Shown: positions 1 to 52,566 of the stretch, piece by piece
Numbering within the stretch: position 1 is the first letter of the stretch
How the letters are laid out: each line of letters starts with the position of its first letter
Assembly (NCBI GenBank): GCA_017620915.1
Contig: JAFZSK010000003.1
Coordinates: 1-52,566 of the forward strand
Reading direction: 5' to 3'
Length of the DNA: 52,566 nt
Source of the DNA: Clostridia bacterium
Lineage (GTDB): Bacteria > Bacillota > Clostridia > UBA1212 > UBA1255
The notes under the pieces: generated by a model
The model's database searches: none
What the model was told of the DNA's origin: nothing
The model's input: only the letters and a program-made list of their open reading frames with translations
Position numbers and translations under genes: made by a program

Positions 1-616
1 CAGGGTTGTTCTTAGTCTTACGGGACAGGATGCGGATCACGTTGCGGATCTCTTTGTCTCGCCCGATCACGGGGTCCAGCTTCTGCTGCCGTGCCCGCTC
101 CACCAGGTCGGTGCCGTATTTGTTCAGCGCGTCGTATGTGCTTTCGGGATCGTCGCTGGTGACCCGGCCGCTCTTCACGCTCTCCAGCGCCTTCAGAAAT
201 CCGGCGCGGTCGATTCCGTACTTTTTCAGCAGACGCCCCACTTTCTCCGACGGCCGCTCGATGATGCCCAGCATGATGTGCTCCACCGAAACGTATTCGT
301 CTTTGGCTTTGTCGGCGATCGACGCCGCCAGCGCCAGCGCTTTGTCGGTCTCTGGGGCAATATATATTTTGTCCGGTTCCCGCCCGCTCCCGGTGACTGC
401 CGGAAGTCCGCGGATCAGTTCGTCCAGCTCGCCCAGCAGGCGGTCGTTGTCAACGCCCATCGTCCGCAGCAGGCTCCCGATGAGCCCGCCGTCCTGGTCG
501 ATCAGCGCATAAAGCAGGTGCTCCTGCGTCACCTGCTGATTGTTGTTCTCTGTCGCGATATTCTGCGCCGTTCCCAGCGCTTCCAGCGACTTTTTAGTGA
601 ATTTATCTGCGTTCAT
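1..616 (-). CDS. clpB: ClpB disaggregase, N-terminal part (cut by left edge)
   Basis: This encodes the start of the Hsp100/ClpB AAA+ disaggregase, which threads aggregated proteins through a hexameric ring together with DnaK. The visible part begins [18 protein letters not shown] and contains the Clp-N double repeat ([12 protein letters not shown], then [11 protein letters not shown] around residues 80-100). It continues to the linker signature [20 protein letters not shown] just before the first Walker A, which lies outside the window. The ATG at 616 is preceded by AAGGAGG at ideal spacing. It sits 15 bases after a ribbon-helix-helix gene and very probably shares its promoter near 1371-1400. 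I see no CIRCE element or CtsR-type box there, so its heat regulation is unclear. The call rests on family signature and is firm. Confidence 0.95.
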
Positions 617-631
617 ATTATTTCCTCCTTG

Positions 632-1285
632 TTACAAAATTCCGATGCCGCGGTTTAGAGCGTCAACATACCTCCGCTCCACATCTCCCGCGTCCAGCCG
701 CCCGGTCAGGTACCCCTTGATCAGCGTGTCGAAGTTCTGGATGTACGCGGAGATGGCGTTGCCGACTGCCTCGTCGGTGTGGTCCCGGTCGGTGCGCAGG
801 TGGATGCCCCGCACGAATTTGCCGTCGCCGACTTTGTAATCCGCCTCCTGTTCGCCGAAATATTTGGTGAGATAGTGGCCCTCCAGTTCCATCCAGAGTT
901 CCAGAAAGCGGCCGACCGATTCGATCAGCGCTCCGGATTGTGTCCGGAAGATGACGGTGAGCTCGCCGATAGCGCCGCGCGGGATCTTGTACAGTTCCAC
1001 TTCGTACTTGATCGTGGGCCGGTACTTGTATTCCAGGCTGCTCTTGAGGAGCATGGTGCTGTTGTTCTCGCCCACGAAGGGTACGATCACGCGTTCGCGG
1101 TTCATGGCATCTTCGATGTATTTAAAGATGTTGCCGATGCGCTTTTCGGGCGTGGTCATGGACAAATATTCGGCCAGGATCTGGTTCACGAGGTTGGACC
1201 GGTTCGTGCCCCGGAGGAACGCGAGGCGGTCAACTTCCTTCACCACATCATCCATCAGCATCAGACTGTATAAGCTTTTTTCCAT
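632..1285 (-). CDS. Ribbon-helix-helix domain protein upstream of clpB
   Basis: A 217-residue protein whose first 45 residues look like a CopG/Arc-type ribbon-helix-helix: a short beta stretch (KSLYSLMLMDDVVKEVDRLA) followed by helices including RGTNRSNLVNQILAEYLS. The rest (about 50-217) is a mixed alpha/beta region of unknown fold with no motif I recognise. The start at 1285 has GGGAGG eight bases upstream. It is the first gene of an apparent two-gene operon with clpB (15-base gap), driven by a sigma-A promoter at 1371-1400. The placement suggests, but does not prove, a DNA-binding protein that controls its own operon. It could instead be a structural nucleic-acid-binding protein. Function is not known to me. 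Confidence 0.75.
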   Translation of the reverse strand: MEKSLYSLMLMDDVVKEVDRLAFLRGTNRSNLVNQILAEYLSMTTPEKRIGNIFKYIEDAMNRERVIVPFVGENNSTMLLKSSLEYKYRPTIKYEVELYKIPRGAIGELTVIFRTQSGALIESVGRFLELWMELEGHYLTKYFGEQEADYKVGDGKFVRGIHLRTDRDHTDEAVGNAISAYIQNFDTLIKGYLTGRLDAGDVERRYVDALNRGIGIL

Positions 1286-1370
1286 TTCATCGGCCTCCCT
1301 GCAGCGGTCAATATAATTGTTGCCTTTGCTGCCCGGGCACTATTCTGCTCTGCCGCCCGGCAACAACTGT

Positions 1371-1400
1371 ATTATACTCTTGCGCGTGCAAATTTGTCAA
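1371..1400 (-). promoter_or_regulatory. Sigma-A promoter for the RHH gene and clpB
   Basis: On the minus strand there is TTGACA (1395-1400), an 18-base spacer and TATAAT (1371-1376). The spacer contains TTGCACGCGCAA, an interrupted palindrome (TTGC/GCAA), which could be an operator lying between the -35 and -10 boxes. The untranslated leader is about 80 bases and includes a weak CCGGGC/GCCCGG hairpin. Confidence 0.8.
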
Positions 1401-1490
1401 GATATTTATATAAATTTTTGCGCGAGTTTTATGTTTTTGTCTTGGCCAGGCGAGCGAACGAAGCCCGAAGGACTCATTTCTCATTTTTGG

Positions 1491-1758
1491 AGCATGATTT
1501 CAGTAAAAATAAACAAAAACCCGGAGTAGCAGCGTTTTTTGTTTATTTATCATGGCTTTTATGCTCATTATCCGGTCGGATTTCCCCTTGAAAAGCCCTT
1601 TGATAAACAAAAACCTGACAGCGAGGGCATTTTTGTTTATCTCTTCCACTTCTTAAGGGCTTGAGAAGGCGCCCAACATAAACAAAAATCGATCAAGCAA
1701 GCGGTTTTTGTTTATTTTCTCGTTTTTCGAGTTGATCCGGGACACTCGAGAAGGCGCC
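1491..1758. repeat. Locus A: three inverted repeats with 16-base loops
   Basis: This non-coding stretch between clpB's promoter and the 1780 gene holds three hairpins with the same inner arms. The first has AAATAAACAAAAA at 1507-1519 and TTTTTGTTTATTT at 1536-1548. The second has GATAAACAAAAA at 1602-1613 and its complement at 1630-1641. The third has ATAAACAAAAA at 1678-1688 and its complement at 1705-1715. In every case the loop is exactly 16 bases, but loop sequences differ. Hairpin 2 has an extra outer pair, AAGCCCTT (1593-1600) with AAGGGCTT (1655-1662); hairpin 1 has CATGAT/ATCATG (1493-1498, 1549-1554). The motif GAGAAGGCGCC occurs at 1663-1673 (extended to CCCAA, directly before hairpin 3) and at 1748-1758. 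No open frame covers the region convincingly. Confidence 0.9.
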
Positions 1759-1779
1759 GGGCGGTGTTGACGCCGAAGC

Positions 1780-2607
1780 TCATGCGGCTATACTGTCCGG
1801 TATCAGGCCGCGTTCGGAAAGAATGGACATTACATTGTCCGTGTCCAGAGGAGATTCGGAAGTCTCGCAGGTCACGATGAGGTCGCCTCCGACGTCAACG
1901 CACATGGAACTATATGCGGCCAGTTTGGTGATCGCATTCGTAGCGTAATTCTCGTCATCGGCTTTTCCGAAATGCTCCCAGTAGATCTCCTTGCGCCTGC
2001 GCACATCCAGAATAGTAAAATCCGGATAAAGCTTTCGAAAGCCGGAGCGCAGCGGGCACTCATATTTGTATGGTATTCCTAAATGAAATAAGATGTTGGC
2101 AATTATCTGTTCAGACTTTGAGCGAACTTTTTCGCCGCGCAATGTTGAATGAAGTTTATTGAATTCTTTATAGTCATTGTACTCGTATGGCTCGCTCTGC
2201 CAGTTGCGGGCAAATTCCGCGTCCGTTTGGATGTAGTGCGTTGTCAGCGTCTGCAACTGCGGCTTGAGCCTGTCGACAATATCTTCCACTTTCGGCTTTG
2301 ACGAATGCAGTGATATTATGCGGCTGCAGCGGTCAATATCTTTCAACTCTCCTTCGGCCGCTTCCAGCATCATTTCAGCATACATCTTTTGCGCGAGTTT
2401 TTGGATCAGTTCCCCCTGCGCTCCTTCGGATGAGAGATAAGTTCCGTTCGTATCCAACTGAGATTTACGATAATAAAAGCGCGTTTTATTGTCAATGATT
2501 TTACAGTGCAGTTGACCCTCCGGCGCTTTTTTGATATCTCTGACAGCCTGCTTTTTGATCATATTCAGCAATTCTTTTCTTTTATCCAATTCTTCAACAT
2601 ATCCCAT
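1780..2607 (-). CDS. PD-(D/E)XK nuclease-like protein of unknown role
   Basis: A 275-residue soluble protein. The N-terminal half is helical (MGYVEELDKRKELLNMIKKQ onward) and the C-terminal half carries a restriction-endonuclease-like pattern: KVRSKSEQIIANILFHLGI (Glu), then YPDFTIL (Asp), then EIYWEHFGKADD near residues 180-235. The E, PDFT and E-H series is what I associate with PD-(D/E)XK domains that accompany helicases or stand alone in Bacillota, though the usual E-x-K is not clean here. I chose the ATG at 2607 because AAAGGGGA lies just upstream. A longer reading from 2676 would start inside a 22-bp palindrome and upstream of the predicted transcription start. No restriction or helicase partner is adjacent. 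Specific function unknown. Confidence 0.7.
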   Translation of the reverse strand: MGYVEELDKRKELLNMIKKQAVRDIKKAPEGQLHCKIIDNKTRFYYRKSQLDTNGTYLSSEGAQGELIQKLAQKMYAEMMLEAAEGELKDIDRCSRIISLHSSKPKVEDIVDRLKPQLQTLTTHYIQTDAEFARNWQSEPYEYNDYKEFNKLHSTLRGEKVRSKSEQIIANILFHLGIPYKYECPLRSGFRKLYPDFTILDVRRRKEIYWEHFGKADDENYATNAITKLAAYSSMCVDVGGDLIVTCETSESPLDTDNVMSILSERGLIPDSIAA

Positions 2608-2643
2608 CCAGTTATCCCCTTTCTGAGTAATCGTTATGCAGCG

Positions 2644-2694
2644 ATTATGCACGCATTCGATTCTCAGCGTCAACATATTTCCCGGGAAATATGT
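2644..2694 (-). promoter_or_regulatory. Promoter with a 22-bp perfect palindrome abutting the -35 box
   Basis: On the minus strand TTGACG (2668-2673), 18 bases and CATAAT (2644-2649) form a promoter for the nuclease-like gene. Directly upstream, sharing the first base of the -35, is a perfect 22-bp palindrome at 2673-2694: arms ACATATTT and AAATATGT around CCCGGG. The position suits a dimeric regulator. Confidence 0.65.
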
Positions 2695-2825
2695 CGTGTG
2701 ATGTTCTCGATAATTTTTGTATTTTTAATGGTACAATTTTCTCAATAAGTAAATGATTTGCTATGTTTTTTAGCACTTTACTTTAATAAAAACTGTGTTA
2801 ATATCAGAGTTTTTCTGCTTATTCA

Positions 2826-2854
2826 TTGACATCCCGCCCCGTTTATGGTACAAA
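2826..2854 (+). promoter_or_regulatory. Sigma-A promoter for the plus-strand membrane protein
   Basis: TTGACA (2826-2831), a 17-base spacer and TACAAA (2849-2854) on the plus strand lie about 85 bases before the ATG at 2939. This is the only protein-gene promoter on the plus strand that I see in the window. Confidence 0.6.
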
Positions 2855-2938
2855 TTGACCGTGAGCGTCCGTGCGGCGTGGATACGCGTTTTCAAGCGGT
2901 GCCGCTCATCAATCCAGCACAACGAGGAGACCAACATT

Positions 2939-3970
2939 ATGAGTTTTGAAAACAAACTGGGCAGATTCATGAGAAACACCGGACCCGCGCGTTTTTTGGT
3001 ACCGGTGGGCATTATTTTGATAGTTGCCGGCATCCTGTTTTCCGTCTTCAACACCAAAGACTACAAGCAGGCGGAAGGCATTGTCTCAGACGTGATACCG
3101 ACGACCAATGATGACGGTCAGAAAGAATACACCGTCATATTCAATTTCGACACCGAGGACGGCCGGCACATGGAAAATCAGCAGTTCGCCAACTTGTCCA
3201 AAGAGTATAAAATCGGCGACAAGATCAAGGTCTTTTACGATCCGAAGGATCCCGCAAAGATCACCAACAGCAAGACAGGCGCATGGCTGCCGATCTTATT
3301 TATCGTGCTGGGTGCAGTTGCCACCGCCGCCGGTATCTATCTGACTGTCAAAGCCTTCAAGAAGAGCAAACAGCTGGATCAGACGGCGCCCGCTGCCTCC
3401 GCCGCGGCCAAGGCGGATCTCGAAGGCTTCAAGACCGCGCAGGGCGTTACCGAGTACTATTTCCGCTGGGACCGCAACTCCCTCAGACCCGGCTACATTC
3501 TCGAAGACGCGGACCGCAAGGCGCTGTACGAGGGCAAGATGCTCAAAAACGCGCTGGTCGGCGCGCGCAAGTTCGAGTTCACCGACCACACGACCGGTGT
3601 TGTCACCGAGCACGACGTGGGTCACACCGGCACGCTGGAGTACGGCAGCGAGTTCTTCTCAATGAAATCATCGTTCAAGTTTGACGGCAAAAATGTGTGG
3701 GATATTGTCCACGAGCGCGGACTGCGCATCGACACCAGCCTGATCAGCAATTTCCCGTATCTGAAATATGACGTGACGAAGAACGGCGAAGCATTTGCCC
3801 GGATCGAGAGCACCGGCGTGTACGTACACGAAGACGAAGAGGCGCAGCACGCGGTCACCGTACCCACGGGCAACATGTTCTACCGCTGCTGGACCAATTC
3901 GAAAGACTTCGATTCGCTGTTCCTGACGATCTTCGCGATCAGCGAGAACACGCAGACCGTAGTCGAATAA
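2939..3970 (+). CDS. DUF3592-like membrane protein with a C-terminal beta-rich domain
   Basis: A 343-residue protein and the only plus-strand protein gene here. Residues 18-38 (FLVPVGIILIVAGILFSVF) and about 118-140 (WLPILFIVLGAVATAAGIYLTV) are membrane helices. They flank an exposed domain with the DUF3592 pattern: EGIVSDVIP, YTVIFNFDTEDG, and YKIGDKIKVFYDPKDPAKI. A long C-terminal region (about 160-343) has alternating beta patterns such as YILEDADRKALYEGKM and KFEFTDHTTGVV. These remind me of LURP-one/tubby-like folds, but that is only an impression. The ATG at 2939 has AGGAGA upstream; a longer frame to 2795 would overlap the promoter. It converges with the activase gene, and both stop codons sit in one palindrome (3965-3984). 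Function unknown. Confidence 0.75.
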   Translation: MSFENKLGRFMRNTGPARFLVPVGIILIVAGILFSVFNTKDYKQAEGIVSDVIPTTNDDGQKEYTVIFNFDTEDGRHMENQQFANLSKEYKIGDKIKVFYDPKDPAKITNSKTGAWLPILFIVLGAVATAAGIYLTVKAFKKSKQLDQTAPAASAAAKADLEGFKTAQGVTEYYFRWDRNSLRPGYILEDADRKALYEGKMLKNALVGARKFEFTDHTTGVVTEHDVGHTGTLEYGSEFFSMKSSFKFDGKNVWDIVHERGLRIDTSLISNFPYLKYDVTKNGEAFARIESTGVYVHEDEEAQHAVTVPTGNMFYRCWTNSKDFDSLFLTIFAISENTQTVVE

Positions 3971-3984
3971 GCAAAGACTTATTC
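3965..3984. terminator. Palindrome shared by two convergent stop codons
   Basis: GAATAAG (3965-3971), a 6-base loop and CTTATTC (3978-3984) pair perfectly. The arms contain the TAA of the plus-strand gene and the TAA of the minus-strand activase. There is no U-tract, so a terminator role is only a possibility. Confidence 0.4.
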
Positions 3985-4869
3985 CTTCACCGGCACGCCC
4001 GCGGCGCGCAGCGAAGCTTTGAATTCAGAGATAAGTTCGGGGGGCGGGATAAGCGCATTGTCCGACGTTACCGCGCGGCCCAGCGCCGCCTCCTTGGAGC
4101 CGCCGTACGGATGGTACGGGAGGAGTTCGACACAGCGGCAATTGTCCAGCCGGGCGTACAGTGAAACAATGCCGTCGCGGCGGGCGGCGTCAATATTGAC
4201 CCCGTTCACCATCACGCAGCGCAATACCGAAGGAATGCCGGCGCGGTCGCAGGCCAGCAGGTTGTCAATATCCCGCCGGTCCGGCGCCCCGGTCCATTTC
4301 CGGAGCCGCGTGTCGTCCGCGTCCTTATGATCCCATAACAATAAATCGACGCATTCCGCCAGTCCCGGGATCAGCGCCGGGTCAAAAAAGCCGCAGGTCT
4401 CCACCGCCGTGTTGAGGCCGGCGGCTTTGCTCATGCGCAACAGTGAAAGCGCCTCTTCACCCTGCGCGAGCGGCTCCCCGCCGGTGAGCGTAATACCGCC
4501 TTCCGCGCCGTAGAAGGCGTTGTCCCGGAGCACCTCCGCGAGCACTTCCGCCGGGGTCAGTTCGCGCATTGCCGCGTCCAGCGCGCCGCATGGACACGCC
4601 GAAACGCACGCGCCGCAGCTTATGCAGCCGCCGCGCGAAAACACATGAGAACCGTCCGTCCCGATCACGTGGCAACCCTGCGGACACGCCGAAACGCACG
4701 CGCCGCAGCCTATGCAGCGAGCCGGTTGGAACAATATCTCCTGACCCGGGCGCTGTGTTTCGGGATTATGGCACCAGGCGCAGCGCAGCGGGCAGCCTTT
4801 TAAAAACACCGCCGTGCGTATTCCCGGTCCGTCGTGCATGCAAAAACGCTGAATTTCCGTGATCCGCAT
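3979..4869 (-). CDS. Glycyl radical enzyme activase (radical SAM)
   Basis: A 296-residue radical SAM enzyme that would install the glycyl radical on the neighbouring enzyme, using S-adenosylmethionine and a [4Fe-4S] cluster. The cluster motif C-x3-C-x2-C is at residues 26, 30 and 33 ([11 protein letters not shown]), preceded by [14 protein letters not shown]. An inserted ferredoxin-like part supplies two more cluster motifs ([12 protein letters not shown] and [12 protein letters not shown]). This is typical of activases for non-PFL glycyl radical enzymes. ITLTGGEPL is the SAM-binding GGE motif. The start at 4869 has GGGAGAGG upstream; longer readings run inside the preceding gene. It lies 26 bases after the glycyl radical enzyme. 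The two ferredoxin motifs are nearly identical at DNA level (see the repeat at 4592-4718). Confidence 0.92.
4592..4718 (-). repeat. Two near-identical 37-bp copies inside the activase gene
   Basis: Positions 4592-4628 and 4682-4718 match at 36 of 37 bases, exactly 90 bp (30 codons) apart. Each copy encodes one [12 protein letters not shown] cluster motif. Synonymous identity this high suggests recent duplication or gene conversion between the two cluster-binding segments. Confidence 0.85.
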
Positions 4870-4895
4870 CTGTCCGACCTCTCCCGCGCCCTTTC

Positions 4896-7082
4896 TCAGC
4901 AGCAGCCGCTGTCCTCCGCCTGGCCTATGACCATATCCTGCCATTCCCGGTTCAGCGTCACGAAACGCGCGTTCCAGCCGGATACGCGTACGGACAGCGT
5001 CTGGTGTTCTTCCGGATGTTCCTGCGCTTCCCGCAGGATCGACGCATCCACCACGTCCGGCTGCATGAAGAAACCGCCCAATGCCACGAAGCCGCGCATC
5101 AGGCCGATCAGGGCTTCGATTCCGTCCTCTCCCCGGACGGAATCCGGCAGCAGCCGCACATCCAGCGCGGCGCCGGTGGGCAATGCGCTGAGCGGGCATT
5201 TGCAGTAGGAGCGGACAATGGCCGTTGCCCCCCGTGTATCGGTGCCCGGCGTAGGCGAACAGTTGGCTGCCAGCACTTCGCCCTGTTTCCGCCCGTGGGG
5301 CGCGGCGAGGCGGTGGGGCGCCCATTCCAATTGACGTCCGAACGTGCTGACGCCCCCCGGGAAACGGTAGCCGTAGCCGGTGTTCTGCGCGTTGCAGGCC
5401 TCCGCGAACGTCGAGAGCACGCGGGCAGCAAGGGCGTCAACTTCGTCATTGTCCCCGCCGTAGTATGTGTATTTGTTCAGCAAGCGGCGGCGCAGGGGCT
5501 CGTTGTCCGCCCAGTTGTCCCGCAGGATCCGTAAAAACTCCCCAAGGTTGAGCAGCTTTTCATCATAAACTGCCTTTTTTAAGGCGTACAGGCTGTTGAC
5601 CGTGTCCGCGAGCCCGCCGATATGGGGCGAACGGATCTGGTATTTCGGACCGCCCTCGTAGTACGAGAGTCCTTTTTCCACGCAGCCGCGTTCAAACAGC
5701 GACACCGCCGTGCAGGGAAATACCGGATTCCAGCCCTGGAACTCTCCGTTACCGTCGAAACGGTACATGCCTTTGAAGCCCCCGGTGATCGCCGCTACGA
5801 ACGCGGTCAGATCGCTCAGGTACGCCTCCAGCAAAGCGTCAAAATCCGGGAAGCGCACGTCCGCGTCGGGCATGTCATAATCTTTCAGTGTCGTATGCTG
5901 CAGGATCCCCAGCGAATCAAAGGGTAGGTACGAGAAATCCGTGGTGCCGGGTATCTGTACTTCCCAGCAGCCGTCGTTGGCAAATTCGCGCGCCTCCCGG
6001 AGCGGGTATCCGTAACCGGTGAGGGTCTTTATGATCAGGTCTTCGTTGTACACCGCCAGCGTGCCGCCGCCCAGCCGCATCACTTCCGCCGTGCGCCTGA
6101 GCAGTTGTTCCGGCGAATTCGCGCTGAGCCTGACCGTGGTGGGGAAATCGCTGATCCCCAGTTCTTCTATGATATCCAGCACCAGGAACGTAACGGGGCC
6201 GGTCACGTCGCGTCCGTCGGCGTCAATGCCCCCTATCACCAGATTCTGGTAATGCTGCGCGTCGCCGGAGCCGTAATTGCCGCCGCTCACCCACTCGCAG
6301 CCCTTGATGAAGAAGTGGGCCAATATATCCCGCGCGTCGTCGAGGGTCAATCTCCCCGCCGCCAGATCCGCGTCAAGATATTTGCCCAGCATGCGGTCAA
6401 TGCGCCCTATCCCGGGCCAGTTGCCGCACAGTCTCAGAAACGCGAAAGTGACCCAGATGCTCTGCACCGCTTCGTAGAAATTCCGTGCAGGTCTGCGGGG
6501 CACGCGGCGGAGATTCTGCAGATTCGCGGCATAGCGCGGATCACGGGCGGCGGCGTTTTCCAGCGCGTCGACGTAGCGGTCCAGCCAGAATTCGAAGGAG
6601 TCCAGCGTATTCAGCGCGCTGCGGGCAAACGCCTCTTTTTCCGTGCCGCAATACCGTTTCAGCGCGTCCGACGCCTCCCGCCGCAGGCCTCTGAGCCCTA
6701 CGGTCAGCACGCGGTCAAAGTCCACCGTCAGATGGCTGACGCTGGAATACACCGGAGCGCCTTTATACATGGCGGGGACAACGTGCCTGATCGCCGCGCC
6801 GAGCGTTGCCGCGCCGCTGATCCGCTCTCCTTCGCATATGCGCACCGGCGCCTCCTGCGCGATCTTGCGCACCGCCAGATCGTACTTTTCGTACGGCCCG
6901 AGCGCTTCGAAACCGGGCACGTCATCCAGCACGACCGCGTCGGTCTTGCGCGTATCCAGCCCGTATTTATGATCCAGCGACTCGAACGCGAATTTCCGGG
7001 TCTCTTCCGGGAGCCGTGCCGGGCGCGTGAAGCCCTGCGGTGTGTAGAAAGTGTATTTGCTGTCAGCCATTGCGATCACCAT
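4896..7082 (-). CDS. Glycyl radical enzyme of unassigned substrate (GCWE active-site motif)
   Basis: A 728-residue member of the PFL/glycyl radical superfamily. The glycyl radical loop is at the C terminus ([18 protein letters not shown], Gly near residue 702). The catalytic cysteine lies in [11 protein letters not shown] (Cys near residue 372, Glu two residues later). PFL has two adjacent cysteines; diol dehydratases, CutC and the decarboxylases I remember usually read GCVE or GCTE, so GCWE does not point to a family I can name. The G-C-x-E arrangement suggests dehydratase, lyase or decarboxylase chemistry rather than pyruvate cleavage. I place the start at 7082 (AAAGGGTTAGGA upstream); the ATG at 7070 is possible. 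The start overlaps the toxin gene and the activase follows, so all four genes are probably one operon. Confidence 0.88.
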
Positions 7083-7401
7083 GTTTCCTAACCCTTTTGT
7101 CTGCGGTTTCGTACACTTCGTCGTCTGCTCTGGCACCGATAACGACGACGAGCATTTGAGTCTCGGTTCTGATCAGTTTGTAAACAACGCGAAGACCGGA
7201 ATCACGCAGTTTGATTTTCAGCAGGCCCGTCAGATCGCTGCCGCCTTTGTTTCCGAGCGGTTTACCGTATCCGCCTTCTGAGACCGGCAGCGGATTTTCA
7301 CGGACTTTTCTGATCGCTTTCAGAACCAGGAGCTGCTGATTACCGTCAAGTTTTTTAAGATCCTTTACTGCCTCGGGCAAATAAACCAGTTCCCAGTTCA
7401 T
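7063..7401 (-). CDS. RelE/ParE-family toxin
   Basis: A 112-residue small basic protein with the RelE fold pattern: LVYLPEAVKDLKKLD at the start, then LLKIKLRDSGLRVVYKL as the core strand pair, then LVVVIGARADDEVYETADKR at the end. Proteins of this family are usually mRNA interferases or gyrase poisons, inhibited by a partner antitoxin. It overlaps the antitoxin gene by 4 bases (ATGA), as in many toxin-antitoxin operons. Its last codons overlap the start of the glycyl radical enzyme by 20 bases (8 if the alternative start is used). I infer translational coupling; whether the toxin is active cannot be told from sequence. Confidence 0.85.
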   Translation of the reverse strand: MNWELVYLPEAVKDLKKLDGNQQLLVLKAIRKVRENPLPVSEGGYGKPLGNKGGSDLTGLLKIKLRDSGLRVVYKLIRTETQMLVVVIGARADDEVYETADKRVRKHGDRNG

Positions 7402-7721
7402 TCGAGTACCACCTTGCCGGCGTCAACAAGATCTTCTTCAGTTATTCCAAGTTCGCTCAGCACATCGGCCTCGGAAACGATACCTGCTTTTTCAAAGTGT
7501 GCCAGACGGTCTGTGGCCAGCGCAAGCAAGCGGGCGTCGTTGACCTCCTCCATAAGTTTTACATATTCATCCGGAGAGATCAGCACGCATTCTGCAGTAT
7601 TGTTCTTCATTACTACTTTTGCGCCGCATTTTTTAACGTCCTCGAATACTTTTCCGGCAAGTCCGCGGTTGAACATTGATATGGATACTGTATTTGTAAT
7701 AGCGTTTGTCATGTTGGTCAT
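7398..7721 (-). CDS. Phd/YefM-type antitoxin
   Basis: A 107-residue protein. Residues about 12-60 (VSISMFNRGLAGKVFEDVKKCGAKVVMKNNTAECVLISPDEYVKLMEE) match the Phd/YefM DNA-binding fold, and the acidic C-terminal tail should wrap the toxin. It starts at 7721 with GAGGAGG nine bases upstream and overlaps the toxin by 4 bases. A strong promoter lies directly upstream (7751-7779), with an imperfect dyad ACTGATAT/ATGTTAGT between -35 and -10. That is a likely autoregulatory operator for the toxin-antitoxin complex. Confidence 0.85.
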   Translation of the reverse strand: MTNMTNAITNTVSISMFNRGLAGKVFEDVKKCGAKVVMKNNTAECVLISPDEYVKLMEEVNDARLLALATDRLAHFEKAGIVSEADVLSELGITEEDLVDAGKVVLE

Positions 7722-7750
7722 GGAAACAACCTCCTCTCTTCACAGAGGAA

Positions 7751-7779
7751 ATACTAACATATATCAGTAAATTTGTCAA
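7751..7779 (-). promoter_or_regulatory. Promoter and probable operator of the toxin-antitoxin/GRE operon
   Basis: Minus strand: TTGACA (7774-7779), 17 bases, TAGTAT (7751-7756). The interval reads ACTGATATATGTTAGT, an imperfect dyad with 6 of 8 positions symmetric. Repression at this site would also control the glycyl radical enzyme and activase downstream, since I see no separate promoter for them. Confidence 0.75.
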
Positions 7780-7797
7780 TATAAAAATCAGTTTTTT

Positions 7798-10164
7798 TTA
7801 CAGTGCCCCGATCGCCTCGTCCAGCCACGCGGCGCGCGCGGTGAGCCAGTCCTTCAAAAACTGTATCTGTTTTTCGTAGGTATTGATTTTTTTCATCGAC
7901 GACGGCTGGTAGCCGGCGCGGATATCCCAGATCGGCCAGCGCAGGAAGTTCTCCTGCTGCGAATACTCCAGCAGCGCTGCGTTGCGGTCGATGGATTCCA
8001 TTGCCCGCGCCAGAATGTCGTCGCGCATTTCGAACCAGCGCGCCTTGAAAGGCTCCGTGAACTTCGGATCCTCCAGCAGCCTGCCGAACCAGGTGTCGCC
8101 CACGTATTCGCGGCCCGTGGCCGCCCAGGATTCGTAGTCGCCGCCGTCGCGGGAAAAATTGCCCATGGCCAGGTCAAAATCCCACAGCGGCCCGAAGCAT
8201 AGCCTGCCGCCTTTGTCCTTAGTTATGAAGCAGCTGCGCCGGAACGCCGTATCGATGTTGCAGGTCAGTTCGCACATGATCAGCCAGTCGTACAGCGAAT
8301 TGGCGTCAACGTACTCGTAATAATCTCCCAGCGCCTGCACCGCCTGATCCGCCGCGGTCACGTATTCGCTGATAAATTTGAAATGTTCTTCGCTCATCTG
8401 CCGCGAGTCCGGGCTCTTGATCGCCACGAACTTCAGCAGTCCGGCGTGGAAATAATCCCGGCCGCGGATGTCGTCTTCGTTGGTGCCGCCGATCTCCAGC
8501 AGGTACCCGGTGTCCGGATCGTCGTAATCGCGGTCGATGTCCACCCGCTCCTGATTCCGCTCGATCTGCTCGCCCATGGTGTACACGCCCTGATACTCGC
8601 CGTTCAAGTACACGTCAACGGGAAACTGATGCGGCACGAACCCGAAAGACAGCCCGCGGGCCATGTCGAAGGCAACAGTGTTGCGGATCAGGCTCTTGTC
8701 CGAATAATTGGCCAGCAGCACCCAGTCTTTGGCCTTGTGCAGTCCGAACAGCGAAACGCCGGAATCGAATTTGACGCGCCAGGGCTTTTTATCCCATTTC
8801 CAGGTGGAGTGGCCGCGGCCGCGTATGCCCGCATCGGTGAACGCGAGCGCTTCGAAGCCGGAGGACTCGGTGTTTACGACCGATACCCGGCAGCGCAGGT
8901 AATCTTCCTGGCTCTCGATGGGGGCGCCGTTCTCGGTCTCTATGAGGACAACGGGAATGCTGCCGTACTTGCGCGCGATGTCAACGCGGTACACGCGCGT
9001 GCCGCCCAGCGCGTCGGTGACGGTGAGCGTTTTGAAGCGCGTGAGGTATATGCTGCCGTCGCCGTTGACCGCCTCGGGGTTCGGTTCCGCGCTGCCTCCG
9101 TCGGCAATGAGATCCAGCCGCGCATACTTCATATGATCCTCGCTGATGTGCAGCGGCACGGCGAGATGCACGGTGTTGCCCTTTATCTCCCACTGAAGCT
9201 CGCCCTGAAGCCCGCTTTTGGCGCTAAAATCGATTTTCGCGAGCCGGGCGGATCCTGACCCTCCCAGTCCGTAGCTTGCCATTTCGGCCCCGTTATACGC
9301 GCGTACATTGAAATATGCCGCCACGTATTCCGCCGCCGGCGCGTGCGCCGTCTCCCACACCAGGTCGCTGAGCGGGGCGTCAATATACGGCAGCCCGTCC
9401 AGCGCCGCCTCGTTTTCGGGGTCAAACATGATCCGGAACGCGTCTCCGGCCCGGAGCACAGGAAGCAGCTCCGGATCCAGCAGTCTTTTGAGCTCTTCCC
9501 GTGAACGCACCTGCACGCATGTTTCACCGGCCGGAGTGCCGTTCAGCGAGCGCAGCAAAATATTGAAGTTGTCTATTTCGGGCACGGCGCCCGGCACGGT
9601 GTCCGAACCGGTGCCGAATTCCGCTTCGCACCCGCTGAGTTCTTTGTTTAAAACCAGGTCTGTCCCCGGTGCAAACGCGCCGAGGCCGGCGGCTTTCAAT
9701 TTGCCGTTCTCGAACCGCACGCTGCCGTTTTCACACGCGATAAACAGTTCCCCGGTCACGGTCAACGTATGCTCTTCCAGCCGCAGCACGCACGGCCGCG
9801 CCACCGCGAGGCTGTCAACGTCAATATCGCACCCCAGCGCCAGTACGAGGGGGCTGTCCCCGGTCTCACCTTCTGCCGGCGCGGCGAGGGCCGCGCTCAG
9901 CGCTTCGGCGTCGTTGACAACTATATCCGGCGCAGGCGTCGGTTCCGGCGTGGGTTCGGGTGTAGGCGTGGGCGTAGGCGTGGGCACGGGCGTCAGCGTC
10001 GGTGTCGACGTGGGCAACGCGGTCGATTCCGGGGTCAAAACCAAAGTAGCAGGCACGTTGTCCGCACCTGCTCCTTTTCCGCAGCCTGCAAAAAGCATCA
10101 GCGCTGCCGCGATCGCAACCGCCGTTAAGCTGCCCTTTGCAATTTGCCCTATGCCTTTTGCCAT
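7798..10164 (-). CDS. CotH-family kinase lipoprotein
   Basis: A 788-residue exported lipoprotein. The signal peptide ends in LMLFAGC (lipobox Cys at about residue 28). A Pro-Thr-Pro-rich linker follows (about 45-80), then a variable region, then a CotH domain (about 400-740). Recognisable CotH segments are GIRGRGHSTWKWDKKPWRVKF, LLANYSDKSLIRNTVAFDMA and FGPLWDFDLAMGN, the last carrying the metal-binding Asp pair. CotH of Bacillus is an atypical kinase that phosphorylates spore coat proteins; surface-exposed relatives occur in many Clostridia and their substrates are mostly unknown. The ATG at 10164 lies inside a heptamer repeat that supplies the first dozen codons (MAKGIGQIAKGS), and no clear ribosome binding site precedes it. 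It is downstream of proS across a 63-base junction. Confidence 0.88.
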   Translation of the reverse strand: MAKGIGQIAKGSLTAVAIAAALMLFAGCGKGAGADNVPATLVLTPESTALPTSTPTLTPVPTPTPTPTPEPTPEPTPAPDIVVNDAEALSAALAAPAEGETGDSPLVLALGCDIDVDSLAVARPCVLRLEEHTLTVTGELFIACENGSVRFENGKLKAAGLGAFAPGTDLVLNKELSGCEAEFGTGSDTVPGAVPEIDNFNILLRSLNGTPAGETCVQVRSREELKRLLDPELLPVLRAGDAFRIMFDPENEAALDGLPYIDAPLSDLVWETAHAPAAEYVAAYFNVRAYNGAEMASYGLGGSGSARLAKIDFSAKSGLQGELQWEIKGNTVHLAVPLHISEDHMKYARLDLIADGGSAEPNPEAVNGDGSIYLTRFKTLTVTDALGGTRVYRVDIARKYGSIPVVLIETENGAPIESQEDYLRCRVSVVNTESSGFEALAFTDAGIRGRGHSTWKWDKKPWRVKFDSGVSLFGLHKAKDWVLLANYSDKSLIRNTVAFDMARGLSFGFVPHQFPVDVYLNGEYQGVYTMGEQIERNQERVDIDRDYDDPDTGYLLEIGGTNEDDIRGRDYFHAGLLKFVAIKSPDSRQMSEEHFKFISEYVTAADQAVQALGDYYEYVDANSLYDWLIMCELTCNIDTAFRRSCFITKDKGGRLCFGPLWDFDLAMGNFSRDGGDYESWAATGREYVGDTWFGRLLEDPKFTEPFKARWFEMRDDILARAMESIDRNAALLEYSQQENFLRWPIWDIRAGYQPSSMKKINTYEKQIQFLKDWLTARAAWLDEAIGAL

Positions 10165-10226
10165 TTTTAACTTATAACTTGCAACTTAAAAATTTAAAAC
10201 TTAAAACTTATAACTTATAACTTGCA
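10132..10226 (-). repeat. Heptamer tandem array between proS and the CotH gene
   Basis: On the minus strand the sequence directly after the proS stop is a run of degenerate 7-mers (TATAAGT, TATAAGT, TTTAAGT, TTTAAAT, TGCAAGT, TATAAGT). Without a break in phase they change into AAATGGC, AAAAGGC, ATAGGGC, AAATTGC and AAAGGGC inside the CotH coding sequence. The array fills the whole intergenic space and includes the CotH start codon. Confidence 0.85.
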
Positions 10227-10227
10227 A

Positions 10228-11679
10228 TCAGTACGCTTTCCCCCACACCACCATATGCTTCGCGGGCCGGCCGCAGCATACACATTTGTCCGTAAGCGAA
10301 GCCTGCTCGAAGGGCATGCAGCGCGACGTGGCCTGAGTGTCGTCTTTGATCTTCAGCTCGCATTCTTTATCGCCGCACCACATTGCCCGCACGAAACCGG
10401 GCTTCTCCGCGATGGTCTTTTTAAACTCTTCGTAATCGGTTACGTCGTATATGCGGGATTCGCGGCTGGCCAGCGCTTTTTCGTAGAGTGCGTCGTGCAC
10501 GTTGTCCAGAAGATCCTGCGCTTTGGTACCGATCTCGTCCAGCGATACGGGAGTCTTTTCACCGTTGTCCCGGCGCACGGCGAGGCACTGGTTGTTCTCG
10601 ATATCCCGGGGCCCGAGTTCGATACGCAGCGGCACGCCCTTCATTTCCCACTCGGCGAACTTCCAGCCGGGCATCTTGTCGGAATCGTCCAGCTTCACGC
10701 GGAAGCCTTTGGCTCTGAGCTCGTCTGCCAGCGCGTTCGCGCGGTCCAGCACGCCTTCTTTATGCATCGCCACGGGGACGATAACGATCTGGATGGGCGC
10801 GATGGCGGGCGGCAATACCAGCCCGTTGTCATCGCCGTGCACCATGATGATGGCGCCGATCGTGCGCGTTGACAATCCCCACGACGTCTGATGCACATAC
10901 TTGAGCGTGTTGTCCTTATCCGTGTACTGAATGTCGAACGCCCGGGCGAAGCCGTCGCCGAAGTTGTGGGACGTGGCCGACTGGAGCGCCTTGCCGTCGT
11001 GCATCATAGACTCGATGGTGTACGTTGCCTTCGCGCCCGCGAACTTTTCTTTGTCCGTTTTGCGCCCCTTGATCACCGGGATCGCCAGCGCTTCCTTGTA
11101 GAAATCGGCGTACACGTCCAGCATCCGCAGCGTCTCCGCTTCCGCGCCGGCTTCATCCGCGTGGGCGGTGTGGCCTTCCTGCCAGTAGAACTCCAGCGAG
11201 CGCAGGAACGGCCGCGTGGTCTTCTCCCAGCGGACAACGCTCACCCACTGATTGTACAGCTTGGGCAGGTCGCGATAGGACTGGATTATATGCGAATAAT
11301 GGTCGCAGAACAGCGTCTCGGACGTAGGCCGCACGCACAGCCGCTCGGTCAATTCCTCCGTACCGCCGTGAGTTACCCAGGCCACTTCAGGGGCAAAGCC
11401 TTCGACGTGATCTTTCTCTTTCTGCAGAAGGCTCTCGGGGATGAACATGGGCATCGCCACGTTCTCGTGCCCGGTCTCCTTGAAGCGCTTATCCAGGAGG
11501 TGCATTATGTTCTCCCAGATGGCGTACCCGTACGGCCGCAATATCATGCAGCCGCGCACGCTGGAGTAGTCGATCAGCTCCGCCCGCAGCACCACGTCTG
11601 TGTACCACTGCGTGAAGTCTTCGTTCATCGATGTGATGGCCTCAACGGCCTTGCCTTTGTTTTTTTCGTTCATTGCCAT
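10228..11679 (-). CDS. proS: Prolyl-tRNA synthetase, archaeal/eukaryotic-type (short form)
   Basis: A 483-residue class II synthetase that charges tRNA-Pro. Motif 1 lies around [21 protein letters not shown]. Motif 2 includes [24 protein letters not shown] and motif 3 is in [12 protein letters not shown]. The anticodon-binding domain follows, with a C-terminal zinc-site region (CGDKECE and CVCCGRP). The length and C-terminal cysteines fit the archaeal/eukaryotic-type ProRS found in many Clostridia, which lacks the INS editing domain of the roughly 570-residue bacterial form. Mischarged Ala-tRNA-Pro would then need a separate ProX protein, which this window also carries at 30006-30551. The start at 11679 has AAAGGTGA upstream, within a heptamer array. 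Confidence 0.96.
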
Positions 11680-11683
11680 TTAT

Positions 11684-11755
11684 GATCACCTTTTCGCTTT
11701 AAACTTGTCACTTAAAACTCAAAACTTATCACTTATCACTTATAACTTATCACTT
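11684..11755 (-). repeat. Heptamer tandem array between glnS and proS
   Basis: Minus-strand 7-mers run AAGTGAT, AAGTTAT, AAGTGAT, AAGTGAT, AAGTTTT, GAGTTTT, AAGTGAC, AAGTTTA, AAGCGAA, AAGGTGA. The glnS stop codon (11750-11752) is in the first unit and the proS ribosome binding site in the last, so the array again fills the entire junction. Confidence 0.85.
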
Positions 11756-13426
11756 CTTCTTCCCCCACGTGTCCTTCAGGCTCACGGTGCGGTTGAAGAC
11801 GGGATGTTCGGGAGTGTGGTCGTTGTCCGCGGAGAAGAAGCCGGCGCGCAGGAACTGGAAGTGAGCATGCGGCTCGCACTGGGCGGCGTAGGGCTCCACT
11901 ACGGCGTTTTCCATAACGGTCAGCGAATCAGGATTGAGTTTTTCTTCCCAGCTGCGGCCGTCGGAGTCGTCCATCGGCGCCGAATCGCTGAACAGCTGGT
12001 CGTACAGCCGGACTTCCGCCGGGACGGCGTTGTGCGCGCTGACCCAGTGTATCGTGCCTTTTACCTTGCGGCCTTCCACCCAACCGCCGCGGGAAGCGGG
12101 ATCGTAGGTGCAGTGGACGCGGGTAACGTTGCCCGCTTCGTCGGTCTCGTACGATGTAGCCCGCACGTAGTACGCGTATTTGAGGCGCACTTCGTTGCCC
12201 GGGAACAGGCGGAAATAGCCCTTTACCGGCTCGATCATGAAGTCTTCGCGCTCGATGAACAGGCGGCCGGAGAACTGCACTTTGCGGGTGCCCATATCGG
12301 GATTTTCCGGATTGACCTCCGCGTCGAATTCCTCCACGAGATTGTCCGGATAATTGTCGATCACCAGCTCGATGGGATCCAGCACCGCCATTGCCCGCGG
12401 CGCGATGCGGTTCAGGTCGTCGCGGATGCAGTATTCCAGCAGTGAATAATCCGCGGTGGAATTGCTGGTGGACACACCCACGGCGTTTATGAAGTTCTTT
12501 ATGGAATCAGGGGTGAAGCCCTTGCGTCTGAGACCGCACAGCGTAGGCATGCGCGGGTCGTCCCAGCCCCGGACGATGCCGGTCTCCACCATCTGCCGGA
12601 GATACCGCTTGCTCATCATAGTGTAGGTCAGGTTGAGGCGCGCGAATTCCGTCTGGCGCGGCTCCGGATCGAAGGGGCCACACTGCTCCACCACCCAGTC
12701 GTACAGCGGGCGGTGATCCTTGAATTCGATGCTGCACAGCGAGTGCGTGATGCCCTCGAAAGCGTCTTCCAGCGGATGCGCGAAATCGTACATCGGATAG
12801 ATGCACCATTCGTCCCCCACGTGGTGATGATGCGCGTGCAGGATGCGGTAGATGACCGGGTCGCGCATGTTCATATTCGGGCTGGCCATGTCGATCTTCG
12901 CGCGGAGCACGCGGCTGCCGTCTTCAAATTCGCCCGCTTTCATGCGTTCGAACAAGTCCAGGTTCTCTTCCACGGAGCGGTTCCGGTACGGGCTGTCGAT
13001 GCCCGGTTCGGTCAATGTGCCCCGGTAATCCCGGATCTCGTCGGGACTCAGGTCGCACACGTACGCAAGGCCGCGTTTGATGAGGTCAACGGCGCATTCG
13101 TACATGCGCGGGAAATAATCCGACGCGTACCGTATCTCGCCGTCCCAGTCGTAGCCCAGCCAGTGTATATCCTCCATTATGGCGTCAACGTACTCCGTAT
13201 CCTCTTTGCTGGGGTTGGTGTCGTCCAGCCTGAGGTTGCACGCGCCGCCGTACTTTTCCGCGGTGCCGAAGTCGACGCACAGCGCCTTGGCGTGCCCGAT
13301 ATGCAGATACCCGTTGGGTTCGGGCGGGAACCGCGTACGGATCTTCTCCCCGAAGCAGCGTCCGCCTTCCTTCAGGTCTTCATCTATCATGTCGTGAATG
13401 AAATTGCCCGTGTTTTCCATGATCAT
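11750..13426 (-). CDS. glnS: Glutaminyl-tRNA synthetase
   Basis: A 558-residue class I synthetase that charges tRNA-Gln directly. The HIGH-type motif is in [17 protein letters not shown] and the KMSKS region is [12 protein letters not shown]. The beta-barrel anticodon-binding domain follows ([13 protein letters not shown] and [17 protein letters not shown]). GlnRS is unevenly spread in Bacillota, many of which make Gln-tRNA-Gln through GatCAB, so its presence says something about the lineage. It overlaps gltX by 4 bases (ATGA). A second ATG two codons in is equally possible. Length matches the family. Confidence 0.96.
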
Positions 13427-14910
13427 TCCTCCCGGCCGGCCGCTGCCGCCTCCAGCAGTTCGATGCCTTTATCAATGCGTTTGAGCGTCTCGGCGCGGCC
13501 CAGTATCTCCATCAGTTCGGTGGCGCCGCCGGGGCTCACTTCCATGCCGGAGAGCGCGGTACGGAGCGGCCAGAGGATCTGGCTGTTTTTGAGTCCGCCC
13601 GCCGCGGCCAGCTCGCACAGCGCGGTGTACAGTTCGCCGGACACCCATTCGCCGGAGTAACCGGCCGCGAACGGCGCCAGCAGTTTCAGGCTCGTGAGGG
13701 AGATCGCTTCGTCGGTCTTCATCTTTTTGTGGCAGTAGATCGCGGTGTCGTACTGCGGCAATTCCTTCAGGAACCCGATGCGCTCGGGGATATCGCTCAG
13801 TATGACGGTGCGCGGCTGCACGAGAGCGGCTACTTTGCTCAGCACGGCCTCGTTGTCCGCGAGCGCGTCGCCCAGGCCTGCGCGGAGCCAGTTGTCCGCG
13901 GCCGCGCGGAACTCCTCGGGGCTCATGCGGCGGATGTACTCGCCGTTCATCCATTTGAGTTTCTCGATATCGAATATGGCGGGCGATTTGGACAGGCCCT
14001 CCAGCGTGAATTTTTCCTCAAGTTCTTTGAGTGTGAAGAACTCCTCGTTGCCCGCGGGGCTCCAGCCCAGCAGCGCGATGTAGTTCAGGATCGCCTCCAC
14101 CAGGTAGCCTTTGTTCACGAGATCCAGGAACGACGCGTCACCGTTGCGCTTGGACAATTTCTGATGCGCATCTTTCATGATCGGCGGGCAATGTATATAC
14201 ACCGGTATGTCCCAGCCGAACGCCTGGTACAGCAGGTTGTATTTCGGCGTGGAGGACAGGTATTCGTTGCCCCGCACCACGTGGGTGATGCCCATCAGGT
14301 GGTCGTCAACGACGTTGGCGAAGTTGTATGTGGGCAGCCCGTCGGACTTCAGCAGCACCTGATCGTCCAGCGTTTTATTGTCTACGGTGATATCGCCGTA
14401 CACCAGATCGGTGAACGTGGTGGTGCCTTCGGTAGGCATCAGCTGGCGGATGACGTAGGGTTTGCCCTCGGCCAGGTTCTTGGCCACTTCCTCCTGAGAG
14501 ATCGTGCGGCAGTGACGGTCGTAGTTCAGTGCGGCGCCCAGATTCTCGTCGCCGCCCTTTATGGACTCCAACCGCTCTTTGGTGCAGAAGCAGTAGTAGG
14601 CGTGGCCGCGCCGCACCAGTTCCTCTGCGTATTTTTTATATATATCGCGCCGCTGGCTCTGGATATACGGGCCGCAGTCCCCTTCCTTGCCGGGGCCTTC
14701 GTCGTATCCGATGCCGGTCATTTTCAGCGTGTTGAATACCGCGTCCATGGCGCCTTCCACGAAGCGCTCCTGGTCGGTATCTTCGATCCTCAGTACAAAT
14801 GTGCCCTTGTTCACCCGCGCGATAAGATACTCGTACAGGCAGGTACGGAGGTTGCCGATGTGCATGTAGCCCGTCGGACTGGGGGCAAAACGTGTTCTAA
14901 CCTGGCTCAT
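13423..14910 (-). CDS. gltX: Glutamyl-tRNA synthetase
   Basis: A 495-residue class I synthetase that attaches Glu to tRNA-Glu. [17 protein letters not shown] is the HIGH motif, [13 protein letters not shown] the adjacent signature and [12 protein letters not shown] the KMSKS loop. A helical anticodon-binding region covers roughly residues 330-495. It is the first gene of the gltX-glnS pair (4-base overlap), with proS after the heptamer junction. The ATG at 14910 is preceded by AAAGGGG. A strong promoter (14995-15023) and a structured leader (14934-14991) lie upstream; I found no T-box consensus in that leader. Confidence 0.96.
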
Positions 14911-14933
14911 GATGAACCCCTTTCAAATACAAT

Positions 14934-14991
14934 AAATCGGGACGGCCGGCGCAGATTGCCGGGTACCCGGCGGCACGGCCTCTCCCGATTT
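14934..14991 (-). other. Structured 5' leader hairpin of gltX
   Basis: On the minus strand AAATCGGGA and TCCCGATTT form a perfect 9-bp closing stem. Inside, the palindrome GCCGGGTACCCGGC and a GGCCG/CGGCC pair can form. Transcription from the promoter at 14995-15023 would start almost exactly at the 5' foot of this stem, giving an mRNA that begins with a hairpin. No U-tract follows. Confidence 0.6.
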
Positions 14992-14994
14992 TGT

Positions 14995-15023
14995 ATGATA
15001 CACCAAAACGCGTGCGGTGTCAA
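14995..15023 (-). promoter_or_regulatory. Sigma-A promoter of gltX-glnS
   Basis: Minus strand: TTGACA (15018-15023), 17-base spacer, TATCAT (14995-15000). Confidence 0.8.
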
Positions 15024-15062
15024 TTTGCAGAACGCGATCCGGCAGCCGCCGCGCCCGGCATT

Positions 15063-15464
15063 TTACTTCTGGCGCTTGTACACGGTGGATACACCGGTCT
15101 CGTCGCCGAAGAGCTCAAGTTTGTCGCCGTCTTCGCTCTCGGTGATCTCGTATTTGAAATGGAAGTTGGTGCCGTTAGGCTCGCCGTCTTCGGTCAACCA
15201 GAGTTTCAGCTGATTGCCGTCGAGTTTCCAAATAAACTCGATATCCGCAATGGTCTCGCCGTTCATCTTGGTTCTGACATCTCCGGTACCGTCCGCGTCG
15301 AATCTGAAAAGGTTCTCTGTATCATCGTCGCGCACTTCATTCCACTTGCCGACGATGGCGGGAGTCTTGGAGCCGCCGTTAATGACGTTGTCAATGACGT
15401 CGCACGCGGCCGTTGCCGCCAGCAGCACCAGCACAAGCACGATCGCAAACAGTTTCTTTTTCAT
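15063..15464 (-). CDS. Small lipoprotein of unknown function
   Basis: A 133-residue exported protein. The signal peptide MKKKLFAIVLVLVLLAATAAC ends in a lipobox (TAAC, Cys near residue 21). The mature part is short, acidic and beta-rich: IVGKWNEV, LFRFDADGTGDV, FIWKLDGNQLKLWL, KYEITESEDGDKLELFG. The GKW start and repeated strand pattern resemble small lipocalin-like or DUF-type lipoproteins common in Clostridia, but I cannot name the family. The start at 15464 has AAGGAGG upstream. It follows ligA on the same strand with a 42-base gap and could be transcribed with deoD-ligA. Confidence 0.75.
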   Translation of the reverse strand: MKKKLFAIVLVLVLLAATAACDVIDNVINGGSKTPAIVGKWNEVRDDDTENLFRFDADGTGDVRTKMNGETIADIEFIWKLDGNQLKLWLTEDGEPNGTNFHFKYEITESEDGDKLELFGDETGVSTVYKRQK

Positions 15465-15506
15465 TGCATTGTCCTCCTTAAATATGTAGATATCCGGCGT
15501 TCGCGG

Positions 15507-17561
15507 TCAGTTTCCCGCGCCGCTCATCTTCATAAAATCTGTCTCGCTGATGATCGGGACCCCCAGCGCTTTGGCTTTTTTGTTCTTGCCGGAGCCCGAA
15601 TTAACGTCGTTGTTGATCAGGTAATCCGTTTTGGCGGATACCGAACCGGACACGCTGCCGCCGCGTTCTTCGATGTAAGCCACCAGCTGATCGCGGTTGT
15701 CAAAGCCGTTAAGGCCGCCGGTGATCACGAAGGTCTTGCCCGCGATCGCGGAGGCCGGAGCACCGTTGTCGCCGGCGTTGTCCGCCGCCGCGCTCACGTC
15801 GTCAATTATCTCCAGCTCCGCCGCCAGTTCCGTGAACTCGGAAAAGCGGTCAATATCATCCGCCCAGGCGTAAATATTGTCGTTGATCACCGCGCCGACG
15901 CCCTCCACCGCGCTGAAATCCGCGCGCTCCGCCAACAGTGCCAGGAACCGCCCGTACGCTCCCGCGCCGAGGTAGCGCGAGATCTGTTTAGCCATATCCT
16001 TGCCGATGCCCGGGATACCGGCGGCGTTCAGCAGCGCGGAGAATTTCACTCTGCGGCTGGCGGTCAGCGCGGCCTGCAGGTTGTCGTAGGACTTTTCGCC
16101 GAAGCCTTCCAGCGTCACGATCTCGGCGCGGTACCGGTCAAGCTTATACAGATCGGCGAAGCGGCGCACGAAACCGGCGTCAATAAACATCTCCACCGTA
16201 GCCTCCGACAGCCCCATCACGTTCATGGCATCGCGGGCCACAAAATGCGTGAACCGGCCTACGTGTTTGGCGGGACAGTCCGCGTTGTCGCAGTACAGCG
16301 TTTCGATGCCGTCATTCTCATGCACCGACGTGGGACCGCCGCACACCGGGCACGAATCCGGCACGAAGGTCTCTCCCGTGCTCTCAATAGTCTCGGCTAT
16401 CTGCGGAATGATCAGGTTGGCTTTGTACACCATCACTCTCGAACCGGCGCCAAGACGCAGCGCGCGGGCAATACTTACATTGTGCACCGACGCCCGGCTC
16501 ACCGTCGTGCCTTCGATCTCCACGGGCTCGAAAACGGCGACCGGATTCAGCAGCCCCGTCCGCGACGCGGACCATTCGACCCGGACCATGCGGCTCTCCA
16601 CCGTCTCGTCCTGCCATTTGAACGCGATGCCGTTCCGCGGGAATTTGCCCGTGGATCCCAGCGACTTGCCGTACGCTTCGTCGTCCAGGATAAGCACCAG
16701 CCCGTCGGTGGGGTATGCATTGTCCGGCAGTTCTTTTTCAAACTTTTCCAGTGCCGCCACGACCGTTTCCGGCGTTACGAGCGTATGATCCACCACCGTG
16801 AAGCCCTGCGCGGCGAGCCAGTCAAACTGTGAATTCTTGGAGTTAGGATCCGTGATGCCCGCGTCTTTGTCCGCGTACACTAAGTCAAAGGCGCACACCG
16901 TCACCGGCCGCCCCGCCGCTTCGCGGGAATCCAGGAGCCGCACCGTGGCCGACGCCAGGTTGCGCGGGTTTTTATATTTGGCTTCGGTCTCCGGGAGTTC
17001 GCGGTTGACCCGCTCGAAATCATCGTAGCGCATCACCGCTTCGCCCCGCACGATCAGCTTGCCTCCGTACGCGATCCGCTTAGGTACGCCGCCGAAATGC
17101 ACCGCGTTGTGGGTCACGTCCTCGCCCACCTGACCGTTGCCGCGGGTCACGGCTTTCTGCAGCTTCCCGTCCTGATACGTGAGCACGACCGTCAACCCGT
17201 CCAGTTTCCACGACAGCACCCCGCGCTGCCCGCCGAGCCAGCCCGGAAGCGCGCTGCGGTCCTTGGTCTTGTCCAGGGACAACGCGGGAAATTCGTGCTC
17301 CGATTTGGTCAATTTCGATACCGCCTTATACCCCGCGCCTGCACTGGCCGTGGGGCTGTCGGGCAGCGTAACGCCGGTCTCCCGCTCGAGCGCAGCCAAT
17401 TCGTCGTACAGCTTATCGTACTCGAAATTGGACATGATCTCGCGGTCTTCCACATAGTACGCGTATGCGGCCGCGTTGAGGCGGTCGATCAACTCGCGCA
17501 TGCGGTCAGTCTGCACGCGGTCCGTATATTCTTCGAGAGTCATCTGCTCGTTATCGCTCAT
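15507..17561 (-). CDS. ligA: NAD-dependent DNA ligase
   Basis: A 684-residue DNA ligase that seals nicks using NAD+. The adenylated lysine is in LSWKLDGLTV (KxDG motif), where the residues before the Lys are not the usual C-E/E-L. Adenylation-domain motifs include TRGNGQVGEDVTHN, IVRGEAVM, KYKNPRNLASATVR, TDGLVLILDD and AFKWQDE. An OB fold follows, then a C4 zinc finger (CPVCGG and CDNADCPAK), a helix-hairpin-helix region (GIPGIGKDMAKQIS) and a C-terminal BRCT domain (FVITGGLNGF onward). I chose ATG 17561, which overlaps the deoD stop by 4 bases; a longer frame runs inside deoD. The divergent active-site context may mean a second, non-essential LigA paralogue. Confidence 0.93.
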   Translation of the reverse strand: MSDNEQMTLEEYTDRVQTDRMRELIDRLNAAAYAYYVEDREIMSNFEYDKLYDELAALERETGVTLPDSPTASAGAGYKAVSKLTKSEHEFPALSLDKTKDRSALPGWLGGQRGVLSWKLDGLTVVLTYQDGKLQKAVTRGNGQVGEDVTHNAVHFGGVPKRIAYGGKLIVRGEAVMRYDDFERVNRELPETEAKYKNPRNLASATVRLLDSREAAGRPVTVCAFDLVYADKDAGITDPNSKNSQFDWLAAQGFTVVDHTLVTPETVVAALEKFEKELPDNAYPTDGLVLILDDEAYGKSLGSTGKFPRNGIAFKWQDETVESRMVRVEWSASRTGLLNPVAVFEPVEIEGTTVSRASVHNVSIARALRLGAGSRVMVYKANLIIPQIAETIESTGETFVPDSCPVCGGPTSVHENDGIETLYCDNADCPAKHVGRFTHFVARDAMNVMGLSEATVEMFIDAGFVRRFADLYKLDRYRAEIVTLEGFGEKSYDNLQAALTASRRVKFSALLNAAGIPGIGKDMAKQISRYLGAGAYGRFLALLAERADFSAVEGVGAVINDNIYAWADDIDRFSEFTELAAELEIIDDVSAAADNAGDNGAPASAIAGKTFVITGGLNGFDNRDQLVAYIEERGGSVSGSVSAKTDYLINNDVNSGSGKNKKAKALGVPIISETDFMKMSGAGN

Positions 17562-18283
17562 AACGCCTCGATCTTGAGCGCGGTCTCCAGCGCCACTACG
17601 ATCATATCCGTGAGGGTCTTTTCGCGTTCTTCCGCGGTCATGCACTCGTCATATACGAAGGAGTCGCTGACGGTGCAGATGGTGAGCGCGCGTTTGCCGG
17701 CGCGGGCAGCGTTGCAGTACAGCGCCGCGGACTCCATCTCTACGCCCAGCACGCCCATCTTGGCCCACTGCATGCCGGAATCGGCATCGTCGTAGAACAT
17801 GTCGGAAGAGAAGATGCTGCCGACTTTGTATCTGGCGCCGATCTCCTTGCAGCTTTCCACCGCCGCGGACAACAGGTCAAAGTCCGCCAGCGGACAGAAG
17901 GTGCCGGGCAGGTTGTACTGCATGGCGTAGTTTCCGTTGGTGCAGGAGCCCATTGCCAGCACGATGTCCTTCACGTGCAGTTCCTTGCTGAAACCGCCGC
18001 AGGAACCGACGCGGATGATGTTGTCAACGCCGAAAAAGTTGAACAGCTCGTACGAATAGATTCCGATGGAGGGCTGCCCCATGCCGGACGCCATCACGGA
18101 TACCGGATGCCCTTTATATGTGCCGGTGTAGCCCTGGATGCCGCGCACGTTGTTCACGAGGCGGGGGTTTTCGAGAAAGTTTTCGGCAATGAATTTCGCG
18201 CGCAGCGGATCGCCGGGCATCAGTACGGTGCGGGCAAAATCCTCTGGCGTCGCGTTGATGTGCGGAGTCGGATAGTTGGCCAT
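17558..18283 (-). CDS. deoD: Purine-nucleoside phosphorylase, DeoD type
   Basis: A 241-residue enzyme that splits purine nucleosides with phosphate in salvage. Family signatures are HINATPEDFARTVLMPGDPLRA, MASGMGQPSIGIYSYELFNFFGV, IIRVGSCGGFS, GVEMESAALYCNAAR (substrate-binding Glu) and TVSDSF (catalytic Asp). Length fits the hexameric bacterial type. The ATG at 18283 has GAAAGGACG upstream and is preferred over the codon 21 bases earlier. It is the promoter-proximal gene of deoD-ligA (4-base overlap). Confidence 0.95.
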   Translation of the reverse strand: MANYPTPHINATPEDFARTVLMPGDPLRAKFIAENFLENPRLVNNVRGIQGYTGTYKGHPVSVMASGMGQPSIGIYSYELFNFFGVDNIIRVGSCGGFSKELHVKDIVLAMGSCTNGNYAMQYNLPGTFCPLADFDLLSAAVESCKEIGARYKVGSIFSSDMFYDDADSGMQWAKMGVLGVEMESAALYCNAARAGKRALTICTVSDSFVYDECMTAEEREKTLTDMIVVALETALKIEAL

Positions 18284-18318
18284 GATCGATCGTCCTTTCG
18301 GCAATATTTGATGCCTCT

Positions 18319-18347
18319 ATTATACCCGAAACCGGGACAATAATCAA
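18319..18347 (-). promoter_or_regulatory. Sigma-A promoter of deoD-ligA
   Basis: Minus strand: TTGATT (18342-18347), 17-base spacer, TATAAT (18319-18324). Confidence 0.75.
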
Positions 18348-18360
18348 CCGAAAGCGGCCT

Positions 18361-18416
18361 TGCCATTTGCCCTTTGACACTTGCCACTTATAACTTAAAA
18401 CTTGTAACTTATAACT
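18361..18416 (-). repeat. Heptamer tandem array after tRNA-Arg
   Basis: Minus-strand 7-mers AGTTATA-like: AAGTTAC, AAGTTTT, AAGTTAT, AAGTGGC, AAGTGTC, AAAGGGC, AAATGGC. The array lies between the tRNA-Arg 3' end (followed by a T-run) and the deoD promoter. It is the third junction of this type in 8 kb. Confidence 0.8.
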
Positions 18417-18423
18417 AAAAAAA

Positions 18424-18495
18424 TACCCCGGACGGGAATCGAACCCATATCAGCAGAGTCGGAGTCTGCTATCGTATCCATTAGACCACCGGAGC
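18424..18495 (-). tRNA. tRNA-Arg (anticodon CCG)
   Basis: The minus strand folds as a 72-base tRNA. The acceptor arm starts GCTCCGG and pairs with CCGGGGT, with two G-U pairs and discriminator A. The D arm is in GTCTAATGGATACGAT. The anticodon arm is GCAGA, CTCCGAC, TCTGC, with CCG at positions 34-36. The T arm contains GGTTCGATTCC. CCG reads the Arg codon CGG. No CCA is encoded. A run of seven T follows and probably ends transcription. Confidence 0.93.
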
Positions 18496-18550
18496 AAAAA
18501 TAGCGTGTGAGTATTCAGTTGTAGTTGACCGCGAGCGCACGCGCGGAGCG

Positions 18551-19084
18551 TCAGCCGCGGTATTTGGCGGAGTGGATGTAGCGGTTGACCGCCGGGTTGA
18601 ACACCTCGATGGCGTGCAGCACCTGGTCATCCGGCTCGAACACGTACATAAACTCGCCTTTGTTTTCATTCGGACAGGTGAAGTAGTAAGCCTGCTCGTT
18701 CTCGTCGCTGGAGGCGCAGTAGACCACTTTGACCACCCGCTTCGCCGCGGCTTTGGCTTCGTCGTCGCACACCCGCCCGAATCCGGTGAACGCCGAGGCA
18801 TTCACGTTGATGATCGGTTTGCGGCGCGTCTGATCGTATATAGCGTCGATATTCAGCACCCCGGTGTTCACGGAATACTCATACTCGACGCGGCTCATCA
18901 TCAGCGTATAGCGCGCGGCCAGTATGGCTCCGATCAGCAGGAATGGTGCGGGCACAAAGGCAATGCGCCCCGCCAGTTTGTAAAGCCCGAACGTCAGTAG
19001 CACCGCCGCGACAAAGTACGCCCCGATCAGTACCGGTGTCAACCCGCTCTTCTTTTTCTTCACAAACTGCTCTACTGTACCCAT
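18551..19084 (-). CDS. Membrane protein of unknown function (two N-terminal helices)
   Basis: A 177-residue protein. A basic start (MGTVEQFVKKKKSG) is followed by two membrane helices (about 17-37 and 42-60). A soluble domain follows, with YEYSVNTGVLNIDAIYDQTRRKPIINVN and later VVKVVYCASSDENEQAYYF. It resembles small DUF6106-like proteins of Clostridia, but I am not certain of that assignment. A promoter lies at 19145-19173, with a perfect 16-bp palindrome in the leader. tRNA-Arg follows 55 bases after the stop codon and could be cotranscribed. Confidence 0.7.
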   Translation of the reverse strand: MGTVEQFVKKKKSGLTPVLIGAYFVAAVLLTFGLYKLAGRIAFVPAPFLLIGAILAARYTLMMSRVEYEYSVNTGVLNIDAIYDQTRRKPIINVNASAFTGFGRVCDDEAKAAAKRVVKVVYCASSDENEQAYYFTCPNENKGEFMYVFEPDDQVLHAIEVFNPAVNRYIHSAKYRG

Positions 19085-19115
19085 TCGTTCTTGCTTCTCG
19101 CCTGTCCGGGCTCCC

Positions 19116-19173
19116 GGTCAACATGTTGACCGAGGCCGAGGCGTATAGTACCACGATTTGAGGATAAATGCAA
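19116..19173 (-). promoter_or_regulatory. Promoter plus 16-bp palindrome GGTCAACATGTTGACC
   Basis: Minus strand: TTGCAT (19168-19173), 17-base spacer, TACTAT (19145-19150). The perfect palindrome at 19116-19131 lies about +8 to +23 relative to the expected start, where a bound repressor would block elongation or initiation. Confidence 0.6.
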
Positions 19174-19190
19174 GGGGAATTCGGTTTTTT

Positions 19191-19370
19191 CTTTGAATAG
19201 AATTAGGTTTAGTCTTTGAATAGAATGAGGAAATTGCGGTATCGCCGGCGGCGATGAACTCACGCGTAATGTGGCCTCCGCTCATTATCGCGCGTGAGAT
19301 CCGCGGCATACTGCCGATCCGCAATTCCCTGATCCTACTCAAGAAAAAACTAATTCTATTCAGGTCAAAG
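19191..19370. other. Cloverleaf-like structured element with terminal inverted repeats
   Basis: Outer ends GAATAGAATTAG (19195-19206) and CTAATTCTATTC (19350-19361) are exact inverted repeats. The flanking CTTTG and CAAAG also pair, with a 4-base bulge. A second copy of CTTTGAATAGAAT is at 19214-19226. Next inward, AGGAAATTGCGG (19228-19239) pairs with CCGCAATTCCCT (19319-19330) at 11 of 12 positions. This stem encloses three hairpins. One is ATCGCC/GGCGAT (19241-19255). The second is CTCACGCG plus TAATG with CATTA plus CGCGTGAG (19259-19298, 3-base bulge, 11-base loop). The third is CGGCA/TGCCG (19304-19316). The stop codon of the C26 hydrolase is in the right end. I see no coding capacity. 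Confidence 0.75.
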
Positions 19371-20055
19371 CATTAACGAAGGCTCCGAATAGAATAGCGC
19401 TCTCCGGGCCGGTCTGCCACAGCTGCTCGGGGTGCCATTGTACGCCCCAGAAAAACGGGTGATCCGGCATAAAGACCGCTTCGGTGAGGCCGTCTTCGGA
19501 AATTGCCATCGGCCGGAGCCCCGGAGCAAGCGACTTGATCGCCTGGTGGTGACTGGTATTGACCCCGATCTCGCCGGCGCCCAGCAGCGCCCGCAGCGGC
19601 GTATCCTCGCACAGTCCGACCCGGTGCCAGATCCGGTTCGCGGGCTGCCGGCTGTGGGCGAGCTCCGTGTCGTACTCCGACGGGATGTCCTGATAAAGCG
19701 TGCCGCCCAGCAGTACGTTGAACACCTGTATGCCGCGGCAGATGCCGAGCATGGGCTTGCGCGATGCCAGCGCGATGCGGAAGACCGCCGCCTCCATGAC
19801 GTCGCGTTCGGGACAGATCTCCACGCTGTCAAAGCGTTTAATTTCGCCGTAATACGCGGGGTCAATATCCGGTCCGCCGCTGAACAGGAATCCGTCGCAG
19901 CGCGCGCAGACCGCTTCCAGCACTTCTTCCGAATCGGTGAGCGGCAATATCAGCGGCGCCGCCCCCGCCCGCGCGATGCTGTCCGTGTACGCTTTATTTA
20001 CGCCGGTCTGGCCGTTTCCCGCTTCCCAGCGCGGCGTCACACCCACGAGCTTCAT
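19360..20055 (-). CDS. Peptidase C26 (gamma-glutamyl hydrolase/GATase1-like)
   Basis: A 231-residue class I glutamine amidotransferase-like hydrolase. FLFSGGPDIDPAYYGE is the substrate-site signature, GICRGIQVFNVLLGG holds the nucleophilic Cys, and GVQWHPEQL the catalytic His and Glu. The family includes PuuD, which removes gamma-glutamyl groups from gamma-glutamyl-GABA in putrescine breakdown, and other gamma-glutamyl hydrolases; no other polyamine gene is nearby, so the substrate is open. Its start overlaps the ferredoxin-like gene by 4 bases (ATGA). Its TGA stop lies within the terminal repeat of the structured element at 19191-19370. Confidence 0.88.
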   Translation of the reverse strand: MKLVGVTPRWEAGNGQTGVNKAYTDSIARAGAAPLILPLTDSEEVLEAVCARCDGFLFSGGPDIDPAYYGEIKRFDSVEICPERDVMEAAVFRIALASRKPMLGICRGIQVFNVLLGGTLYQDIPSEYDTELAHSRQPANRIWHRVGLCEDTPLRALLGAGEIGVNTSHHQAIKSLAPGLRPMAISEDGLTEAVFMPDHPFFWGVQWHPEQLWQTGPESAILFGAFVNALT

Positions 20056-20252
20056 CGTTCGTAAAGCTTGTCGGCAATGAAGTCCATGATCTTATCGTGG
20101 CAGCCGCCGCAGCCCGTAGAGCAGTGGGTCTGCGCCTGCACGTCTTCGAACACTTTCACTACGTCGGAAATATCGGTCTCGGTCTTAATGACGTTGTCGA
20201 TCTGCTCGTACGTCACCTGTTTACATTTACAAACCAGTTCCCTGTAATCCAT
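20052..20252 (-). CDS. BFD-like [2Fe-2S] protein
   Basis: A 66-residue protein of the bacterioferritin-associated-ferredoxin type. Cysteines are arranged as CKCKQVT near the start and HCSTGCGGCHD near residue 45. Helices between them (YEQIDNVIKTETDISDVVKVFED) match the BFD fold. Free-standing BFD proteins bind a [2Fe-2S] cluster and usually serve electron transfer or iron release. It shares one base with the upstream stop (TAATG) and overlaps the C26 gene by 4 bases, so the three genes are tightly coupled. Confidence 0.85.
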   Translation of the reverse strand: MDYRELVCKCKQVTYEQIDNVIKTETDISDVVKVFEDVQAQTHCSTGCGGCHDKIMDFIADKLYER

Positions 20253-20656
20253 TATTTGTTGTCCTTGAGTTCCTTCAGGATCTGCACCACGCTCACGATC
20301 GCGCCGGCCACGGAGGCAACGACGCCGCCCGCGCCTTCGGGAGTCGTGAAGGTGTTGACCAGTTCGGAGGCATCGGTGACAACGTTGTTCACCGACCCGG
20401 TGATCTCTTTAACGTTGGACATCGTCTCGTCGGCGCTGGTCGCGATATTGGGCAGTTTTTTGACCGTTTCGTCAATATTGGCGGAGTTATCGTCCAGGAG
20501 CCTATTGACCTTTTTGATCGTCTTGCAGAGCCGTATCAGCAGCACCGTAAGCGCGATGACCGCGGCGATGCCCGCCACCGCCAGCAGGCCCAGGAGCAGC
20601 TGCGACCAGGAGAAAGGCAGGCTGATGTTGCCGCCTTCAGCTGTCAGAATAATCAT
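20252..20656 (-). CDS. DUF948-like small membrane protein (YtxG type)
   Basis: A 134-residue protein. One membrane helix (about 15-40, LLLGLLAVAGIAAVIALTVLLIRL) is followed by a heptad-like amphipathic region (KKVNRLLDDNSANIDETVKKL, then TMSNVKEITGSVNNVVTDASELV). This is typical of DUF948/YtxG proteins encoded beside YtxH. The ATG at 20656 has AAGG 11 bases upstream; a GTG three codons earlier lies too close to it. The pair with YtxH mirrors the general-stress ytxGH genes of Bacillus. Confidence 0.7.
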   Translation of the reverse strand: MIILTAEGGNISLPFSWSQLLLGLLAVAGIAAVIALTVLLIRLCKTIKKVNRLLDDNSANIDETVKKLPNIATSADETMSNVKEITGSVNNVVTDASELVNTFTTPEGAGGVVASVAGAIVSVVQILKELKDNK

Positions 20657-20679
20657 GATACACACAACCTTTTCCGGCT

Positions 20680-21054
20680 TCAGGCCTCGTCAGTAGCTTC
20701 CACGGCTTCTTCGACGGCGTCGGCTACATCTTCCGCGGTTTCCGCAATAATAGCTTCTTCCGCGTCTGTATTCTTCTTGTTTTTGATGTCGGCGAGCTTG
20801 GTTTTCACGTCGTCAAACGTCTTGACACATTTGTCCTTCACGACGACGGCTTTCTCTTTTACGGCGCCGGCGATCTCTTTGGTCTTGTCGGCAATGTCTT
20901 TTCTGGTCTCGGCTCCGGATTTCGGCGCGAAGAGCAGGCCCAGCGCGGCACCGACAACGGCACCCGCGGCAAAACCGGCGGCAAGCGATATGGTCGCACG
21001 GACCGCGGCATCATGATTTGCTTTCTTTACAGTAGTCAATGGAAAAGTGAACAT
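20680..21054 (-). CDS. YtxH-like protein
   Basis: A 124-residue protein with the YtxH signature in residues 20-55: AAGFAAGAVVGAALGLLFAPKSGAETRKDI. This is one glycine-rich membrane helix followed by the conserved FAPKSG(A/K)ETR stretch. A Lys-rich helical tail (KEIAGAVKEKAVVVKDKCVKTF) ends in an acidic stretch. Family members are associated with envelope stress, but their biochemical role is not established. AAGGAGG lies upstream of the ATG. A TAGAAT -10 is visible near 21090, but its -35 (TTTAAT) is weak. Confidence 0.85.
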   Translation of the reverse strand: MFTFPLTTVKKANHDAAVRATISLAAGFAAGAVVGAALGLLFAPKSGAETRKDIADKTKEIAGAVKEKAVVVKDKCVKTFDDVKTKLADIKNKKNTDAEEAIIAETAEDVADAVEEAVEATDEA

Positions 21055-21177
21055 AGTTAATGATCCTCCTTGTTATTATTTGCGTTTTTATTCTATCACA
21101 TCACACTGCCCGATTAAAGGCTTTTTTGTGACATTTTTACTATTTTTTGCCGTACGCCCGGACCTTTACGTATCCGC

Positions 21178-22017
21178 TCAGACCGCCGGGCCGAACAGCT
21201 TCCGCAGCCAGTTGCAGCTGAGCGTTATCCATTCCGATGCCTCCGCATCCAGATTCGGCGGGCAGAAGTATGTGCGGAAATCGCCCAGCGCCATTCCGTG
21301 CGCGCCGGTCTGAAAAATATGCACTTCCGCGGGCACTCCGGCCTTGTTCAGCGCGGCGGCAAAGTCGAGCGAATTGGCGATCGGGACCAGATTGTCCTCC
21401 CAGGTACTGAATATAAAAGTCGGCGGCGTTTTTTCGCGAGTCACATACTTATCACAACACACGTATTCAAACAGTTTTACCCGTGCTTCCTCGTCCTTGC
21501 TGCCGCGGAGCAGCAGGCCCATCATGCGCGGATCTGCGAACAGGCCGGCATCGTTGATCACCGGATAGCACAGCACCAGCGCGTCGGGCCGGTTCTCTTC
21601 CCCGCTGATGCCGGCGAGGCGTCGGATGTCGTTGTCATCCCAATGAACGCCTAAAGAAGCGGCGAGATGGCCGCCGGCGGAGAAACCGCACAGCGCGATC
21701 TTATGCGGATCCGTGAGGAAGCGGGCGGCGTTGTCCCGGATATACTTGAGCGCCGCGGAGGCATCCGCCTGCGGATTCGGCCAGACGGCATCCGATCCCA
21801 CGCTGTAGCGCACTACCGCCGCGTTGAAGCCTGCGGAAAGGTACGCCAGGGCGATCGGTTCCGCCTCCCGGTCGGAAGTACCGACATAACCGCCGCCGGG
21901 CAGCACGACCACCATCGGCCGCAGATGCGATACGACGATCTCGGGGCTCTCATTCTGGACATAGATGTCAACATAATACTTCCCGTCCGGGCTCAGCACT
22001 TTTCTTTCGGTATACAT
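21178..22017 (-). CDS. Alpha/beta-hydrolase esterase (BD-FAE/lipase-like)
   Basis: A 279-residue alpha/beta hydrolase without a signal peptide. The oxyanion-hole segment is VVVLPGGGYVGTSDRE, the nucleophile elbow is LCGFSAGGHLA (GxSxG, Ser near residue 126), the acid is probably in STWEDNLVP, and the His in GAHGMALG. The pattern matches the carbohydrate-esterase/BD-FAE-like group that removes acyl groups from xylan or similar substrates. I set the start at 22017 (GGAGGATGACC upstream); a longer frame overlaps the rpsT terminator. It could also act on small esters. Confidence 0.82.
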   Translation of the reverse strand: MYTERKVLSPDGKYYVDIYVQNESPEIVVSHLRPMVVVLPGGGYVGTSDREAEPIALAYLSAGFNAAVVRYSVGSDAVWPNPQADASAALKYIRDNAARFLTDPHKIALCGFSAGGHLAASLGVHWDDNDIRRLAGISGEENRPDALVLCYPVINDAGLFADPRMMGLLLRGSKDEEARVKLFEYVCCDKYVTREKTPPTFIFSTWEDNLVPIANSLDFAAALNKAGVPAEVHIFQTGAHGMALGDFRTYFCPPNLDAEASEWITLSCNWLRKLFGPAV

Positions 22018-22090
22018 CCGGTCATCCTCCGTTTCAAGCGGGCGGCCGGTCGGTCGCTTTAAGCTTTCCGTCCAAACCGCGTATATGCGC

Positions 22091-22126
22091 AAAAAGCTTC
22101 CGTGCCTGGTTCTCAGGAACGGAAGC
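22091..22126 (-). terminator. Rho-independent terminator of rpsT
   Basis: Minus strand: GCTTCCGT and ACGGAAGC pair around a 15-base loop (itself with CCTG/CAGG), followed by TTTTT at 22091-22095. Confidence 0.85.
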
Positions 22127-22156
22127 CGGTTATTTGCATCCAAACGACTTATCGCC

Positions 22157-22420
22157 TTATTCCTTGGAAGCGTTCAGAGCCTTTGCGAGTCTGGACTTTC
22201 TGCGGGCAGCGGTATTCTTGTGCATAATGCCTTTGGTAACGGCTTTATCCACAGAGACAGAAGCGGCTTTCACGGCCTCTTCAGCGTTATCAGCTTTATT
22301 GGCAACAGCCAGTCTGGCCTTCTTCACGGAAGTTCTGACTGCGGATTTGGCAGCTACGTTTCTGGCGTGATTTCTCTCTGCGACTAAGACTCTCTTCTTA
22401 GCAGATTTAATGTTCGGCAA
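22157..22420 (-). CDS. rpsT: Ribosomal protein S20
   Basis: An 87-residue basic protein with the S20 pattern: MPNIKSAKKRVLVAERNHARN, VRTSVKKARLAV and KGIMHKNTAARRKSRLAKAL. It binds 16S rRNA early in 30S assembly. The start codon is TTG at 22420, preceded by GGGAGGTGA. E. coli rpsT also uses a UUG start, which there is linked to autoregulation. It has its own promoter (22470-22498) and terminator (22091-22126), so it is monocistronic. Confidence 0.96.
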   Translation of the reverse strand: MPNIKSAKKRVLVAERNHARNVAAKSAVRTSVKKARLAVANKADNAEEAVKAASVSVDKAVTKGIMHKNTAARRKSRLAKALNASKE

Positions 22421-22469
22421 TTCGGTTCACCTCCCGAAGCAAATTGGGCACGCTTTCGCGCACTCGGTC

Positions 22470-22498
22470 ATTTTACCACAACGGTCAATAGTTTGCAA
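22470..22498 (-). promoter_or_regulatory. Sigma-A promoter of rpsT
   Basis: Minus strand: TTGCAA (22493-22498), 17-base spacer, TAAAAT (22470-22475). Confidence 0.7.
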
Positions 22499-22514
22499 CA
22501 ACTTTTTTGCAGGC

Positions 22515-23162
22515 TTAGAACACCAGCGGCGGCAACTGATCCAGGCACTCGCAGATCGCCGCCTGCTTCGCCGGATCCATAGTTTTTTTTACGTGAATGT
22601 GGATGGCGTTGTCAACATCCTCCGCGCTCTCCAGCACACACTCGTCCTCCACCGGGCAGTTCTGCTGCAGAAACAGCGTGTATCCTCTGATGTACACGTT
22701 GATATCCGCCTCGCGCAGATAGCCTGCCAGTATAAAGATCTGCCGTTTCACCTGCTTGATCGGGTTTTTGACGGTCTTGGTGTACGTCAGTCCGGCAGCG
22801 CTGGTATGGTATTTGGTCCATTCGAAATCGCCGATATTGCCCTCCAGCCGGCCGCTGTGGTTCTTGACCTCGATAATGAACACGCCGCTGCTGTTGACGA
22901 CCACGTTGTCCAGTTCGGTGCGTTTGCCCTGGTAATTGACCACCAGATTTGAGAACAGCCGGTCGTCCGGCCGCAGCACGCGGCTGATCAGCTCCGATGC
23001 CATTTGCTCACCGCGCTCCCCGGCCTTGTCGCTCTCGGTGCGCCGCTGCAGATCGAACACATGCTTGGCTTTGACCACGACGAGCAGCATGACCACAAAC
23101 GTCACGCTGAGCAGGACGCCGACCATACGCTGTGTTGTTATCGCCAAAATCAAAGGAAGCAT
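22515..23162 (-). CDS. Membrane-anchored NERD-domain protein
   Basis: A 215-residue protein. One N-terminal membrane helix (about 12-31) is followed by a NERD (nuclease-related) domain: KAGERGEQMASELISRVL, LFSNLVVNYQGKRTELDNVVVNSSGVFIIEVKNHSG. The E, D and E-x-K residues of that stretch match the PD-(D/E)XK-like core. It is probably a DNA-processing or DNA-binding membrane protein; the family is poorly characterised. It lies 38 bases after the 5'-nucleotidase-like gene on the same strand. Confidence 0.85.
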   Translation of the reverse strand: MLPLILAITTQRMVGVLLSVTFVVMLLVVVKAKHVFDLQRRTESDKAGERGEQMASELISRVLRPDDRLFSNLVVNYQGKRTELDNVVVNSSGVFIIEVKNHSGRLEGNIGDFEWTKYHTSAAGLTYTKTVKNPIKQVKRQIFILAGYLREADINVYIRGYTLFLQQNCPVEDECVLESAEDVDNAIHIHVKKTMDPAKQAAICECLDQLPPLVF

Positions 23163-23200
23163 TTAAGAACCCCGTTTATCTGCGCGGCACCGCAGCGCGT

Positions 23201-24676
23201 TTATCCATCGATCAAATGCAGAATAAGTCTGCCGCTGCCTTTCGCGTTCTGATGCTGACCGGCCAGCAGCGCCTCTTCTATGACCTGCGTGCACGAAGTG
23301 GAGATCACGCGGTCCGTATGTACTTTTTTGGACTCCTCCAGCGTTACATTGAAAGAATCCGTCATGTTCAGGTAGTGGAAATGCTGCAGGCCCACAGTGA
23401 ATACGCGGTCGTCCGCCACCGGCTCGCCTTCAAATTCGAAGCGCAGGAACGAATGCGTCTGCTGATCGTACTCCACTAAAAGGCCGCGGGACAGCTGGTA
23501 AAACTCGGTATGCGCCCCCGCCAGCGCCTCGTCCCGCAGCATCCGCATGATGGCGCGTTTCAGCATCTCGCCGGTCCAGTACACCATATGCACCTGATCG
23601 TCGTACGGGAAGCATTCGCGCAGATCGCCCTTCGTCACCACGGGGCCCAGCATCTCATTGCGGATCGAGCCGGAGCCCAGCAGGAACACATCCACGCCCA
23701 GCGCGTCTTTCAGCACATCGGAAAACAGGTCGCCCAGTTCGGTCTCGCGGATGCGCGTGGGGTGGGTGAGCTGCCGTACGAATTTGGTGATGATGCGGCC
23801 GTATTTCTCGTCGGTACGGGTCTTGTAGCCGGTGATCATCTGCTCTATGGAGGGGTCGCGGGGGCAATGCTCGGCGTCGATGGGCACCGGCTGCCACTTG
23901 AAGCTGTCAATACAGTTTTCGTCGGTGTCGATCAATATATCGAACCGCCCGATCTGATCCGTGCCGGTGCCGGCCTGGACGATCGGAATGCCGTTGACCA
24001 CCGCCGGTTCGGTGATGAAGGTGTGGGAATGGCCTCCGATGATCACGTCCACACCCCAGGCGGGATCCAGCATTGCCGCCAGCTTTTTGTCCTCCTCGAA
24101 GCCGATGTGGGTGAGCAGCACGGTGAAGTCGATGTCGATGGCGTTGTACGTATTGCAGATGCGTCCCACTTCGTTGGCGGCGTCCTCCAGCGTGACGAAC
24201 GTGCCGATCATGCCGTCGGTCTTGCACTGCAGCAGCACCACGTCGGTCAATATACCGATAAACAGTATCTTCATGCCGCCGATCTCGATAATATGGCAGG
24301 GCTTGAACAGGCGCGCGCCGTTGGTCTTGATGTGAAGGTTGGCGTTGACGATGGGAAACTCCGCGCATTTTTCCAGGAACAGGAGGTGCGCCACGCCGTA
24401 GTCAACTTCGTGGTTGCCAAGTGTCACGACGTCCGGCCCCAGCATGTTCATGATCTGGATCGTGGACAATCCGAGAAACTCGGAGTCGATGATCGAACCC
24501 CGGAACATGTCGCCGGCAATGGCGTATATCACGTTTTCTTCTTCCTGCCGCACCTTGTTTATGTAGCCGGAGAGCAGCGATACGCCGCCCACCAGTTTGT
24601 TGTCCAGGTCTTCGGCGAGGAAGTCGCCGTGCATGTCGTTTGAGTGGAGCAATGTCAGTTTTTTCAGGTTTTTCAT
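23201..24676 (-). CDS. 5'-nucleotidase/cyclic phosphodiesterase-like protein, no signal peptide
   Basis: A 491-residue UshA-type phosphohydrolase. The metallophosphatase domain covers about 1-270: LLHSNDMHGDF, AIAGDMFRGS, TLGNHEVDYG, LLTHIGFEEDKK and IIGGHSHTF bind the two metals. The C-terminal substrate domain follows (about 300-480: ETELGDLFSDVLKDALGVDVFLLGSGSIR, VYWTGEMLKRA). UshA-like enzymes are normally exported, but this one starts MKNLKKLTLLHSND with no signal peptide, so a cytosolic role (as in YunD-like proteins) is likely. GAAGGAGG precedes the ATG. A TTGAGG-like -35 near 24750 is weak. Confidence 0.88.
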   Translation of the reverse strand: MKNLKKLTLLHSNDMHGDFLAEDLDNKLVGGVSLLSGYINKVRQEEENVIYAIAGDMFRGSIIDSEFLGLSTIQIMNMLGPDVVTLGNHEVDYGVAHLLFLEKCAEFPIVNANLHIKTNGARLFKPCHIIEIGGMKILFIGILTDVVLLQCKTDGMIGTFVTLEDAANEVGRICNTYNAIDIDFTVLLTHIGFEEDKKLAAMLDPAWGVDVIIGGHSHTFITEPAVVNGIPIVQAGTGTDQIGRFDILIDTDENCIDSFKWQPVPIDAEHCPRDPSIEQMITGYKTRTDEKYGRIITKFVRQLTHPTRIRETELGDLFSDVLKDALGVDVFLLGSGSIRNEMLGPVVTKGDLRECFPYDDQVHMVYWTGEMLKRAIMRMLRDEALAGAHTEFYQLSRGLLVEYDQQTHSFLRFEFEGEPVADDRVFTVGLQHFHYLNMTDSFNVTLEESKKVHTDRVISTSCTQVIEEALLAGQHQNAKGSGRLILHLIDG

Positions 24677-24751
24677 GGTATTGTCCCTCCTTCGCGAGAG
24701 CGGTAAAACGTTAATTTGCCGTTTGATCTAAAGTAAAGTGTATCATATTCC

Positions 24752-26761
24752 TCAACACTTTTCAATGAAGATGATCGCGCTGGACTCAGGCTCGGGCAAT
24801 GTGAACGTGTAGCCCTTTTTAAGCTTGTTGCCGCGCACTGTGGCAATGACGTTGCCCTCCGCGTCGGTGAGGCGGTATTTGGCATTGTCCGGCACATGGA
24901 GCTTGAGTGTTTTGGAGCTGTCGGGCGATTCGGGGCCGCGGAAGATCTGTATTGCCCCCGAGTGCGTATTTTCGTCAAAATACTCCCAGGCGCGCCAAAC
25001 GTCCGACGCCTTGCTGAACTCCGTGAGCGGATAGAAATCCGCGTAATAGTATTTGGACAGTTTGCGCCATTCGGTCTCGCCCTGCTTGGCCAGCGTCCAG
25101 TCGGATCTATCGGAAGTGTAGTCCACGCTCAGTATGAACCAGGGCGCCATAGAAGAACGGTAGTTGTACAGCGTCGCAGGCGCGGAGGAATGCACTTCCA
25201 GCTTAAAGTACGGGATCCACTGCGAGAGCGCCAGCATGCAGGTCTGGCGTTCGTTCCAGCCGTCGTCGTTGCCGTCCCAGAAGTCCGAAATGTGGAGCGG
25301 CACGCTGCGCCGGAGCGTCTCGATGTCGTTGCGGCCGCCGCCCGAAGCGCAGGAGTCGATCATCATGGACGGATAACGCTCCAGTATCGAATCCCACATT
25401 TTGAGGTAGCCCTGCACGTACAGATTCTCCTTGATGCCCTCGTTGAACAGTTCGTCGGCGTAGCGCCAGACCTCGCCCGGATTGACGTTGAAGTCGGAGC
25501 GCAGCATGTCGATATTGCCGTCGTCCAGCACTTTATAGATGCGTTCCAGCAGCCAGTCGAGGCACTCCGGATTGCCCAGATCGAACAGCTCGCCCTGCAG
25601 CCAGCTGCCCGCCGCCGCGGTGCCCAGGAACCACTCTTTTTTGAAGCCGGGCATGTAGTCCAGAAAGTCCTGCACGTTGCAGCGCATTACCTCCGCCTCG
25701 AACCACAGCATCACTTTGCCGCCGAGCTCGTGCATGCGCGCGGATACGTCGGCAAACCGGTCCGGGAAGCGGGAGGTATCCACCATCAGCGTGCCGGTCT
25801 CGGGCCAGCTGCAGCTCTCCCCTTTCGGATTGGTGTACCAGCCCGCGTCGATCCAGAGATAATCCAGATGGATATCGTGCTCCGTATAGGTATTGATCAA
25901 TTTTAAGAACTGCCCGGTGGTCATGCCGGAGGCGCCGGAGGAGGCGCAGAAAACCGGCTCGAATCGTTTTCCGTCGGGATGGCGCATGTTGCAGTCAATG
26001 AACCAGCGGCGCCACAGATTCATATTTGCGGTCTCATCGTGGCCTTTGTAATTCAGCAGCACGATGAGCGGCGTACGGATCTTCTGCCCCGGTTTCAGAT
26101 ACAGGTCGGTCTTGAACTGTCCGGCCGTAACGTGCGTAACGTCGCCGCCGTCGTTTTTGAACTCGGTCATCCAGCTGCCCGGCCAGCCGACGGCAATAAA
26201 CGTACCGTGCCTGCCGTACTCCAGATTGAAATACGGAAAATTGCCGTGGGTCGGGCGGCCGGAGTCGGTGCCTTTCAGAACATAATTATGGGTAAGCTCG
26301 ACCCGGTACGGCGCGTACATATCGCCCAGGTCGCCGTTGATGCCTTTCAGCACCGGGTTTTTGCCCTTGAACTCCATATCCAGCCCGCGAATATCGCTGA
26401 AATTGTATGTGTCTTTCTCACCGGTGTTTTCCAGCCACAGCGTCCATTCGCAGGCGTCGTACGCGCTGTAACTTTTGCCGTCTACGGTGAACGTGACGCC
26501 GGAGGGTTTGTGCAGAAACTTGGCTTCGGTGTGTGTGCCGCCGTCGGTCTTTTCGGTGTTGACGCTGAGTTTTTCAAACGATTCGCCGAAGCCGGAGTAC
26601 GCTTTGCCGTCGTATTTGAACGAGATCGGGAAGGACGCGGGATCTTCCAGCATTTTCTCCAGCGAGCGCGGATCCTTCCGGCGGCAGCCGGACAGGGTCA
26701 ATACGGCACCGCACAGCATCGCGGCGGTCAATAACAGCATAATGATTCCTCTCCTTTTCAT
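24752..26761 (-). CDS. GH36-like alpha-galactosidase lipoprotein
   Basis: A 669-residue exported glycosidase. The signal peptide ends at LTLSGC (lipobox Cys near residue 25). An N-terminal beta-sandwich is followed by a TIM barrel of the melibiase type. Catalytic signatures are YLWIDAGWYTNP, the nucleophile strand MLRSDFN, and the acid/base loop MIDSCASGGGRNDIE. GH36 enzymes remove terminal alpha-galactose from oligosaccharides and plant galactomannans. I chose ATG 26761 with AAAGGAAG upstream; the ATG at 26782 overlaps the preceding stop by 4 bases but lacks a binding site. It is coupled to the acetylesterase upstream, suggesting joint attack on a decorated glycan. Confidence 0.85.
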   Translation of the reverse strand: MKRRGIIMLLLTAAMLCGAVLTLSGCRRKDPRSLEKMLEDPASFPISFKYDGKAYSGFGESFEKLSVNTEKTDGGTHTEAKFLHKPSGVTFTVDGKSYSAYDACEWTLWLENTGEKDTYNFSDIRGLDMEFKGKNPVLKGINGDLGDMYAPYRVELTHNYVLKGTDSGRPTHGNFPYFNLEYGRHGTFIAVGWPGSWMTEFKNDGGDVTHVTAGQFKTDLYLKPGQKIRTPLIVLLNYKGHDETANMNLWRRWFIDCNMRHPDGKRFEPVFCASSGASGMTTGQFLKLINTYTEHDIHLDYLWIDAGWYTNPKGESCSWPETGTLMVDTSRFPDRFADVSARMHELGGKVMLWFEAEVMRCNVQDFLDYMPGFKKEWFLGTAAAGSWLQGELFDLGNPECLDWLLERIYKVLDDGNIDMLRSDFNVNPGEVWRYADELFNEGIKENLYVQGYLKMWDSILERYPSMMIDSCASGGGRNDIETLRRSVPLHISDFWDGNDDGWNERQTCMLALSQWIPYFKLEVHSSAPATLYNYRSSMAPWFILSVDYTSDRSDWTLAKQGETEWRKLSKYYYADFYPLTEFSKASDVWRAWEYFDENTHSGAIQIFRGPESPDSSKTLKLHVPDNAKYRLTDAEGNVIATVRGNKLKKGYTFTLPEPESSAIIFIEKC

Positions 26762-26778
26762 ACGTGGACTACTTCCTT

Positions 26779-28314
26779 TCATGACCGGTCATTACATTGG
26801 ATCCGGAACGACGGCGCCGGCAGGCCGAAAGAGTTTACGAGGTTGGCGTCCGCCATGTACGCGCTGAAATCGTACGCGAAACAGACTTCCGCGGCAGCGT
26901 CCTGTGCTACGCTTCCGCAGCGCACCAGGACGGTGTCGCGGGCAACGATCTCTGCTTCCGCCGGCGCTGCCTTGGCGCTGTCAACGCTCTGGATGCCGAA
27001 GCCGGTGAGCGCGCTGCCGTCGTCGGTCTCAAGGCCGGTACCGGCATATTTGAATTTCACTTCAAACCCGTCTGCCGTACGCTTTACTTCCGCGGGGACC
27101 GGTGATTCGTATTCGGCGGGATCGGGCATTGCCGCCGCGCCGCCGTATTCGTACGCGTACGCCTGCATTGCCAGCCGCCGCCCCAGTTCCGCTTTGTGGG
27201 GAGAATGCGCCCAGTCCGCGTCCCCCGGCAGCGCGCCGAGATCGCGGCACACCGCCAGATAACTGTTCGGGATCGCCTTGAGCGCGTCAAACTGCTCCAG
27301 CCGAACGATCTCGTGGTACGGGAAGAATTGCGGCCCCTCCGTGCGATATGAGCAGAGCTGTACGTTGTAAAACGGGAAATCCGTATGGAAGCGGGCGCGC
27401 TCATCCGCCACGAACGCGGCCAGATCGCCGCAGTACCGGGGCGCCGTCTCCGCCCAGCAGCCTTCGCTCTCGCCCTGGAAAAACAGTTGCCCGTAAAACT
27501 CCAGCCCCAGCAGCGGACTGATCAGCGTGTTGTAGTAGCCGCCCACGGGCATATTGGCGCCCAGCGTATAGCCGCGCGCGTTCGCCAGCTCGGTCGGCAT
27601 AAGTTCCCGCAGGCACGCACCGCCTGCGCAGATCATGAACAGGCCCAGCGGCACATCGGTATATTGAATCAATTCTTTTGCGAAATAATACCCCATCGCG
27701 GAGAAATTCAGCGCCGCGTCGCGGTCGGGCCGCTGCCAGTGCCACGCGGGGTCAATTATGTCGTACGCCGGCTCCGCGCAGTTGTCCCGGAGTTCGTATG
27801 CGCCGGCCTGAGTCTGGCAGAAAAGGCGGAAATTGTCCTCCGGCGAGAAGCGGTCATACAGTTCGGGCGTAACCTGGATGCATTGAGAGAGATGGCATTC
27901 GGCATTGGATTGACCGCCGATCAGCCACACGTCGCCCACCAGAATATCCTCAAATTCCGCGCGCCCGCAAGCGGAGTCAATCACCATCCGCGACGGCTCC
28001 CGCTGCGCTTCCCGCGCTTTGAATATCAATTCAAACCGGCCTTTGGCGTCAACGACGCTCTCCGCCTCTTCGCCGCCCTGCCAGCTGCCACGCACCTGCA
28101 TGCCCGGATGGCGGGAAAAGCCGAATATCCTGACCGGTTTGCGGCGCTGCAGCACCATATGCGACGAGAAGCAGCCGCTAACTTTAAATTCAGGCAACTG
28201 TTCGATCTTTAAAGCGCCTTCGGTCTGCGGCTGCGCGGCGGCGACCTGCCCTTCCGCCTGCGGCAAAGCCGGCGCCTCGGAAGGCGTCCCTCGTGATTCA
28301 GATGATGATACCAT
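26779..28314 (-). CDS. Sialate O-acetylesterase-like SGNH hydrolase
   Basis: A 511-residue SGNH-type esterase. Block I is VWLIGGQSNAECHLSQ with the catalytic Ser. The middle block contains FFQGESEGCW, and the DWAHSPHKAELGRRLA stretch holds the Asp-His pair. An N-terminal domain (about 45-130, SSHMVLQRRKPVRIFG) matches the beta-sandwich of sialate O-acetylesterases. No signal peptide is present after the chosen start (28314, GGAGG upstream). The first 45 residues are low-complexity. Probable role: removal of acetyl groups from sugars; sialic acid as substrate is not shown. It is promoter-proximal to GH36. Confidence 0.82.
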   Translation of the reverse strand: MVSSSESRGTPSEAPALPQAEGQVAAAQPQTEGALKIEQLPEFKVSGCFSSHMVLQRRKPVRIFGFSRHPGMQVRGSWQGGEEAESVVDAKGRFELIFKAREAQREPSRMVIDSACGRAEFEDILVGDVWLIGGQSNAECHLSQCIQVTPELYDRFSPEDNFRLFCQTQAGAYELRDNCAEPAYDIIDPAWHWQRPDRDAALNFSAMGYYFAKELIQYTDVPLGLFMICAGGACLRELMPTELANARGYTLGANMPVGGYYNTLISPLLGLEFYGQLFFQGESEGCWAETAPRYCGDLAAFVADERARFHTDFPFYNVQLCSYRTEGPQFFPYHEIVRLEQFDALKAIPNSYLAVCRDLGALPGDADWAHSPHKAELGRRLAMQAYAYEYGGAAAMPDPAEYESPVPAEVKRTADGFEVKFKYAGTGLETDDGSALTGFGIQSVDSAKAAPAEAEIVARDTVLVRCGSVAQDAAAEVCFAYDFSAYMADANLVNSFGLPAPSFRIQCNDRS

Positions 28315-28384
28315 TTTGTCTACCTCCGCTTTTGTGCGCACAACAGCACGCACCGGGTATTGCTGCGCATATTATACACCAAAC

Positions 28385-28407
28385 GGCGGGCAATTGGGAA
28401 GCCCGCC
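28385..28407. other. GC-rich hairpin between the acetylesterase promoter region and the zinc-ribbon gene
   Basis: GGCGGGC (28385-28391), a 9-base loop and GCCCGCC (28401-28407) pair perfectly. A TATAAT follows on the minus strand near 28370-28375, with only a weak -35 (TTCCCA, 18-base spacer). The hairpin may end transcription from 28443 or affect that promoter; no U-tract is present. Confidence 0.45.
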
Positions 28408-28442
28408 GCAGCCCGTTTTCACGAAACTGGCGCAGCCTGTTC

Positions 28443-29927
28443 TCACTGCCCTGCCTGCCGCTGCTCCGACAGTCTTTTAAGTTGATATTCTGTTATTTTT
28501 GAAATATACCGCCACTTGAATTTCACGCCGCTGCAAATAAGAAACGCTTCTTTGACGATATAAACCTGTTTCGTTTCTTTGTGCCTTGCGACGGTATATA
28601 TGGAATCGAGCGACGGTCTGCCCGACGCCAGCACGAATAAGGTCTCAAGTTTGCTTTTCCAGTTCCTCGAGTAGTCCTCTTCACTTACGGACTGCTCGTC
28701 GTTCAGTACGACGTCATAGAGCTTCACTTCCCTATAAAGATTTGCTTTTTCGTCGTATTCGTTGTGACTTATCCTTACTTTCTTAACTGTCATCGCACGA
28801 TCTGTGATATATTGCTGATCGATCTTTTCCTCGACCGGCCGCGCCGGTACGGTATAATACATATCGGGATGCTCTGCAAATTCTCTGACCGCGAAGACGA
28901 ATTCTTTAAGAGCCTCGTCAAACGGCAGGAATTCGAATCTGCCCTGGGGGCCGCGCATATCGTCGTAATGCGTTGCGCCGCTCCACAGATCGTCACCGCA
29001 GTATCTCATATAAGGAATACCGTGATGGCCTACGTCCGCGCCAAGTCTGCCGACGCCGACGTTAATATGGGCAAGAGTCTCTTTATCAATATTTGCAGCA
29101 GCCAGTCTTAACTTCGTTTTTCTTATAAATTCTATTGATTTGAGATTTTCTTTATCTTCCTCCGAAGTCGCGTACGCCAGCGCCTGATCGAACGTGATCT
29201 CGTGTCCGAATTCATCCGATTCAAAAACTCCCATGGGATTGATGACCCTTCTGACGCGGCTTTCGGCGTAATAGTATTTTCTGTCCCGGAATTCCACTCT
29301 TTTGGAATAATCGCCCTGGCTCGCGTCAATCAGAAACAGTATCTCCGCCGCGTCGTTGTCGAATAGTCTTTTTTTCAGACAGCCCATGCAGTATGTCCCG
29401 CTTTGAATTTGGAACAAGCACGGCTGCGTCGAACGCCCTTTTATGAAAAACATTTCGCGGCCGCATATCTTACACTTCAAAGCGACCACGTCGGTGGTTT
29501 GATACTGACTGTTTTTTTTCGGAGCCGGGTTTGGTACGCTCTCCCCAGTATCGCGTTCCGGGCGCTGCGGGGTCCTGCATTCTTTGCAGAATCTTTTTCC
29601 GTCTATCACGAACGTTTCCTCCGCCGGAACGGTCCTTCCGCATTCGACGCAGGTGTATTTCGCCATAACGCTCAGGTGTTCGGCGGGTGATGAATGATCC
29701 GTTCTTATTTCGCCGGCGGTATCTTTGGCTTTTTTGGCTTTACTGAAATAAACGATCCAGAATACCGCGACGGCCAGCCCGAACAGTACAAGAACCAACG
29801 TTATTTTGTGCTCTATGTCCGCTCCCGTCCCGGAAACATAAACAACAAGGCAAAAAACGAAAGTAACGGTCAAAAGAATCAACGGTACTAATCCGGACGA
29901 ATCATTGTTTTTGTCGTTTGTTTTCAT
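28443..29927 (-). CDS. Membrane protein with two zinc-ribbon/LIM-like motifs, unknown function
   Basis: A 494-residue protein. Two membrane helices (about 12-31 and 41-61) are followed by two cysteine pairs. The first, YTCVECGRTVPAEETFVIDGKRFCKEC in pattern, is C-x2-C...C-x2-C; the second is CKICGREMFF...YCMGC. A large soluble region of about 300 residues has no motif I recognise (YYYAESRVRRVINPMG, VGRLGADVGHHGIPYMRY). I cannot assign a family. The next genes (ProX-like, small basic protein, GH25) run in the same direction with mostly short gaps and may form one transcription unit. The ribosome binding site is weak (AAGAAG). Confidence 0.7.
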   Translation of the reverse strand: MKTNDKNNDSSGLVPLILLTVTFVFCLVVYVSGTGADIEHKITLVLVLFGLAVAVFWIVYFSKAKKAKDTAGEIRTDHSSPAEHLSVMAKYTCVECGRTVPAEETFVIDGKRFCKECRTPQRPERDTGESVPNPAPKKNSQYQTTDVVALKCKICGREMFFIKGRSTQPCLFQIQSGTYCMGCLKKRLFDNDAAEILFLIDASQGDYSKRVEFRDRKYYYAESRVRRVINPMGVFESDEFGHEITFDQALAYATSEEDKENLKSIEFIRKTKLRLAAANIDKETLAHINVGVGRLGADVGHHGIPYMRYCGDDLWSGATHYDDMRGPQGRFEFLPFDEALKEFVFAVREFAEHPDMYYTVPARPVEEKIDQQYITDRAMTVKKVRISHNEYDEKANLYREVKLYDVVLNDEQSVSEEDYSRNWKSKLETLFVLASGRPSLDSIYTVARHKETKQVYIVKEAFLICSGVKFKWRYISKITEYQLKRLSEQRQAGQ

Positions 29928-30005
29928 ATATCTTCTTTATCTTCATATTTCCGCATAATTAATCCATGCGTTTTCAATGTGACAGATCCCGTTTTCTCGG
30001 GGCAA

Positions 30006-30551
30006 TTATTCCTCTCCCCGCAACTTTACTGTCTGGTAATCGTGACCCACGGCCGGCAGAAACTTCTTTATCACGTCTTCGGTACGCAGCTTAAGGCTGG
30101 AAGTATTGACGCAGGGATGGCAGCCGAGAAACTCATCTTTAAACACGACCTCATCGATCAGCAGCTTTACCGCATGATCCTTGTCGTTCATCAATCCCAT
30201 AATGCTGACCGACCCGGGCTCAATGTCCAGATACTTCAGCATATCCTCGGGTCCTGCGAAAGAAAGCATGGCGGAATTGATCTGCGCGGACAATTCTTTC
30301 GTTTTAAACTTTTTATCCCCCGGCATCATCAGCAGATAAAACGCGGTCTTCTGGCGATTGCAAAGGAACAGATTTTTTCATATCACCACGCCGAGGACCT
30401 TGTCGACCTCGTTGCAGGCTTCCATAGTGTCCGTACGCTCATGATCCGTTCTTTGATATTCAATGCCCAGCGAATCCAGAAGGTCATATGTGCGTGACTC
30501 CCGCAGCAAACGCCCCTCGGTATTCGCCGGTCTTCCGTTTAACAGCTCCAC
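30006..30551 (-). CDS. ProX/YbaK-domain prolyl-tRNA deacylase with an in-frame UGA codon
   Basis: Read through, this is a 181-residue ProX (ProXp-ala/PrdX-like) protein that hydrolyses mischarged Ala-tRNA-Pro. It starts with GTG at 30551 (GAGGGGATAAAC upstream): VELLNGRPANTEGRLLRESR, YDLLDSLGIEYQRTDHE, then VLGVVI, a TGA at codon 58 (30378-30380), then KNLFLCNRQKTAFYLLMMPG, INSAMLSFAGPEDMLKYLDI, SVSIMGLMND and FLGCHPCVNTSSLKL. Both halves match the family with no gap or frameshift, and the total length is normal. As I recall the family, Cys stands where the UGA is, just before the conserved Lys of K-N-L-F-L. Options are selenocysteine, a nonsense pseudogene, or separate use of the downstream frame (ATG at 30329). 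I could not draw a convincing SECIS by eye. Confidence 0.75.
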
Positions 30552-30572
30552 GTTTATCCCCTCAGATCCCGA

Positions 30573-30929
30573 CTATTCGCTCTTCTTTTTTCGCTTTGCC
30601 TTCTTGTTGGCTTTTTCCGCGCTCTTGTTTATTTTCTTTTCGCACTTGTGCATCGCATCGTTGGCCTCTTCGTCCCAGACCATTCGCTCCGGCCCGATCG
30701 TTCCGTACATCGTATTTTCAAACGAATACGTCATTTTGGCAGTCCTGATGAGGCGTTCGTTGTCCGTGTCATCCTGAAACGTGCCGAGGCTTGCGTAAAT
30801 ATCCTGCGTGATCTCGTAGTCGTATTGTTCCCGCCCCTCCCGGCTGGTGTACATTATCTCCGCAAAATAGCGGTTGGTGTCGGGATCGTAGTACGCGGTC
30901 CAGTTGTTGCCCTGTTTTTTCGTCTGCAT
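30573..30929 (-). CDS. Small hypothetical protein with Lys-rich tail
   Basis: A 118-residue soluble protein. The start MQTKKQGNNWTAYYDPDTNRYFAEI is followed by acidic helical stretches (YEITQDIYASLGTF) and an extremely basic end (KKINKSAEKANKKAKRKKKSE). I do not recognise it. AAGGAG precedes the ATG. It sits 21 bases before the ProX-like gene, probably in one transcript with GH25. Confidence 0.65.
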   Translation of the reverse strand: MQTKKQGNNWTAYYDPDTNRYFAEIMYTSREGREQYDYEITQDIYASLGTFQDDTDNERLIRTAKMTYSFENTMYGTIGPERMVWDEEANDAMHKCEKKINKSAEKANKKAKRKKKSE

Positions 30930-30959
30930 TATTGTAACTCCTTAAAAAAGATCCGTCTT

Positions 30960-31721
30960 TTACCGCGCCGGGTAGTTCTCGAATTCCTCGACCGTTCCGG
31001 CAAAAACATTCATGTCGATATACCGCTCTTTTCCGTTATACCCCTTTAAAACGTGCCTGTTGGAATACTGCCAGAAGGTCCAGTCGACGCCTTTCGGAAC
31101 GCGGGTATATACGCTCCGGAACCAGAGATCGCAGTCATCGAAATCATTCCGGACAATGGTCTTGTACGCCGCACTGCTCGCGTAAATAATTGGTTTCATG
31201 CCGTATTCGGCGGTCAACAGGTCAATCAGCGTACGCAGTTCTTTCTTTATTGCCGCAGCGTCAATATCTTTTTCCGACCGGAACCTGCCATAGTATTCCA
31301 CATCGACCACCGGGGGCAGCATATTGTCGACAACGCCCACCGTGCCGCAGAACAGCTCCGCCTGCTTTTCTCCCGAGGATTCAAAACTGAAAAAGTGATA
31401 CGCGCCGATCCGCAGACCGGTCCTGGCGGCCGCAGCCCAGTTATCACTAAACCGCGGGTCAACGAATGACGAGCCCTCTGTCGCCTTAATGAACGCGAAC
31501 CGGATGTTCTGCGCGGCAAGGACATCCCAGTCTACGGTTCCCTGATACGAAGAGAGGTCGACGCCCCTGACCGGATAGTCATCCGGATCCGGGTTATTCA
31601 AATGGATCACGCCGAAGAACAGAAGGCTCCCTATAATTATCACCGAGCACAGCACCACGGCTGCGGTGATCCACACGATCGTCTTCGCCTTTTTTGATTT
31701 TCCGATTTGTTTTTCCCTCAT
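30960..31721 (-). CDS. GH25 lysozyme with an N-terminal membrane anchor
   Basis: A 253-residue muramidase. After a basic start there is a membrane helix (IVWITAAVVLCSVIIIGSLLFFGVI, about 14-38). The GH25 domain follows: RGVDLSSYQGTVDWDVL (catalytic Asp), AFIKATEGSSFVDPRF, IGAYHFFSF, VVDVEYYG (catalytic Asp/Glu) and WTFWQYSN. GH25 enzymes cut the MurNAc-GlcNAc bond of peptidoglycan; the uncleaved helix suggests a role in this cell's own wall. I chose the ATG at 31721 over a TTG 36 bases upstream; neither has a strong ribosome binding site. Confidence 0.9.
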   Translation of the reverse strand: MREKQIGKSKKAKTIVWITAAVVLCSVIIIGSLLFFGVIHLNNPDPDDYPVRGVDLSSYQGTVDWDVLAAQNIRFAFIKATEGSSFVDPRFSDNWAAAARTGLRIGAYHFFSFESSGEKQAELFCGTVGVVDNMLPPVVDVEYYGRFRSEKDIDAAAIKKELRTLIDLLTAEYGMKPIIYASSAAYKTIVRNDFDDCDLWFRSVYTRVPKGVDWTFWQYSNRHVLKGYNGKERYIDMNVFAGTVEEFENYPAR

Positions 31722-31745
31722 AGATGTTTTAATCAAAATTTCTGC

Positions 31746-31774
31746 TTGAAATCGCAAAACGGTTGTGGTAAAAT
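31746..31774 (+). promoter_or_regulatory. Promoter of tRNA-Val
   Basis: Plus strand: TTGAAA (31746-31751), 17-base spacer, TAAAAT (31769-31774), about 13 bases before the tRNA 5' end. Confidence 0.75.
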
Positions 31775-31787
31775 ACTTCTCGCGTCT

Positions 31788-31861
31788 GGGGACGTAGCTC
31801 AGTTGGTCAGAGCGTTCGGTTCACATCCGAGAGGTCATGGGTTCGAGCCCCCTCGCCCCCA
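31788..31861 (+). tRNA. tRNA-Val (anticodon CAC)
   Basis: The plus strand folds as a 74-base tRNA: acceptor GGGGACG with CGCCCCC, discriminator A, D arm GCTCAGTTGGTCAGAGC, anticodon arm TTCGG, TTCACAT, CCGAG (anticodon CAC, codon GUG), T loop TTCGAGC. Two mispairs stand out: A-C at 5-68 in the acceptor and U-C at 50-64 in the T stem. It has its own promoter and terminator and no encoded CCA. Confidence 0.88.
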
Positions 31862-31864
31862 CTA

Positions 31865-31888
31865 AACCGGTCGAAAGGCCGGTTTTTT
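31865..31888 (+). terminator. Rho-independent terminator of tRNA-Val
   Basis: AACCGGTC, a GAAA tetraloop and GGCCGGTT form an 8-bp stem with one G-U pair, and the right arm runs into six T. Confidence 0.92.
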
Positions 31889-31937
31889 GTTGCCATCGCC
31901 GCGCCGTGCGGCTGTTTACACTGCTGAATTCCGGGCG

Positions 31938-32582
31938 TTACTCCGGGTACGCGTACTCGCGGTACACACTGATTACTTCGACTTCCGCCAGTTCAAACAC
32001 GCCGAAGCCGTCTTCGCTCACAGAGCGGCTTTGGATATCCAGTGCGACATATCGCGCAGTGCGGGCGTCAAATTCCAGCACCGGCACGCAGTCGGGTGCG
32101 TCAATATTAGAATATCTGCAAACTTCCGTATAATCGTTGCCGTCCGTGGACAACCGTACAACGATCTCCGACGGAAAATACCGGCCGAAAAAGCCGTCCT
32201 GCCGCGCCGGATACAGATCCAGGCGCTTGACGCGGACAATGCCGCCCAGATCGATCCTGATCTCCGTCGACATGCTTTTTCTGTAGTTGATCTCGCCGCG
32301 GAAAGCGGTCTCCCGGTCGCCGTCGGTCAGGTCACCGTCATTCGGAGACTCCACGTTCAGCAGCGTGACCGGGCAGCCGAGGGCAACGTTGCCTTCTTTC
32401 ACCATCGGCGTTGCATCCGGTTCGGCGGTAGCAGGCCTGACCGTACCGGTATTATCCGGTCCGGGCGTGGTGACGCCGCCGTCTCCGCCGCGGCCGCCGC
32501 AACCCGAGATCAGGACCAGGCCAGCGGCCAGCGCCAGTGCGGTCAACAGCACAATTATCTTGCGGCAGCGTTTAACACTCAT
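31938..32582 (-). CDS. Lipoprotein with a discoidin (F5/8 type C) domain
   Basis: A 214-residue lipoprotein. The signal peptide ends in LVLISGC (Cys near residue 28). A Gly/Thr/Pro linker is followed by a discoidin-like domain (about 62-210): NVALGCPVT, NDGDLTDGDRETAFRGE, STEIRIDLGGIVRVKRLDLYP, FPSEIVVRLSTDGNDYTEV and ARYVALDIQSRSV. Such domains bind sugars or surfaces. There is no catalytic domain, so it is probably a carbohydrate-binding surface protein. It follows the P-type ATPase by 6 bases, so the two are probably cotranscribed, although their functions have no obvious link. Confidence 0.85.
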   Translation of the reverse strand: MSVKRCRKIIVLLTALALAAGLVLISGCGGRGGDGGVTTPGPDNTGTVRPATAEPDATPMVKEGNVALGCPVTLLNVESPNDGDLTDGDRETAFRGEINYRKSMSTEIRIDLGGIVRVKRLDLYPARQDGFFGRYFPSEIVVRLSTDGNDYTEVCRYSNIDAPDCVPVLEFDARTARYVALDIQSRSVSEDGFGVFELAEVEVISVYREYAYPE

Positions 32583-32588
32583 TGTATT

Positions 32589-35273
32589 TCAGTTCTCTTC
32601 TCGGCGCTGACGGGCCCGGGCCGCGGCGCGCTGGCATGCTTTGACGATCTCCACCAGCGGGATCATCAGGAACGCGAGGCCCATGGCCACCCCGTACTCC
32701 GACAGGCTGATCTCGGTGAAACCGAACGCGTTACGCAGGAACGGAATGAATATGACCGCTGAAGTAAGGATCAGCGAGCCGATGGTAGACAGCAGGATCA
32801 TCAGATTGTGGTTGCCCTTCAGCATCATGCCGATCACCGACTTGCGCTGCGAGCGCATGTTGACCGAGTGGAATATCTCCGCCATGGACATCGTCAGGAA
32901 CGCCATCGTGATGCCGTCTTTGCTCTGCAGGTCGGCCCAGGTGTTGCCCGGTTCCATCAGGTGGCCGATGAAGTACGCGGCCAGCACCAGTATCGTGACC
33001 AGCGCGCCCTGGTAGATGCAGTCGCTGCCCACACCGCCGGCAAAAATACCGTCTTTACTGCGGCGCGGCGGACGCTCCATTATATCGCTTTCGGCCTTTT
33101 CGGCAGAGAGCGCCAGTGCGGGGAAGCAGTCGGTGACCAGGTTGATCCAGAGCAGATGCACAGGCCGCAGGATCGTGAAACCGAACAGGTTGGCAATAAA
33201 TATCGCGGCCACTTCGCTTAAGTTCGAGCCCAGCAGGAACTGGATGGCTTTGCGGATGTTGTCGTAAATGCGGCGGCCTTCCGCCACGGCGGTGACGATG
33301 GTGGCGAAGTTGTCGTCCGCCAGCACCATGTCGGCAACGTTCTTGGTAACGTCCGTGCCGGTGATGCCCATGCCTACGCCGATGTCTGCGGATTTGATGG
33401 AAGGTGCGTCGTTGACCCCGTCGCCGGTCATGGCGGTGATGAAGCCGCGCTTGCGCCAGGCGTTGACGATCCGCACTTTATGTTCCGGCTGTACCCGCGC
33501 ATACACGCTGTACATGCCCACTTTCTTTTCGAATTCTTCGTCGGACAATTCGGACAACTGCGCTCCGGTGATCGCCCCGCGCTCGTCGTGCAGGATGCCC
33601 AGTTCTTTCGCGATGGCAACCGCCGTATCCAGATGGTCGCCTGTGATCATTATGGGCCGGATGCCCGCGCTGTGGCACTGCTCGATGGCCGCGCTCACTT
33701 CGGGCCGCACCGGGTCGATCATGCCGACCAAGCCCAGGAAGCACAGATCGCGCTCAACGCTTTCCGACGTTACCGTTCCGGGCAGTTCGTTCCACACCCG
33801 CTGCGCCGCCGCCAGCACTCTGAGCGCCCGTTCCGCAAACGCGTGGTTCTGGGCGAGGATCTCCTGCCGCCGCGCGTCCGTGAGTTCCGTAACAGTGCCG
33901 TCCGGCTCCATGACCGTGGTGCAGCATTTGAGCAGCTCGTCCGGCGCTCCTTTGGTAAACTGAATGATCTTGTCGCCGCTGCGGTGGAGCGTCGACATCA
34001 TCTTGCGCATGGAATCGAAAGGCACCTCGGAAACTCTGGGTTCCGCCGCTTCCATTTCATACTTTTTCAGGCCGTTGCGGTTGGCAAAATCCACCAGCGC
34101 GTTCTCGGTGGGTTCGCCGGTGATATTGCCCTCTTCGTCGAGCTCGCTGTCGCTGCACAGTGCGAACGCCCGGGACAACGCCGCAGGCTCGATACCGGTG
34201 CTGTCAACGACAGTCATCTTGTTCTGCGTCAACGTGCCGGTCTTGTCGCTGCAAATGATCTGCGCGCAGCCCAGTGTCTCCACCGCAGTCAGTTTACGTA
34301 TGATCGCGTTTTTCCTGGACATATTGGTGACGCCGATGGAAAGCACCACGGTCACGACCGCGACCAGCCCTTCCGGTATCGCGGCCACCGCCAGGCTCAC
34401 CGCCAGCATGAACGTATCCAGGAAGAAGTCCAGGTCATGCGCTCCGCCGTCAATAAAGCGCCGCACCACTCCGAACAGGAAGATAAACACACAGATACCA
34501 ATGACCAGTTTGGTGAGCACGCGGCTGAGCTGTGCGAGCTTCTGCTGCAGCGGCGTCTTGGAGTCTTTGGCCTCCTGGATCGCCGTGGCGATCTTGCCCA
34601 TTTCGGTCTCCATGCCCGTGTTGGTGATCACCATGCTGCCGCGGCCGTACACCACTACGGAGCCCATGTAAGCCATGTTGTGGCGGTCCGCCAGCGGAAT
34701 ATCCGTGGCGTTGTCCGCGAGCGTCATGGCCTGAACATATTTATCCACCGGCACCGATTCGCCGGTGAGGGACGCTTCTTCGATCTTCAGGCTGGCGCTC
34801 TCCAGTATGCGGCCGTCCGCCGGTACCGCGTCGCCCGCCTCCAGCAGCACCACGTCTCCGGCCACCAGATCTTCGGAATGGATGTGCACGACTTTTCCGT
34901 CGCGGCGCACTTTCGAGGTGGCGGCGGACATCTCCTGCAGCGCCTCTATTGCTTTTTCGGCTTTGCTCTCCTGGAATACGCCCAGAAACGCGTTGATGAT
35001 GACAACGATCAATATAATAAGCACGTCCGCCGGAAAACTGTGCTCCAGTATGGAGGTCACGGCGGATATGGCGGCGGCAACTAGCAATATGATGATCATC
35101 GGATCCGCCATCTGCTTGGCCAGCCGTTTTATCAGCGACTCTTTTTCGGGTTCCTGAAGTTTGTTCTTCCCGTTCTCCAGAAGCCGGCGCTCCGCTTCCG
35201 CGCTTGTAAGGCCTCCGGCGTCGGTTTTAAACTCCTGCAGGATCTTTTCTGATTCTTCGAGATAGTATTTCAA
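32589..35273 (-). CDS. P-type calcium-transporting ATPase
   Basis: An 894-residue P2-type cation pump. The cation-ATPase N-terminal domain (LKYYLEESEKILQEF) is followed by the actuator TGES loop (SLTGESVPVDK), the phosphorylated Asp in CSDKTGTLTQNK, the nucleotide-binding KGAPDELLK, and TGDGVNDAPSIKSADIGVGMG. About ten membrane helices are visible. IPEGLVAVVTVVLSIG in M4 carries the PEGL motif of SERCA/PMCA-like calcium pumps. I prefer the TTG at 35273 because GAAAGGA lies at proper spacing; the ATG three codons earlier overlaps that site. The promoter is at 35319-35347. No yybP-ykoY (Mn2+) riboswitch sequence is visible in the leader. Confidence 0.92.
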   Translation of the reverse strand: MKYYLEESEKILQEFKTDAGGLTSAEAERRLLENGKNKLQEPEKESLIKRLAKQMADPMIIILLVAAAISAVTSILEHSFPADVLIILIVVIINAFLGVFQESKAEKAIEALQEMSAATSKVRRDGKVVHIHSEDLVAGDVVLLEAGDAVPADGRILESASLKIEEASLTGESVPVDKYVQAMTLADNATDIPLADRHNMAYMGSVVVYGRGSMVITNTGMETEMGKIATAIQEAKDSKTPLQQKLAQLSRVLTKLVIGICVFIFLFGVVRRFIDGGAHDLDFFLDTFMLAVSLAVAAIPEGLVAVVTVVLSIGVTNMSRKNAIIRKLTAVETLGCAQIICSDKTGTLTQNKMTVVDSTGIEPAALSRAFALCSDSELDEEGNITGEPTENALVDFANRNGLKKYEMEAAEPRVSEVPFDSMRKMMSTLHRSGDKIIQFTKGAPDELLKCCTTVMEPDGTVTELTDARRQEILAQNHAFAERALRVLAAAQRVWNELPGTVTSESVERDLCFLGLVGMIDPVRPEVSAAIEQCHSAGIRPIMITGDHLDTAVAIAKELGILHDERGAITGAQLSELSDEEFEKKVGMYSVYARVQPEHKVRIVNAWRKRGFITAMTGDGVNDAPSIKSADIGVGMGITGTDVTKNVADMVLADDNFATIVTAVAEGRRIYDNIRKAIQFLLGSNLSEVAAIFIANLFGFTILRPVHLLWINLVTDCFPALALSAEKAESDIMERPPRRSKDGIFAGGVGSDCIYQGALVTILVLAAYFIGHLMEPGNTWADLQSKDGITMAFLTMSMAEIFHSVNMRSQRKSVIGMMLKGNHNLMILLSTIGSLILTSAVIFIPFLRNAFGFTEISLSEYGVAMGLAFLMIPLVEIVKACQRAAARARQRREEN

Positions 35274-35318
35274 GGAAATCATCCTTTCGGCATACGTATA
35301 GCGTCTTAACGCAAACTC

Positions 35319-35347
35319 ATTCTACCACTTTGCGCCGGCAACTACAA
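35319..35347 (-). promoter_or_regulatory. Promoter of the P-type ATPase
   Basis: Minus strand: TTGTAG (35342-35347), 17-base spacer, TAGAAT (35319-35324). Confidence 0.6.
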
Positions 35348-35637
35348 GTGAAACTTGAACAATTTTTGAAGTTTTTTTGCCTTCTGCGTTTTATTTTGCG
35401 TTGTCAGCACTTAAAAATCAGCCATTAAACTATTATAATGGTCAAAAAACGGCACATTATTATATATAATAATTATTATGTGCGGACAATAAACGGGGCA
35501 AAATCCGTCGCAAACGCATTTTACAGCCTGAAAATGTCTTAAAAATGATATATCAGGCACTGCGGCCGCATAAAAATGCGGCAGAGGCGCTTCATTATGC
35601 CGTTAACAGACCATTTTATTAAATAATTAAAAAACGT
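35348..35637. other. AT-rich intergenic region with a series of hairpins
   Basis: No gene is visible here. Hairpins are CCATTA/TAATGG (near 35422-35441), GCACAT/ATGTGC enclosing an alternating AT tract (35452-35483), GCCTGA/TCAGGC (35526-35558) and CTGC plus CGCAT with ATGCG plus GCAG (near 35560-35585). The base composition is much more AT-rich than the flanking genes. It may be a 3' region of the preceding GH71/99-like gene or an eroded element. Confidence 0.6.
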
Positions 35638-35667
35638 TACCCCGAAAAACTGCCGGTTTTCGGGGTA
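35629..35667 (-). terminator. Rho-independent terminator after the GH71/99-like gene
   Basis: TACCCCGAAAA and TTTTCGGGGTA (35638-35667) form an 11-bp stem with an 8-base loop; on the minus strand ACG and then six T follow. Confidence 0.85.
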
Positions 35668-35736
35668 TGCGTAAAATGTTGCAACTGTCAGCAAGTCATA
35701 AGGAACGAAACGCAGATAAATCGCAAAAAACGATTA

Positions 35737-37761
35737 TTATTGTACGAGGTTCGGACAAGACCGGCCGTTTTTATAGCAGCGGATGTACTCGCACAGCCAG
35801 CGGTAGTACTGATCGCCGTGGCCGCCTTCCATCGGTTCGATATCGCGGCTGTATTCCTGGTTGAAGTTGTCCGTGAAAATGTAGCCCACGCCGTCAACAT
35901 AATACTCCTGCGCGCACCACTCGTTCCACCAGGTCACCGTGACGATCTTGGGATGGACGGCAAAAACGTTCTTCCATTGACCGTTCCAGAAGCGCCCTCC
36001 CTGACGGCCGTGGGCGGTGGGCTGCGACATATACGTTTCCTGCGTTGCCACATCCGCGCACATGTGCTCCGCCTTTCCTTCCGCGTCGTAGGACACCGTG
36101 CGGGAGTTGTCGATCTCCAGGTAGCTCCACTGATTCGTTGACGCCGTAGCGCGCAGACCGTACATGCTGCGCACCGTAAGTGCCGGGAACAGCGTTTCAT
36201 AGTCCGTGTCGTCTTTGCTCCAGTTCATGATGAACGGTTTGCCGTTCCAGTACACGAAGCAGTCCTGCCATTTTTCCGGCTGCATGAAGTGTTCATACAT
36301 GGTGTCGAACATATTGCTGCTGCCCAGCCAGAACACCACGTACGGCGTGCCCAGTCCTTCGGCGCGCATTTCCATTATAGTATCCAGCAGCGCGATGACC
36401 GGGCCTTCGATGTACGATGCCCAGGGCCCGGAGCCCGGGTTGTACCCCGGCGCGGAAGCGTAGGTGTAGTCCAGGATTATGAAATCTACGCCCGCGTTGT
36501 ACAGCAGCGTCATGTTGTTGCGGATCGCGTCGGTATCCGTGCTGCGGTAGTAGCCCTGCGCGGGTTTGGACCAGTAGTGGAACGCGGGCACGTGGTTGTG
36601 CTGGTCGTCTTTCGTACCGAAACCGTATTCGGCGCTGAAGCCGTACTGCTTCGTGAGTTCTTCCACGTTGAGCGCCTGCTCGATCTTGCCCTTGCCCTCG
36701 CCGTGGATCGCGTTGAACCACATGGTGTAGCAGATGCTCACCACGTCGGTGCGGTCGGTGATGTCGAGACCGAGAGTATTGCCTTCCGCCGGCACCGCGG
36801 TGATGGTGGTCGTGGTCTTCTTTTTGCCCCTGGAGCAGCCGGTCATGCTGATATTGTCCATCGCTACGCCTCCCAAATGTGTGAAGAACGAGAAATACTC
36901 GCCTTCCAGTGTGTCCATGTCTATATTGCCGCTGTATTTTTGCTGGTCTTCGCCGTTGAATACCGTCATTTTGCCGTCCGCGCAGGCGACCCGCAGCACC
37001 AGCGTGCCTTTCAGGTACACGTAGATGTCTTTACTCTCGGTGGCAACGATGTCCACGTGCGTGTCGCCCTGGATCAGGCCTTTGTCCACGCGCACCGAGA
37101 CGTTGCCCGCCGGCCACGCCCAGTTGGAGCTGTCGCCGCCGTATACGGCAATTGACGCCGTACTCACGTTAAAAGCAATATAAATGCCATCGCCCGGATT
37201 GTCCGCGATCGCGCCCACGTTGCTCTTGAACACGCCGACCATGGCGGACATCCACGCTCCGCCGCCTTCGGAATAGAACGAACCGTCAAACGAGAGCTGC
37301 GCCTGGGAATACTCGTCCGCCGGCCAGGGCACGCTGGGCGCCCAGGTCGTCCAGCCGCCGCCGAAATGGTTCTCCGCGGTATCCGAATACGATACGTACA
37401 GCGTGCCGTCAACGATGCCCACCGCGTTCTCGTCCCGCATCTGCGCCTCGCCGTCAGCGGTCACATCACCGTCTTCGAAATCCGTCTCGAACAGCACTTC
37501 CGCGCCGACGGCATTTCGGTCAACGACCCCGCCCTTCAGCGACATATCGTATGCGTCCGAAACGTTTACGACCGACTCTTTTTTGTATTCCACGCGTCCC
37601 TGATTGAAGTGCCCGTCTTCCGCCGCGCCGTCAACTCTGACCATCACGTTGTCCGGCGTATCGCCGGCCGGCTGCGTGCAGCCCGCCGCGGTCAGGCACA
37701 GCGCCGGCAGCAGTACGGCAACCACCGCACGCACACACCGGTTTCTGAATGCAGTTTTCAT
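35737..37761 (-). CDS. Exported GH71/GH99-like glycosidase lipoprotein
   Basis: A 674-residue lipoprotein: signal peptide ending LTAAGC (Cys near 28). A concanavalin-like beta domain (about 85-315: LFETDFEDGDV, LYVSYSDTAENHFGGGW, DIYVYLKGTLVLRV) is followed by a TIM-barrel region (about 340-665). Barrel landmarks are ICYTMWFNAIHGEG, VDFIILDYTYASA, YVVFWLGSSNMF, TWWNEWCAQ and SRDIEPMEGGHGDQYYRWL. The NEW and DIEP segments resemble GH71/GH99-like or DUF5010-type proteins; I cannot name the exact family or substrate. AAAGGAG precedes the ATG, and a terminator follows at 35629-35667. Confidence 0.75.
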   Translation of the reverse strand: MKTAFRNRCVRAVVAVLLPALCLTAAGCTQPAGDTPDNVMVRVDGAAEDGHFNQGRVEYKKESVVNVSDAYDMSLKGGVVDRNAVGAEVLFETDFEDGDVTADGEAQMRDENAVGIVDGTLYVSYSDTAENHFGGGWTTWAPSVPWPADEYSQAQLSFDGSFYSEGGGAWMSAMVGVFKSNVGAIADNPGDGIYIAFNVSTASIAVYGGDSSNWAWPAGNVSVRVDKGLIQGDTHVDIVATESKDIYVYLKGTLVLRVACADGKMTVFNGEDQQKYSGNIDMDTLEGEYFSFFTHLGGVAMDNISMTGCSRGKKKTTTTITAVPAEGNTLGLDITDRTDVVSICYTMWFNAIHGEGKGKIEQALNVEELTKQYGFSAEYGFGTKDDQHNHVPAFHYWSKPAQGYYRSTDTDAIRNNMTLLYNAGVDFIILDYTYASAPGYNPGSGPWASYIEGPVIALLDTIMEMRAEGLGTPYVVFWLGSSNMFDTMYEHFMQPEKWQDCFVYWNGKPFIMNWSKDDTDYETLFPALTVRSMYGLRATASTNQWSYLEIDNSRTVSYDAEGKAEHMCADVATQETYMSQPTAHGRQGGRFWNGQWKNVFAVHPKIVTVTWWNEWCAQEYYVDGVGYIFTDNFNQEYSRDIEPMEGGHGDQYYRWLCEYIRCYKNGRSCPNLVQ

Positions 37762-37797
37762 ATTAGATCTCCTTTGGGCGGCAGATGCATTGCCGCG

Positions 37798-39480
37798 TCA
37801 TCCGGTTAAATTGTACATTTCGGCGCACGGATTGTCAATTGCGCATTCCGCCAGAAACCGGCTTGCCTCCTCGCCCCGGATCCCGCGTTTCTCCGGATAG
37901 CACAGAATAAGCCGCTTTTTTGCGCGCGTCATCGCCACGTACAGCAGCCGCCGTTCGTCCTCCAGCGCCGCTCCCGCCGCTTCCGAACCGGGCAGTTCGC
38001 CCTCCAGCACATCGATCACCAGTACCAGATCGTATTCGAGTCCCTTCGCCGAGTGGATCGTGGACAATGTTACGCCGGGATCGCCGCCGGTGTCAAACCG
38101 TTTCAGCGTATCCAGCCGCCGGAGGCAATCCGTGTACGACGCCGCGCCGGCGGTCAACATCTTCAAGAAATCCAGCCCGATCGACACGGTCTTGCGGTCC
38201 CGCCCCTCAAGCCGGCACTGCTCTTCCGCGTGCTTGGCAAATCCTTCCCGGAGCAGTTTTTTAAGTACCGCGGCGGGCGACGGAATAATTAGCACACTGC
38301 GTCGCTCCGCCTCGGCCAGTTCCCGCAGGAACGCGCGGACAACGGAGCTCTCGGTCGTATCGGGACAGCTGCCGGAGGTGAGGTACGGTATACCGGAAGC
38401 GGACAACGCCAGCCGCACCGGCAGCGACGACATGCCGTTACGGTATAGTACGCATACGGTCTCGCCGGCAATAGCCGCCCGCCGCGCTATTGCCGCGCAA
38501 AACTTCGCCTGCGCCGCCGCGTCCGTAAAACTGCGCACTGCCGCGCTGCCCCGCGCTTCCGGCCGCAGCGTAAACAGATCTTTGGTAAAGCGGCGCTGAT
38601 TGACCGAGACCAGCGCGGCGGAAGCGCCGACGATCTCAGGCGTGGAGCGGTAGTTGCGCGTGAGTTCGTAGCGCGCCGTATTCGGGAACTCTTTGACAAA
38701 TTCGAACAGGCATTCCGGCTCGGCGCCGCGGAAGCCGTATATGCTCTGGTCATCGTCGGCAACGATAAAAATATTGTCCCCCGGCGCGATCAGGCGGATC
38801 ACTTCGTATTGGCTCCGGGACAGATCCTGCGCCTCGTCCACCTGGATGTAGTCGAAGCGTCCCTGCACCTCACGCCGCAGTTCGGGTCCGGTCCGGAGCA
38901 GTTTCAGCGCAAATGCGATCATGTCGTCAAAATCCAGATAGCCGCGCTCCCGCTTCACCCGTTCGTACTCCCGCGCTATCTCACTGTAACGCCGGATCTG
39001 GTTCGAACCGGAGGGGCGGCGCGCCGCGGGGCCTTCGGCCTCCTTGCGGAAATAGCCTTTGAGCCGCGCCAGCATCGCCTCATCCGGCCGCACGCCGTTG
39101 AACTTTTCGTATATTCGGGACAATATTTCGTTTTTCGGCGAATCCTCGCCCTCGATGCGCTCGAAACGGCGCCCGCTTTTCCGTTCGTACATGCCGACGA
39201 TGCCGTTGCAGTACGCGTGCACCGTGGAAAACACCGGCACGGGCACTTCATCGCCGCTGACGCCGGCCAGCAGTTTGTACCGCTCCCGCATCTCCGCCGC
39301 CGCGGCGCGGGTAAAAGTAACGCACAAAAGCCGTTCGGGAGATCGTATTGCCCCCGCCAGGCGCACGGAACGGTTGGTAATAACAGTAGTTTTGCCGCTG
39401 CCCGGGCCCGCGAGAACGAGCGCCGGACCGGCGCCGTGGCTGACCGCGGCGCGCTGTACTTCACTGAGTTCGTATATCAT
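37798..39480 (-). CDS. Short UvrD/PcrA-type SF1 helicase
   Basis: A 560-residue superfamily 1 DNA helicase. Motifs in order are Q-motif (SEVQRAAV), Walker A (LAGPGSGKTTVI), Ia (VTFTRAAAAEMRER), Walker B (YIQVDEAQDLS), III (FIVADDDQSIYGFRGA), IV (YELTRNYRST), V (TLSTIHSAKGLEYDLVLV) and VI (RRLLYVAMTRAKKRL). UvrD and PcrA are usually over 700 residues; here subdomains 1B/2B are short and the C-terminal tail is absent, as in the compact UvrD-like helicases of Clostridia. It overlaps the acyltransferase stop by one base (TGATG). Confidence 0.9.
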   Translation of the reverse strand: MIYELSEVQRAAVSHGAGPALVLAGPGSGKTTVITNRSVRLAGAIRSPERLLCVTFTRAAAAEMRERYKLLAGVSGDEVPVPVFSTVHAYCNGIVGMYERKSGRRFERIEGEDSPKNEILSRIYEKFNGVRPDEAMLARLKGYFRKEAEGPAARRPSGSNQIRRYSEIAREYERVKRERGYLDFDDMIAFALKLLRTGPELRREVQGRFDYIQVDEAQDLSRSQYEVIRLIAPGDNIFIVADDDQSIYGFRGAEPECLFEFVKEFPNTARYELTRNYRSTPEIVGASAALVSVNQRRFTKDLFTLRPEARGSAAVRSFTDAAAQAKFCAAIARRAAIAGETVCVLYRNGMSSLPVRLALSASGIPYLTSGSCPDTTESSVVRAFLRELAEAERRSVLIIPSPAAVLKKLLREGFAKHAEEQCRLEGRDRKTVSIGLDFLKMLTAGAASYTDCLRRLDTLKRFDTGGDPGVTLSTIHSAKGLEYDLVLVIDVLEGELPGSEAAGAALEDERRLLYVAMTRAKKRLILCYPEKRGIRGEEASRFLAECAIDNPCAEMYNLTG

Positions 39481-40772
39481 CAGTATTCTTTTCGGCGAAT
39501 GTTGGTGAGTTTGTTGATCAGTTTGGCGCAGGGCTTCTCGATGAGGTATGTGACCGCGATCGCCGCCGCAAACGCCGCTATTGCCACAATGACGGTATAT
39601 TTGTGCATCCAGGGGCGGTTGTCCGCGATATTCGGCAGCTGCTCGCCCTCCCAGTACGGGATCTTGTGCTCCTTAAGTTTGACCGCGATGACCTGGTGCC
39701 AGATGTACAGGTTGTACGAGATGCCCGCCAGGAAATGCATCACTTTATTGTCGAAGATCTTGCGCACCCACTTCACCGAGAACGCGATGCCTATGCAGAT
39801 CAGCACGTAGAATATGGACAATATGAACCGGCTTTTCAGCTGCCAGTGGGTCTGGTCAACGCCCCGCGGCCCGGTCCGCAATATGAACCGCACCGCCAGA
39901 AACGCGCCGAAGGCCAATAACGTAAAACATGCCCCGGTAAACCGGCTGCGCTTTAAGTTGTTGGCCACGGACACGAACAGCAGCGCGCCCAGCATGCCGT
40001 TTGCAAACACACACAGCAGCGCGGGCATCTGGTTGAAGTGCCAGCGGAATCCGCCGTCGTCCAGCGGCAGCACTTTTTTGATCACGTAATAATACGACAA
40101 TCCCACCATGCCGAAGTATGTGAGCATAGGCTTTTTGCGGAAAAAGTAGGCCAGTATCGGGAAGATCAGGTAAAACTGCACTTCCACCGCCACGGTCCAC
40201 AACGCGCCGTTGAACGGCGTAGAAAGGTACGTTTCCGCGGTGAGATTCTGCGTAAATGTGAGGTTGGCGAACAACTGCTTCAGCAGCTGCTCATCCTTGA
40301 AAAGCGCACCGAAGTTGGCGTAGTTCTTCTGCGGATAGATGATGAAAATCAGATATACCAGCGTGCAGAAATAATACGAGGGCACGATGCGCGCGATGCG
40401 CTTGATGTAGAAATTGCGGACTTCGTACCGGTCCGGGAGTCCGGGCCGTCTGTCGCCGCCCTCGATCATGTATCGGGCGTACGGCAGGAACAGGCAGAAC
40501 CCGGTGAGCAGGATCATCATGTCCACGAAAAACGAGCCGTAGCGCTGCAGCCATTCAAAAGAGATGATCTCGATGCCCAGCGCTTTGAGCCATTTGGGCG
40601 CCGGGAAGTTCCAGGTCCACCAGGATTGCTGCCAGATATGGAAGTGCGCTACGGTCAGGATCGCCAGAAAGCGGATGCCGTCCAGCACGCCCACGTAGCC
40701 GGTGGGAATGACTTCCCCGGGCGTGTCGCAGAAAGCGTTTTTCAGTTTTCGGCCGAATTCGGCGGCTTTCAT
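39480..40772 (-). CDS. Acyltransferase 3 family membrane protein (OafA-like)
   Basis: A 430-residue integral membrane protein with about ten helices. The conserved start VLDGIRFLAILTVAHFHIWQQ carries the R-F and H residues typical of acyltransferase family 3. GALWTVAVEVQFYLIFPILAYFF is the second family signature. Members O-acylate cell-surface sugars or peptidoglycan; the acceptor here is unknown. The ATG at 40772 has GAGAGGAG upstream and lies 31 bases after argS. Confidence 0.88.
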   Translation of the reverse strand: MKAAEFGRKLKNAFCDTPGEVIPTGYVGVLDGIRFLAILTVAHFHIWQQSWWTWNFPAPKWLKALGIEIISFEWLQRYGSFFVDMMILLTGFCLFLPYARYMIEGGDRRPGLPDRYEVRNFYIKRIARIVPSYYFCTLVYLIFIIYPQKNYANFGALFKDEQLLKQLFANLTFTQNLTAETYLSTPFNGALWTVAVEVQFYLIFPILAYFFRKKPMLTYFGMVGLSYYYVIKKVLPLDDGGFRWHFNQMPALLCVFANGMLGALLFVSVANNLKRSRFTGACFTLLAFGAFLAVRFILRTGPRGVDQTHWQLKSRFILSIFYVLICIGIAFSVKWVRKIFDNKVMHFLAGISYNLYIWHQVIAVKLKEHKIPYWEGEQLPNIADNRPWMHKYTVIVAIAAFAAAIAVTYLIEKPCAKLINKLTNIRRKEY

Positions 40773-40802
40773 TGACGCGCTCCTCTCAACCGGCGGGGCC
40801 GG

Positions 40803-42527
40803 TCACATTTTCTCGACGACGTTGACGCCGATTAGCCGCAGCGCCGTCTTGATGCAGGTGGCGGTGCAGGCGGTGAGCCGCAGACGGGCGGCGCGGATAT
40901 CGTCATCCTCCGCTTTCATGATGGCGCAGGTGTTGTAGAATTTGTTGAACTGCTGCGCCAGATCGGTCACGTAACGGGTGACGATGCTGGGTTCGTACCG
41001 GACGGCGGCGTCGCGCACCGCGTCCTGCAGACCGGAAAGCAGTTTGATCAGCGCGTATTCTTCGTCGGAAGTGAGCAGTGCCGGGTCCGCGTCCGCGTAT
41101 TCGATCCCCTGCTCTTCCGCTTTGGCCAGCACGCTGCGGCCCCGGGCGTACGCGTACTGCACGTACGGGCCGGATTCGCCTTCGAAGTCCAGTATGTCCT
41201 TCCAGGTAAAAATGATGTCGCGCTCGCGGCTGTTTTTCAGGAACGTGTATATCACCGCGCCGATGCCGACGGTCTCGGCCACGCTGTTTACGTTGTCCAC
41301 GTCCTTGCTGGTAGTGCTCTGTTCGATGATCTCGCGGGTCTTGGCCACCGCTTCGTTCAGCACGTCTTCCAGAAGGACCACGTCGCCGTGGCGCGTTGAC
41401 ATTGCCTTGTCCGGGAAGCGCACGTATCCGAAGCCCACGTGCACACAGTCATCGGCGCAGTCAAAACCCATCTTTTTCAGCGTTCCGAACACCTGTTTAA
41501 AGTGCAGCGTCTGCGGCGTGCCAACCACGTAAATGTTTTTGTAAAAATCGTAATGGCGCTTGCGGTAGATCGCGGCGGCGATATCGCGCGTGGCATAAAT
41601 CGTGGTACCGTCGGATTTGAGAATGATGCAGGGCGGCATGGATTCGTCGTCAAAGCGCACGACCTGCGCGCCCTCGCTCTCTTCCAGCAGGCCTTTTTCG
41701 CGCAGGATCTCCACTACTTCCGGCATTTTGTCCGTATAAAAACTTTCGCCGGCAAACGAGTCGAAATTCACGCCCAGCAGGTCGTACATGCGGTTGAACT
41801 CTTTCAGGCTGGCGTCAACGAACAGCTTCCACAGCGCCGTGATCTCCGGGTCACCCGATTCCAGCGCTTTGAAATTGGCGCGGGCCTCGTCTTCCAGTTC
41901 CGGTCGCTGCTCCGCCTCCGTGTGAAAGCGCACGTACAGTTTGAGCAGCTCGTTGATCGGGTCTGCCATGACCGTGGCCTCGTCGCCCCAGAGCTTGTAC
42001 GCGGTGATCAGTTTGCCGAACTGCGTGCCCCAGTCGCCCAGGTGGTTGATGCGGACCGTATTATATCCGAGAAACTCGTAAATGCGCGCGATGGAATGGC
42101 CCAGGGCCGTGGACACCAGATGGCCGATGTGGAACGGTTTGGCGATGTTGGGCGAGGAAAACTCCACCAGCACCGTGCGGCCTTCCCCTTCATCGGAGCT
42201 GCCGTAGCGGTCGCCCAGACGGTCAATATTGTCCACCACTGTGCGCGCCACCGCCCCGCGGTCAAGGAAGAAATTCAAATATCCGCCCACGATCCGGATC
42301 TCGGCGATCACGGAGGGCAGCGGCTGCCGGTTCAGGCACTCCAGTATGTCACCGGCGATCGCCGGCGGCGCCTTGCGCAGTGTCCGGGCCAGTTTGAAGC
42401 ACGGGAACGCCAGGTCGCCCAGCTTGCGGTCCGGCGGCGTCTCCAGCGCGTCAGCCACCATGGCGGCGTCAATATTCTCATTCGTCGCGGCGATCAGCCC
42501 CGCGATCAATTGTTTTTCGTCTGTCAT
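40803..42527 (-). CDS. argS: Arginyl-tRNA synthetase
   Basis: A 574-residue class I synthetase. The N-terminal additional domain is followed by VEFSSPNIAKPFHIGHLVSTALG (HIGH motif), RINHLGDWGTQFGKLI, and MSTRHGDVVLLEDVL in the KMSK-equivalent region (lacking a standard Lys-Met-Ser-Lys, as in many ArgRS). The C-terminal DALR anticodon domain ends in the conserved LIGVNVVEKM. It overlaps the small membrane protein gene upstream by 4 bases and is followed by the acyltransferase. Confidence 0.96.
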   Translation of the reverse strand: MTDEKQLIAGLIAATNENIDAAMVADALETPPDRKLGDLAFPCFKLARTLRKAPPAIAGDILECLNRQPLPSVIAEIRIVGGYLNFFLDRGAVARTVVDNIDRLGDRYGSSDEGEGRTVLVEFSSPNIAKPFHIGHLVSTALGHSIARIYEFLGYNTVRINHLGDWGTQFGKLITAYKLWGDEATVMADPINELLKLYVRFHTEAEQRPELEDEARANFKALESGDPEITALWKLFVDASLKEFNRMYDLLGVNFDSFAGESFYTDKMPEVVEILREKGLLEESEGAQVVRFDDESMPPCIILKSDGTTIYATRDIAAAIYRKRHYDFYKNIYVVGTPQTLHFKQVFGTLKKMGFDCADDCVHVGFGYVRFPDKAMSTRHGDVVLLEDVLNEAVAKTREIIEQSTTSKDVDNVNSVAETVGIGAVIYTFLKNSRERDIIFTWKDILDFEGESGPYVQYAYARGRSVLAKAEEQGIEYADADPALLTSDEEYALIKLLSGLQDAVRDAAVRYEPSIVTRYVTDLAQQFNKFYNTCAIMKAEDDDIRAARLRLTACTATCIKTALRLIGVNVVEKM

Positions 42528-42814
42528 TTATTCTGATTTCCTTTATCGGTTTTCTGTTTGTCCAGCTTGGCGGTCATGTACGTGCCGGCCACCACGATCA
42601 CCGCGAAGATCACCGCCTGGTACGCCAGCTCCAGCTTCGTAAAAGATACGAAAAAGCATATCACGGCAGCGATCAGCGTCGGCTTCAGCTGTTTCAAGTC
42701 GGTGACCGCGTACACGATCACCGCGAGCAGCAGCACGCTGAACCACACGATGGTGTTGTACCCGCCGCCGGTGTTGAAGATATTGGCGAACTGACCGAAC
42801 AGACCGTTGTCCAT
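42524..42814 (-). CDS. Small three-helix membrane protein
   Basis: A 96-residue protein with three membrane helices (about 19-38, 45-60 and 64-83: TIVWFSVLLLAVIVYAVTDL, LIAAVICFFVSF, QAVIFAVIVVAGTYM) and a short charged tail. Nothing in it identifies a family; the size recalls holins, but no lysis module is next to it. It overlaps argS by 4 bases, implying coupling. Confidence 0.65.
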   Translation of the reverse strand: MDNGLFGQFANIFNTGGGYNTIVWFSVLLLAVIVYAVTDLKQLKPTLIAAVICFFVSFTKLELAYQAVIFAVIVVAGTYMTAKLDKQKTDKGNQNK

Positions 42815-42850
42815 GGCGGAACCTCCTGTGACCGCGAGTGTCGCGTCTGG

Positions 42851-45283
42851 TTAAACTACGATATTGACGATGCGGCCGGGCACCACGATGACCTTGCGCA
42901 CCGGTTTGTCCCCGATCAGCGCCTTGATCTTGTCGTCGGCCAGCGCGGCGGCTTCCACCGCTTTAGCATCGGCATCCGCGGGCACGGTGATGCGGCCTTT
43001 GAGTTTGCCGCAGATCTGCACCGCCAGTTCCACTTCGGCTTTTACGGTAGCGCTCTCGTCGAATTCCGGCCAGCTCTCCTGATAAACGAATTTATCGGAC
43101 AATCCGAGCCGCTGCCAGATCTCTTCGGTGATATGGGGGGCAACCGGATTCAGCAGCCGGAGCAGCACCCCGAAGTCGCCGCGGGAGAGCGAGCCTTTGG
43201 CGTAAATCTCGTTGACCAGCGTCATCATGGCGGCAATAGCAGTATTGAACTTCATCCGCTCATAGTCGTCGGACACTTTGCGGATCGTCTCGTGCAGTAT
43301 GCCGCGGTTCGCCGCTGACTCGCCTTCTTCGTCCGTCACCATATCCTGCAGTTTCCAGACGCGCTCCAGGAAGCGGTAGCAGCCGCGCGCGCCGTTGGTC
43401 GACCACGGGATCGCCTGGTCGAACGCGCCCATGAACATCTCGTACAGCCGGAACGCGTCCGCGCCGATCTCCGCCACGATGTCGTCGGGGTTGATGACGT
43501 TGCCGCGGGACTTGGACATTTTTTCGCCGTTTTCGCCCAGAATCATGCCGTGGGACGTGCGCTTCACGTAAGGTTCCGGACAGGGAACCGCGCCGATGTC
43601 GTACAGGAATTTATGCCAGAAGCGGGAGTACAGCAGGTGCAGCGTGGTGTGCTCCATGCCGCCGTTGTACCAGTCGACGGGCAGCCAGTATTTCATTGCC
43701 TCTTCGGACGCGATGCCTTTGTCGTACTGCGGATCCGTGTAGCGGATGAAGTACCAGGAGGAACCGGCCCACTGGGGCATGGTATCGGTCTCGCGCTTGG
43801 CGGGAGCGCCGCAGCAGGGGCAGGTGGTGTTGACCCAGTCCGTGGCGTTCACCAGCGGAGATTCGCCGCTGTCGGTCTGCACATAATGCTCGAGCTCGGG
43901 CAGCTTCAGCGGCAGCTCCTCTTCGGGCACGGGCACCCAGCCGCACTTGTCGCATTTGACCAGCGGAATAGGCTCGCCCCAGTATCTCTGGCGGCTGAAC
44001 ACCCAGTCGCGGAGCTTGAAATTGACCTTGCGCACGCCCTTGCCCTGCTCGCTGAGCCAGTCGGTGATGGCTTTCTTGGCTTCCGCCACGGAAAGACCGT
44101 TGAGGAAACCGGAATTGACCATCGTGCCGGTCTGGATATCGGTGAAGGCGGCGTCCTGGACGTTGCCCCCGGCCACCACTTCGATGATGGGCAGCCCGAA
44201 CTTTTTCGCGAACGCCCAGTCGCGGTCGTCGTGCGCGGGCACGGCCATGATAGCGCCGGTGCCGTAGGAGCTCAGCACGTAGTCGGAGATCCAGACTGGT
44301 ATCTCGGTGCCGTTCACGGGGTTTATCGCTTTAACGCCTTCCAGCGGCACGCCGGTCTTGTCCTTGGCCAGTTCGGTGCGCTCGAAATCGCTCTTGCGGG
44401 CGGCTTCGGCTTTGTACGCCTCGACTTCCGCGTAGTTGGTGATGAACGGTCTGAGCCGCTCCACCACGGCGTGTTCGGGAGATACCACCATGTACGTGGC
44501 GCCGAACAGCGTGTCGGGGCGGGTGGTGTATACAGTCAGTTTTTCATCCAGCGCAGGCAGATAGAAGTCAACTTCCGCGCCTTCGCTGCGGCCGATCCAG
44601 TTGCGCTGCTGCGTCTTCACTTTTTCGATGAAGTCAACGCCGTCCAGCCCGTCCAGCAGTTTCTGCGCGTAGTCGGTGATCCGGAGCATCCACTGGGATT
44701 TGACCTTGCGCACGACTTCGCCGCCGCAGCGTTCGCAGACACCGTTGACGACTTCCTCGTTGGCCAGGCCCACTTTGCAGGAGGTGCACCAGTTGATCGG
44801 CATCTCGGCTTTGTACGCGAGGCCGTTCTTGAACAGCTGCAGGAAGATCCACTGGGTCCAGTGGTAGTAGTTGGGATCGGTGGTGTTGACCTCGCGCTTC
44901 CAGTCGAAGGAGAAGCCCAGCATTTTGAGCTGTTTGGTGAAGCGGGCAATATTGTCCGCGGTGACCTTCGCGGGATGCACGTGGTTCTTTATGGCGTAGT
45001 TCTCGGCGGGCAATCCGAACGCGTCCCACCCGATGGGGAACAGCACGTTGTACCCTTCCATCCGGCGCTTGCGGGAAATCACGTCCATGGCCGTGTTGGA
45101 CCGGGGGTGACCGACGTGCAGGCCGTTGCCGGACGGATACGGGAACTCGATCAGCCCGTAGAACTTCTTTTTTGTATAATCGCGGGACGCCTCGAACGCA
45201 TGCTGCTCTTCCCAGATGTCCTGCCACTTTTTCTCGATCTCCGCCGGTCTGTACTCGCCGGCTGCTTTCTTTTCAATGCTCAT
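42851..45283 (-). CDS. leuS: Leucyl-tRNA synthetase
   Basis: An 810-residue class I synthetase. The HIGH motif is [18 protein letters not shown]; a CP1 editing domain follows with [19 protein letters not shown] and [16 protein letters not shown]. The KMSKS loop is [19 protein letters not shown] zinc-binding cysteine group ([22 protein letters not shown]) is also present. I chose ATG 45283 (AGGAGATGCG upstream); an earlier ATG adds seven residues without a binding site. It is 38 bases after citrate synthase on the same strand. Confidence 0.97.
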
Positions 45284-45320
45284 ATACGCTTCGCATCTCC
45301 TCATTGAAACGGTTTATATA

Positions 45321-46715
45321 TTAATTATCCCTTGTCCGCTCGGACAATTCTTCGTACACCTGCTTGTGTCCCACGTTCTTGTACGCGGGCCGGATGATAC
45401 GGTTGGTGATGGACAATTCCTCCAGCCGGTGCGCGCACCAGCCTGAGATACGCGAAATTGCGAATATCGGCGTGAACAGCGCTTTCGGGATGTTCAGCAT
45501 CGAATACACCAGTCCGGAGTAGAAGTCCACGTTGGCGCAGAGCTGCTTGTCGCTGTGCTTGATCTCCGCGAACAACCCCGGCGTCAGCTCTTCGATCTTC
45601 TCCATCAGCCGGAATTCCTTCTGGAAGTCCGGGCCGGAGACCGCCACCAGTTCCCGCGCTTTTTCTTTCAGCAGCTTGGCTCTGGGGTCCGACAGCGTGT
45701 ACACCGCGTGCCCGATGCCGTACACCAGCCCGGAGCGGTCGAACGCCTCCCCTTTCAGTATCTTAGCCAGATAATCCTTCAGCTCGCCTTCATCGTCCCA
45801 GTGCTTCACGTGCGCTTTGATGTCTTCGATCATGTTCATGACGCGGAGATTGGCGCCGCCATGCTTGGGGCCTTTGAGCGAACCGACCGCCGCGGCAATG
45901 GAGGAATACGTATCCGTACCGGTAGAGGTGACAACGTGCACCGCGAACGTACTGTTGTTGCCGCCGCCGTGCTCGGCGTGGATCACCAGCGCCAGGTCCA
46001 GTATCTCCGCTTCCAGCTGCGTGTATTTGCTGTCCGGCCGGATCATCTGGAGCAGATTCTCGGACGTGGACAACCCGTGCTGCGGATTATGGATGTACAA
46101 GCTGTGCCCTTCGTAATAATGCGACTTCGCCTGATAGGCGTACGCGGTCATCGTGGGGAACTGCGCGATCAGCCGGATGCACTGCCGCATCACGTTCTTC
46201 GGGTCAAGATTATCCGGATCATCGTCGTAGGAATATGAGGCCAGCACGCAGCGCGCCAGCTTGTTCATAACATCCGGGCTGGGCGCCTTCATGATCATAT
46301 CTTCGGCGAAGCCGTTCGGCAGGCGGCGGTTGTCGTCCAGCATTTCCTTGAAGGATTCGAGTTCGGAACGCGTGGGCAATTTGCCGCACAGCAGCAGATA
46401 ACAGCACTCCTCGAAGCCGAAGCGTTTGTCTTTCCTGAAACCGTCCACCAGCCGGTCAATATCTATTCCGCGATACAGCAGCCGCCCTTCGATGGGGGCT
46501 TTTTCGTTTTCGGCAAAAATATAACCGCGCACTTCACCGATGCTGGTGAGGCCGACCAGCACGCCGGATCCGTCCGAGTTACGCAGTCCGCGTTTAACGT
46601 TGTACTTCTCATAAAGACCGTTGTCAATATAGTCCGCATGTATTGCCTGCTCCGCCATCCGGGCGATGAACTCCGAGTGATCGCGGGTCTCTTCCTCTAT
46701 TCCGTAACTGAACAC
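45321..46715 (-). CDS. gltA: Citrate synthase
   Basis: A 464-residue citrate synthase that condenses oxaloacetate and acetyl-CoA. Catalytic segments are LALVIHAEHGGGNNSTFAVHVVTSTGTD (His), GPKHGGANLRVMNMIED (His), GIGHAVYTLSDPRA and CANVDFYSGLVYSML (Asp). The N-terminal region has the LRNSDGSGVLVGLTSIGEVRGY pattern of the longer clostridial type. I prefer the GTG at 46715 because GAGGTGAGG lies just upstream; the GTG at 46742 has no binding site and falls very close to the predicted transcription start. Other TCA genes are not in the window, so a biosynthetic role (glutamate) is most likely. Confidence 0.94.
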   Translation of the reverse strand: MFSYGIEEETRDHSEFIARMAEQAIHADYIDNGLYEKYNVKRGLRNSDGSGVLVGLTSIGEVRGYIFAENEKAPIEGRLLYRGIDIDRLVDGFRKDKRFGFEECCYLLLCGKLPTRSELESFKEMLDDNRRLPNGFAEDMIMKAPSPDVMNKLARCVLASYSYDDDPDNLDPKNVMRQCIRLIAQFPTMTAYAYQAKSHYYEGHSLYIHNPQHGLSTSENLLQMIRPDSKYTQLEAEILDLALVIHAEHGGGNNSTFAVHVVTSTGTDTYSSIAAAVGSLKGPKHGGANLRVMNMIEDIKAHVKHWDDEGELKDYLAKILKGEAFDRSGLVYGIGHAVYTLSDPRAKLLKEKARELVAVSGPDFQKEFRLMEKIEELTPGLFAEIKHSDKQLCANVDFYSGLVYSMLNIPKALFTPIFAISRISGWCAHRLEELSITNRIIRPAYKNVGHKQVYEELSERTRDN

Positions 46716-46762
46716 ATGCCTCACCTCTTCCGTATTACCCACGGCATTGACCGTGATGTTTT

Positions 46763-46791
46763 ATTGTACTGGAAACAGGCAAAAATGTCAA
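46763..46791 (-). promoter_or_regulatory. Sigma-A promoter of citrate synthase
   Basis: Minus strand: TTGACA (46786-46791), 17-base spacer, TACAAT (46763-46768). The leader contains CACGG/CCGTG with a 6-base loop, directly before the coding region. Confidence 0.85.
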
Positions 46792-46800
46792 TCAGGGAAT

Positions 46801-47304
46801 TGAGTAAAGCTCTACTCCCAATTTCGTGGCGTGGTCTGGCTTCGCGACCGACGGCGCTCGGTCGTTTGGCAGGTGGATTGGGATAAAATGCTATTTTCTT
46901 GCTGTCTTATACTACACCAGGCGCCTTCTAAGTGAATCTGCATGCCGGTGCGTATTGATTACTTGGTTAAAACTATAATTTTATGATCGTTTTATACCAG
47001 ATTGGGCGCCTTCTCTCGATTATCGGCTCTATCGAATTTTGAGCGATTAGGATTAAATGGCTTTAGATTCATTTATTTATACCAAGAGCGTTCCGAAAGA
47101 TAGGATTGACTTAATCTAAGTCAATACTTTTATACCATTATTTGAGTATCGCGTTTTTGAAAATGAGCGAGAGCAAAGAAAAACTGGTATTAAACTACGC
47201 GAGTTCAAGCTGTTTATACCAAATATGGCTAAAAAAATGAAAATGCAGCGACCGTAATGAAAAAAACGGGCGGATATGCAATGCTGAACGAGCGCCGTCG
47301 GTCG
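46801..47304. repeat. Locus B, first part: AT-rich inverted repeats with 15-16-base loops
   Basis: This non-coding region lies upstream of the citrate synthase promoter. TTTATACCA occurs four times (46991, 47076, 47129, 47213). Three copies form right arms of hairpins. TTGGTTAAAAC (46963-46973) pairs with GTTTTATACCA (46989-46999) around a 15-base loop. AGGATTAAAT (47049-47058) pairs with ATTTATACCA (47075-47084) around 16 bases, 7 of 10 positions pairing. TGGTATTAAAC (47185-47195) pairs with GTTTATACCA (47212-47221) around 16 bases, with one bulge. The motif TTGGGCGCCTTCTC (47002-47015) is the exact complement of the locus A 14-mer; AGAAGGCGCC also occurs at 46920-46929. ATTGACTTA/TAAGTCAAT (47105-47125) is a separate stem. 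CGACCGACGGCGCTC (46845-46859) has an exact inverted copy at 47290-47304. Confidence 0.8.
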
Positions 47305-47343
47305 AACGAGAAAAACTGAGGCTGCAATTCCTTGTTTTGAAGA

Positions 47344-47486
47344 TTGTGGCCTCCCGAACGGAGGTCGAGCGGAGGCCGCAATTCAGCATTTTTAAAAATG
47401 CGGTCACCGCATCAAGAAAAAGCAGTGACCGCAATTCAGTTTTTTAAAAATTGCGGTCACCGCGTTAAGCCAAATAGTGACCGCAA
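47344..47486 (-). terminator. Locus B, second part: three tandem GC-rich hairpins with U-tracts
   Basis: Directly after the surface-protein stop come three hairpins at about 53-base intervals. B3 has TTGCGGTCAC (47451-47460) and GTGACCGCAA (47477-47486), 16-base loop. B2 has TGCGGTCAC (47399-47407) and GTGACCGCA (47425-47433), 17-base loop. B1 has TTGTGGCCTCC (47344-47354) and GGAGGCCGCAA (47371-47381), 16-base loop and one G-U pair. On the minus strand B2 and B3 run into TTTTT tracts. The separators are 20 bases (AATTCAG then a T-run and an A-run). B1 arms differ from B2/B3 but are changed on both sides, so pairing is preserved. They probably act as a triple, partly bidirectional terminator. 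Confidence 0.8.
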
Positions 47487-47496
47487 CTGCCGCTTA

Positions 47497-49338
47497 TCAG
47501 AAGGATCTCTTCTTCGCGAATACGACGGCGGCGCCCATTGCCAGCACCGCGAGGACCGCGAACATTGCCACAGCGGCATCGCCGGTCTGAGGCTGAACAG
47601 GAGTCTGGCCCGCATTGAGGTCAACATCCCTAAGTTCGCCCAGGTCCGCAAACGTGACCTGTACTCTGAGCGTCAGATTGTCTTCCAACTCGCCGTTTCT
47701 GAAGTAAGCAGCGCGGTTGTTCGGCCAGGCTTCCTGAGTCATGGGCAGAACCAGATAATGCAGCGCGGCCGCATCGGTAATCTGCTCGAAGACCATGAGG
47801 TACTGACCGGCGGCCAGCGGATCGTCGAATATCAGCTTGATGCCGCCGTTGCCGTTGGCAGCGATCTTGCAGTTCGTGCCCGCGATCTCGGAGCGCTCGC
47901 CTACGCCCGCGTCACCGGCAAGTTCGATCTCACCGGAAGCGACCGGCGTACCGGCTATGGAGGTGGCGTAGTCGGAATTGTACTTGTAGAGTTTCACACG
48001 GACAGTAGCAGCCGTCTGGCCGTCAGTGGCCGGGTTGCTGGCCCAGTAGTTGGGAACGCCGATCTCGGAGACCGGTGCGCTCGGATTGACTACGACGCCG
48101 ATCTCGCGGCCGGAATGGTCCGCCGGGTTCTCGCTGTCATTAGAAAGCCAGAAGGAGCCGTCCCAGATGATGCCGCCGTTGTCGCAGGTGAACGCTTCTT
48201 TAGTGCCGGTAGGCTCGCCGGGATCTTCGCCGGGATCATCGCTGGTCTCCGGAGCCGGAGCGTCCGCGAACTTCAGCGTGAGGAACGTGTTGCGCTCGTG
48301 GCCTTCTTCACTGTTCAGTTTGACCACGGTGCCGTCCTGGAGCTGCGCTACCACGCCGATCGTCTTGGTGCCGGTAAGCTGGCCGATCGGAACTTCAACG
48401 TAGAAACGCTGTACATATTCCGCGTTGCCCGCGCCGAAGATGCTTTCAACGCCGCCCTTGAGCGTGTCTTCATTGGCTCTGGTGTAGCCGGGAGCCAGCG
48501 TGATCTCGTCGTCGATCATGTAGCCGAAGCCGATGACCGGCTGCTTGAAATCGACCCAGCCGGTGTAGCCGACAGAAATGCCGCCGTATTTGGTGGCATC
48601 CATCACGCCGTTTTCCGCGAAGGTGTCGATCTTCGCTCTGGCGGAAGATTCCGCGTCGGAGCCGAAGCCGTTGGCGAAGTTCCAGAAAATGGCGTCCAGG
48701 CTCATGCCGAACTGTTCGGAACTCGCGTAGTCAATGACGTTGTTGGTGGGTTTGAATTCGATGTTGTCAACGTTGTTCATCTTGAACTCGAAGTTGGCGT
48801 TGGGGTTGCTCTGGCTGTTCAGTTTGACGATGGTGCCGTCCTGCAGCACAGCGACGACGCGGATCGTATACTTTCCGGCCGGGGCCAGCGGGATCCAGAC
48901 CAGGAATCTGCGGGCGTATTCGCCGCCGGCATTGCGGACCGCGTCCTCAGTCTCTTCAAAGAACTGGCCGTACGTGTCGATGACCGGTTCTTCGTCGTTG
49001 TACTGATAACCCATGGCCACGATAGGCTGATCGAATCCGATCCAGCCTCTGACGATAATTACGTCAAAACCGCTGGTATAAACGTACGCGGATCTGGGCA
49101 GACCGTCGGCACCCAGACCGTCCCACCACGCGTGGAGCGATTCGCCGCCCGCCGGAACATTGGCGCCAACAGCCGTACCGATCATGCTGTGAGCCCAGGC
49201 GCTCCATCTGATGTCGTCCAGATAGCCCGCCACCAGGCCCGAATCATCCACGTTGATGATGTTGGCCGCGCTCGCCGGAATAATAAACAGCGAAGCGATC
49301 AACGCCAGCGCGATGACAAATGCTAAAAGTTTCTTCAT
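47497..49338 (-). CDS. Surface protein with duplicated domain and sortase-type anchor
   Basis: A 613-residue exported protein. The signal peptide MKKLLAFVIALALIASLFIIPASA is followed by two homologous domains (about 28-200 and 205-375). Shared elements are the pattern GWIGFDQPIVAMGYQYNDEEP / GWVDFKQPVIGFGYMIDDE, ARRFLVWIPLAPAGKYTI / VQRFYVEVPIGQLTG, and VAVLQDGTIVKLNS / VAQLQDGTVVKLNS. An acidic Pro linker (ETSDDPGEDPGEPTG) leads to a third domain (about 390-575). The end is QPQTGDAAVAMFAVLAVLAMGAAVVFA plus KKRSF, a sortase-type motif (x-P-x-T-G), helix and basic tail. The role is unknown; adhesion or glycan binding is plausible. A strong promoter is at 49387-49415 and GGGAGG precedes the ATG. 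Confidence 0.85.
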   Translation of the reverse strand: MKKLLAFVIALALIASLFIIPASAANIINVDDSGLVAGYLDDIRWSAWAHSMIGTAVGANVPAGGESLHAWWDGLGADGLPRSAYVYTSGFDVIIVRGWIGFDQPIVAMGYQYNDEEPVIDTYGQFFEETEDAVRNAGGEYARRFLVWIPLAPAGKYTIRVVAVLQDGTIVKLNSQSNPNANFEFKMNNVDNIEFKPTNNVIDYASSEQFGMSLDAIFWNFANGFGSDAESSARAKIDTFAENGVMDATKYGGISVGYTGWVDFKQPVIGFGYMIDDEITLAPGYTRANEDTLKGGVESIFGAGNAEYVQRFYVEVPIGQLTGTKTIGVVAQLQDGTVVKLNSEEGHERNTFLTLKFADAPAPETSDDPGEDPGEPTGTKEAFTCDNGGIIWDGSFWLSNDSENPADHSGREIGVVVNPSAPVSEIGVPNYWASNPATDGQTAATVRVKLYKYNSDYATSIAGTPVASGEIELAGDAGVGERSEIAGTNCKIAANGNGGIKLIFDDPLAAGQYLMVFEQITDAAALHYLVLPMTQEAWPNNRAAYFRNGELEDNLTLRVQVTFADLGELRDVDLNAGQTPVQPQTGDAAVAMFAVLAVLAMGAAVVFAKKRSF

Positions 49339-49386
49339 GATTAAACCTCCCTTTCACGGCCTTCGGCCGCTACTATATCGATTATT

Positions 49387-49415
49387 ATTCTATATTCTCG
49401 CCTGACGGCTGTCAA
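49387..49415 (-). promoter_or_regulatory. Sigma-A promoter of the surface protein
   Basis: Minus strand: TTGACA (49410-49415), 17-base spacer, TAGAAT (49387-49392). A CGGCC/GGCCG hairpin with a 3-base loop (49357-49369) lies just before the ribosome binding site. Confidence 0.85.
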
Positions 49416-49424
49416 GCGATAATA

Positions 49425-50825
49425 TCAGTTTGCGATCAGGCTCCACTTTTCATTGGCCTGCTGCTGCATTTTTTCGAAGCCGGTCTGCAGATCGACCTTG
49501 CCGGACAGGATGTTGTTCCACAGCGCCGTCATCTTTTCGTTGGACAATATATCCCGCACCTCGAACGGACACTGGACAATTACCGTCGCGGGACGCGTAT
49601 TGTCGGTGTATGACACGAACGCGGCGTAGTTTTTATCCGCCCACTGGCTGCTCTTGTCCTTCCAGAAATCATCCTCCGCCAGCGACCGCAGCAGCGGCAC
49701 GTCGCCGCCCAGCTGGCTGTGGTACGCGCGCTGGCCGTGATCGGTCAGGAAATACAGCGCCAGTGCCGCCGCGGCATTCGGGTTCGCGGTGCGGTTGAAC
49801 ACTACGTAGCCGGTCGCGCCCGCGGACACTGTGTGGTTCTCAAACGCCGGGAACGGGCAGAAATCCCATTCCACATCGGCCTGGTCGTACATTTTACCGT
49901 ACGCGTCCAGATACGTGAACGAAACGCAGTCAAGGAACGCGACCCGGGTGAAATTGTCGTCGCTGTTTGGGATCTTCGAAAATTTGTGCGCCATATTGCC
50001 GGAGAACGTCTGCCCCAGCGGGAACAGCCAGCCTTCCATCACGCCGTCGTACATCTCCTGGATGCCGCGCATGACCTCCGCACTGTCGGTGATCGTGATG
50101 CGGTGGTTTTTCTGATCCACCCACTCGCCGCCGTACGCCCGGAAGAACATCTGCCAGATGACGTCCCACCAGAGCCGGATACTGAAGCCGGCCTGCTCCA
50201 CCACGCCATCCTGAGAGATCTGTGTGACCTGGCGGCAATATTCTTTGAAAGTCTCCCAGTCGGTGGCAATACTGTTGTCGAAATCTATGCCTTCCGCTTT
50301 CAGGATGTCCGCGTTGTACATCAGCGTGGCCAGGCCGATGTTGCGCGGCACCATGTACAGCCGGCCGTCGTATTTGCCGCATTCCAGCGCGCCGGTGTAC
50401 ACGTCGCCCATGTCGATGTTGAGCGGCTTCAGATAGCTGTCCAGCGGCATCAGCGCGTGGTGATTGAAGTGGTAGTTGCACACGTCGTTTTCGTCGCACC
50501 AGAACACGTCGCCTATGTCGCCGGATGAGATGCGGTTAGCAAAGGTCGTGCGGCTCGCGCCTTCAACGTGGACGCGGACGTTGGGGAAATCCTGCATGAA
50601 CGCCGTTGCCACCGCGTTCACGCCGGCCATCATTTCATCGGTAGCGTCGGAATTGTCCACGGTGAACAGGATGCTCCCTCTAATGTCCAGCTCTTCGACC
50701 GTCAGTTCCTGATCGACTTCTCCGGTCTGCACCGGGGCTTTCTGACAGGCCGCAGCGCCGCCCAGCAGCAGGACCGCCAGGACGAGGCACAGCACCCGGA
50801 TCATTACGCTTATGCGGTTTTTCAT
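49425..50825 (-). CDS. Extracellular solute-binding lipoprotein (sugar ABC type)
   Basis: A 466-residue lipoprotein: signal peptide ending LLGGAAAC (Cys near residue 27), then a family 1-type binding fold: FTVDNSDATDEMMAGVNAVATAFMQDFPNVRVHVEG, GDIGDVFWCDENDVCNYHF, GRLYMVPRNIGLATLMYNADILKAEGI, GYVVFNRTANPNAAAALALYFLTDHGQ. Such proteins deliver oligosaccharides to ABC permeases. No permease or ATPase gene is in view. The ATG at 50825 has AAAGG ten bases upstream. The GH106-like gene ends 19 bases before it, so this protein may take up the products of that enzyme. Confidence 0.87.
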   Translation of the reverse strand: MKNRISVMIRVLCLVLAVLLLGGAAACQKAPVQTGEVDQELTVEELDIRGSILFTVDNSDATDEMMAGVNAVATAFMQDFPNVRVHVEGASRTTFANRISSGDIGDVFWCDENDVCNYHFNHHALMPLDSYLKPLNIDMGDVYTGALECGKYDGRLYMVPRNIGLATLMYNADILKAEGIDFDNSIATDWETFKEYCRQVTQISQDGVVEQAGFSIRLWWDVIWQMFFRAYGGEWVDQKNHRITITDSAEVMRGIQEMYDGVMEGWLFPLGQTFSGNMAHKFSKIPNSDDNFTRVAFLDCVSFTYLDAYGKMYDQADVEWDFCPFPAFENHTVSAGATGYVVFNRTANPNAAAALALYFLTDHGQRAYHSQLGGDVPLLRSLAEDDFWKDKSSQWADKNYAAFVSYTDNTRPATVIVQCPFEVRDILSNEKMTALWNNILSGKVDLQTGFEKMQQQANEKWSLIAN

Positions 50826-50844
50826 TGTCATCACGCCTTTCGCG

Positions 50845-52566
50845 TTATTGCGTCTGCTTCTTGTTCTTTTTCTTTTTTAGGGATACCGCCGTGACGGCTG
50901 CGGCCGCGCCGGCAATTGCGACGCCCGCCCCGATCAGCACCGGTACGGTCGGGAAATTAACGGGTCTGTGAGTATCCCGGTTTTTCGGCTCGGCCGTGGG
51001 CAGCGGCTCCGGTTCTTTTGCGCCCTCGCGCACCAGCACCGCGCCGCGGTAACCGTCCAGCGCCAGTTCCTGCCCGTCGCTCACCGTGATGATCTCGCCG
51101 GAGAACAGGTCGTACACATCATATGTGCCGCCGCCGAAAGAGACGGTCAGGTTTTTGCGGGTGGGAGTCGGATTGACCGCCACGATCAGCTGGCGTCCGT
51201 CGCGCATGTACGGGCTGGTCAGGATGCTGCCGCCGGCGTCAATATCGAAGCTGTAATTTATTGCCCCCGCCAGCGCCGTTTTCAGCTCATCGAACGAGCC
51301 GCCGGCCGAATAGACGCGGACAATACCGCTCTTATACTTCTCCGCCGCTTTGCGCACTTCGTCATCCCGGCCCAGTACAGTGGAATACTCCGGCACGCCG
51401 TCCACCCAGATCAGCCGGCCGCCCGCGCTTTCGAACTGCGCCAGTTTTTCCAGCACCGCCGGATCCATGGCCTCGGTCCAGGCCAGCACTATTACCGAAT
51501 ACGACGTCCATCCGCATTCCAGTTTGCCGTCCGTCACTGTTCCCTTCAGTATGCTCTCGTCGTCAATATAGTTATAATCATAACCCGCCTTCAGCATGTT
51601 CAGGCAGAGTTCATTGAAGTTCTCGGAAATGTCGGTCACTTCGCCCTCATACACCGTGTCCGCTTTGGTGCGCGCCTGCACCGCGGCGATGGGATAAAAC
51701 ACACCGATCCCCGAATTCATCCGCGCGCCTTCCAGCAGCACGTTCAGGCGGCCCACACAGTCGTTGAGCTTGCGCGCCTGCGCGGAATTGTACGATTCCT
51801 GCGGGTTGAGCATCACGAATTTATCCGCGCCGTACATGCGGGTGATGATCGCCCCCGCGAAGGAAGTGCCAAAGGGATCCGCTTTGAAGTTATCGTCTGC
51901 GATCGCCTCCGGGTTGAACTCCACCAGCACGTGAGGCTTATCCATATTGCGCGCCGAAGACGACGCCAGTTTGATGGCCACGAAGCTGCCGATCCACTGA
52001 TTGCGGTCCATCAGCCGCTGCGGACTCACCTGCAAAAGATCGCAGCCCGCCAGGCCCATGCGGTTCATGCAGGTCAGGAAATTGCCGTACAGCACCACGT
52101 TATACGCCAGTTTTTCCTCCAGCAGAAGATGACCGGAGCCCGCGGTGCCGTGGGCCTGACACCACTCGTTGATCTGGCCGAAATAGTTTTCGGAAACGAG
52201 TTTGGCCACCGTCTGGTAGAAGTTGATGCGCACTACTTTGTCCGTTTCGGTGTCGCCGCCGTACAGCGAGTCCACGTGATCGAACAGGCTGTAGCCGTGC
52301 ATCTGTTCAAACTCCGCGGGCAGCGAATCCTCCCACGGCGCGAGATACACGGGCACGGTACCGCCGGTGTGGATCGGATTGGTCATGTTGCTGGTGAACA
52401 GGCTGGGTTCGTCGGTGAAGAACGCTTCCACGCTGCCGAAAGTTGACAGCTTTTCGGCGTATTTGGCGTGGGTCAGCGAGATGAATTTGGCGATGGCGCC
52501 TTTGCTCATGACGTTGACGTACGGGCGGCCTTTCTGCCAGGGGTTGAGGCTGTCCCGCTCCACCCA
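50845..52566 (-). CDS. GH106-like alpha-L-rhamnosidase, C-terminal part (cut by right edge)
   Basis: At least 573 residues; the N terminus lies outside the window. SVEAFFTDEPSLFTSNMTNP, WEDSLPAEFEQMHGYSLFDHV, GTAGSGHLLLEEKLAYNVVLYGNFLTCM and HVLVEFNPEAIADDNFK resemble the catalytic region of GH106-type rhamnosidases, where a D-E-P segment and later Glu residues line the site. A beta domain follows (LIVAVNPTPTRKNLTVSFGGGTYDVYDLFSGE). The C terminus has one membrane helix (VPVLIGAGVAIAGAAAAVTAVSL) and a Lys-rich tail, so the enzyme is held at the outer membrane face. It is first in an apparent pair with the binding protein. Family assignment is likely but not certain. Confidence 0.75.
   Translation of the reverse strand, partial: WVERDSLNPWQKGRPYVNVMSKGAIAKFISLTHAKYAEKLSTFGSVEAFFTDEPSLFTSNMTNPIHTGGTVPVYLAPWEDSLPAEFEQMHGYSLFDHVDSLYGGDTETDKVVRINFYQTVAKLVSENYFGQINEWCQAHGTAGSGHLLLEEKLAYNVVLYGNFLTCMNRMGLAGCDLLQVSPQRLMDRNQWIGSFVAIKLASSSARNMDKPHVLVEFNPEAIADDNFKADPFGTSFAGAIITRMYGADKFVMLNPQESYNSAQARKLNDCVGRLNVLLEGARMNSGIGVFYPIAAVQARTKADTVYEGEVTDISENFNELCLNMLKAGYDYNYIDDESILKGTVTDGKLECGWTSYSVIVLAWTEAMDPAVLEKLAQFESAGGRLIWVDGVPEYSTVLGRDDEVRKAAEKYKSGIVRVYSAGGSFDELKTALAGAINYSFDIDAGGSILTSPYMRDGRQLIVAVNPTPTRKNLTVSFGGGTYDVYDLFSGEIITVSDGQELALDGYRGAVLVREGAKEPEPLPTAEPKNRDTHRPVNFPTVPVLIGAGVAIAGAAAAVTAVSLKKKKNKKQTQ

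Follow-up and report, generated by a model that had tools for sequence, protein, structure and literature searches.

Palindromes spaced at integral helical turns in a dispersed intergenic repeat family of an uncultured gut bacterium

The DNA analysed in this study (the window, 52,566 nucleotides) harbours an intergenic array of three palindromes between two genes of the minus strand (Table 1; the genes were called with a simple codon script). Identical inner arms and 16-base loops had been described for these palindromes from the sequence alone, and the description was exact: each has the form ATAAACAAAAA-N16-TTTTTGTTTAT (11-N16-11), with loops that are unrelated to one another. The motif GAGAAGGCGCC, which had been seen to recur beside the palindromes, was present in two copies. 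The array is located approximately 110 bp upstream of the perfect promoter of gene 632-1285; an ortholog of this gene, with a similar promoter, was found in two other genomes (G002 and G005), with no array upstream. The 5' end of the window copy was placed at approximately 1475-1488, and terminal inverted repeats (TIRs) were missing. No intrinsic terminator (GC-rich stem, short loop, T run) was detected at 1475-1758, and this candidate function was rejected, in agreement with the earlier view that a simple terminator is unlikely here.

The sequence-only reading also proposed that further outer arms made two-tier structures of some of the hairpins. The outer arms AAGCCCTT/AAGGGCTT do exist in the window, but such arms were not conserved in the family and are regarded as incidental. 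Across 68 palindromes, the longest complementarity between flanks had a mean of 4.72 nt, compared with 5.05 nt for shuffled partners, and a complementarity of 8 was reached by the window copy only. A second element of the same superfamily was detected in the window, with a TIR at 46808-46826, AGAAGGCGCC at 46920-46929 and 47005-47014 (minus strand), and arms of the GGTATAAA type. At 47320-47490, beside the end of gene 47500-49338 (minus strand), palindromes TTGCGGTCAC-N16-GTGACCGCAA and TGCGGTCAC-N17-GTGACCGCA adjoin a GGAGGCCGCAATT hairpin; these palindromes resemble tandem terminators, yet have a loop of 16-17 bases.

Table 1. Coordinates of the features of the window array, its flanks and the second element
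Feature	Position	Strand	Remarks
Flanking gene	632-1285	-	array upstream of gene; no Pfam match at 1e-5
Promoter of gene 632-1285	1371-1400	-	TTGACA-18-TATAAT; similar promoter in relatives without the array
CATTTCTCATTTTT	1475-1488	+	remnant of conserved CATTTTCATTTTTC block, which precedes the first palindrome in other copies
Palindrome 1	1509-1546		ATAAACAAAAA-N16-TTTTTGTTTAT; perfect arms reach 1507-1548
ATGCTCATTATCC	1561-1573	+	GCTCATTTTCC spacer motif; between palindromes 1 and 2
Palindrome 2	1603-1640		arms as palindrome 1, N16; centre-to-centre 94 bp (9 turns) from palindrome 1
Family motif GAGAAGGCGCC, copy 1	1663-1673	+	
Palindrome 3	1678-1715		arms as palindromes 1 and 2, N16; centre 75 bp (7 turns) from palindrome 2
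Family motif GAGAAGGCGCC, copy 2	1748-1758	+	85 bp past copy 1; 3' end of recognisable element
Flanking gene	1780-2676	-	array downstream of gene; no Pfam match at 1e-5
Second superfamily element	46808-47250	-	far end approximate

The three window palindromes belong to a large intergenic repeat family of an uncultured gut bacterium. Copies were counted in the window's own genome (G000; 2.57 Mb, 121 contigs) and in a sister species, the closest relative compared (G003). The arm-N14..18-arm pattern occurred at 20 places in G000, all of them N16, and the reversed control pattern at none, so that the count is well above chance. The motif GAGAAGGCGCC was present 72 times in G000 and 64 times in G003, and 1-5 times in five other genomes of the genus, which is not above control counts. 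Such a genome scan had been forecast to reveal numerous intergenic copies that differ in their arms and lie near GAGAAGGCGCC, and this was the outcome; most arrays were located through this motif, and the repeats coincide with breaks in the assemblies. When species genomes were scanned with the exact ATAAACAAAAA pattern, most hits were unrelated single palindromes in other taxa, and this search was set aside. A second kind of array was noticed in G000, with GC-rich palindromes CGTAGGCCGAAA-N16-TTTCGGCCTACG (L260 15810-16040, contig 11), and in G004, with TTTGTGGCCGTA-type palindromes (L235 6230-6470 and L238 1-150); this kind repeats every 53-54 bp, or about five turns.

The places with GAGAAGGCGCC that were read in G000 and G003 presented one architecture with many arm sequences. 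Complete elements are intergenic, about 430-540 bp in length, with terminal inverted repeats GGCTCTRCTCCCGAWWTCG and two to five palindromes of 36-42 bp each. The parts follow in the order CATTTTC block, palindrome, CTCGCTCATTTT spacer, palindrome, GAGAAGGMGCC, palindrome, GAGAAGGCGCC and tail GAAAATGAGCGAGCGCCGTCGG. As in MITEs, the complete elements of 428-536 bp have TIRs, here of 19 bp; the window copy is truncated. An 8-bp target duplication (ACTTGGAA) was present at one complete element (L065 3734-4161), and none was evident at the others. Other genomes of the order also harbour these terminal repeats, on elements with different palindromes: AGACATACCAAA-N16 in G001 and G004, CGTCATAGAGAA-N16 in G006 and, in G026, which is from another taxonomic family, a single palindrome of 39 bp. 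At the same place, G001 harbours two 84-bp units and G004 one.

The palindromes of one element usually agree in their arms, with the exception of L191 and L194 of G003, which mix two arm types; the occurrence of CGTCTAACAAAA and TAAACAAAA arms in these single arrays suggests module exchange between elements. Between elements the arms differ (ATAAACAAAAA, GTCATAGCAAA, AACATAGCAAA, GTCTAGCAAA, GTCTATAGAAA, CGTCTAACAAAA, GTGGGACAAAA, TAAGACAA, TTCTTAAAAAT, AGACATACCAAA and others), with at least nine arm families in one genus, and total palindrome length clusters at 36-42 bp across the arm families. At an orthologous gene whose product has a lipoprotein-like start, the arms were CGTCTAACAAAA in G003 and GTCTATAGAAA-like in G000. 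For the ATAAACAAAAA (ATAAAC) arm, with up to 3 arm mismatches allowed, the loop was N16 in 35 copies and N15 in 4, most other loop counts being shifted registers of the same copies. Loops were also N16 in 25/25 cases for GTCATAGCAAA (GTCATAGC family) and in 15/16 for CGTCTAACAAAA (CGTCTAAC family), and GTCTAGC arms had loops of 17-18 when counted with 10-bp arms. The suggestion that the fixed 16-base loop reflects a geometric constraint is strengthened by this comparison, as loop length is held while the arms change completely. The accompanying statement that the loops have no common sequence is correct for the ATAAAC arms; in other arm families, an A/T tract recurs at the loop centre. Loops are therefore not entirely free to vary, being constrained in length and, in several families, in their central A/T tract. 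Within the TAAGACAA-armed family the loops are conserved, with a shared motif like CTCAAACGAG in either orientation (L259 18560-18720, L066 5975-6155 and L198 2250-2425). The AT fraction (mean of six arm families) fell from 0.92 at the dyad to 0.35 at 4.5 bp and rose to 0.95-0.99 at 8.5-10.5 bp. AAA/TTT phasing was 0.40 in array regions, compared with 0.24 in other intergenic DNA (P=6e-5).

The new observation in this family is that neighbouring palindromes are located at integral helical turns, with a 10.55-bp period. Centre-to-centre distances between neighbours (78 pairs, 44 loci) were 53, 63, 73-75, 82-86, 94-95, 105, 116-117, 137 and 147-148 bp. The best period had a vector strength (R) of 0.90 and a bootstrap-by-locus 95% CI of 10.50-10.60, and the phase was near 0, which indicates whole turns, in classes of 5, 6, 7, 8, 9, 10, 11, 13 and 14 turns. 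When the 84-bp class, which is the dominant one, was excluded and one value was kept per arm family and class (n=17), V was 0.91 and 0/100000 random sets were as high, a P value to be read with care because copies related to one another are not independent. Reduction to eight distinct spacing classes, of which one was off phase, gave a P of 0.002. Most of the spacings come from loci chosen by the motif GAGAAGGCGCC; for stretches fetched mostly without reference to the repeat, V was 0.84 (n=16, few independent arrays).

The period of A-form RNA is 11 bp, which differs from that of B-DNA. The spacing period equals that of B-DNA and therefore points to duplex DNA. The sequence-only reading had offered either a protein dimer or a folded strand; the first is favoured by the phased spacing, and the second fared worse. 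A function of the palindromes as hairpins of RNA or single-strand DNA is unlikely, whether in a structured transcript or as a REP-like transposition substrate, with the loop length fixed by hairpin recognition. The complementary arms, the fixed loop length and the tendency of left and right variants to agree in one palindrome are all consistent with hairpins, and the folding energies are moderate (family medians -5.8 to -12.9 kcal/mol). However, whole B-DNA turns between hairpins would not be expected, and 46 of the 73 arm mismatches are not wobble-compatible on either strand; the strand-specific wobble bias was uninformative as a test for RNA because many mismatches are at arm edges. Rfam searches of the window and of eight further loci returned no match to the elements: two tRNAs only were found in the window at the gathering threshold, and a tRNA plus one weak match far below cut-off in the eight loci at E<=1. 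Nor is the sole Y1 transposase domain (Y1_Tnp) of G000 located beside an array, and none was found in G003 (70% complete).

Of the intergenic gaps with elements, 24 were divergent, 22 codirectional and 2 convergent, and the flanking genes had an array on their upstream side in 79 cases and on their downstream side in 31. A strong promoter preference was rejected, the upstream bias being only modest (~60% is expected from intergenic regions without the motif); the elements may have some effect on nearby promoters. The neighbouring genes include those for release factor 3, TrmO, threonine synthase, lipoate ligase, Rrf2 and a class-V aminotransferase. No functional theme was found among the neighbours, and no regulator theme in the 30 flanking genes scanned. 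An array of G000 (L013) was absent at the same place in G003 (L020), a difference for which insertion or deletion is possible. The family resembles MITEs in being high in copy number, short, non-coding and variably present between relatives. Because the copies are scattered beside unrelated genes, have inverted-repeat ends and are absent from relatives, the data suggest a MITE-like, BOX-like mobile repeat, which would move by transposition. IS-like sequences (ends with GTGTAAATTT) interrupt or adjoin palindromes in several elements (L008/L009, L010, L019 and L050); the palindromes look like preferred IS targets, an impression that may be biased by contig ends of G000 at repeats. The Y1_Tnp ORF of G000 (323 aa; L272, contig 76, 13234-13563) has no array, motif or TIR in its 3-kb locus.

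A purely parasitic MITE without a bound protein, in which palindromes are homogenised by template switching or gene conversion and unit number changes via slippage, is quite improbable. This would fit the lineage-specific expansion, with the motif at 72 and 64 copies in two species and at background level in the other five genomes of the genus, as well as the flanking genes without a functional theme and the 84-bp unit difference, but it leaves unexplained the helix-phased spacing over unrelated arm families, the fixed N16 and the AT tracts. The ends of Tn7-like or Mu-like elements hold multiple binding sites, and the palindromes could likewise be bound by the transposase of the element itself or by an accessory protein, with arms that co-evolve with the protein. 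Several phased sites per element, inside elements with common terminal repeats, are in line with this. Nevertheless, it is very unlikely, as the palindromes are central and not terminal, their arms differ while the terminal repeats are shared, and no partner transposase was found in a search for DDE_Tnp_ISL3 domains, none of which was present in G000 or G003. Least probable of all is intrinsically curved DNA, with phased A-tracts bending promoter-upstream DNA without a sequence-specific protein: the A/T tracts are in helical phase within and between palindromes and upstream flanks outnumber downstream ones, but exact, symmetric, family-specific 11-bp arms would not be needed and the upstream bias is modest.

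Compared by layout alone, the elements share a modular organisation with the BOX repeats of Streptococcus pneumoniae and S. suis. BOX repeats are composite, dispersed and lineage-specific, contain a variable number of internal tandem modules, are thought to be parasitic and can influence nearby genes (PMC3049150). Unlike in BOX, the internal units here contain palindromes of 36-42 bp, with arms specific to the family, loops of fixed length and spacing in helical phase. REP/BIME sequences with TnpA-REP (RAYT) are likewise short, high-copy intergenic palindromes that are sometimes clustered (PMC3733652, PMC8266576). CGTC REPs, which have been reported without transposase association, have 8-9 bp stems, 4-5 base loops and an unpaired tag (PMC3733652), whereas the arms here are about 11 bp and the loops 16, with no constant tag and no associated Y1 transposase, and the palindromes are embedded in larger elements with terminal inverted repeats. 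No unpaired GTAG/CGTC end tag was found; the arm ends vary by family, and CGTC, where present, is part of the paired arm. A REP/RAYT assignment was rejected because of the loop size and the absence of an associated Y1 gene. The PurR PurBoxes of Bacillus subtilis are inverted 14-bp boxes with a 16- or 17-bp spacer, recognised in duplex DNA by a dimeric protein (PMC8789054). The inverted half-sites with a 16-17 bp gap are similar, but PurBoxes involve one protein, one consensus, a dozen or so sites and a metabolic theme, as opposed to many arm families, arrays of two to five and no theme. The lambda, ara, gal and Lac repressors use in-phase operators at integer helical turns, which place the proteins on one face (PMC2553838). 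The sites here are also whole turns apart; in-phase operators are, however, dedicated regulatory sites, and these are dispersed repeats with changing half-sites. Nothing fitting was found in the literature on MITEs with palindromes in Ruminococcus, helix-phased iterons or MITEs with protein sites.

On balance, the window array is probably a truncated copy of a MITE-like intergenic repeat carrying two to five putative protein-binding palindromes, recognised by a dimeric protein on duplex DNA. Each 36-42 bp palindrome would most likely serve as a site of the operator type in duplex DNA, with the family-specific arms of about 11 bp as the two half-sites of the putative dimer. The A/T tracts, located at the dyad and roughly one turn away on both sides, may provide a common bendable or minor-groove face, and putative dimers on neighbouring palindromes could sit side by side on one face of the DNA, cooperatively. 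Dyad sites at integral helical turns, as in operator arrays, are what was found, and because of this phased spacing a cooperative protein on duplex DNA is favoured over RNA or single-strand hairpins.

Some findings count against this protein-binding interpretation. To recognise the nine or more arm families, a single protein would have to be unusually tolerant, or several related ones would be needed. Symmetric arm variants were observed in 26/36 cases in the GTCTA families (10.2 expected; partly from relatedness), and such variation would also be expected from hairpin pairing or self-templated correction. In addition, the target duplication was present at one complete element only, no ISL3 transposase was found in the two genomes searched, and the window copy has no TIRs. 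We advance more tentatively, as a doubtful possibility, that the family represents a novel kind of mobile nucleoprotein array: a non-autonomous transposable element carrying phased dimer sites as its cargo. The half-site sequence of such an array would be replaced as a whole, with the geometry (palindrome of 36-42 bp, spacer of 16 bp, AT tracts at each turn and integral-turn spacing) conserved, which implies co-evolving paralogous binding proteins.

Intergenic repeats of bacteria are commonly interpreted as hairpins formed by RNA or single-strand DNA. The clear B-DNA period over many unrelated arms indicates that this dispersed repeat family seems selected for the alignment of protein on duplex DNA. 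If this is true, the elements would seed ready-made cooperative binding arrays beside unrelated genes, and their changing half-sites would form a natural series in which to study how a DNA-binding protein changes along with its sites.
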